Of a stretch of 36,807 bases of DNA, positions 1 to 36,807 are shown piece by piece. The notes below the pieces were generated by a model. It was not told the DNA's origin and ran no database searches. It worked only from the letters and a program-made list of their open reading frames with translations. Origin of the DNA: Candidatus Desulfaltia bathyphila (lineage in GTDB: Bacteria; Desulfobacterota; Desulfobacteria; Desulfobacterales; ETH-SRB1); the NCBI GenBank assembly GCA_014381545.1, contig JACNLL010000047.1:1-36807 (forward strand). The letters are read 5' to 3'. Each line of letters opens with the position of its first letter. The stretch's first letter is position 1. The position numbers and the translations under genes were made by a program.

Positions 1-1715
1 ACCTTGAAATCAGCAAGCTTACAGATAGGGAATCAAAAAGCCCCGGGGGCGGCAAAGCGCTCTTTTTCGAGAATGTAAAAGGTTCATTGTTTCCGGTTGC
101 CACGAACATATTCGGAAGTTCCCGCAGAATCTGCTTAGCCCTCGGGGTGGATCATCTTGACCGGTTGGGAGAAAGAATAAAGAAATATATTGATCTAAAC
201 CCGCCAAAGAGTTTAATGGGGGCCCTGCAAATGCTGCCGATGGCTTTCGGGTTTGCAAAATTCTTTCCCCGTTCATTCAAAGCATCAACCCCGCCCTGCC
301 AGGAAGTGGTGTATAAAGATGATGATGTAGATCTTTCAAAGCTCCCTGTTCTCCACTGCTGGCCAAAGGATGCCGGCCCCTTTATCACTCTTCCTCTTGT
401 ATTTACAAAAAGCCTTAGCACAAAAAGGAGAAATGTCGGGATGTACAGGATGCAGGTGTTTGACCGGAATTCCACCGGCATGCACTGGCATATTCACAAG
501 GATGGGTCTCACTACTTTAATGAATATCGCAAAGCTGGAATGAAAATGCCTGTTGCTGTCGCAATAGGAGCAGACCCTGCCATCATATATTCTGCGACCG
601 CTCCCATGCCCAGAGGGATTGATGAAATGCTTCTTGCAGGTTTCATACGAAAGAAGCCTGTAACCATGGCAAAGTGCTTAACCGTGGACATGGAGGTGCC
701 GGCCGAAGCCGAATTTGTGCTTGAAGGATATATTAAGCCCGACGAACTACGCAGGGAGGGTCCATTTGGAGATCATACCGGATACTATTCACCTGCCGAC
801 GACTATCCTGTTTTTCATGTTACCGCTGTTACACATCGAAAGAATCCTGTATATAATGCCACCTTGGTAGGACGGCCTCCAATGGAAGACTGCTATATGG
901 CAAAGGCAACCGAACGGATTTTCCTTCCATTGCTCCAGACAGTAATGCCTGAAATATGCGACTACTGGTTCCCATGGGAGGGAGTATTTCATAACATAGT
1001 TGTGGTATCTATTGACAAGGAATATTCGGGACATGCGCAAAAAGTAATGAGCGGGCTGTGGGGACAGGGCCAGATGAGCTTTTGCAAGGCAATAACGGTT
1101 GTTGATAAAAATATCAGCCCGCAGAATCCTGAAAGAATAATAAAAGAGCTTTTGTCAAGGCTCGACATAACCTCAGATATCACCATTACCAAGGGTGTTC
1201 TCGACGTGCTTGATCACTCATCCCCTTTTGCCAGTTATGGAAACAAGATAGGAATTGACCTTACAGCAAGATTCAAAGGGGAACCGCCGAGAAGTGACAG
1301 GCGTTGTTTATCAAAACCCCCTTCTGAAGCCAGCCTGTCTGATATAATCAAAAACAGTATGCCGGGATCTGTAAAATGCAGACACCTGTTTAACAAGCTT
1401 CAGGAAGGCAAAGAGATTTCAAACAGGATTCTAACTGTTTCAGTGGAAAAGACTACTGATAGAGGGGGAAAGGTTTTTGCCTCAATTTTATTAGGCCTGA
1501 ATGAACTTGATATGTTTAATATTTTTGTTCTGTTTGATAAAGAGATCGATCTTAATGACGGCTCTCTAATGCTGTGGAAACTGTTTAACAATGTCGATCC
1601 CGGGCGAGATATGATTTTTAAAAACGATCGGGTGGTAATTGATGCCTGTAAAAAAGGGGTTATGGACGGCCATGAAAGAGAGTGGCCGGATGAGCTGAGT
1701 TTCGACCCACATTAA
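1..1715 (+). CDS. UbiD family decarboxylase (5'-truncated by window edge)
   Basis: A UbiD-family (de)carboxylase, a group that uses prenylated FMN to decarboxylate aromatic or unsaturated acids, or to carboxylate them in anaerobes. The frame is open from base 3, and residues upstream of the track's TTG (LEISKLTDRE, then KALFFENVKGS) match the family N-terminus. The TTG at 87 is therefore internal and the true start lies left of the window. Further family signatures are GMHWHIHKDGSH and the very conserved EGPFGDHTGYY segment, which carries glutamate and cofactor-contacting residues in UbiD/Fdc enzymes. The end is intact at HEREWPDELSFDPH. The substrate cannot be told: UbiQ-type 4-hydroxybenzoate decarboxylase or an aromatic-acid carboxylase are both possible, and no UbiX is visible here. 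The stop overlaps the convergent radical SAM gene's stop by 4 bp. Confidence 0.9.
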   Translation, partial: LEISKLTDRESKSPGGGKALFFENVKGSLFPVATNIFGSSRRICLALGVDHLDRLGERIKKYIDLNPPKSLMGALQMLPMAFGFAKFFPRSFKASTPPCQEVVYKDDDVDLSKLPVLHCWPKDAGPFITLPLVFTKSLSTKRRNVGMYRMQVFDRNSTGMHWHIHKDGSHYFNEYRKAGMKMPVAVAIGADPAIIYSATAPMPRGIDEMLLAGFIRKKPVTMAKCLTVDMEVPAEAEFVLEGYIKPDELRREGPFGDHTGYYSPADDYPVFHVTAVTHRKNPVYNATLVGRPPMEDCYMAKATERIFLPLLQTVMPEICDYWFPWEGVFHNIVVVSIDKEYSGHAQKVMSGLWGQGQMSFCKAITVVDKNISPQNPERIIKELLSRLDITSDITITKGVLDVLDHSSPFASYGNKIGIDLTARFKGEPPRSDRRCLSKPPSEASLSDIIKNSMPGSVKCRHLFNKLQEGKEISNRILTVSVEKTTDRGGKVFASILLGLNELDMFNIFVLFDKEIDLNDGSLMLWKLFNNVDPGRDMIFKNDRVVIDACKKGVMDGHEREWPDELSFDPH

Positions 1716-2623
1716 TTAGCCCCGTCCAACCGTGTAATCCCCTCCTCTTTTGCTGCCTGCAGGGCTGATTTATATTCTTCCGGCAAAAGATAATTAGAAA
1801 GTTCCTTTACTTCATAGGCTCTGCCGCAAGGTCTGTACTGGGGCATAATATTTACATAGCTGTTTGAAGATACTTTCTGGGCTATAAATTTCATTATATC
1901 GCGTGTTCCGGCAAGTCCATGAGGCAGGACAAGATGTCTTATCAAAAGGCCTCGCCTTGCAATGCCTGATTTATCAATGACAAGATCTCCTACCTGGCGA
2001 TGCATCTCAAGTATGGCATTTTGCGCTATTTCCGGATAATCTTGAGCTTCACAGGTAAGTTCGGCGACTTTTGGATCCCATAATTTAAAATCAGGCATAT
2101 ATATATCGATTACCCCTTCAAGTAGTTTCAGGGTTTCAACACGATCATAACCACCCGTGTTGTAAACCAGGGAAACGCCTAATCCATTTTCGATTGCTAT
2201 CTCAAGAGCGGAAAGGATCTGGGGCACAACATGGGTTGGAGTAACAAAGTTTATATTGTGGCAACCGGAATTTTGTAAAAAGAGCATCATGCCGGCTATC
2301 TGCTCGCAGGATACTTCATCGCCGCGGCCTTCATGGCTGATATCGTAATTCTGGCAAAAGTTACACAAAAGATTGCAGTAAGTAAAAAATATAGTGCCGG
2401 AGCCATTATGTCCAACCAGCGGGGCCTCTTCTCCATAGTGCGGATGATAGCTGGAAACAGATGCATTTTCACCTGTTTTGCAAATGCCAAGCTCTCCTGA
2501 AAGCCGGTCAACTCCGCATCTTCTCGGACACAGAGAGCAGGAGCTTAATATCTCCCGCGCCTTTTTTATCTTTTCCTTAAACAACCCCTTGTTATAAGTT
2601 TTTAGGTAGACAGGTTCGTACAT
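1712..2623 (-). CDS. PflX-like radical SAM protein (COG1313 type)
   Basis: A radical SAM enzyme related to pyruvate formate-lyase activating enzymes, of the PflX/COG1313 group. The SAM-cluster motif is CNLLCNFC (C83, C87, C90, CX3CX2C). It is preceded by an N-terminal cysteine set CSLCPRRC (C29, C32, C36) plus C48, typical of this subgroup and likely to bind a second metal centre. The family's NFVTPTHVVPQIL and VYNTGGYD segments follow. The 303-aa length is normal. The start is ATG with only a weak upstream purine stretch. It sits just downstream of nadE on the same strand (27 bp gap) and is probably cotranscribed. No dedicated glycyl-radical substrate gene is next to it, so the target is unknown. 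Confidence 0.85.
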   Translation of the reverse strand: MYEPVYLKTYNKGLFKEKIKKAREILSSCSLCPRRCGVDRLSGELGICKTGENASVSSYHPHYGEEAPLVGHNGSGTIFFTYCNLLCNFCQNYDISHEGRGDEVSCEQIAGMMLFLQNSGCHNINFVTPTHVVPQILSALEIAIENGLGVSLVYNTGGYDRVETLKLLEGVIDIYMPDFKLWDPKVAELTCEAQDYPEIAQNAILEMHRQVGDLVIDKSGIARRGLLIRHLVLPHGLAGTRDIMKFIAQKVSSNSYVNIMPQYRPCGRAYEVKELSNYLLPEEYKSALQAAKEEGITRLDGAN

Positions 2624-2640
2624 GTAATCAGTTTTTCCAG

Positions 2641-2677
2641 GATTAATTCCTCAATCCCTTAATCCCTCAATCCCTGT
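2641..2677. repeat. AATCCCT-type tandem repeat at the nadE 3' end
   Basis: Short reiterated units of the type CAATCCCTTAATCCCT span the stop codon of nadE. The same word occurs in the large hairpin at 12759-12848 and in the leader of the response regulator near 29645-29660. The reading frame simply runs through the repeat. Visible directly in the sequence; function unknown. Confidence 0.6.
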
Positions 2678-4324
2678 ATATCCTTGAGCCAGGGGATATC
2701 TCCTGCCATCACCAAAAGCCTTTGATGTAACCTTAAGAGCCGGCGGTGCCTGGCGTCTCTTGTATTCATTTTGATCGACTCTGCGAACAACATCCTCTAC
2801 AAGGCTTCTTTCAAATCCCATCTTAACCAGTTCATCTATTCCTTTGAGCTCCTCGATATATCCATTTAATACAGGATCCAGTATTTCATACGGCGGCAGA
2901 TCATCCTGGTCTGTTTGGTTGGGTTTAAGTTCCGCCGAAGGGGTCTTTTCAATTATACGTTGCGGGATATATTCCTTTTCAGAGTTTATGAAACGGGCAA
3001 TATCGTAAACAATAGTTTTTGGAACATCTGCAATCACTGCCAGACCTCCGCTCATATCACCGTAAAGTGTGCAATAACCGACGCTGAGCTCGGATTTGTT
3101 CCCGGTGGAAAGAAGAAGACTGCCATGCATGTTGGAAAAAGCCATTAGAATGGTTCCCCTGATTCTTGCCTGTATATTCTGCTGCGCAACAGTCGGGTTG
3201 CTTTCATTAAAAGATGGTGAAAGAAGCCTGGTAAATTCTCTGAATAAGCCTTCAATCGGAATCTCTTTCAGCTCGATCCCAAGATTTTCCGCAAGTTTTT
3301 CAGCATCATTTATGTTTTCTTCGGCGGTATACATTGACGGCATAGATACAGCCAGCACATTATCACGTCCCATAGCCTTTGTCGCAATGTATGCGGTCAG
3401 GGCTGAATCAATGCCCCCGCTAAGCCCTAAAACAACCTTTGAAAAGCCGCACTTTGTTGCGTAGTCCCGCGTCCCCATGATAAGGGCTTTTAAAATGCTT
3501 TCAGTGTCTGAGCCGGATATGCTATGGAGATTTTCTTCAGGGGAATGCTCTCGCTTTTGCGGTTCAGTATCAAAGACAACGATGTCCTCCTCAAAATCAC
3601 AGGCTCTGGCCTTTATCTGCCCATGTTGGTCAAAAGCAGCGCTCAAACCATCAAAAAGGATGCTGTCGTTCCCGCCCACCTGGTTCACATATAGCAAAGG
3701 AACATTGTATTTTCCGGCTATAGAACCCAGCATATCTGTTTTTAACTTATTTTTCCCGACATAAAAAGGGGAGGCGGAGATATTTATGATAAGATCGGCT
3801 CCATCCTGTATCAGCAACGATACAGGATCCAAGTGATATATCCTCTTTTTTATTATATCCCTGTCATTCCAGATATCCTCACAAATAGTAAGCCCAATCC
3901 TGCGACCTTTGTATGTATATGACTCGCATGACAAGCCGGGTTCAAAATACCTGCTGTCATCAAACACGTCATAATTTGGAAGAAGCCTTTTTTTAACCTG
4001 ATGCAGCAAAACGCTGTTTTCAAATAAAGCTGCCGAGTTGTAAAGAGCCTTTCCCTCCTTATCAGGATTTTTATCAACAAATCCGCATATTACTCCGATT
4101 CCATGTATCGACTCTATAAGTTTATTTAGACATTTAAGATTTGCTTCAACAAAATCCTTTTTTTCAAGAAGATCACGCGGCGGATATCCGGTGATAACAA
4201 GTTCAGGGAAAACAATCAGGTCGCATGAAAGCTGTTTTGCCCTGTCTGCAAAATTCATAATTTTGTCAAAATTATAATTAAAGTCGCCGATTATCGGATT
4301 TATCTGAGCTATAGCTATTTTCAT
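2651..4324 (-). CDS. nadE: Glutamine-dependent NAD+ synthetase
   Basis: Catalyses the last step of NAD+ synthesis, ATP-dependent amidation of nicotinate adenine dinucleotide with glutamine as nitrogen donor. Two domains are visible. The N-terminal nitrilase-type glutaminase has the Glu-Lys-Cys triad: E41 in IVFPELVITGYPP, a lysine in VKKRLLPNYDVFDD, and cysteine in GLTICEDIW. The C-terminal ATP-pyrophosphatase domain has the LGLSGGIDSAL P-loop and STGNKSELSVGY. The 557-aa length fits. The last residues, GIEGLRD, and the stop are encoded inside an AATCCCT-type tandem repeat (2641-2677), so the repeat appears to have extended or rewritten the extreme C-terminus after GYT. The start is ATG at 4324 with a poor Shine-Dalgarno sequence. 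Confidence 0.95.
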   Translation of the reverse strand: MKIAIAQINPIIGDFNYNFDKIMNFADRAKQLSCDLIVFPELVITGYPPRDLLEKKDFVEANLKCLNKLIESIHGIGVICGFVDKNPDKEGKALYNSAALFENSVLLHQVKKRLLPNYDVFDDSRYFEPGLSCESYTYKGRRIGLTICEDIWNDRDIIKKRIYHLDPVSLLIQDGADLIINISASPFYVGKNKLKTDMLGSIAGKYNVPLLYVNQVGGNDSILFDGLSAAFDQHGQIKARACDFEEDIVVFDTEPQKREHSPEENLHSISGSDTESILKALIMGTRDYATKCGFSKVVLGLSGGIDSALTAYIATKAMGRDNVLAVSMPSMYTAEENINDAEKLAENLGIELKEIPIEGLFREFTRLLSPSFNESNPTVAQQNIQARIRGTILMAFSNMHGSLLLSTGNKSELSVGYCTLYGDMSGGLAVIADVPKTIVYDIARFINSEKEYIPQRIIEKTPSAELKPNQTDQDDLPPYEILDPVLNGYIEELKGIDELVKMGFERSLVEDVVRRVDQNEYKRRQAPPALKVTSKAFGDGRRYPLAQGYTGIEGLRD

Positions 4325-4430
4325 GACGCTAATTTAAAATTCTTCGTGGACTTCGTGGTAAAATAATTTTACACGTTTAATCAAAAACTACTATATGCTA
4401 TTACGAGTTGTCAACTCGACTAAAACAATA

Positions 4431-5372
4431 TCATGTTCCGGCCAGAAATTTTTTTATCAGCCGGATAATATCTTCCAATTGCTCAGGCTTTATCCATGCA
4501 ATCCGTAAATCAGCCTTGAACCAGGTCATTTGACGTTTTGCATATCTTCTTGTATCCCGTTTAAGGGTCGACAAGGCCTCATCCCATGAAAGACGACCCT
4601 TTATATAATCAACTGCATGTCGATAACCGATCGATTGCATCGGCTTGAGGTTTTCCGAATATCCCTTGTGAAGAAGCCACTTAACCTCATCTACAAGCCC
4701 TGCATCAATCATTGCCTCAACCCTGGAGTTAATACGATCATACAGGATATCCCTGTTCATATCCAGGCCAATGGTCAAAACTTTAAACGGCTCATCTGTA
4801 AACCTGTGATCTTCATGGTATTCTGATATACTCTTTCCGGTTATTTCATATATTTCAAGAGCCCTTATTATCCTGTATGTGTCATTAGGGTGTATATTTT
4901 CTGCCGCTGTTGGATCACATTTGCTCAGCCGTGTGTGGAGAAAGGCTGCACCATGGGCTGCCGCCTCCCCTTTCAGGCGCTCACGGATATTTACATCCCC
5001 GCTTTTGGCGGGGCCTATAAACAGGCCATATAACAGCGCCTTGATATAAAATCCCGTGCCTCCCGCAACAAATGAAACAGTATCCTGCCTGTCAAGTCTC
5101 ATGATAATTTCACGCGCCATCTTTGCATACATGGCAGCATCAAAGGATTCATCAGGATAAACAATATCGATCATATGGTGTTTGACACGGGCCTGTTCAT
5201 CAGGGGTCGGCTTTGCCGTGCCGATATCCATATATTTGTATATCTGCATTGAATCTGCATTTATAATCTCGCCCTTAAATTCTCCGGCGATTTCAATGGC
5301 CGCAGATGTCTTGCCGGCCCCGGTCGGGCCGCAAATTACAATCACCTTTGGTTTTGGTCTTTCAGAATTCAC
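4431..5372 (-). CDS. miaA: tRNA dimethylallyltransferase
   Basis: Transfers a dimethylallyl group from DMAPP to N6 of A37 in tRNAs that read UNN codons. The N-terminal P-loop is VICGPTGAGKTSAA, followed by INADSMQIYKYMDIGTAKP (the family's DSMQ.Y...iGTAKP signature) and VAGGTGFYIKALLYG. Later MQSIGYRH and KRQMTWFK are diagnostic MiaA motifs. The 313-aa length is standard. The start is GTG at 5372, with an AAGG-type Shine-Dalgarno sequence about 8 bases upstream. It lies upstream of nadE on the same strand with a 106-bp gap, so cotranscription is possible but not shown. Confidence 0.95.
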   Translation of the reverse strand: MNSERPKPKVIVICGPTGAGKTSAAIEIAGEFKGEIINADSMQIYKYMDIGTAKPTPDEQARVKHHMIDIVYPDESFDAAMYAKMAREIIMRLDRQDTVSFVAGGTGFYIKALLYGLFIGPAKSGDVNIRERLKGEAAAHGAAFLHTRLSKCDPTAAENIHPNDTYRIIRALEIYEITGKSISEYHEDHRFTDEPFKVLTIGLDMNRDILYDRINSRVEAMIDAGLVDEVKWLLHKGYSENLKPMQSIGYRHAVDYIKGRLSWDEALSTLKRDTRRYAKRQMTWFKADLRIAWIKPEQLEDIIRLIKKFLAGT

Positions 5373-5711
5373 AGCAAACCTTTTTTACGAACCGTTTTCA
5401 TCACAAATCAGAACTCTTTACATAGCGCGTAACAATAAAATGATCAATTTTTAAAAACAGTTAAATCTTGCAATGCTTAAACTTTTACTAAAACATTTTC
5501 TCTTAACAAAATTTTATGCTATGTACTCTATAAAAGTAACCGTTTACGGTTCACGGTTCACAGTTTTTTAATGATTTTTTTGATCAACCACGCCAGGGCG
5601 TGGTTAACCGTGAACAGTTACCTATAAAAATTTGTCGCAAGAAAGAGACCGGCAGAATTGAATAGTCTGCGGTTCTCTTTTTTTATGCAAACAACAGGAG
5701 TCTTTTTTTGT
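5373..5711. other. Intergenic region between divergent miaA and the hdr locus
   Basis: About 340 bases that must hold the promoters of miaA and of the Hdr-Flx locus. I see no convincing complete -35/-10 pair. It contains the GTAACCG-type repeat pair described separately and A/T-rich tracts, but no credible small gene. Confidence 0.5.
5536..5621. repeat. GTAACCG-family inverted repeat with internal hairpin
   Basis: The left arm begins GTAACCGTTTACGGTT and the right arm reads GTTAACCGTGAACAGTTAC, an imperfect inverted pair. Between them AACCACGCC and GGCGTGGTT (5586-5605) form a perfect short stem. No T-run follows, so it is not a standard terminator. Related copies lie at 28338-28393 and 34866-34903. 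Confidence 0.7.
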
Positions 5712-7448
5712 ATGGCTTTTAATGTTTTACTTTATACATCCCTGTTTGTCTTCATTTCCGGCGTTATCTACAAGATCTACACCTGGTTTTCCTGGGAAAT
5801 CGGCATTTCATCCAGAGATATCGACAGGTCCGAAAGACTATCTGCGGCTTTTAAAGGTATGCTGGAGGTAATTTTCAGCGCAAAGATCCTTATCCTGATT
5901 AAGGTATTTATCCTTGATGTAGTGTTTCAAAAAAGGATTCTTAAAGAGGATTTTCTCCGCTGGGCCATGCATATGCTCATATACACAGGTTTTATGTTAT
6001 TACTGCTCATGCATGCGCTTGACGAGCATATAACCGCCTCCCTGTTTAGCGAATATTACTCCACGTTAAATCCATTTTTCTTTCTAAGAAATTTTTTCAG
6101 CATGATGGTAATTGCCGGGCTGACAATCGCTATATACCGGCGCTTTATCCTGAAGGTGCCCCGCCTGAAAACAAACAGCATGGATTATTATGCTATAATC
6201 ATTCTAACTGTCATTATGATTTCCGGTTTTTTTCTTGAAGCAACGAAAATCACCTCTATCTCCGATTTTGAAAGGATGGTGGAAGAATTCTCAGATGTGG
6301 ATGAAAAGAAAGATATCAATGCGCTTGAAAGTCTGTGGGTCCATGCATTTGGTGTTGTTTCCCCGGATCTTAAGGAGCCCTTTGAGGAAAAGCTGCTTGA
6401 ATATGGCCGTGAAATCCACGAAATAAATTGCGCTTCCTGTCATTCTTCTCCAAAATGGGCATTTACAGGATATGCTCTGGCCAATATTCTAAATCCAATA
6501 GCTTTAAGACTTGACAGGGCAAAAGGCTCCAAAATTCTGTGGTATATTCATATACTGGCCTGTTTTTTCGGGCTGGCCTACCTTCCGTTCAGCAAGATGT
6601 TTCATATAATCGCCGGCCCGATAAGTTTGCTTGCCAATGCTGTTATGGAAAAGGATAAACCAGACCCTGCAAACATTGCAACAAGACAGGTGATGGAGCT
6701 GGATGCATGCACCCATTGCGGAACCTGCAGCCTTGGATGCTCCGCTGCAACGGCATTTGATGCTTTGGACAATGAAAATATTCTGCCCTCGGAAAAAATG
6801 GTCTCCCTAAAGAGCTTAATTGCCGGCAAAAAGATGAGTCCTGAAGAGTTAAAGGCCATCCAGGAGGGGGTCTGCCTTTGCACAAATTGTGATCGATGCA
6901 CCGTGGTTTGTCCTGTTGGTATCAATCTTAAGGAATTATGGCTTAACGTGCGGGAAGATTTAATCCAAAAAGGATATCCTGAACCGCTGCTCCTTTCTCC
7001 TTTTTCTTTTGTCAGAGGCTTAAACCGTTATGATATCCCGGCTGATGAGTATTATAAACCTGTTAATGCCGCAAAACAGGCAGTGGCAGGAAAATTTGAC
7101 TCGCTGATTAAGCAAAGCCCTCTGATTCTTCAGGGTGCAGGTATCGAAGAATTTAATCAATTAGCCAAAGACAATACATTTTCATATTGCTTTAGCTGTC
7201 AGAACTGCACCAGTGTATGCCCGGTGGTGTGCAGTTTTGACAAACCTGAAGAGACGCTGGGACTGCTGCCGCATCAAATTATGCGCTGCCTCGGCCTTGG
7301 CCTTATTGAAATGGCATCAGGTGCAAGTATGATCTGGGATTGTTTGACCTGTTATCAATGCCAGGAACACTGTCCACAGAACGTAAATGTCACCGATCTG
7401 TTTTTTGGATTAAAAAATCTTGCAATCAAAAATGTGAAAAAAGCATGA
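5712..7448 (+). CDS. Membrane-anchored HdrC-like protein: NarI-type cytochrome b, CXXCH, two ferredoxin modules
   Basis: Probably links a quinone or periplasmic redox pool to the cytoplasmic Hdr proteins encoded next. The N-terminal ~300 residues have about six hydrophobic segments. H280 and H298 are 18 apart, the spacing of the heme ligands in the last NarI helix, and H87/H101/H106 lie in or near an earlier helix. The loop before the last helix holds C240-A-S-C243-H244, a CXXCH heme-c motif predicted to be periplasmic. The C-terminus has four CX2CX2CX3C sets (C333-C343, C390-C400, C493-C503, C544-C554), which is two HdrC-like modules. I chose ATG 5712, which has CAGGAG 12 bases upstream, over the track's TTG at 5658. 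No CCG motif is present, so it is not an HdrD. Heme c attachment is inference. Confidence 0.8.
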   Translation: MAFNVLLYTSLFVFISGVIYKIYTWFSWEIGISSRDIDRSERLSAAFKGMLEVIFSAKILILIKVFILDVVFQKRILKEDFLRWAMHMLIYTGFMLLLLMHALDEHITASLFSEYYSTLNPFFFLRNFFSMMVIAGLTIAIYRRFILKVPRLKTNSMDYYAIIILTVIMISGFFLEATKITSISDFERMVEEFSDVDEKKDINALESLWVHAFGVVSPDLKEPFEEKLLEYGREIHEINCASCHSSPKWAFTGYALANILNPIALRLDRAKGSKILWYIHILACFFGLAYLPFSKMFHIIAGPISLLANAVMEKDKPDPANIATRQVMELDACTHCGTCSLGCSAATAFDALDNENILPSEKMVSLKSLIAGKKMSPEELKAIQEGVCLCTNCDRCTVVCPVGINLKELWLNVREDLIQKGYPEPLLLSPFSFVRGLNRYDIPADEYYKPVNAAKQAVAGKFDSLIKQSPLILQGAGIEEFNQLAKDNTFSYCFSCQNCTSVCPVVCSFDKPEETLGLLPHQIMRCLGLGLIEMASGASMIWDCLTCYQCQEHCPQNVNVTDLFFGLKNLAIKNVKKA

Positions 7449-7461
7449 TGGGGGTCGTTGA

Positions 7462-8328
7462 GTGATCAAATACGCATTATTTTTGGGCTGCAATATACCG
7501 GCAAGAGTAAGCCAGTATGAAGATTCTTCCAGGGCAGTTTTAAAGAATTTGGGTGTAGAGCTGATTGAAATCCGCAGCTTTAACTGTTGTGGTTATCCCC
7601 TGAAAAATATTGACCAAAAAGCATATCTTCTGTCTTCTGCCCAAAACCTGGCATTGGCTGAAAAGCAGGGCCTGAACATACTTACTCTGTGCAAATGCTG
7701 CTTTGGAAGTCTTAAAAAGGCTGAATATCTCCTCAAAGAAGATTTAAATCTACGGCAGGATGTAAACCACACGCTCGCTGATATTGGTTTGAAATATGAG
7801 GGCAATATTAGTGTAAAACATCTTCTTTCGGTACTTTATCATGATGTGGGCATTGATGCCATAAAAAGCAGGTTGTCAGGGTCATATAAAGAGCTCAGGA
7901 TTGCTGTCCATTATGGATGCCATGCCTTGCGTCCAAGCAGGATCACCCGGTTTGACAATCCAATTGCGCCCACGATATTTGATGAGCTCGTGGAGATAAC
8001 CGGCGCCGTATCTGTTGACTGGCCCCAAAAACTGGAATGCTGCGGAGCGCCTTTAACAGGGATAAATAATGATATCTCGATTAATTTGACAAAAAAGAAA
8101 GTATCGGATGCTAAAAAATCAGGCGCCGACTATCTGTGCACAGCCTGTCCATTCTGTCATCTGCAATTCGATTTTCTTCAAAAGAGGATGGTCGAAAATA
8201 ACGGGAACAGCGAACATCTTGCCTCTGTTCTTTATCCTCAACTTCTTGGGCTGTGTATGGGCATCGACAAAGAAACTCTTGGAATCGACATGAATCAACT
8301 TGAGGAACATGAAGATGCCAAAGGATAA
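7462..8328 (+). CDS. hdrB: HdrB-like heterodisulfide reductase subunit B
   Basis: Carries two CCG domains, which in HdrB hold non-cubane 4Fe-4S clusters that reduce or oxidise disulfides. The first domain is C10 ... C42-C43-G44 ... LCKCCFG; the second is HYGCHALRPS ... LECCGAPLTG ... LCTACPFCH. The 288-aa length is normal for HdrB. The start is GTG at 7462 behind a GGGGGT stretch, 13 bases after the HdrC-like gene. Its stop overlaps the start of hdrA. In a sulfate reducer the substrate might be the DsrC trisulfide/disulfide or another thiol carrier rather than CoM-S-S-CoB; that is inference, though dsrC lies downstream at 15.4 kb. Confidence 0.9.
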   Translation: MIKYALFLGCNIPARVSQYEDSSRAVLKNLGVELIEIRSFNCCGYPLKNIDQKAYLLSSAQNLALAEKQGLNILTLCKCCFGSLKKAEYLLKEDLNLRQDVNHTLADIGLKYEGNISVKHLLSVLYHDVGIDAIKSRLSGSYKELRIAVHYGCHALRPSRITRFDNPIAPTIFDELVEITGAVSVDWPQKLECCGAPLTGINNDISINLTKKKVSDAKKSGADYLCTACPFCHLQFDFLQKRMVENNGNSEHLASVLYPQLLGLCMGIDKETLGIDMNQLEEHEDAKG

Positions 8329-11300
8329 AACAGGCTCGGTTATGGTGATAGGCGCCGGAATCACCGGGATGCAGGCAGCATTGGATCTGGCTGATTCCGG
8401 TTATTATGTCTATCTTGTGGAAAGGTCAAGCTCAATCGGCGGAATGATGTCGCAATTAGATAAGACCTTTCCCACCAATGACTGCGCCATGTGTATTATA
8501 TCCCCTAAGCTGGTAGAAGTCGGCCGGCATATCAATATAGAGTTGCTAACCCTTTCTGAGGTAAACGGAATTTCCGGCGCCGAGGGGAATTTTGAGGTCA
8601 GTGTGACACAACATCCACGTTATGTGGATACTGATAAGTGCATTGCGTGCGGCTTGTGTGCCGAGAAGTGTCCCAAAAAAGTGCTTAATGAGTATGATGG
8701 CGGACTGAGTAAGCGCAAGGCGATTTATGTGAAATATCCCCAGGCTGTTCCGTTAAAATACACCATTGATGCAAAGAATTGTATCTACTTTAAAAAGGGA
8801 AAATGCAGAATATGCGAAAAATTCTGCCCCAATGAAGCTATCAATTTTGACGATCAGAAAAAGGAATTGACCCTGAAAGTAGGGGCTGTTGTCCTGGCCG
8901 TGGGAAGCAAGGTCTTTGACCCGGGAGTCCATGATACTTACGGCTACAGGAAATATCCCAATATTGTGACAAGCCTGGAATTTGAGAGGATTCTCTCTGC
9001 CTCAGGACCGTATGGCGGACACCTGGTTCGGCCATCAGATAAAAAAGAGCCCGAAAAAATTGCCTGGCTTCAATGTATAGGATCCAGAGATGAATGTCTC
9101 GGCGCCAAAGGATACTGCTCTGCTGTCTGCTGTACCTACGCCATTAAAGAGGCCATGCTGGCCAAAGAACACAGCAAAGAGCCGCTGGATACAGCCATTT
9201 TTTATATTGATATCCGCACGCATGGAAAAGACTTTGAGAGATATCTTAACCGCGCAAAGGATGAATCAGGAATCCGTTTTATCAAATCGAAAGTTACCGG
9301 CCTTCCACCGGTTAATGGAACAGAGAGGCATCTTATCCGCTATGTAGATGAGGCGGGCAAGAGAGTTGAAGAAGAATTTGATATGGTGGTGCTCTCCGTG
9401 GGCCTGGGCATAACCAGGGAATGTGCGGACCTGGCTCAAAAATTGGGCATCGAACTTGATCGCTATAATTTTGCAGCCACCAGCAGCTTTGAACCTGTCC
9501 GGAGCTCCAGACCGGGCATTTATGTTTGCGGCGCGTTTCAGGCTCCAAAGGATATTCCATCCTCGGTCATAGATTCCAGCGCAGCAGCAGGCGCGGTTGG
9601 GAGTAAATTAGCCGAGTCCAGGTGGACCCTGACAAGCACAAAACATATCCCTGAGGAGATTGATATCCGTGGAGAACCTCCCAGAATCGGCGTTTTTGTC
9701 TGCCGTTGCGGCACAAATATTGCGGGCACTGTTGATATCCCTCCTCTGGTTGAGTTTGCGCAAAGCCTGCCCTGTGTTGTCTATGCAGAAGAAAACATGT
9801 TCAGTTGCTCCCAGGACACCCAGGATAAAATAACCCTGGTTATCAAAGAGCAGCGATTGAATCGGGTGGTTGTCGCGGCTTGCACCCCTAAGACGCATGA
9901 ACCACTTTTTCAGGAGACATTAATCAATGCGGGCATTAATAAATACCTTTTTGAGATGGCTAATATCCGCAACCTGTGCTCCTGGGTACATAAGGATAAT
10001 CCCGAACAAGCTACTGAAAAGGCCAAAGATCTCATTAGAATGGCCGTGGCAAAGGTAGCCCTCTTTGAGCCCCTGACCGAACCTGTTATGCAGATTGATC
10101 AGAAGGCCCTTGTTATTGGTGGAGGCGTCGCAGGTATGGTGGCGGCTAAGAACCTGGCAGACCAGAACTACGTAACATACCTGATTGAAAAGACCGATGC
10201 TCTTGGCGGACAGGCGCGTCATCTGCATGAAACCTGGCGGGGTGAGGACATTCAACAATATTTATCCGGCCTGATAGAAAAAGTACAATCCGATAAAAAC
10301 ATAGATATATTTCTGAATTCCGAGATAGAACATGTGGACGGTTTTGTAGGGAATTTCAAAACAACGATCCAGCACAATGGCGAGAGCAAAGTCCTGGAAC
10401 ACGGGGTAACGATCATTGCGTCCGGCGCCTCGGCGCTCAAGCCGAACCAGTACCTTTACGGCGAAGACCCCCGTGTTGTAACAGGGTTGGAATTTCAGCA
10501 ACGACTAATTGACAACGATCCCTCGTTAGGACAGCTCAACACGGCTGTGTTTATACAATGCGTTGGTTCGCGCATCCCCCAGCGACCTTACTGCTCTAAG
10601 GTCTGCTGCACGCAGTCCATTAAAAGCGCCCTGAAGCTCAAAGAGATCAATCCCAAAATGAATATTTTTGTTCTTTACAGGGATATGCGATCCTATGGGC
10701 TGCGAGAAGATCTTTACCGGAAAGCGCGTTCAAGCGGGATTAACTTTGTCCGCTATGATTTTGACAAGGAGTTTACAGTAGCAGCCAAGCAGGGGGATTT
10801 ACAGGTTGCTTTCAATGATTGCGTGCTCAGGCGTCAGATGGAAATCCGGCCCGACCTTTTGATTCTGGCCTCTGCTATTGTCCCGGAAAAAAAGAATCCA
10901 TTGGCGCAGTTCTATAAAGTGCCGCAGAATGATGACGGTTTTTTCGTGGAAGCGCATGTCAAACTACGGCCTGTTGATTTTGCCACAGACGGCGTGTTCG
11001 TGTGCGGGCTTGCCCATGCCCCGAAAACGATAGATGAATCCATAACACAAGCTCAGGCAGCGGCGGCAAGAGCTGTTACGCTTCTGTCGGCAATAAGCAT
11101 CTCGGTGAGCGGCACAGTAGCTTATGTCAATCCAAACGACTGTAGCAGTTGCGGTGTGTGTGTATCTGTCTGCCCCTATTCTGCGCCGCAATTTAATGAC
11201 AAGAGCGGTAAGGCGGAAATACTGCCCACCCTGTGCAAAGGATGCGGTATATGCGTAGCTTCCTGCCGGTCCGGCGCCATCCATCTGAAGGGATTTGATA

Positions 11301-11350
11301 ACGACCAGATCTTCGCGCAAATCTTTGCGACGAATGAAGCGGTTTTTTAA
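8315..11350 (+). CDS. hdrA: Tandem (fused) HdrA: two FAD modules plus ferredoxin domains
   Basis: The flavin subunit of Hdr-type complexes, the electron-bifurcating centre in methanogens. The polypeptide contains two HdrA units. Unit 1 has VIGAGITGMQAALDLA, the CIACGLCAEKCP ferredoxin, a second Cys set CRICEKFCP, and the HdrA signature QCIGSRDECLGAKGYC...VCC. Unit 2 starts near VFVCRCGTNIAGTVDI and has VIGGGVAGMVAAKNLA and QCVGSRIPQRPYCSKVCC. A C-terminal 2x[4Fe-4S] domain (CSSCGVCVSVCP, CKGCGICVASC) ends the protein. About 1011 aa compares with roughly 650 for single HdrA proteins. I prefer ATG 8315, 8 bases after GAGGA, over TTG 8300; it overlaps hdrB by 14 bases. The architecture recalls a QmoA-QmoB-type pair on one chain. 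Whether it bifurcates is unknown. Confidence 0.9.
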   Translation: MPKDKTGSVMVIGAGITGMQAALDLADSGYYVYLVERSSSIGGMMSQLDKTFPTNDCAMCIISPKLVEVGRHINIELLTLSEVNGISGAEGNFEVSVTQHPRYVDTDKCIACGLCAEKCPKKVLNEYDGGLSKRKAIYVKYPQAVPLKYTIDAKNCIYFKKGKCRICEKFCPNEAINFDDQKKELTLKVGAVVLAVGSKVFDPGVHDTYGYRKYPNIVTSLEFERILSASGPYGGHLVRPSDKKEPEKIAWLQCIGSRDECLGAKGYCSAVCCTYAIKEAMLAKEHSKEPLDTAIFYIDIRTHGKDFERYLNRAKDESGIRFIKSKVTGLPPVNGTERHLIRYVDEAGKRVEEEFDMVVLSVGLGITRECADLAQKLGIELDRYNFAATSSFEPVRSSRPGIYVCGAFQAPKDIPSSVIDSSAAAGAVGSKLAESRWTLTSTKHIPEEIDIRGEPPRIGVFVCRCGTNIAGTVDIPPLVEFAQSLPCVVYAEENMFSCSQDTQDKITLVIKEQRLNRVVVAACTPKTHEPLFQETLINAGINKYLFEMANIRNLCSWVHKDNPEQATEKAKDLIRMAVAKVALFEPLTEPVMQIDQKALVIGGGVAGMVAAKNLADQNYVTYLIEKTDALGGQARHLHETWRGEDIQQYLSGLIEKVQSDKNIDIFLNSEIEHVDGFVGNFKTTIQHNGESKVLEHGVTIIASGASALKPNQYLYGEDPRVVTGLEFQQRLIDNDPSLGQLNTAVFIQCVGSRIPQRPYCSKVCCTQSIKSALKLKEINPKMNIFVLYRDMRSYGLREDLYRKARSSGINFVRYDFDKEFTVAAKQGDLQVAFNDCVLRRQMEIRPDLLILASAIVPEKKNPLAQFYKVPQNDDGFFVEAHVKLRPVDFATDGVFVCGLAHAPKTIDESITQAQAAAARAVTLLSAISISVSGTVAYVNPNDCSSCGVCVSVCPYSAPQFNDKSGKAEILPTLCKGCGICVASCRSGAIHLKGFDNDQIFAQIFATNEAVF

Positions 11351-11364
11351 AGGAGTTTTTCAGG

Positions 11365-11799
11365 ATGTCTGATTGGGAACCAAAAATTGTAGCTTTTTTA
11401 TGTAACTGGTGCAGCTATGGAGCCGCTGACCTTGCAGGTATCAACCGTCTGCAGTACCCAACCAATATCAAGGTCATCAGGATTCCCTGTACCGGACGGA
11501 TGAGCCCCAAGTTTATACTGGCTGCTTTTGGAAAAGGTGCGGACGGTGTTTGGGTATCAGGGTGCCATCCTGGAGACTGCCATTACATGGAAGGTAATTA
11601 TTACGCCCGTAGAAAGTTTACACTCTTTAAAAACCTCATAGAACATATGGGTATTGAGCCTGGCCGTCTCCATTTTTCATGGATCTCCTCGGCGGAGGGA
11701 ACAAGGTTTGCTGAAATCGCAAATAAAGTGACCAAAACAGTAAAGAACTTAGGATCTTCAAGGCATCTTATCAAGAAAATAAATGCTAAGGTAGATTAA
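11365..11799 (+). CDS. MvhD/FlxD-like hydrogenase iron-sulfur subunit
   Basis: A small 2Fe-2S protein of the MvhD family, which passes electrons from a hydrogenase, formate dehydrogenase or NADH module into HdrA. Motifs are FLCNWCSYGAADLAG near the N-terminus, IPCTGRM, and WVSGCHPGDCHY, the family's conserved cysteine sets. The 144-aa length is typical. It starts at ATG 11365 with a good AAGGAG 9 bases upstream, 14 bases after hdrA. Position and type match flxD of the FlxABCD-HdrABC complexes described in Desulfovibrio, where FlxD hands NADH-derived electrons to HdrA. Confidence 0.92.
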   Translation: MSDWEPKIVAFLCNWCSYGAADLAGINRLQYPTNIKVIRIPCTGRMSPKFILAAFGKGADGVWVSGCHPGDCHYMEGNYYARRKFTLFKNLIEHMGIEPGRLHFSWISSAEGTRFAEIANKVTKTVKNLGSSRHLIKKINAKVD

Positions 11800-11800
11800 C

Positions 11801-12745
11801 ATGTTAGGATATATAACCAAAATACGGGAAATATCAGAACGGCTCTTAAAAGAAGGCAAAGTGGATATGGTAATAGGTTTCCGCAAGGGAACCGTGCCGA
11901 TGATGAATGAGCCTTGTGTTGTTAAAAATCCCGAAAATGTAAAAGAGCTTGTGTGGGACAGCAATTGTGGCATCAACCTGGCAAACTATCTGACCGACAG
12001 AAAAGAAAAAATAGGTGTTGTTGCCAAGGGGTGCGATTCACGGAACATTGTCACCCATCTAATTGAAAACAAGATTAAAAGAGACCAACTGTTTATTATC
12101 GGAGTGCCATGCAAGGGGATGATTGACAGACACAAGATTACCTCAATGTTTGCAAAGGAAATAAAAGAGGTTGTAGAGGAGGAAAACAGGATCATTGTAA
12201 GGGGTGATGATTATGAGAAAATTTTTAAAAAAGCCGAGGTGTTGCAGGAAAACTGCGCAATATGCATCCATCGAAACCCTGTTATATACGATGAACTTGC
12301 TGCTGATCTTGTCGAAGAACAAAAGGATGTAGATAGATATGAGGATGTACGCCGAATTGAAGCCATGCCCGCTGAAAAAAAAGGGAATTATTTCGACAAT
12401 CTGCTCTCGGCCTGCATCCGTTGTTATGCATGCAGAAATGCATGCCCCCTTTGTTACTGCCTCACATGCTTTGTGGACGAATCCCGGCCCCAGTGGGTAG
12501 GTAAAAGCATAAACCCAACGGATATAAGAACATTCCATTTCTTAAGGGCCTATCATTGCGCGGGCAGGTGTACTGATTGCGGCGCCTGTGAGCGCGCATG
12601 TCCGATGGGCATAAAGGTAAGGGAATTCACTAAGAAACTGGAAAAAGATTGTTTTGAACTGTATGGCTGGGAGGCAGGTATGTCCTTAGATGAACGTCCG
12701 CCACTTGATACGTACAGACCTGACGATCCGGATTTTATAAAATAA
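11801..12745 (+). CDS. FrhB/FdhB-like ferredoxin protein (FlxC-like)
   Basis: An iron-sulfur electron-transfer subunit. The N-terminal ~190 residues resemble the coenzyme-F420 hydrogenase/formate dehydrogenase beta-type domain (VVAKGCDSRNIVTHL, IIGVPCKGMID), followed by CAICIHRNP. The C-terminal half has two ferredoxin sets, CIRCYACRNACPLCYC and CTDCGACERACPMGI. The 314-aa gene begins 1 base after the mvhD/flxD stop, so it is surely cotranscribed. By position and domain type it corresponds to FlxC of FlxABCD complexes; no F420 use is implied. After its stop comes a ~90-nt hairpin repeat before the next gene. Confidence 0.82.
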   Translation: MLGYITKIREISERLLKEGKVDMVIGFRKGTVPMMNEPCVVKNPENVKELVWDSNCGINLANYLTDRKEKIGVVAKGCDSRNIVTHLIENKIKRDQLFIIGVPCKGMIDRHKITSMFAKEIKEVVEEENRIIVRGDDYEKIFKKAEVLQENCAICIHRNPVIYDELAADLVEEQKDVDRYEDVRRIEAMPAEKKGNYFDNLLSACIRCYACRNACPLCYCLTCFVDESRPQWVGKSINPTDIRTFHFLRAYHCAGRCTDCGACERACPMGIKVREFTKKLEKDCFELYGWEAGMSLDERPPLDTYRPDDPDFIK

Positions 12746-12758
12746 AAGACTAAAAAAT

Positions 12759-12848
12759 TAAGGGATTGGGGAATTTAGGGATTTAGGGATTAAAATCAAT
12801 AGGATACCTTCAATTCCTGAATTCCCCAATTCCTGAATCCCTCAATTC
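12759..12848. repeat. Large imperfect hairpin made of AATCCCT/AGGGATT repeats
   Basis: The left arm is AGGGATTGGGGAATTTAGGG with further AGGGATT units. The right arm is AATTCCTGAATTCCCCAATT followed by CCTGAATCCCTCAATT. The arms are largely complementary with ~20 bases between them. It sits inside the operon between the FlxC-like and FlxB-like genes, so it may act as an mRNA processing or stabilising hairpin. It is related to the repeats at 2641-2677 and near 29645-29660. Confidence 0.7.
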
Positions 12849-12862
12849 AATAAAGGTATGCT

Positions 12863-13909
12863 ATGAAGGTCGTAAAAATTGACAAGAGGAATTGGGCCGG
12901 CAAACTTGAAAAATTGAAAGAGTCTTATCGATTGTTTGGCCCTGTTAAGGATAATGAATTCCACATCTTTGAAAGGCTCGACAAAGGTGAACTGCCGGAT
13001 TTTAATTATTTCAATACACGCCTTTCACCAAAATCGATTATTTATCCCCAATCTGAAACTATGCTTGAATTTTCTCTGGATAAAAGCAAAGAAAATCATC
13101 ATATATTGAAAGAGACAGATACGGATTGTTCGCCGCGGGCTGTAATCGGCATAAGACCTTGTGATGCAGCAGCTTTTTTATTAGTTAAACGCAACTTTGA
13201 TACTGCTGAGCACAAAGACCCATACTGGGTCAAGGCCTATGAAACAACCACATTTGTCGGGCTTGCATGCAACAACCCGCAAGCAACCTGTTTCTGCACA
13301 AGCGCCGGTTGCGGGCCTTTTTACGAAGAGGGGCTTGACCTGCTTCTTGTCGACATGGAAGATCATTATTTTGCAAAGATAATTACTTCAAAGGGAGAAA
13401 ATCTTTTAGAAGCTGCCGGCTGGAATACCGGGACTGATGCCGACCCTGCCGGAAAACAAATCAAAACCATGAAACAGGAAGCAGAGGCCAAAATAACCTC
13501 TTCTATTACCACTGATAAATTAAAGGACAAAACAACTACAGACCTTTTTGACGCGCCTTTTTGGGAAGAGGTAGCTTTTGCATGCATAAACTGCGGGACC
13601 TGCACATATGTTTGTCCGACATGCTGGTGCTTCGACATTCAGGATGAAGTGAACGGGTACTCAGGAATACGTATGCGGAACTGGGATAGCTGCATGTTTC
13701 CTCTTTTTACTCTCCATGGATCAGGCCACAACCCAAGAAGCACAAACATGCAGAGGGTCAGGCAGCGGTTTATGCACAAGCTGAAATATTATATGGACAA
13801 ATATGACAATGGGATTCAGTGTGTCGGATGCGGTCGATGCATACGTCTCTGTCCGGTAAATATCGATATACGAAAAGTTTGTGATTTGATGAACAGCTAC
13901 GGGGATTGA
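12863..13909 (+). CDS. 4Fe-4S dicluster protein, sulfhydrogenase-beta/AsrA-like (FlxB-like)
   Basis: An iron-sulfur subunit of the family that includes the beta subunit of archaeal sulfhydrogenase and AsrA of anaerobic sulfite reductase, and FlxB in sulfate reducers. It normally carries electrons between an FAD/NAD(P) subunit and a catalytic partner. Visible motifs are IGIRPCDAAAFLLVKR, the family signature, a central cysteine-rich segment NNPQATCFCTSAGCG, and two C-terminal clusters, CINCGTCTYVCPTCWC and CVGCGRCIRLCPVNIDI. The 348-aa length is standard. The start is ATG 12863, shortly after a weak AAAGG. It pairs with the FAD/NAD protein encoded next, although a 270-nt gap separates them. 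Confidence 0.85.
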   Translation: MKVVKIDKRNWAGKLEKLKESYRLFGPVKDNEFHIFERLDKGELPDFNYFNTRLSPKSIIYPQSETMLEFSLDKSKENHHILKETDTDCSPRAVIGIRPCDAAAFLLVKRNFDTAEHKDPYWVKAYETTTFVGLACNNPQATCFCTSAGCGPFYEEGLDLLLVDMEDHYFAKIITSKGENLLEAAGWNTGTDADPAGKQIKTMKQEAEAKITSSITTDKLKDKTTTDLFDAPFWEEVAFACINCGTCTYVCPTCWCFDIQDEVNGYSGIRMRNWDSCMFPLFTLHGSGHNPRSTNMQRVRQRFMHKLKYYMDKYDNGIQCVGCGRCIRLCPVNIDIRKVCDLMNSYGD

Positions 13910-14179
13910 TAATATTTTAGGTTTTTGAAGATAAATCTGCTTCGGGTGTGATCAAATTTAAAACAGGAAACTGTTTGAGCGAATTAGAAATCGTTAAGAA
14001 AGAACCTTGTATAAAATGCCGTTTTTTGCTTAACTATCTGTTTAAACTACCACTATTTCTTTATAGTTATGGCTGGTTATTTCTTTACGATTTCTTATTC
14101 GTGAGTTTTTCATGGTTTAAATTTGATTATACCCGAAGCTCGATTGCAAATGATAAAAATCAGTTGCCAGGAGTTCATA
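13910..14179 (+). other. 270-nt gap inside the flx operon
   Basis: An unusually long A/T-rich interval between the FlxB-like and FlxA-like genes. The 98-aa ORF called here by the track has no Shine-Dalgarno sequence or recognisable domain and runs into flxA, so I do not accept it. Near the end lies one copy (about 14117-14147) of an imperfect direct repeat that recurs after the gene (about 15106-15136). An internal promoter or a regulatory leader is possible, but I see no clear motif. Confidence 0.4.
14117..14147. repeat. Direct repeat upstream of the flxA-like gene
   Basis: Begins TTAAATTTGATTATACC and continues through GAAGCTC. The partner at 15106-15136 reads TTAAATTTAATCATACC with the same GAAGCTC. 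About 22 of the first 25 positions agree by eye. The pair brackets the flxA-like gene. Confidence 0.5.
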
Positions 14180-15025
14180 ATGGTAAATCCATATCTGCCT
14201 TATCCGGTTCGAATCGACGAGATAATAACCGAAACCGAAGATAAAAATCTCAAGACATTCAGGCTGGTTTTTATAAACCCCGACGACGAAGAGAAATTTT
14301 CTTATAAAGCGGGTCAGTTTGCAGAGCTTTCCGTAGCAGGAAAAGGAGAAGTGCCTATAGGAATTGCCTCATCCCCTTCGGAAAAAGGATATCTGATGTT
14401 TACAATCAACAAGGTCGGGCTGGTTACAACCGCCCTCCATTGCATGAAACCGGGAGATATTATGGGTATTCGCGGGCCTCTCGGCAATAGTTATCCCTGG
14501 GATATTCTAAAAGGAAAAAATGTTGTGATAATAGGCGGCGGCTTTGCCTTTACCACGCTTCGCTCCTCTATAGTATATATGCTTGATCCTGTGAATCGCC
14601 CGAATCTCAAAGAAATCCATGTAATATACGGCGCTCGGTCTCCTGGTATGCTTTTATATAAGGATGAACTGGCTGCATGGGAATCACGTGATGATATTAA
14701 TATGCACATTACGGTCGACGGCACAGATGATCCAAACTGGAAATATAATGTCGGGTTTGTGCCGACCGTCACCGAACAGAAAGCGCCCCAGGGAAATGAT
14801 GATACATACGCCATTATTTGCGGCCCGCCGATTATGATAAAATTTACCCAGCCGGTATTAGAAAAGCTCGGCTATTGCCATGACAATATTATTATGTCCC
14901 TTGAAATGCGCATGAAATGCGGTATCGGAATTTGCGGCAGGTGCAATATCGGAAAAGAATTTGTATGCAAAGATGGGCCAATTTTTACGCTGGCCCGGTT
15001 AAACGAAATGCCAAAGGAATATTGA
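14180..15025 (+). CDS. FAD/NAD(P)-binding 2Fe-2S oxidoreductase (FlxA/AsrB-like)
   Basis: The pyridine-nucleotide-facing subunit of the locus, of the ferredoxin-NADP reductase-like family that includes sulfhydrogenase gamma, AsrB and FlxA. An FAD domain comes first (GQFAELSV, PIGIASSPS). The NAD(P) domain follows (VVIIGGGFAFTTLRS, IICGPPIM), with a C-terminal [2Fe-2S] site at MKCGIGICGRC...FVC. I chose ATG 14180, which has CCAGGAG 6 bases upstream, giving 281 aa; the track's TTG at 14123 has no such support. It probably oxidises NADH, or reduces NAD+, and relays electrons through FlxB/C/D to the tandem HdrA. NADH versus NADPH preference cannot be judged. Confidence 0.88.
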   Translation: MVNPYLPYPVRIDEIITETEDKNLKTFRLVFINPDDEEKFSYKAGQFAELSVAGKGEVPIGIASSPSEKGYLMFTINKVGLVTTALHCMKPGDIMGIRGPLGNSYPWDILKGKNVVIIGGGFAFTTLRSSIVYMLDPVNRPNLKEIHVIYGARSPGMLLYKDELAAWESRDDINMHITVDGTDDPNWKYNVGFVPTVTEQKAPQGNDDTYAIICGPPIMIKFTQPVLEKLGYCHDNIIMSLEMRMKCGIGICGRCNIGKEFVCKDGPIFTLARLNEMPKEY

Positions 15026-15105
15026 GATGAATTAAACTTTCAAATAAGTTAACTAATGCATGAACAAAAAAGTCCGGTTTTTGGCAGGTACCGCTCCAAG
15101 TATAA

Positions 15106-15136
15106 TTAAATTTAATCATACCTGAAGCTCACTGCA
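15106..15136. repeat. Direct repeat downstream of the flxA-like gene
   Basis: Second copy of the repeat described at 14117-14147: TTAAATTTAATCATACC followed by GAAGCTC and TGCAA. Confidence 0.5.
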
Positions 15137-15281
15137 ATCGGCTTGTTTTATAAACCTGACAAGTTATTTTCGTCTGCAGTGTCGCGAAGCGGCATAATTT
15201 AGCTTTTTATGAAATGTGTTAAGCGTTTGATATAACAGATAATTACCTCATCTTAACACCTAACACTTAACACCTAACACC

Positions 15282-15311
15282 TGATGAATTAGCCTTTTTA
15301 CGAATTCATCA
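15282..15311. repeat. Solo 30-bp palindromic element
   Basis: Begins TGATGAATT and ends AATTCATCA, with TTTTTACG inside. Its reverse complement differs from the element at 24087-24116 at only a few positions. It is flanked by GGTGTTA-type tandem units, as that copy is. Confidence 0.7.
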
Positions 15312-15321
15312 TGTTTTAATA

Positions 15322-15350
15322 TTGACATTTATTGATTAATAATATATTAA
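15322..15350 (+). promoter_or_regulatory. Probable sigma-70 promoter of dsrC
   Basis: A perfect -35 TTGACA (15322-15327) and a TATTAA -10-like box (15345-15350) separated by 17 bases, about 77 bases before the dsrC ATG. A strong AAGGAGG ribosome-binding site (15411-15417) sits 10 bases before the start. Prediction by eye; the -10 is only moderately good. Confidence 0.6.
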
Positions 15351-15427
15351 ACTCTGATAAATTAATACGAGATTAAAGGGCGGAAAGCCATAATGATTTC
15401 ATTTTTTACAAAGGAGGATTTTTTTTA

Positions 15428-15745
15428 ATGGAAACTATTGAATACATGGGTAAAACATTTAGCGTAGATGAGGACGGGTTTATTGATGATTTTAATAACT
15501 GGTGTCCTGAGTGGGAACAGTGGGTAAAAACTGTAGAGGGTATTGAGGAGATAAATGATGAGCACAGGAAGCTTGTCACGGTTCTTCGCGATTATTATGA
15601 AAAAAACGGAATTGCTCCGATGGTTCGGATACTTTCCAAGGTTACAGGATTCAAACTGAAACATATATATGAGCTTTATCCGTCCGGACCAGGCAAAGGA
15701 GCATGTAAGATGGCCGGTCTTCCAAAACCTACAGGATGCGTCTAA
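15428..15745 (+). CDS. dsrC: DsrC, sulfur-carrier protein of dissimilatory sulfite reduction
   Basis: A small thiol carrier that accepts sulfite-derived sulfur from DsrAB as a trisulfide and is re-reduced by the DsrMKJOP membrane complex. The C-terminal arm GACKMAGLPKPTGCV has C93 and C104 with ten residues between, and the last cysteine is penultimate. This is true DsrC rather than single-Cys TusE. The N-terminus (MGKTFSVDEDGFI) and GIAPMVRILSK are also family-typical; 105 aa is normal. It appears monocistronic, with its own TTGACA promoter, a strong Shine-Dalgarno sequence and a strong terminator at 15784-15817, which suggests high expression. dsrAB is not in the window, as is common for detached dsrC genes. 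Confidence 0.96.
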   Translation: METIEYMGKTFSVDEDGFIDDFNNWCPEWEQWVKTVEGIEEINDEHRKLVTVLRDYYEKNGIAPMVRILSKVTGFKLKHIYELYPSGPGKGACKMAGLPKPTGCV

Positions 15746-15783
15746 GTCAAGAAATCAATGGCCTGTTTAAGACATTTTTAACT

Positions 15784-15817
15784 AAAAAAGCCCTGCATAT
15801 TATGCAGGGCTTTTTTT
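15784..15817 (+). terminator. Rho-independent terminator after dsrC
   Basis: GCCCTGCATA pairs perfectly with TATGCAGGGC. The stem is flanked by A6 and followed by T7, 39 bases after the dsrC stop. The A-tract makes it potentially bidirectional, but both neighbours are on the plus strand. Confidence 0.93.
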
Positions 15818-15835
15818 ATTAAGGTAAAAATAATC

Positions 15836-16291
15836 ATGTCTTCAATGGATGACATAGACAGGGAAATTCTAAACAGGATACAGTCCGACTTTCCGATAAC
15901 CTCCCGCCCCTATCTTGTCGTGGCAAATAATCTGGGTCTTTCCGAAGATGATGTTTTAAAGCGTCTTGCCAGGTTGAAGGAAAAAAGGATTATTAGACGA
16001 ATAGGGGGCAACTTTGTCCCTGAAAAATTAGGATTTGTCAGCACTCTCTGCGCAGCAAAAGTGCCGGAAGATAAAATTGAATTTTTTGCCAAGGAAGTCA
16101 ACGGCTATCCGGGAGTAACTCATAATTATAAGCGGGACAACAGGTATAATATATGGTTTACCTTTATTGCTCCATCCATGGAGGAAATAGAGGAAAATCT
16201 TGCAAAGATCTCCAGCAAAACAGGAATAACAGATATTATCAATCTGCCTGCAACAAAGGTTTTTAAGATAAAGGCTCACTTTGACCTATAG
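15836..16291 (+). CDS. ahbA: Siroheme decarboxylase subunit AhbA (Lrp/AsnC-like)
   Basis: With AhbB, decarboxylates siroheme to didecarboxysiroheme in the alternative heme pathway of sulfate reducers and archaea. It has an N-terminal Lrp/AsnC-type helix-turn-helix (DIDREILNRIQSDFP ... RPYLVVANNLGLSEDD) that is catalytic-family, not regulatory. The signature GVTHNYKRDNRYNIWFTFIA includes the conserved His-Asn-Tyr, and NLPATKVFKIK follows. RRIGGNFVPEKLGF and the HNY segment fit AhbA/NirD-type better than AhbB, which usually has an HCYQR-type segment. 151 aa is typical. It starts just after the dsrC terminator and is followed closely by a nitrilase-family gene. No ahbB, C or D is seen here. Confidence 0.8.
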   Translation: MSSMDDIDREILNRIQSDFPITSRPYLVVANNLGLSEDDVLKRLARLKEKRIIRRIGGNFVPEKLGFVSTLCAAKVPEDKIEFFAKEVNGYPGVTHNYKRDNRYNIWFTFIAPSMEEIEENLAKISSKTGITDIINLPATKVFKIKAHFDL

Positions 16292-16311
16292 CAGGTTGCG
16301 AGAACTAATTA

Positions 16312-17124
16312 ATGAAGGATATAAGGGTTGCGGTTGCTATTTTCAATTCGCCTGTCAACAAAACCGAGCATAATATTGACCGCATGGCCGGGTGGATAAA
16401 GAAAGCAAAGAGAAAAGGCGCCGAAATAATCTGTTTCCCTGAAATGAATGTTACAGGGTACTGTATACATAAGGATATCAATAAGATAGCAGAGCTTGTC
16501 TCCGGCAGGGCGACACAAGACCTTTTACGTTTAGCCGGAGAGGAAAAAATTGTTATTCTTGCGGGTATGGCTGAGAAAGATGTAACCGGCCAGATATTTG
16601 CAAGCCACCTGGTTATTACGCCTGACAGTGTTTCAGGTATATATCGAAAGCTGCATATAGCTCCCCCTGAGAGTGCTTTTTTTACTCCGGGCAACAAAAT
16701 TCCGCTGTTTGAGACAATAGGAATAAAATTTGGGATTCAGCTCTGTTATGATGCGCATTTTCCCGGGCTTTCCGAACATATGGCTATAAATGGAGCAGAA
16801 CTAATCTTCATTCCACATGCATCTCCAAGAGGAACTCCAGACAAGAAATTCATATCATGGATGCGGCATCTTCCTGCAAGGGCTTATGATAACAGCCTTT
16901 TTATTATCGCATGTAACCAGACAGGTAAAAATGGCAAAGGGCTTACTTTCCCGGGCGTCTCAGTGATAATCGGTCCATCCGGCAAAATTATAAAGAAAAG
17001 GATAAGCGGCAGGGAGGGTATAATGGTAGGAGATTTAAAGGCTGATGACTTGGCCAGGGTACGGAATAACAGGATGCATTTTTTCCTTCCAAACAGAAGG
17101 GCGGGTCTGTATAACAGCCTTTAA
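16312..17124 (+). CDS. Carbon-nitrogen hydrolase (nitrilase superfamily)
   Basis: Hydrolyses a non-peptide carbon-nitrogen bond. The Glu-Lys-Cys triad is clear: E in IICFPEMNVTGYC, K in IYRKLHIAPPE, and C in GIQLCYDAHFPGLSE. The 270-aa length fits a stand-alone amidase domain. It lies 20 bases after ahbA and is probably cotranscribed, but the substrate cannot be deduced. N-carbamoylputrescine amidase and omega-amidase types are possible alternatives; the HASPRG and PARAYDNSLF segments are general for the superfamily. Confidence 0.87.
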   Translation: MKDIRVAVAIFNSPVNKTEHNIDRMAGWIKKAKRKGAEIICFPEMNVTGYCIHKDINKIAELVSGRATQDLLRLAGEEKIVILAGMAEKDVTGQIFASHLVITPDSVSGIYRKLHIAPPESAFFTPGNKIPLFETIGIKFGIQLCYDAHFPGLSEHMAINGAELIFIPHASPRGTPDKKFISWMRHLPARAYDNSLFIIACNQTGKNGKGLTFPGVSVIIGPSGKIIKKRISGREGIMVGDLKADDLARVRNNRMHFFLPNRRAGLYNSL

Positions 17125-17130
17125 TTATTC

Positions 17131-17298
17131 TTATTTCCTGCTTCGTACATAATCCAGAAGATATGCTATCCCGACTAAAAAAATGGTAAGACCGGATACA
17201 TGGAAAACATCGGTTTGGGCGTAAAAAAACCGTGTTAAAATAACCGCAAAAACAACTCCGAGTATGGCCCTGATTATAAAAATATGAAATTGATTCAA
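17131..17298 (-). CDS. Small two-helix membrane protein, unrecognised (55 aa)
   Basis: Too short for the ORF track. Reading the minus strand from a TTG at 17298 gives a 55-residue protein beginning MNQFHIFIIRAILGVVFAV and ending LLDYVRSRK. It has two hydrophobic stretches joined by a short loop (RFFYAQTDVFHVSG), and the basic C-terminus (RSRK) suggests a cytoplasmic tail. An ACAGG sits 8 bases before the start. It begins 35 bases after the rmuC stop on the same strand, so it is probably in the same transcript. The regular helix-loop-helix pattern and clean stop favour a real gene, but the non-ATG start leaves doubt. Function unknown. Confidence 0.55.
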   Translation of the reverse strand: MNQFHIFIIRAILGVVFAVILTRFFYAQTDVFHVSGLTIFLVGIAYLLDYVRSRK

Positions 17299-17333
17299 AA
17301 TAATTACCTGTAATATAATTTATTGGGTTGTAG

Positions 17334-18611
17334 TCAGGAATCATCCATCGGTATTTCCTGAACTTTTTTGAGGTTGCGTTCAATGACCCTGGTGCGTACC
17401 TCTGCCTGGTCTATGGTGTTGGCGGCTTCCTGAAGCTTCTTTTTTGTTTTAGCCAGCATGCCGCCAAATTTATCAAACTCTGTCTTAACCCTGCCTAAAA
17501 GTTCCCATACTTCACTGGAACGCCTCTCTATCGCAAGAGTTTTAAAACCCATCTGCAGACTGTTAAGCAATGCTGCAAGAGTTGTCGGGCCGGTAACATT
17601 AATTCGGCATTCACGCTGCAAAAAATCGAACAAACCAGGCATGCGCAGCACCTCTGCATACAACCCCTCCACCGGCAAAAACATAATGCCAAAATCGGTT
17701 GTATTGGGAGGGTCCAGATACTTTTCCTTAATTTTCTTTGCTTCGGCCTTAATACACATTTCAAGATTTTTAATTGATCTTTCTACCAGCTCTTTATCCG
17801 CCGCCTCCTGGGCATCAAGCAGACGCTGGTAATCTTCCTGCGGGAATTTAGAGTCAATCGGCAACCAAACTATCTGTTCTTTATCAACCCCTCTGCCCGG
17901 CAATTTAACGGCAAACTCTACTCTGTCATCACTATTCTTTTTGGTCGCCACATTAACTTCATACTGGTCCTGCGTTAAAATCTGTTCGAGAATATTGCCT
18001 AACTGAATTTCGCCCCATGTGCCGCGCGTTTTCACATTTGTCAAAACCTTCTTAAGATCTCCCACGCCTGCAGCCAGGCTTCTCATTTCTCCAATGCCCT
18101 TATACACCTGCTCTAAGCGCTCACTTACCTGTTTAAACGACTCTCCTATACGTGTTTCCAGAGTTAACTGAAGCTTTTCATCAACAACTGCCCGCATCTG
18201 TTCTAATTTCTTGCTGTTATCCTCCTGCAGCTCCCTCAAGCGGCTATCTATAGTTGCGCGCATCGTATCGAACTTTTCTTCATTGATTTTGGTCATATCG
18301 CCCAGCAGCCTTGAAAAGGAATCAAGCTGATCTTTCTGCATACCAGCGTTTTCGGTCATCCTTTTTAGTAAAGAATCGCTGGAATCCTTTAAGGACCCGC
18401 TTAGTTCTTCCCGAGCCTGTTTGGCGTTTGCGCTGCTTTCTTCCCTGTTTCTTGCGATCTCATCCTTTACCATCCGCTCGGTATTATTATAGATATTGCC
18501 CAGGGCATCTATATCGGTCGCAATTTTTTTAAAAACGTCATCCGATTTACGCTTAATAAGCGCCAAAAGAAGGATGAGTAAAACAATAAAAATCAGCAAG
18601 ATGTCTGTCAT
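17334..18611 (-). CDS. rmuC: DNA recombination protein RmuC homologue
   Basis: The RmuC family is implicated in limiting inversions at short inverted repeats and carries a nuclease-like fold. An N-terminal transmembrane helix (ILLIFIVLLILLLALI) is followed by a long coiled-coil stretch to about residue 170. The conserved C-terminal domain then has GTWGEIQLGNILEQIL, VEFAVKLPG, LPIDSKFP and NVTGPTTLAALLNSLQMGF, all RmuC hallmarks. 425 aa is within the usual range. Starts at ATG 18611. A further small membrane-protein gene follows on the same strand. Its presence beside a repeat-rich segment is probably coincidental. Confidence 0.93.
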   Translation of the reverse strand: MTDILLIFIVLLILLLALIKRKSDDVFKKIATDIDALGNIYNNTERMVKDEIARNREESSANAKQAREELSGSLKDSSDSLLKRMTENAGMQKDQLDSFSRLLGDMTKINEEKFDTMRATIDSRLRELQEDNSKKLEQMRAVVDEKLQLTLETRIGESFKQVSERLEQVYKGIGEMRSLAAGVGDLKKVLTNVKTRGTWGEIQLGNILEQILTQDQYEVNVATKKNSDDRVEFAVKLPGRGVDKEQIVWLPIDSKFPQEDYQRLLDAQEAADKELVERSIKNLEMCIKAEAKKIKEKYLDPPNTTDFGIMFLPVEGLYAEVLRMPGLFDFLQRECRINVTGPTTLAALLNSLQMGFKTLAIERRSSEVWELLGRVKTEFDKFGGMLAKTKKKLQEAANTIDQAEVRTRVIERNLKKVQEIPMDDS

Positions 18612-19041
18612 AAGCGTTCCCGTGTTAAATAAAGCAACTCACAATAAACTTCATTATCTTTTTTATCAATTATCAATATTAAAGATTTGTGTCAAATTTA
18701 TCTGTTTTTTTCTTTACTTAATTATCAGTTATTGTTATAAATTAATTTTTTTTAGGTGTTAAGTGTGATGGCTTCGTAAAAAGTCGAAAAACAGGTCACT
18801 CCCGCGAAAGCGGGAGCCCATAAGTGCTTGAAAGAACTGGATAGCGCTAATGCTTCACTACGTGCCCCGATCAGGTCGAGAATGACAAAAGGGTAGAAAT
18901 TCGACTTTTTAAGAGTTCATCAGTGTTAACCATTTGATAAAATAAATAGTTTCTTTAAAGCCTTATGAATTAGATTTTCATCAACAGTTGGAAAGTAAGC
19001 AAAATCGTCTTTATATAAAAGGTTACCGGAGGATTATAAAA
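18612..19041. other. Repeat-bearing intergenic region
   Basis: About 430 bases, A/T-rich at first, then occupied by the 157-bp element at 18766-18922. The 88-aa ORF at 18496-18762 is an antisense extension of rmuC and is not credible. No other gene seen. Confidence 0.6.
18766..18922. mobile_element. 157-bp MITE-like element with terminal inverted repeats
   Basis: The left end reads TGATGGCTTCGTAAAAAGTC. The right end, reverse-complemented, reads TGATGAACTCTTAAAAAGTC, giving about 23-bp imperfect terminal inverted repeats. Inside, CTCCCGCGAAAGCGGGAG is a strong stem-loop. The first 77 bases recur at 19269-19345 with two mismatches. No coding capacity, so it would be non-autonomous. The mobile nature is inferred from structure and copy number. 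Confidence 0.6.
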
Positions 19042-19197
19042 ATGGACATCAGCAGGAAGTTGGGGATTTTAGTTTTTTGTGCTGTACCGGCAATTGTTGG
19101 CGGAGGTATTGTTTACGCTATTTTTGGAACTTATGCCCCTGTTTTCATATATGAAATCCTTCTTTTATTCGTAACTCTCGGCATTATAAGCAAGTAA
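19042..19197 (+). CDS. Small hydrophobic membrane protein (51 aa), unrecognised
   Basis: The track starts this ORF at 18988, but a clear GGAGG (19029-19033) precedes ATG 19042 by 8 bases, which gives a 51-residue protein. Two hydrophobic helices are visible (LGILVFCAVPAIVGGGIVYAI and FIYEILLLFVTLGIISK) with a short aromatic/proline turn (FGTYAPV). There are no catalytic residues. It lies alone between two copies of a 77-bp repeat. The excellent ribosome-binding site and membrane-protein composition make it likely to be translated. Function unknown. Confidence 0.65.
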   Translation: MDISRKLGILVFCAVPAIVGGGIVYAIFGTYAPVFIYEILLLFVTLGIISK

Positions 19198-19536
19198 AGT
19201 GGGGCGTTCGAAAAATCCCGGATCTTTACGCCAGGGGCAAGGAATAAATATCTTAGCGCATAGAAATTTGATGGCGTTGTAAAAAGTCGAAAAACAGGTC
19301 ACTCCCGCGAAAGCGGGAGCCCATAAGTGCTTGAAAGAACTGGATTCTCGCTCTCGCGGGAATGACGGGAAAAGAGGACACTTTACAAAGGTCTCATTTC
19401 CCGTGGCCTGTCTGCGTCTGCCTGCGCGTTGCATCCGTCTACGTGTTATTTTCCGCCAAACAGGCTTGAACGGGCCGTTTCCGGATCGAAATTTTATTCC
19501 AAGCGGTAAATTATTAATTTTGTTCGTGGAGGTATT
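19198..19536. other. Repeat-bearing gap upstream of the AI-2E family gene
   Basis: About 340 bases containing the second copy of the 77-bp repeat and a GC-richer stretch (about 19400-19490) that looks like decayed repeat. The track's 103-aa ORF at 19331-19642 runs through the repeat and into the next gene in another frame, and is rejected. A GGAGG ribosome-binding site for the next gene ends the region. Confidence 0.5.
19269..19376. repeat. Second copy of the 77-bp repeat, divergent right part
   Basis: Bases 19269-19345 match 18766-18842 at 75 of 77 positions by eye, including the CTCCCGCGAAAGCGGGAG stem-loop. The right part (TCTCGCGGGAATGACGGG) differs from the first copy, and the right terminal repeat is missing. 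This suggests a truncated copy or a different subfamily. Confidence 0.75.
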
Positions 19537-20622
19537 ATGCGAGATGGCAATTCTCGAAATATCATTTTTGGGTTTTTTCTTAGCCTTTTTATCCTTTCAA
19601 TTGCAATGCTCGCATGGCTTATATGGCCATTTATATCGATAATTATTCTTGCATCTGTTATTACAGGCATTTTCAGCCCTGTTTTTAATTTAATAAGTGT
19701 AAAAGATAAAATAACCCCCCCTTTTGCCTCATTTTTAACCTGCATTTTAATATTTTTTGTCGTGCTTGTTCCAATAGGATTTTTTGTGGGCATACTATCA
19801 AAAGAGGCGCATGATCTTTATATAACTGCGAAGGATGCATTATTAAATGACCAGATAAAAAACCTTTTTGCAAACAGCGTTCTTCTTGAAAAAACAAACC
19901 TTGTGCTTAAAAATTTCAATCTTGAACTCACAGGAGAAGCTCTAAACAAGACTATTTCAGAAATTGGTAAAATTGTCGGCTTTTTTCTTTACGAGCAGGC
20001 CAGATCGATCGCCGCAAATACTCTTGCATTTTTTGCAAACATATTTCTTATGCTTCTTGTTGTCTATTTTCTTTTAATTGACGGCAGCGGGCTGATTTCT
20101 TTTATTACCGACCTTTCCCCGTTCCCAAAAGAACAGGACGAAAAATTAATTCAAAAGTTTAAGGATATGGCTGGAGCCATTCTGATCGGCAACGGCCTTG
20201 GTGGTTTGATCCAGGGAATCTTGGGCGGAACCGTTTTCATGCTGTTTGGCTTAAAGTCCCCTTTTCTGTGGGGTGTGATAATGGCTCTGCTTGCATTTCT
20301 TCCTATAATAGGGATTGGAGTTGTATTTATCCCGGCGGCTATATATCTTTTTTTAAAAGGACAGATCGCCTCAGCTATTTTCTTTGTTATTTTTTATATA
20401 ATCCTTTCCGGCGGCATTGAATATATATTCAAGCCAAAAATAGTGGGCCAGCGCGTTAAAATGCATACACTTCTTGTATTCTTTTCCATAATCGGAGGCC
20501 TTAAGCTGTTCGGAATTCTTGGCATTATATACGGCCCGCTTATTGTGACCGCATTTTTGACCCTAACTGATATTTATCATGCCAGTTACCAGAAACTACT
20601 TGGGCCAAAGGAATTGATCTAA
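19537..20622 (+). CDS. AI-2E/PerM family permease (UPF0118)
   Basis: An integral membrane protein of the AI-2E transporter family, whose members are linked to autoinducer export or Na+/H+ exchange; the substrate here is unknown. There are about seven hydrophobic segments: two N-terminal (IIFGFFLSLFILSIAMLAW, FISIIILASVITGIF), then FLTCILIFFVVLVPIGFF and FLMLLVVYFLLIDG. A soluble loop and the conserved C-terminal cluster follow, with GNGLGGLIQGILGG, ALLAFLPIIGIGVVFIPAAI and a late glycine-rich helix. 361 aa is usual. GTGGAGG precedes the ATG. Its stop directly abuts the gyrA ATG, so the two are cotranscribed. Confidence 0.9.
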   Translation: MRDGNSRNIIFGFFLSLFILSIAMLAWLIWPFISIIILASVITGIFSPVFNLISVKDKITPPFASFLTCILIFFVVLVPIGFFVGILSKEAHDLYITAKDALLNDQIKNLFANSVLLEKTNLVLKNFNLELTGEALNKTISEIGKIVGFFLYEQARSIAANTLAFFANIFLMLLVVYFLLIDGSGLISFITDLSPFPKEQDEKLIQKFKDMAGAILIGNGLGGLIQGILGGTVFMLFGLKSPFLWGVIMALLAFLPIIGIGVVFIPAAIYLFLKGQIASAIFFVIFYIILSGGIEYIFKPKIVGQRVKMHTLLVFFSIIGGLKLFGILGIIYGPLIVTAFLTLTDIYHASYQKLLGPKELI

Positions 20623-23070
20623 ATGTATACAGAAAAAATGTCGGAAATCAGCATTGAAAGCGAGATGAAAAAATCTTATCTCGATTATGCCATGAGCGTG
20701 ATCATAGGAAGGGCTTTGCCGGATGTGCGTGACGGCCTGAAACCTGTCCACAGGCGCGTGCTATATGCAATGCGTGAGCTCAAAAACGACTGGAATAAAC
20801 CTTATAAAAAGTCTGCCCGCATTGTCGGAGATGTTATCGGTAAATATCATCCTCATGGCGATGCTGCCGTCTATGACACAATTGTGAGGATGGCGCAGGA
20901 TTTTTCTTTAAGATATCCCCTTATAAACGGCCAGGGAAATTTTGGCTCCGTTGACGGGGATTCTCCCGCAGCAATGAGATACACAGAGATCAGAATGATG
21001 CGCCTGGCGCATCAGATGCTGGAGGATCTGGACAAAGAAACAGTTGACTGGAGCCCGAATTATGATGAATCCTTGAATGAGCCTTCAGTGCTTCCTGCTA
21101 AACTTCCTAATCTTTTGATCAATGGTTCTTCCGGCATAGCGGTCGGCATGGCGACCAATATTCCGCCGCATAATCTTTATGAAATAATTGCGGCAATAAA
21201 TGCGATAATAGACAACGATGCAATTTCATGTCAGGACCTTATAAAATTGGCGCCTGGACCCGACTTTCCTACAGGCGGCATTATTTACGGAACAACCGGT
21301 ATATTTGACGCATATAAAACCGGACGCGGTATAATCCGTGTAAGAGCAAGAATTCAAATCGAAAAGGACAAAAGAACACAAAGCGAAACCATAATAATTA
21401 CAGAACTCCCTTATCAGGTTAACAAAGCCAGGCTTATTGAAAAGATTGCCGGAATGATGAGGCACAAGCAAATAGAAGGAATAAGATATATAAGGGATGA
21501 ATCCGATAGAGAGGGAATGCGGATCGCTATAAGCCTTAAGAGGGATCAGGTTGCAGGGGTGGTGATTAATCAGCTTTATAAGCACACACAGATGGAAAAC
21601 ACCTTTGGCATTATACTTCTTGCTATTGTAAACAACCAGCCGCGACTTCTATCTTTTAAAGAAATCCTTAAACATTTTATTTTTCACCGCAAAAACATAA
21701 TTATTCGGCGGACCAATTACGATCTGAAAAAGGCTCAGGCGCGCGCTCATATACTTGAAGGCTTGAAAATCGCCCTTGATAATCTTGATAATGTTGTTTC
21801 CCTTATTAGAAAATCAAGATCCCCTGTTGATGCAAAAGCAGGTCTGATCCAAAAATTTGATTTAAGCGCGATTCAGGCTCAGGCAATATTGGATATGCGC
21901 CTGCAAAGGCTTACCGGTCTTGAACGCGAAAAAATATTAGAAGAATACAAGAATGTTTTACAAGATATCGCAAGATTCAAAAAAATACTTGCCAGCGAAA
22001 AAATAGTAGAACAAATCATCAAAGAGGAGCTTTCTGAGATACAAAACGAATTCGGAGATCCTCGCCGCACTGAAATATTGGAAGCTACAAAGGAGATTAC
22101 AATAGAGGACATGATTGTTGAAGAGGATATGGTCGTCACCATATCCAACAGCGGTTATATAAAACGGAATCCGATTACCCTTTATCAAAGCCAGCATCGG
22201 GGCGGTAAGGGAAAGACAGCAATGGGAATAAAAGATGAAGATTTCGTCAAACATCTCTTTGTAGCCTCCACTCACCATACATTTCTTTTTTTTACAAATC
22301 TGGGAAGGGTTTACTGGCGCAAAGTATATGATATCCCTCAGGCAGGTCGTTTGAGCCGCGGCAAAGCGATTATTAATTTTCTTAACTTCGAAAAAGATGA
22401 AAAGCTTACAACGGTGCTTGACGTGCCGTCGTTTGAACCGGGCTATCATGTTATTATGGCCACAAAAAATGGGCTTGTAAAAAAGACCGATCTTATAGCT
22501 TACAGCCATCCCAGGGCAGGAGGTATCATAGCCTTGAAACTTGCCGCAGATGATGAGTTGATCGGAACACGGATAACAGACGGAACGATGAATGTGTTTT
22601 TGTGTTCTGCTACTGGCAAATCAATACGTTTTCACGAATCTGATGTTCGTCCGACAGGTCGTGTTACAGGTGGGGTACGTGGACTGAAGCTGGCTCCCAG
22701 TGACCGCATGGTCGGCATGGAGGTTTTGAGCCATGGACAGACATTGTTTACCGCCACAGAAAACGGGTATGGAAAAAGAACATCAATCGATGAATATCCT
22801 GTTCAGAAACGCGGGGGCAAAGGTGTAATTACTATCAAAACAAGCAAGCGGAACGGGCTCGTAGTTGCAATGCTTCTTGTGGAAGAGGATGACGACCTTA
22901 TGCTCATGACTAACTGCGGCAAGATTATACGCATGCCCATAAAAGGATTTTCGATCATCAGTCGCAACACCCAGGGCGTAAAGCTTATAGATATTAATCG
23001 TGGAGAAAAGGTCATGGGAGCTGCCGGGCTTGCTGAAAAGGAAGAGGAACAAGGTAATACAACTCAATGA
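20623..23070 (+). CDS. gyrA: DNA gyrase subunit A
   Basis: The DNA-breaking and rejoining subunit of gyrase. The catalytic tyrosine is Y120 in [10 protein letters not shown], equivalent to E. coli Y122. [12 protein letters not shown] and [14 protein letters not shown]-type segments are conserved. The C-terminal beta-pinwheel carries a GyrA-box-like QHRGGKG, which favours GyrA over ParC, plus a later KRGGKG repeat. 815 aa is usual. Residue A81 (GDAAVYD) aligns with E. coli Ser83, the main quinolone-contact position, while the acidic residue equivalent to D87 is kept (D85). The gene abuts the AI-2E family gene and overlaps gpsA by ATGA. gyrB is not in the window. Confidence 0.95.
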
Positions 23071-24089
23071 ATAATATTTCTACAAAAATCGGTGTCGTTG
23101 GAGGTGGAAGCTGGGGAACAACTCTGGCCGATCTTCTTGGCAGGAAAGGTTTTAATATTGACCTGTGGGTATTTGAAGCTGAAATAATTAAGCAAATTAA
23201 GGAGTTAAGAGAAAACAGGCTGTTTCTTCCAGGCATTTCACTCTCTTCAAACATATGCCCGTCAAACGATCTGTCTCGCGTTGTATCAGGCAAGGACCTG
23301 GTGCTCATTGTTGTGCCCTCTCACTTTATGAGAGAAACATCACATGCAATTGCCGGATATGTTTCAAAGGATACCATAATAGTTTCCGCCTCAAAAGGGA
23401 TTGAGAACAAAACCCATTTAACTATGTCCGGCGTGCTTAAAGAAACACTTCCGAAAATTCCAGAAAAGCATATTGCAGCCCTTTCCGGCCCAAGTTTTGC
23501 CCGTGAGGTTGCTTCAAACGTTCCAACCTTAGTCGCTGTGGCATCAAAAGATAAAAAGACGGCCGCCTTCGTGCAGCATGTTTTTGCCACAGATCTTTTT
23601 AGAGTATACACAAACAATGATATTATCGGAGTGGAATTAGGCGGTTCCGTCAAGAATGTAATTGCCATTGCCTCAGGAATGATCGATGGGCTCGGTTTGG
23701 GTTTGAATACCAGAGCTGCCCTGATTACCAGAGGTCTTACGGAAATCAGGCGTCTCGGCTTAAGGCTTGGGGCAAATCCACGCACATTTACCGGTCTAAC
23801 CGGCGTTGGAGACCTGATCCTGACCTGTACCGGAAAATTAAGCCGCAACTATACTGTCGGCAAACAGTTAGGCCAGGGGAAGAAGTTGCAGGATATCCTA
23901 TCTAAAATGCGCATGGTTGCCGAGGGAATTAAAACAGCTAAATCTGTTTACAACCTGTCTCGCAAGATCAACGTTGAAATGCCTATCTCTCACGAGATCT
24001 ATCATATACTCTATGACGATGCTTCTCCAAAAGAGGCGCTGCATAAGCTGATGACTCGTGATCTTAAGCATGAGCTGGATGAGTTATGA
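23067..24089 (+). CDS. gpsA: Glycerol-3-phosphate dehydrogenase [NAD(P)+]
   Basis: Reduces dihydroxyacetone phosphate to sn-glycerol 3-phosphate for phospholipid synthesis. The N-terminal Rossmann motif is [38 protein letters not shown], the catalytic lysine in [21 protein letters not shown] and [17 protein letters not shown] are all diagnostic. 340 aa is normal. It overlaps gyrA by four bases (ATGA), indicating translational coupling. A solo 30-bp palindromic repeat begins on its stop codon. Confidence 0.97.
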
Positions 24090-24116
24090 TAAATTCGTAG
24101 AAAGTCGAATTCATCA
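24087..24116. repeat. Solo 30-bp palindromic element on the gpsA stop
   Basis: Starts TGATAAATTCGTAGAAAG and ends CGAATTCATCA. It is nearly identical, on the opposite strand, to 15282-15311, and both carry GGTGTTAGGTGTTAA next to them. The gpsA TGA codon is the first three bases of the repeat. The terminal repeats of the 157-bp element at 18766 share the same core. Confidence 0.7.
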
Positions 24117-24150
24117 GGTGTTAGGTGTTAATTGACTGGTATTTAAGTAG

Positions 24151-24879
24151 ATGAGAAAGACCAAGGCTCATAAAGGAACGGGACACAGACAAAGGTTGCG
24201 GGACAAATTTCTTGCTTCAGGCCTGTCCGGATTTCATGACTACGAGGTGATTGAACTCCTTCTCACCCTTGCCACTCCGCAAAAGGACTGCAAAGAAACC
24301 GCTAAAGCCGCTTTAAAAAGGTTTAAAACTCTCCAGAATGTATTTGAGGCATCCCCTGCGGAGCTTTGCGAGATTGATGGCATAGGCCCTAAAAATTTAA
24401 TCGGGTTGAAACTGATAAAGGCTGTTGCCGACAGGTATCTGAAAAAGAAATTGATAGAAAAAAAACCTCTTAACAGCTCAAAAGAATTATTTGAATATCT
24501 ATATCACAGCATGAAGGAAAAAAGCAGGGAAAATTTTAAGGTAATTTTTTTAGATGCAAAAAACAATGTTATTGCAATCAAAACACTCTTTCAAGGCACC
24601 TTAACCGCCAGTTCTGTTTACCCAAGGGAGGTTGTACATGCAGCCCTGAATCAGCACGCGGCAGCGCTTATCTTTGCCCATAACCATCCTTCCGGGGATC
24701 CAGAACCCTCCGCAGAAGACATCTCCATAACTAAGCAACTTGTTTTTGCATGCAAAACAATGGGGATAACCGTTCATGAACATTTGGTAATAGGAAATAA
24801 CAACTATTTCAGCTTTGCGGATCAAGGATATATCGCCAGAATGAATCGTGAGTTTGAAGCAATAAATAAAGGAAAATGA
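24151..24879 (+). CDS. radC: RadC/JAB-MPN domain protein
   Basis: A RadC-family protein, named for DNA repair although the exact activity is unsettled. The N-terminal helix-hairpin-helix part (ELCEIDGIGPKNLIGLKL) precedes the metalloprotease-like JAMM motif HNHPSGDPEPSAED (HXHX-type with the downstream Asp). The HNHPSG core and VYPREVVHAAL are strongly conserved. 242 aa is typical. Starts at ATG 24151, about 60 bases after gpsA, and overlaps the next small gene by ATGA. Confidence 0.93.
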   Translation: MRKTKAHKGTGHRQRLRDKFLASGLSGFHDYEVIELLLTLATPQKDCKETAKAALKRFKTLQNVFEASPAELCEIDGIGPKNLIGLKLIKAVADRYLKKKLIEKKPLNSSKELFEYLYHSMKEKSRENFKVIFLDAKNNVIAIKTLFQGTLTASSVYPREVVHAALNQHAAALIFAHNHPSGDPEPSAEDISITKQLVFACKTMGITVHEHLVIGNNNYFSFADQGYIARMNREFEAINKGK

Positions 24880-25172
24880 AAGATAAAAAGAAAAAATATC
24901 CATCCTGTTTTGGAATTATTGAGGTTGTTTTCCCAAAAGCAGATGATGGCCTGAGAACCACTCCGGATGCTTGTCTTGAGTGTGCCCATAAAACTCAGTG
25001 CCTGAGATCAGCCATGAAGGAATTGGAAGGGCTCAAGGTCCGTGAAGAATTTGTAGACAGGGCATATGAGTCGGGTATGATAGGTTTTCTGGATAGATGG
25101 TCCAAAAAAAAGGGGTTAAGCCGCAGGATAAAGGAGCAGAAAAGCAAAGATAAAGTGACTAAAGTAAACTAA
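24876..25172 (+). CDS. Small four-cysteine protein coupled to radC, unrecognised
   Basis: A 98-residue basic protein with four cysteines: C11 in PSCFGI and the C33-X2-C36-X5-C42 cluster in DACLECAHKTQCLR. The spacing suggests a zinc or iron-sulfur site rather than random cysteines. The C-terminal third is very lysine/arginine-rich (RWSKKKGLSRRIKEQKSK), compatible with nucleic-acid binding. Its ATG overlaps the radC stop (ATGA), so it is translationally coupled to a DNA-repair-family gene. I do not recognise the family and assign no function. Confidence 0.7.
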   Translation: MKDKKKKYPSCFGIIEVVFPKADDGLRTTPDACLECAHKTQCLRSAMKELEGLKVREEFVDRAYESGMIGFLDRWSKKKGLSRRIKEQKSKDKVTKVN

Positions 25173-25276
25173 AGTTAAAGAATCGATTCGCTCTATTTTT
25201 AAATTTTGAGTTATGAGTTTTTAATTCAAAACTGAGAATTTAAAATTCAAAATTATTCAGATTCAGGAGATATATA

Positions 25277-26473
25277 ATGAAATCAATCAAAGAAATAGAT
25301 ATTACAAACAAGAGGGTTTTTATCAGGGTCGATTTTAATGTTCCTATGGATGAACAGCAGAATATTATGGATGACACCAGGATTCGGTCTGTTCTTCCCA
25401 CATTAAGATATGCTCTGGACAATAAGGCAAAGCTGATCATAGCTTCACACATGGGCAGACCAAAAAGAAAGAAATCTCCTAAACTAAGCCTTAAACCAAT
25501 AGCCAAACGGCTGGGCAGACTGCTTGAAAAAGATGTGAAGATGGCAAACGACTGTATAGGGCCTGATGTAAAATCCCTTATATCAGCTATGAAAGCAGGC
25601 GATATTATTCTTCTTGAAAACTTACGATTCCATCGAGAAGAACAGGAAAATAACGATGAATTTGCCAAAAAGCTTGCGTCGCTTTGCGATATATATGTAA
25701 ATAATGCTTTTGCCGTATCACACCGTGTCAACGCTTCTGTCGTGGCTATTACAAAATATGCGCCTGTCTCGGTTTCCGGCTTCCTGCTTCAAAAAGAAAT
25801 CGGTTATTTTTCAAAGATAATGGCCGATCCGCAACACCCTCTTGTCGCAATTATCGGCGGCGCAAAAGTATCTGACAAGCTTATGGCATTAGATAACATG
25901 CTGGATCACGTTGATAAGTTCATAATCGGCGGAGCCATGGCAAACACCTTTTTGAAAAGCAAAGGCTATGATCTTGGGAAGTCAAAAATCGAAGAAGATC
26001 TTGTAGGGGCAGCCGGATCGATCATGAAAAAAGCAGCCAAACGCAAAGTTAAGTTCTATCTTCCGATTGATGCCGTAGTTGCAAGACGCCTTGATTCAAA
26101 AGCTCAAACAAAGGTAGTGCCTACACAGGAGATCCCTGAAAACTGGATGGCCCTGGATATAGGCCCTGCCACTTCTTTGCTCTTTTCCGAAGTTCTTTAT
26201 AACGCAAAAACAGTAATTTGGAATGGCCCCATGGGTGTGTTTGAAATCGATTCTTTCAGCAGGGGCACAATTGCCATGGTTCACAGTGTAGCCAACTGCT
26301 ATGCCCTCTCTATTGTCGGCGGAGGCGATACAGATGTGGCTGTCCATAAAGAAATGGCAGACGACAGGATAACATATATTTCAACAGGTGGCGGGGCATT
26401 TCTCACCATGTTAGAAGGAAAGATATTGCCTGCAGCAACTGCCCTGGAAGATTCTGAAAAAAAATGGCTATAA
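25277..26473 (+). CDS. pgk: Phosphoglycerate kinase
   Basis: Interconverts 1,3-bisphosphoglycerate and 3-phosphoglycerate with ATP formation. Signature [14 protein letters not shown] at the N-terminus, then [34 protein letters not shown] and the nucleotide-binding [11 protein letters not shown] with STGGGAFL. 398 aa is normal. CAGGAG lies 8 bases before the ATG. The stop overlaps the following TVP38-like gene by 10 bases. Confidence 0.97.
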
Positions 26474-27171
26474 AGTCTTTTTCCGGCAAACATATTGCTT
26501 TAATACTTATAATTTTATTCTCCCTTGCATTGCCTGCTTATTTTTACAGGATGCAATTATGGGAAAGTATTACGCAGTGGTATAATCTTTTTGTTGACAG
26601 AGAAAAGGTTACAATATTTATCAAATCATTCGGCTGGGCAGCGCCTGTAATTTTTATGATCATTCAGACTCTACAGGTGCTTTTTGCTCCTGTCCCCGGT
26701 GAAGTTAGCGGCTTTATCGGAGGCTATCTGTTCGGAGCAACTAAAGGTTTCTTGTATTCCAGCATGGCTCTGACCATAGGATCGTTGATCAATTTTGCTA
26801 TTGGTCGCTTTCTGGGAAAACATTATATCAGAAAGCTTATCCCAACCGTTTATTTAAACAAATTCGACACTATTTTAAAACGACAGGGGATTTTTGTTTC
26901 TTTTATTTTATTTGTTTTCCCAGGCTTTCCAAAAGACTACTTTTGTTTTTTCCTTGGCTTAAGCTCTATTCCCGCCAAGATTTTCATTATTATTGCCTGC
27001 ATAGGACGCATGCCCGGGACATTTATGCTAAGCCTTCAGGGAGCATCGATTTATGAACAAAATTATAAGCTGTTCGCTATTGTCCTTGGCTTAAGTCTTG
27101 TTGTTGCCCTATTTGCATACATGCGCAGAGAAACTCTTTATCAGTGGGTGGAAAGGTCTAACAATAAATAA
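26464..27171 (+). CDS. TVP38/TMEM64 (DedA-like) family membrane protein
   Basis: A polytopic membrane protein of the SNARE-associated/DedA superfamily; bacterial members have been linked to lipid carrier or phospholipid scrambling. Hydrophobic segments include [36 protein letters not shown], and the hallmark [13 protein letters not shown] with [15 protein letters not shown] later [17 protein letters not shown] re-entrant motif and two C-terminal helices follow. 235 aa is typical. It overlaps the pgk stop by 10 bases, so it is translationally coupled; the biological link to glycolysis is unclear. Confidence 0.88.
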
Positions 27172-27251
27172 TCGGCTGTTGACGGTTGAAGTAAATGATG
27201 ATAATTAGTTTACTAATTGGAAAAATAAAAAAATACAACGGGGCTTGAAAA

Positions 27252-28337
27252 TTGATCGGCACAGTGGAAAAAAAACTTGCATTCTGGACCGTAAGGGAGG
27301 AACTTAGCCAGGCAAACAGATTAAGGCGCTCATATTACGAGCTTTTGAGAGATGAGCTTGATCAATTTCTGATCCAGTATGGCCTAATAAATTCCTATAC
27401 AAATTTTACCAACAAAAAACTTCCTTATCCCTTTGTTGAAAAACGGGAACTCAAACCACGCGCTCGCATCCCGGATATTGAATACGAATGCCAGAATACC
27501 TTTCTTGTAATCTTTATCGAAGACACACTACCTGCAACCCACAAGAAATATATTAGATTCTTTGATGTTAACAAAACCACAAAGGCTAATTTACTTCTCT
27601 CCAAGACCCTTCCTCTTTCAAAAAAGTTTGACAGGAATCAAAAACACTTAGAGTCTGTCCATTTTTTTAATTTTTTAAAGGTTCTTCTTCCGCTCGATTA
27701 TGCCCTTCTTCTTCAAAGGAATCCGGCCAGCAAGGCCAGAGACCGATATGATCTTTCCCACTTTCATGTTAGAATAGACTGGCCGATTGCTGAGGCCGCA
27801 GAAGATCTTGCGCAAAGTATTCGATATATATCAAAGGATCTTTATGAAAAAGGGGATAAATACGCTGAAGATATACAGAAAAAGTTTTTCGGATATTACG
27901 GACTCCCTGTAATGTCCGGAGGAAGAAGAACGGCAGCCATAGTGGCGGCCCAGTATTTGAAAAGGCTCCCGTGTATCTCAACCGTGTACGCAGGAAGCAG
28001 TGAATCAAGAGCTCTTATACGCATTTCTGAAAGGGGAACCTCTAAATCGGTCCTAATTAAGCTCACAGAGGAAGAGATGAAACAGACTGCAGAGGATAAT
28101 AATCTTGCGTTGCAGACTTTCAAGAAGAACTATATGATTTCCCGAAACAAAAAGAACGGTGTGTTTATTTTCCAGACCACCTATTCATTTACAGAACATG
28201 CCAAACCGCCTGATGACGGCAAACTGAGAGAACTTATCCCTGATCTTTATATGCTGACGGTCAGCGGCCAGCATATACTTCCAAAACCCGGCGTGTGGAA
28301 GTATCCCCTCCTTTCGTTAAATATTATTTATTCATAA
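27252..28337 (+). CDS. Conserved-looking hypothetical protein (361 aa)
   Basis: Not recognised. The protein is soluble, with no signal peptide or transmembrane segment. The first ~60 residues are helical and charged (ELSQANRLRRSYYELLRDEL). A central region has RIPDIEYECQNTFLVIFIEDTLP and LSHFHVRIDWPIAEAAEDLAQ, and the C-terminus ends in TVSGQHILPKPGVWKYPLLS. It has a TTG start at 27252 behind CGGGGC, and a GTG at 27264 is an alternative. It is isolated by 80 bases from the TVP38-like gene and followed by a GTAACCG-family inverted repeat. The long open frame with coherent composition makes it a real gene. Confidence 0.72.
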   Translation: MIGTVEKKLAFWTVREELSQANRLRRSYYELLRDELDQFLIQYGLINSYTNFTNKKLPYPFVEKRELKPRARIPDIEYECQNTFLVIFIEDTLPATHKKYIRFFDVNKTTKANLLLSKTLPLSKKFDRNQKHLESVHFFNFLKVLLPLDYALLLQRNPASKARDRYDLSHFHVRIDWPIAEAAEDLAQSIRYISKDLYEKGDKYAEDIQKKFFGYYGLPVMSGGRRTAAIVAAQYLKRLPCISTVYAGSSESRALIRISERGTSKSVLIKLTEEEMKQTAEDNNLALQTFKKNYMISRNKKNGVFIFQTTYSFTEHAKPPDDGKLRELIPDLYMLTVSGQHILPKPGVWKYPLLSLNIIYS

Positions 28338-28393
28338 GTAACCGCTCACGGTTTACAACTGTGAGCTGTGAACCGACAACCGTGAACGGTTAC
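28338..28393. repeat. GTAACCG-family inverted repeat between convergent genes
   Basis: GTAACCGCTCACGGTT and AACCGTGAACGGTTAC form a 16-bp inverted pair with one mismatch. The centre also contains GTGAGCTGTGAACCG. It lies between convergent stop codons, so a bidirectional transcription-end role is possible, but there is no T-run. Confidence 0.8.
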
Positions 28394-28401
28394 ATTCATA
28401 A

Positions 28402-28860
28402 TTAATCTATATCCTTCATCATTGCTATTTCATCACAATCCGGGAACTTAATGCACAGCAGGCAGTCCCCCCAGATTTTAAGCGGGAGCTTAGATCTCTC
28501 TATTTCCACAAAACCGTATTTCTTAAAAAATTCAGGCTGGTAGGTAAGAGTAAATACCTTTTTCATATTATATGATTTTGCCTCGGAAAGGGCTGCTTCT
28601 GTGAGCGTTGAGCCGATATTTTTACCAGTGTGCTCAGGCTGAACCGCTAACGACCGTATTTCCGCCAAGTCCTCCCAGCAAAATTGCAAAGCACAGCAAC
28701 CCAGAACTTTATTTTCCTGATTATCCACGTATACCGAAAAATCCCTGAGATGATCATAAAGTTCACTTAAAGGCCGAGATAGAAGTTCTCCTTTTTTTCC
28801 GTATTCATTAAGAAGCCGGTGTATAGCTTTTATGTCATCTATTTTCGCTTTTCGAATCAT
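28402..28860 (-). CDS. argA: Short-type N-acetylglutamate synthase (GNAT)
   Basis: A stand-alone GNAT acetyltransferase resembling the short N-acetylglutamate synthases reported in deltaproteobacteria such as Geobacter, which start arginine synthesis by acetylating glutamate. The acetyl-CoA loop is VQPEHTGKNIGSTL after EIRSLAV. FFKKYGFVEIERSKLPLKIW and the terminal cysteine-bearing KFPDCDEIAM are characteristic. 152 aa fits. The amino-acid-kinase domain of classical ArgA is absent, as expected for this type. It starts at ATG 28860. A generic GNAT with another substrate cannot be ruled out, and no arg genes are adjacent. Confidence 0.78.
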   Translation of the reverse strand: MIRKAKIDDIKAIHRLLNEYGKKGELLSRPLSELYDHLRDFSVYVDNQENKVLGCCALQFCWEDLAEIRSLAVQPEHTGKNIGSTLTEAALSEAKSYNMKKVFTLTYQPEFFKKYGFVEIERSKLPLKIWGDCLLCIKFPDCDEIAMMKDID

Positions 28861-28912
28861 AATAATTTACATACCATCATTGTTGATTAAATCAAGCAGG
28901 AAAGTCGCAAAC

Positions 28913-29644
28913 TCAATTATGATTAAAAACATATCCTACTGACCTAACACTCTTAAAATATACAGGCTTCTTTGGATCGTCCTCAAAATATTTTCGAAAC
29001 CGCACAATAAAATTGTCCACTGTCCGTGTTGTAGTTCCTCTGGCATATCCCCACCCTATTTCCAGCAACCTGCCTCTTGAAAGAGGTTTTCCCTCGTTGG
29101 CTATAAAAAGTTTTAAAAGCTTTACCTCCTGCCCTGTCAGCTTAACCTTGCCGCATTTACAATAAGTGATTGATGTTTCAAAATCGATCCGGTTGCCGCC
29201 AAAATTATAAGTCTGCATTGAGATAGAAAAATCGGTTTTGCTTATATCCTCGCCGCCACGATGCCATGACGCCCTGACTAAAAGACGCTCTACCCTCATC
29301 AAAAATTCCTCAAGGTTGAACGGCTTTGAAAGATAATCATCCACACCGTAAGAAAACCCTTTTATCTTATCATCAGGGGATCCTTTAGCCGACAGAATCA
29401 AAATCGGAATTCGCTCATCCTCAAGACGAATATTTTGAAGCACAGACAGCCCATCAATATCCGGCAGCATTATATCTAAAATAATCAGAGCAGGCATCCA
29501 CCTTTTCCATTCTTGCAAGCCTGAAACTCCGTCACCAGCTATCTTTACATCATATCCCTGAAACGACAGATTTAATTTCAAACCCTCCGCTATATGCTTT
29601 TCATCTTCGATTACCAGAATCCGTTTTTTATCGCTATCTTTCAT
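28913..29644 (-). CDS. OmpR-family response regulator
   Basis: A two-component transcription factor. The receiver domain runs from ILVIEDEKHIAEGL, with phospho-acceptor D57 in LIILDIMLPDIDG and the conserved lysine in YLSKPFNLEEF. The C-terminal winged helix follows (LTGQEVKLLKLFIANEG, RTVDNFIVRFRKYFEDDP, VRSVGYVF). Between the domains is a short linker with YCKCGKV. The track starts at 29710, but ATG 29644 with AGGGATT upstream gives a normal 243-aa protein and an 11-bp overlap with the kinase gene. Target genes are unknown; 11-bp direct repeats before the kinase gene may be its binding site. Confidence 0.92.
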   Translation of the reverse strand: MKDSDKKRILVIEDEKHIAEGLKLNLSFQGYDVKIAGDGVSGLQEWKRWMPALIILDIMLPDIDGLSVLQNIRLEDERIPILILSAKGSPDDKIKGFSYGVDDYLSKPFNLEEFLMRVERLLVRASWHRGGEDISKTDFSISMQTYNFGGNRIDFETSITYCKCGKVKLTGQEVKLLKLFIANEGKPLSRGRLLEIGWGYARGTTTRTVDNFIVRFRKYFEDDPKKPVYFKSVRSVGYVFNHN

Positions 29645-30599
29645 AATCCCTAATCCCTGATAAATTGAAGGTAAAGGCCGATCCCTTTCCTGTTCCTTTG
29701 CTTTCAGCAATTACCTTTCCCTTATGAATGCGAGCTATGTTCTGCACCAGATATAGCCCAAGCCCGCTGCCCCTAAGTGATATATTATCCGGACTGTTAG
29801 CCCGATAAAATTTTTTGAAGATTTTTTTGATCTCTCTTTTTTCAATTCCAATACCGTTATCTTCAAACCGGATATTTAACTTGCCTTTATTAACTGCAAA
29901 AGAAATATCAATTATTGGTTTCTTAGACCTGTTATATTTGATAGCGTTAGTCATAAGGTTCATCAAGAGCATTTCAAATAAAGACAGATTAATACGACAT
30001 AGAAAAGACCGGCCTAAAGGATTATGAATCTTGACTTCACAACCCCTGAAAAGGTGAATGTTGTTTTTATAAAACCGCTCAATTGTTTGAACAAGATCCA
30101 ATATCGCAAACTCCCTTCCATAGCTCTTGCTCTCAATTCCGGCAAGATTCAAGATTCGGCTAATATTATCAGAAAGCTGGGTAACATCCTGAATCATATA
30201 ACCTATATATTTTAACCGATCCTCCCTTGAAAGCTCATGTTTTTCAAATGTTTCAAGATACAATTTTAAAGAAGTAACAGGGGTTTTCAGCTCATGAGTA
30301 AAATTGTTGATAAAGTTGCGCTGCGTCCTGTAAAGTTGCAATGCCTTATGATGATATACAAAGATAATAAATATCCCCATCAAGATAATCCCGACAAGTA
30401 TCGAAAGTACCATAATTACCACCCAGGTCTGAGATTCCAGAACCTGTTCGGGATCGAGATTTAACTCCAGCACAACCTTCTTTAAACCCGCGCTTACCTC
30501 CATATACCAGTAAATATACAAAAAAAGAGACAAGGCCAGGGCCACGATAGAAAATATTAAAATAAGGATGGGATGAAAAAACCACTTTGATCGATACAT
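29634..30599 (-). CDS. Membrane sensor histidine kinase
   Basis: The partner kinase of the response regulator, whose gene it overlaps. Two transmembrane helices (ILILIFSIVALALSLFLYIYWY and VVIMVLSILVGIILMGIFIIFV) bracket a very short extracytoplasmic segment of about 35 residues. There is little room for a ligand domain, and sensing may occur in the membrane or through a partner. The HisKA motif is FTHELKTPVTSL; the ATPase domain has LMTNAIKYN, FEDNGIGIEKRE and LRGSGLGLYLVQNIA. I prefer ATG 30599 (321 aa) to the track's TTG 30632, because the extra segment overlaps 11-bp direct repeats. No strong Shine-Dalgarno sequence precedes either start. Confidence 0.88.
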   Translation of the reverse strand: MYRSKWFFHPILILIFSIVALALSLFLYIYWYMEVSAGLKKVVLELNLDPEQVLESQTWVVIMVLSILVGIILMGIFIIFVYHHKALQLYRTQRNFINNFTHELKTPVTSLKLYLETFEKHELSREDRLKYIGYMIQDVTQLSDNISRILNLAGIESKSYGREFAILDLVQTIERFYKNNIHLFRGCEVKIHNPLGRSFLCRINLSLFEMLLMNLMTNAIKYNRSKKPIIDISFAVNKGKLNIRFEDNGIGIEKREIKKIFKKFYRANSPDNISLRGSGLGLYLVQNIARIHKGKVIAESKGTGKGSAFTFNLSGIRDYER

Positions 30600-30607
30600 A
30601 GGCTGTC

Positions 30608-30629
30608 TTGTGTAAAACTTTTGTAAAAC
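30608..30629 (-). promoter_or_regulatory. Tandem 11-bp direct repeat upstream of the kinase/regulator operon
   Basis: TTGTGTAAAAC (30608-30618) is followed immediately by TTTTGTAAAAC (30619-30629), matching at nine of eleven positions. An 11-bp period is the usual operator architecture for OmpR/PhoB-type regulators, which this operon encodes. It is immediately upstream of ATG 30599, so it could be an autoregulatory site. Prediction only. Confidence 0.4.
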
Positions 30630-30728
30630 CAAAAAAACTACTGTAATTTAATTAACTTTTTTGTAATACTTTAATATTAATGAATTCGTAAAAGGTCAAA
30701 CTCTCAGGTATCAGGGATCATATAATAT

Positions 30729-32585
30729 ATGCAAAATTATTACCACACATTTCATATTCCTGTTATGGGCACAGGACATTCAGTCGACACCCCTATCCGT
30801 GTTGCCCCATTTGGCATTACCTCTGTAATTTCTCTCGTAGATGATATTTTACTTGAAAAAATCAGAAAATATTACTGCGATATGTATTCAATGCAGTATC
30901 ACAGGATTCTTAAGAATGCAAAGGATGGCAGGGCAAGACGGATTACAGCCTATCTTGAAACAGTCGGCAAGATAGTTCAGATTAAAATGGAGAATATCAA
31001 AGAACAGCCTTTTTTTAAAAAAAACGACAAAACAAAATACTTTGAGCTTCTGCCTGATAAATCCCGGCTAAAAACTGAATACAACAAACTTCTAAAAATG
31101 AAGGCCGGACTTAAAAGAAATGTACTGGCAAAAGATTTGACCAATAGAATGCGGCCCGGCTCTATCGACGTCAACATTATGGTTAAACTTGACCGGATTT
31201 ATCATGACAATATCCTCCCTATTTCTGATGAATTCAGCGATGCCAAAACAGCGCTTAGAGGATATGCCGACAGCAGCCTCGAGTCAGCCATCATATTTTC
31301 AGCGGGCATCAATCAACGTTTGTTCGATTATATGACCCGTTTTAAGGAGTTTTACAGAAACAAAACAGGTAAAATCAAAAAGAAAATAATTCTAAAGGTC
31401 AGCGATTTCCGCTCAGCCCTTATCCAGGGCAAGTTTTTGGCAAAAAAAGGGTTGGAAGTATATGAATTCCGAATTGAATCAGGGCTTAATTGCGGAGGTC
31501 ATGCCTTTGCTTCAAACGGAATTTTACTTCCCAGTCTTTTAAAGGAATTCAAAGAAAAACGTGACGGCCTCACGGCAAAATTCCTGCCCCTGATACAAAA
31601 ATATTACAAAAAAATGGGCTGGAAATATCCTGAAAAGGCTTTAAGCACCAGACCGGTTATTACCGTCCAGGGCGGAATCGGCACTAACGGCGAAGACCGC
31701 AGGCTCAGAGAGCAGTTTGGAATGGATCTTACAGGCTGGGCCAGCCCTTTTTTGCTGGTTCCTGAAACCACCTGCATAGATGCCCCCACACGTGAGCTTC
31801 TAAGACAGGCCGGCAAAGAGGATCTTTATCTGAGCGACATCTCACCCATTGAAATCCCCTTTAATAATATACACAAATGCGGATCTGAAATCTGGACAAA
31901 GAAAAGAGTCGCAAAGGGAAAGCCAGGCTCCCCATGCGCCAAGGGTTTTCTTGTATCTAATACCGAGTTCACAAAACAGCCAATCTGTCTTGCCTCCAGT
32001 CAGTATCAGAAAATGAAGCTAAAGGAAATAAAGAATATGGAGATTTCTGCCAAAGAAAAGGAAAGGCTGATCCAAAAAGTTGTTGAAAAAACATGTCTAT
32101 GTGATCATCTGGGGAATGGAGCCCTTATCGCTTTAGGAATCGCCGGTAAAAAGAGTTCGCCTCAGTCAATATGCCCGGGGCCCAATATTGCCTGGTATAA
32201 CAGATTATATTCGCTTAGAGAGATGGTAAGCCATATTTACGGAAGAGGTCGATCGCTGGTTCCATCAAAACGGCCGCACATGTTTGCCGCTGAGATAGTG
32301 ATGTATGTGGACTATTTTGAAAAACTGATAACTCATAACGCCTACACCCAGATCGAAATAAAAAGACTGCGTGAGTTTAAAGACAATCTTGAACAGGGAA
32401 TGGATATTTGCCTTGATATTGCCAAAATGAATCCGTATCATGGAGAAAATTTGGCGTCCATTCCTCCATGCGTTGAAGAGCAAAGAAAACGCTTGATAGT
32501 TATCTATGCCTCTTTTAAAAAAAATAACATAATAACAATTACGCAAAAGCATAAGGATAACACACCCGCAATGATGGCTTTGTAA
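30729..32585 (+). CDS. Large conserved-type hypothetical, first gene of a GT4/HAD unit
   Basis: A 618-aa cytoplasmic-looking protein that I do not recognise functionally; it resembles uncharacterised proteins seen in other anaerobes. The N-terminus HIPVMGTGHSVDTPIRVAPF is strikingly motif-like. A middle block reads ILKVSDFRSALIQGKFL. ITVQGGIGTNGEDRR, with GWASPFLLVPETT after it, recalls the phosphate-binding glycine turns of TIM-barrel flavin enzymes, though that is speculative. The C-terminal third is cysteine-bearing (GSPCAKGF, PICLASS, KTCLCDHLGNGALIALG, SICPGPNIAWYN), so a metal or Fe-S site is possible. The glycosyltransferase gene starts 1 base after its stop, so the two are cotranscribed. 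ATG 30729 lacks a strong ribosome-binding site. Confidence 0.78.
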   Translation: MQNYYHTFHIPVMGTGHSVDTPIRVAPFGITSVISLVDDILLEKIRKYYCDMYSMQYHRILKNAKDGRARRITAYLETVGKIVQIKMENIKEQPFFKKNDKTKYFELLPDKSRLKTEYNKLLKMKAGLKRNVLAKDLTNRMRPGSIDVNIMVKLDRIYHDNILPISDEFSDAKTALRGYADSSLESAIIFSAGINQRLFDYMTRFKEFYRNKTGKIKKKIILKVSDFRSALIQGKFLAKKGLEVYEFRIESGLNCGGHAFASNGILLPSLLKEFKEKRDGLTAKFLPLIQKYYKKMGWKYPEKALSTRPVITVQGGIGTNGEDRRLREQFGMDLTGWASPFLLVPETTCIDAPTRELLRQAGKEDLYLSDISPIEIPFNNIHKCGSEIWTKKRVAKGKPGSPCAKGFLVSNTEFTKQPICLASSQYQKMKLKEIKNMEISAKEKERLIQKVVEKTCLCDHLGNGALIALGIAGKKSSPQSICPGPNIAWYNRLYSLREMVSHIYGRGRSLVPSKRPHMFAAEIVMYVDYFEKLITHNAYTQIEIKRLREFKDNLEQGMDICLDIAKMNPYHGENLASIPPCVEEQRKRLIVIYASFKKNNIITITQKHKDNTPAMMAL

Positions 32586-32586
32586 A

Positions 32587-33999
32587 ATGAAGATAGCCCT
32601 TGCTCATTATCATCTTAAAACCGGCGGGGTGACAACTGTCTTAAGGCAACAGATTGAAGCTGTCAAAAACGATTGTGAAATTCTTGTTCTTACGGGAGAA
32701 CTCCCTGATTCCCCCTTCCCTGCCGATATAAAACATATCCCTGGACTTGCTTATTACGGCAGGTCATCCCAAAAAATATTTAATCCAAAAAAGGTCGCGG
32801 AATCAATAATCAAGGCAATCCATTCAAAGTGGAAAGAGGGATGCAACATTCTGCATGTTCATAATCCCTTGCTTGCCAAAAATAAAATTTTCTTAAAAAT
32901 TTTACACGAGCTGCGGAAAAGGGAAATCAGGCTTTTTTTGCAGATCCATGATTTTGCGGAAGACGGCCGTCCATTATCATACTTTAATGAGGATGAATAT
33001 GTGCCTGACTGCCATTACGGGGTAATAAATTCTCGCGATTACGAGATGCTGCTTAAGGCAGGTTTAAAAAAGAAAGGTCTGCACAAGATTTTCAACACAA
33101 TAAAACCTTTCGAGTTTAAAAAAAAAGCTGCAAAAGCAGAAAACTTTGTTCTATATCCGATTCGCGCCATTAGAAGGAAAAATATCGGCGAAGCAATTCT
33201 TTTATCTTTGTTTTTCAAAAATAATGAAGCTCTTTTTATAACGCAACCGCCAAACAGCCCGATTGACATCATAAGTTATAAAGGATGGAAAAGATTTGCA
33301 GAAGAAAACAGCCTTGATGTGGTGTTTGAGGCTGGATTAAAATATGATTTTGAAAAGCTTGTACTTGCCGCAAGATTTCTTATTACAACAAGCATAACAG
33401 AAGGATTCGGCTTTTCATTTCTTGAACCATGGACAGCTAAAAAAATACTTTGCGGAAGAAAGCTTCCGGATATATGTTATGATTTCGAACAAAATGGAAT
33501 TAAGCTCGATCATCTTTATACAAAACTGCTTGTTCCTGTAAAATGGATCGACAAAAAAGATCTTTACGAAAGATGGAGGGCATCTGTTTTAAAGGCCTGC
33601 TCTTTGTTTAATTACAAAATTGATAATAACAATATTGAAAAGGGTTTCTCTGCAATAACTAACAATAATAATATTGATTTTGGGTTGTTAGACGAATCTT
33701 TTCAAAAGCAGATAATCTCCTGTGTACTCTCGGACAAAAAGAATGCAAACAGGCTACTGTCCCTTAATCCGTATCTTTCATACATAGGAGAAATAAAAAA
33801 TAAAGAGGACTTGATACAAAATAATATGAAAGCTGTGCTTGGTAATTATAATAATAGAATATATAAGAAAAAGCTTTTTGAGATTTACTCAAATGTATGC
33901 AAAAATCCGGTTAGACAGAGGATAGATAAAAAGATTCTCCTTTCAGAATTTTTGAATCTGCAAAAATTCAGCCTCCTTAAATGGGGCAATTATGTTTAA
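32587..33999 (+). CDS. GT4-like glycosyltransferase
   Basis: A GT-B fold retaining glycosyltransferase by motif. The N-terminus HYHLKTGGVTTVLRQQ has the donor-side glycine loop. LHVHNPLL and LFLQIHDFAEDGRP follow. The C-terminal domain has EGFGFSFLE, an exact EX7E motif. Some 150 extra residues after it (NNNIEKGFSAITNNNN onward) are low in recognisable features. 470 aa is long for GT4. It starts 1 base after the unknown 618-aa gene and overlaps by 8 bases the upstream ATG of the HAD gene. There are no transmembrane segments. Acceptor and sugar are unknown; no polysaccharide cluster surrounds it. Confidence 0.78.
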   Translation: MKIALAHYHLKTGGVTTVLRQQIEAVKNDCEILVLTGELPDSPFPADIKHIPGLAYYGRSSQKIFNPKKVAESIIKAIHSKWKEGCNILHVHNPLLAKNKIFLKILHELRKREIRLFLQIHDFAEDGRPLSYFNEDEYVPDCHYGVINSRDYEMLLKAGLKKKGLHKIFNTIKPFEFKKKAAKAENFVLYPIRAIRRKNIGEAILLSLFFKNNEALFITQPPNSPIDIISYKGWKRFAEENSLDVVFEAGLKYDFEKLVLAARFLITTSITEGFGFSFLEPWTAKKILCGRKLPDICYDFEQNGIKLDHLYTKLLVPVKWIDKKDLYERWRASVLKACSLFNYKIDNNNIEKGFSAITNNNNIDFGLLDESFQKQIISCVLSDKKNANRLLSLNPYLSYIGEIKNKEDLIQNNMKAVLGNYNNRIYKKKLFEIYSNVCKNPVRQRIDKKILLSEFLNLQKFSLLKWGNYV

Positions 34000-34093
34000 T
34001 AACAAGCTTATATCACAATATATAGTCCCCCTTTCCCCTATTCCGACCACACTTCGCCAGAGCGGAAACTTAAAAAAAAGATCAAATGCATGA
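33992..34093 (+). other. N-terminal segment of the HAD gene in the other frame (frame junction at A8)
   Basis: ATG 33992 with TGGGG 6 bases upstream overlaps the glycosyltransferase stop and encodes MFNNKLISQYIVPL...SGNLKK before hitting TGA at 34091. In the -1 frame the A-run continues as KKIKCMMFDVYGT, which joins smoothly to the HAD domain. The run TTAAAAAAAAG contains the AAA AAA pair that favours -1 slippage. A single missing A, transcriptional slippage or programmed -1 frameshifting would each give a 288-aa protein. Alternatively it is a short coupled leader peptide. Confidence 0.6.
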
Positions 34094-34857
34094 TGTTTGA
34101 TGTTTACGGCACACTATTTATCAGCGGATCCGGTGACATCGGCATCGCAAAGAAAAAGTCCCCGGAAGCATACGAACAAGCATACGAAGAAACATACGAA
34201 CTGGAACAATTGCTGATTGAATTCAAAATAAGAAAAACCCCTAAAGCTGTTTTGAATGATTTTTTCGCAGGTATTGAAAAAAAACACGACAAACTGAGAA
34301 AACAGGGAATTGACTTCCCGGAAGTCGAGATAGACCGCATATGGATGAGCATTCTGAAAAATAATGACTTGGTCACAGTCAGAAAATTTGCGGTTAGGTT
34401 TGAAATGATCGTAAATCCTGTATATCCGATGCCGAATCTTGAAGAGATGCTTTCTGCCTGCAAAAAATCAAAAATACTGCTCGGCATTATCTCTAATGCT
34501 CAGTTCTATACATCCTGTCTGTTTGAGTGGCTCTTGGATTCAAACCTGGAAAAGCTCGGATTTCATCCTGATCTAATCCTCTTTTCATATAAATCAGGCC
34601 ACGCAAAACCATCGCCATTTATGTTTCAATCAGCACTTGAAAGGCTTAAACGTTTAAATGTTCCTGCTAACTCAGCCCTTTACATAGGCAATGATATGCT
34701 AAACGATATTTACCCTGCAAAAAAGACCGGATTTAACACAGCCCTTTTTGCAGGAGATACAAGATCTTTAAGGCTCAGAAAAGATGTTACGGAATGTAAA
34801 ACCTTATCTCCAGATCTTGTAATAACCGATCTAATCCAACTTCTCGACTATATATAA
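34090..34857 (+). CDS. HAD-superfamily hydrolase (N-terminus frameshifted)
   Basis: A haloacid-dehalogenase-type phosphatase or hydrolase. Motif I is FDVYGTLF, where the nucleophile Asp is only residue 4 from this ATG and the second position is Tyr, as in dehalogenase-like subtypes. Motif II is GIISNAQ, motif III is SYKSGHAKPSPFMF, and motif IV is LYIGNDMLNDI. An ISGSGDIG segment and a cap region follow motif I. A nucleophile this close to the start truncates the first beta-strand. The natural start is therefore probably ATG 33992 in the other frame, joined across A8. As the third gene of the unit it could act on a phosphorylated sugar, but the substrate is not indicated. Confidence 0.82.
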   Translation: MMFDVYGTLFISGSGDIGIAKKKSPEAYEQAYEETYELEQLLIEFKIRKTPKAVLNDFFAGIEKKHDKLRKQGIDFPEVEIDRIWMSILKNNDLVTVRKFAVRFEMIVNPVYPMPNLEEMLSACKKSKILLGIISNAQFYTSCLFEWLLDSNLEKLGFHPDLILFSYKSGHAKPSPFMFQSALERLKRLNVPANSALYIGNDMLNDIYPAKKTGFNTALFAGDTRSLRLRKDVTECKTLSPDLVITDLIQLLDYI

Positions 34858-34865
34858 AATATGGG

Positions 34866-34903
34866 GTAACCGTTCACGGTTTACAGTTATCGGTTCACGG
34901 TTG
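34866..34903. repeat. GTAACCG-family repeat after the HAD gene
   Basis: GTAACCGTTCACGGTTTACAG followed by ATCGGTTCACGGTT. Same family as 5536-5621 and 28338-28393 but without the opposite arm. Lies in the short gap between convergent genes. Confidence 0.65.
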
Positions 34904-34951
34904 GATAGTGGGTTATGCTAATTTAAAAAAAATGATGACCATTCTTATTTT

Positions 34952-35527
34952 TTAAAACGGTTGCAAAAGAGCGCTGACAGCCTTTTTTACATCTTTGAGG
35001 ACTGTTGGATGTTTTTCCATATCTCCTGGATTCGATATTCGCCTGTATGTAAGACTTCCATAATAGCTGGCGCCAACAGCATCGAAAAAATATTTTGCGG
35101 TCAGGTGTACTCCATCAAACAGGTTTTTCCCCTTTGAAGCTCCAAGTGCTAACAAAAACCCGCGCCTGAATTTTTGGCCCGGGTCACTCAGTTTCAGCAA
35201 ATATTTTCTTGCCCAAAATACCTGGCATCTGTCGATGAGCGCCTTAAGCTGAGCAGTGGTATGGTAAAAAAATATCGGGGTCGCAGCTACAATAACGTCC
35301 GCTTTACGCAGCAGTGGATATATTTCATTCTTCATGTCGTCATCAATAGGACAAAACCCTTTTTTTGAACACACAGTATATTCTCTGCAAGGGATAATGT
35401 TTTTTTTGTCCACTTCAATAACATGTGTCTGAGCGCCAAGTTTTTTTGCTTCACGCATAAAGACAGACAGCAGAAAGGCTGTGTTCCCTTTTTCCCGTGG
35501 GCTTCCCTGTAAACCGAGCACCATCAT
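34952..35527 (-). CDS. Flavodoxin-like NAD(P)H-dependent FMN reductase
   Basis: A flavodoxin-fold oxidoreductase of the iron-sulfur-flavoprotein/FMN reductase type common in anaerobes. The FMN phosphate loop is LGLQGSPREKGNT. An internal cysteine set in PCREYTVCSKKGFCPIDDDM matches the CX6-7CX5C-type region seen in this subgroup. ATPIFFYHTTAQLKALIDR is the conserved flavin-contact segment. 191 aa is typical. The start is ATG at 35527 with no obvious Shine-Dalgarno sequence. The substrate is unknown, and no operon partners lie on this strand. Confidence 0.88.
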   Translation of the reverse strand: MMVLGLQGSPREKGNTAFLLSVFMREAKKLGAQTHVIEVDKKNIIPCREYTVCSKKGFCPIDDDMKNEIYPLLRKADVIVAATPIFFYHTTAQLKALIDRCQVFWARKYLLKLSDPGQKFRRGFLLALGASKGKNLFDGVHLTAKYFFDAVGASYYGSLTYRRISNPGDMEKHPTVLKDVKKAVSALLQPF

Positions 35528-35630
35528 AATATAAAAATCCTTGCTTTAAGAGTATACCTTGAATAAAAAAGAAATGATTTCACAAATTGTAATATTTTGG
35601 CATTATTCAAAATAAGGATAAACAATTAAA

Positions 35631-35963
35631 ATGGCAACAGAAAAAGATGTTGTGCTTATATATTCGGAAGACACACCGCTTACCTTTGCAAGAATAGAGG
35701 AAATATTACCGGATATAAAACCAAACTGGTATCATGTAAAGTTGCTTATTCTCCAGATACCCCTTCAGCCTGTCACATGGATTTTAAGAGATTCATATCT
35801 TAATGGTGAAGAATTTACAATGGATGGGAGAAAAGTACGTTTGGAGCTGATAGAATGCCCGGAAATTGCTGAAAAACCTGACGTGCATGAAGAAAAGGGC
35901 CGGATATCCCGGGGCTCAAAAAAAGGAAATGTAATATTGCTGAAAAATCGAAAGAAGGTATGA
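35631..35963 (+). CDS. Small hypothetical protein coupled to DUF1848 gene
   Basis: A 110-aa soluble protein that I do not recognise. A compact N-terminal part, with FARIEEILPDIKPNWYHVKLL and PVTWILRDSYLNGEEFTMDG, looks like a small folded alpha/beta domain; the last 25 residues are basic and probably flexible. Starts at ATG 35631 with AAGGAT upstream. The stop overlaps the next ATG (ATGA), indicating translational coupling to the DUF1848 protein. Confidence 0.72.
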   Translation: MATEKDVVLIYSEDTPLTFARIEEILPDIKPNWYHVKLLILQIPLQPVTWILRDSYLNGEEFTMDGRKVRLELIECPEIAEKPDVHEEKGRISRGSKKGNVILLKNRKKV

Positions 35964-36807
35964 AGAAAATAGTAATTTCCGCTTCCCGCAGAACAGACAT
36001 TCCAGCCTTCTACATGCGCTGGTTTATGGAGCAGATTCAAAACAAATACTTTGAAGTTATAAATCCATACAACAGGCATGTATCAGTAACTCCTGCAAGA
36101 CCCGACATGGTTCACACCATTGTGTTCTGGTCAAAAAATTTTGGTCCCTTTATAGAGGGCAAATTCGGTGAAAAGCTTCTAAAAATGGGATTTAATCTCT
36201 TTTTTAATTTTACCATCAATTCGGATTCGCCCATACTTGAGCCTAATGTGCCCCCTTTAAAGGAACGCTTAAAGCAGCTTGAATATCTCTGCGGCAATTT
36301 TGGCGCAAGATGTATAAACTGGAGGTTTGATCCAATATGTTTTTACAAGACAAACAATGGAGGCATAAAAGAGAATCTGCATGATCTCACGATAATTACA
36401 AAAAAAGCATCAAAAAGCGGTATAAAAAGATGTATAGTAAGCTTTATGGATGATTACCCGAAAATTCGAAAAAGGGTTGCATCAATACCGGGTTTCTCCT
36501 TTATCCATCCGCCTATTGAAAAGAAAAAAGGAATTATTTTAAAAATTGAAAAGGAGCTTGCAGCAAAAAAGATTAACATATATACCTGCTGTGAAAAGGA
36601 ATTGATGAATATATTACCGGTAAATTCCGGCATCAAGCAAAGTTCATGCATACCAAACGATCTTCTGGTAAAAATATACGGCGGAAAACTTTCCTTTAGA
36701 AAGGATTCCGGCCAGAGAAAAAACCAGGGGTGCAAGTGCATGGTCTCTATTGACATAGGATCATACAACCTTCATCCATGTTATCATAATTGTCTTTTCT
36801 GTTATGC
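35960..36807 (+). CDS. DUF1848 family protein (3'-truncated by window edge)
   Basis: Missing from the ORF track because it runs off the right end. From ATG 35960 the translation begins MKKIVISASRRTDIPAFYMRW, the exact DUF1848 opening (SASRRTDIPAFY). It continues through VFWSKNFGPF, WRFDPICFYK and a cysteine-rich C-terminus (GCKCMVSIDIGSY, then PCYHNCLFCYA). The CX3CX2C set CYHNCLFC looks like a radical-SAM-type cluster ligand set placed at the C-terminal end, as is usual for this family. 282 codons are visible. The function of DUF1848 proteins is not established. Coupled to the 110-aa gene by ATGA. Confidence 0.88.
   Translation, partial: MKKIVISASRRTDIPAFYMRWFMEQIQNKYFEVINPYNRHVSVTPARPDMVHTIVFWSKNFGPFIEGKFGEKLLKMGFNLFFNFTINSDSPILEPNVPPLKERLKQLEYLCGNFGARCINWRFDPICFYKTNNGGIKENLHDLTIITKKASKSGIKRCIVSFMDDYPKIRKRVASIPGFSFIHPPIEKKKGIILKIEKELAAKKINIYTCCEKELMNILPVNSGIKQSSCIPNDLLVKIYGGKLSFRKDSGQRKNQGCKCMVSIDIGSYNLHPCYHNCLFCY

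Follow-up and report, generated by a model that had tools for sequence, protein, structure and literature searches.

HdrC is usually a soluble, cytoplasmic subunit that carries electrons. In an operon of Candidatus Desulfaltia bathyphila, the leading gene encodes an HdrC fused to a membrane-bound cytochrome b with a CXXCH motif in one of its loops, which raises the question of what this protein does at the membrane and how the Hdr and Flx proteins encoded behind it might be connected to it. The window analyzed here is the whole stretch of 36,807 nucleotides of contig JACNLL010000047.1. The operon lies on one strand and is led by the gene for the fusion protein, here denoted HdrC*, in the order hdrC*-hdrB-hdrA-mvhD-flxC-flxB-flxA-dsrC:

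5712..7448, + strand: HdrC*, 578 aa; NarI-type, predicted diheme cytochrome b with a putative heme-c loop and two ferredoxin modules
7462..8328, + strand: HdrB, two CCG domains (E = 1e-65 to archaeal HdrB)
8318..11350, + strand: HdrA, 1010 aa, two flavin domains, without the archaeal N-terminal domain
11365..11799, + strand: MvhD/FlpD, in the position of FlxD
11801..12745, + strand: FlxC-like Fe-S protein (the letter being presumably that of the D. vulgaris operon)
12863..13909, + strand: FlxB-like Fe-S protein (HydB/AsrA family)
14183..15025, + strand: FlxA-like FAD/NAD(P)-binding subunit (HydG/AsrB family)
15428..15745, + strand: DsrC with both C-terminal cysteines

The hdrC* reading frame starts at an ATG at position 5712 that matches the starts of its homologues and has an AGGAG upstream. 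A preliminary description of the locus had proposed that 5712–7448 encodes a NarI-like cytochrome b fused to an HdrC-type protein, and this was borne out by the open reading frame and its Pfam domains: the protein matched NarI (PF02665) at 25.6 bits, compared to a cut-off of 22.9, as well as dicluster ferredoxin modules. A five-helix membrane part of the NarI/EtfD type, interrupted by an insert of ≈90 residues, is followed by two ferredoxin modules. The following features were located within HdrC*:

5970..5972, + strand: H87 in TM2, candidate heme b ligand on the cytoplasmic side (by analogy with NarI)
6012..6014, + strand: H101 in TM2, candidate heme b ligand on the periplasmic side
6252..6524, + strand: predicted periplasmic insert, residues 181–271, acidic and all-helical, presumed mono-heme c domain
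6276..6278, + strand: M189, candidate sixth ligand of heme c
6429..6443, + strand: CASCH, residues 240–244, predicted heme c attachment site
6549..6551, + strand: H280 in TM5, candidate heme b ligand on the periplasmic side
6603..6605, + strand: H298 in TM5, candidate heme b ligand on the cytoplasmic side
6696..6923, + strand: ferredoxin module 1, residues 329–404, SdhB/HmcF/TmcB-like
7173..7439, + strand: ferredoxin module 2, residues 488–576, HdrC-like

Both ferredoxin modules had initially been described as complete and HdrC-like. Two modules are indeed present, but they are not equivalent, and only the second is truly HdrC-like: residues 465–577 match archaeal HdrC (8rvu, E = 3e-17), and module 2 also resembles the N-terminus of QmoC, whereas module 1 is similar to the modules of SdhB, TfrB, HmcF and TmcB. 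These similarities suggest that module 2 may take the role of HdrC between HdrA and HdrB, while module 1 would provide the link to heme b.

Five transmembrane (TM) helices are predicted in HdrC*, as in NarI, at about residues 2–27, 81–102, 122–147, 156–181 and 272–293. The six hydrophobic segments of the preliminary description hold as a count of segments, but not as a topology, since the additional one is a weaker segment around residues 50–71 that fits a cytoplasmic amphipathic helix (residues 58–71 in the model). Averaged over the family, loops 20–49 and 142–159 carry 5.2 Lys/Arg residues each, compared to 0.6 in loop 104–122, and loop 179–248 has 14.7 acidic versus 5.5 basic residues. An AlphaFold model of residues 1–320, based on 96 sequences, had a pLDDT of 92 and a pTM of 0.87, with the helices of the loop included. 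(A model of the full chain from 22 sequences was poor, with a pLDDT of 55, and was set aside; the path from heme b to HdrC lies outside the model used.) The closest solved fold for the membrane part was Mycobacterium EtfD (9ojn, E = 9e-4), followed more weakly by NarI (E = 0.2–1). Because of the positive-inside charge pattern and the match of the modeled fold to EtfD and NarI, the loop with the CXXCH motif is predicted to lie on the outer side of the membrane, where it had been placed earlier pending topology prediction and structure modeling.

TM2 and the last helix, TM5, each contain a pair of histidines, H87/H101 and H280/H298, the latter just as originally noted, and all four are invariant in the family. 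Together with the Pfam score and the fold match, these pairs identify the membrane part as a relative of NarI, the nitrate reductase gamma subunit. By analogy with NarI, H87 and H298 would bind an inner heme b, and H101 and H280 an outer one.

The CASCH sequence that had been noticed in the loop before the last helix is present at residues 240–244 and is the sole CXXCH of HdrC*. When the 320-residue membrane part, with its 3 Cys and 8 His, was shuffled, a CXXCH arose by chance with p = 0.0004, but conservation in the family is far stronger evidence. A GTDB-wide scan yielded 80 loci, 51–90% identical, from MAGs and isolates of Desulfobacterales or other delta-/Desulfobacterota type. One of these (L084) was frameshifted, leaving 80 usable alignment rows (79 loci and the window), and C240, C243 and H244 were present in all 80. 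Of 297 Desulfobacterota genomes sampled, 40 carry the family, with scores of at least 235 bits, separated by a gap from other NarI proteins, which scored at most 104 bits and matched mainly residues 9–181. (Two 70-residue fragments at contig edges, with ≈78 bits, are pieces of the HdrC* family.) The motif was found in 113/113 family members, including the most distant ones at about 33–35% identity, and its XX residues vary freely (AS, AE, MD, QS, VE, AY, LD, AP and others). The search profile itself includes the CXXCH and might favor motif-bearing members; however, the score gap and the variety of XX make this an unlikely explanation. Conservation of these three residues, on which the preliminary description had staked its reading, is thus complete, as expected for a c-type cytochrome.

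Elsewhere in the loop, M189 and W209 are each kept in 105/106 sequences. The exception at position 189 (L070) has His, which could also serve as a heme ligand. H236 was considered as the sixth ligand and dropped, being conserved in only 84/106. Since M189 is nearly invariant and H236 is not general, H244/M189 is the most likely ligand pair. Compared with sequences in the PDB, the loop gave no significant match; its only hits (E = 0.14) were heme subunits of flavocytochrome c. From the conserved residues, we infer that a heme c is covalently attached to the loop.

Two homologues put this loop into perspective. The EtfD/EMO-like homologue L106, in which CCG domains are part of the chain, has neither the heme-c loop nor a CXXCH; the loop is thus a specific feature of the HdrC* family. 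In L099, the membrane protein is a chain of b561, seven CXXCH and NarI parts, followed by separate HdrC, HdrB and HdrA proteins, of which HdrC shares 51% identity with the C-terminal half of HdrC*. In this related complex, the periplasmic c-heme part is thus replaced and not lost. The L099 protein (6059–9944) belongs to a family of multiheme cytochrome c–NarI proteins in Desulfobacterota that also includes L098, L100, L101, L102, L103, L105 and L107, with seven or more CXXCH and, in some, a b561 N-terminus; the one in L101 adjoins a ferredoxin–CCG protein. At another locus (L147, 7030–10070), RnfB- and RnfC-like genes flank a gene for a multiheme cytochrome c, and a TmcB/TmcC-like pair lies nearby.

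The DsrC encoded at the end of the operon retains GPGKGACKMAGLPKPTGCV with both cysteines, and no other DsrC was found in the genome. The genome also encodes DsrA, HmcEF, a TmcB-like protein, QrcAB and several c3-type cytochromes, and has cytochrome c machinery in the form of CcsB beside QrcA/B and a second cytochrome c assembly protein. Directly 3' of dsrC is a gene for the siroheme decarboxylase AhbA (window 15836–16291), and heme synthesis from siroheme may therefore be co-transcribed with the putative heme protein HdrC*. Near the operon, the window also contains a UbiD-type menaquinone biosynthesis decarboxylase (TIGR03701, 87–1715), which would fit an electron transport chain based on menaquinone.

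In Desulfobacterota as a whole, hdrC*-hdrB forms a nearly constant core, while the other partners vary. The family occurs in the isolates Desulfatitalea alkaliphila M08but and strain NaphS2, and Eth-SRB1 carries a homologue that is 89% identical. In nearly all loci that are long enough, hdrB lies directly downstream of hdrC*, the exceptions being L039 and L061. In counts based on a defined panel of query proteins, and affected by how long each contig is, 24 loci with >6 kb downstream have no recognizable partner beyond hdrB, 44 have hdrA alone or cut by the contig end, 16 have Flx partners, often with dsrC at the end, and 7 have NuoE-NuoF-(NuoG/HdrA). L141 and L059 have MvhD-MetV-MetF together with hdrA, and MetV and MetF of L141 were confirmed by Pfam. 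(A universal link to MetVF was considered and dropped, as these genes are clearly co-directional only in L141 and L059.) In L040, hdrC* lies within an acetyl-CoA synthase cluster with CdhD and a pterin-binding methyltransferase. DsrC follows flxA also in L013, L047, L056, L062, L070 and L087; none was found near the NuoEF-type and minimal loci. Since DsrC occurs in every genome tested, its presence alone says little. As many members have only hdrC*-hdrB, coupling to HdrA/Flx is not a universal function.

Some of these loci also differ in HdrA itself. Between hdrB and nuoE in L019, L022, L025, L080 and L114 is a short ORF (≈115 aa) that corresponds to the flavin-binding N-terminal part of HdrA; its in-frame TGA, at CAM*IISP, probably encodes selenocysteine. 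In L018, the gene after nuoF encodes a NuoG-like domain fused to the remainder of HdrA; HdrA thus appears to be split in two in the NuoEF-type loci. The HdrA and MvhD copies in the window use Cys at CAMC and VSGC, where many relatives (L086, 10830–13946 and from 13963; L009, L057, L070) have an in-frame TGA, as do the known selenocysteine variants of D. autotrophicum.

Taken as a whole, we think it likely that HdrC* acts as a membrane-spanning electron hub, joining the HdrB/HdrA modules to cytochrome c in the periplasm and probably also to menaquinone. A covalent heme c in the periplasmic loop would exchange electrons with periplasmic c-type cytochromes. The two hemes b would provide the route through the membrane and probably a point of exchange with menaquinone as well. 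Ferredoxin module 1 and HdrC module 2 would pass electrons to soluble HdrB, whose CCG sites would either donate electrons to a disulfide carrier in the cytoplasm or accept them from it; the DsrC of the operon is the most likely candidate for this carrier. HdrA-MvhD-Flx would dock on the HdrB/HdrC unit, thereby tying a normally soluble bifurcating complex to the membrane and providing a connection to NAD(H) and, probably through the HdrA flavin, to ferredoxin. The direction of flow is probably reversible: inflow would feed DsrC and CO2 fixation, while outflow would dispose of NADH. We also entertain, with less conviction than doubt, the broader idea that this single chain of heme c, heme b and Fe-S couples flavin-based electron bifurcation, by HdrA together with Flx, NuoEF or MetVF, directly to two pools, periplasmic cytochrome c and menaquinone. 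The membrane potential would then drive or control bifurcation, and the cytoplasmic enzymes would be swapped on a constant hdrC*-hdrB core.

EtfD, the closest solved fold, is a quinone-linked enzyme, and a menaquinone decarboxylase is encoded within the window. Conceivably, then, HdrC* could be an anchor serving quinone only, like EtfD/EMO or QmoC, in which electrons pass from menaquinone through the hemes b to HdrB/HdrA, and heme c is a structural element or an auxiliary relay without a periplasmic partner. We consider this rather unlikely, as the loop and CXXCH that are absent from L106 are kept without exception in the HdrC* family, and the cousin L099 has seven predicted c-type hemes next to HdrC/HdrB/HdrA.

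Two other explanations concern the loop itself. The insignificant similarity of the loop to known cytochromes, and the indirect nature of the assignment of heme c, would fit a CXXCH that is a disulfide or metal site in a loop with another function. The two Cys and the His, invariant beside freely varying XX positions, the predicted outside location, the conserved Met (once His) as a possible sixth ligand and the cytochrome c synthesis genes in the genome make this improbable. Least probable is a cytoplasmic loop, with HdrC* exchanging electrons only inside the cell. The topology is a predicted one, and the weak segment at 50–71 could be a sixth helix; however, this helix would shift the N-terminus and not the loop, because the Fe-S end has to lie inside to meet HdrB. 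The positive-inside pattern and the acidity of the long loop also argue against it, and attachment of heme c takes place on the outer side of the membrane.

If HdrC* is indeed such a hub, a single polypeptide would be able to conduct electrons through the full membrane and deliver them to several different enzymes of the cytoplasm. The built-in link bears on the question of what joins Hdr-type bifurcating complexes to the membrane, and HdrC* offers a single protein for finding out if cytochromes of the periplasm supply electrons to, or withdraw them from, NADH, ferredoxin, DsrC and C1 metabolism in sulfate reducers. The component families are all known; as far as could be checked, their combination and modular use are new. 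No description of a fusion of NarI cytochrome b, heme-c loop and HdrC was found in the literature titles, abstracts and passages searched, although the likeliest sources lie outside that scope and novelty is unproven. HdrF of Desulfobacterium autotrophicum came into question as a family member described before, but was set aside, as the text on it describes no heme c site (PMC2702500).

Among known systems, QmoC also combines an HdrC-like with a cytochrome b-like part in a single chain, but in the opposite order, a contrast that had been pointed out from the start and that holds; HdrC* scored 68.7 bits with the QmoC model NF038018, compared to a cut-off of 300. EtfD, of the EtfAB:quinone oxidoreductases (EMO), shares the fold and the placement of the NarI part before the Fe-S part. 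The CCG motifs of this type, described at the outset as absent, gave no Pfam match in HdrC*, whereas L106 has them and lacks the heme-c loop. TmcABCD, HmcEF and DsrMKJOP resemble the proposed path from periplasmic c heme through NarI-type b hemes and Fe-S to CCG and probably DsrC, and Hmc/Tmc-type genes are present in the same genome. In these complexes, however, the c hemes, cytochrome b and ferredoxin/CCG are on separate subunits, with ferredoxin and CCG fused, whereas HdrC* has the c, b and ferredoxin parts on one chain, with CCG (HdrB) separate; its scores for TmcB, HmcF and DsrK were 25.9, 33.3 and 21.1 bits, compared to cut-offs of 735, 750 and 400. The multiheme c–NarI proteins (L099, L101) have a homologous NarI part, but with seven CXXCH ahead of it and an unfused HdrC.

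The cytoplasmic subunits are those of the NADH-linked FlxABCD-HdrABC of Desulfovibrio vulgaris, with HdrA, HdrB, an MvhD-like protein and Flx together in the operon, along with DsrC as probable partner. That complex is treated as soluble and cytoplasmic, with DsrC as its probable partner (PMC5539420, PMC10553843), whereas here HdrC is fused to five predicted TM helices of a predicted diheme cytochrome b with a heme-c loop. For HdrCBA-MvhD-MetVF of Sporomusa ovata, a membrane-integral partner could not be identified (PMC9430772). L141 and L059 carry hdrC*-hdrB with hdrA, mvhD, metV and metF, and in these loci the membrane link is built into HdrC.
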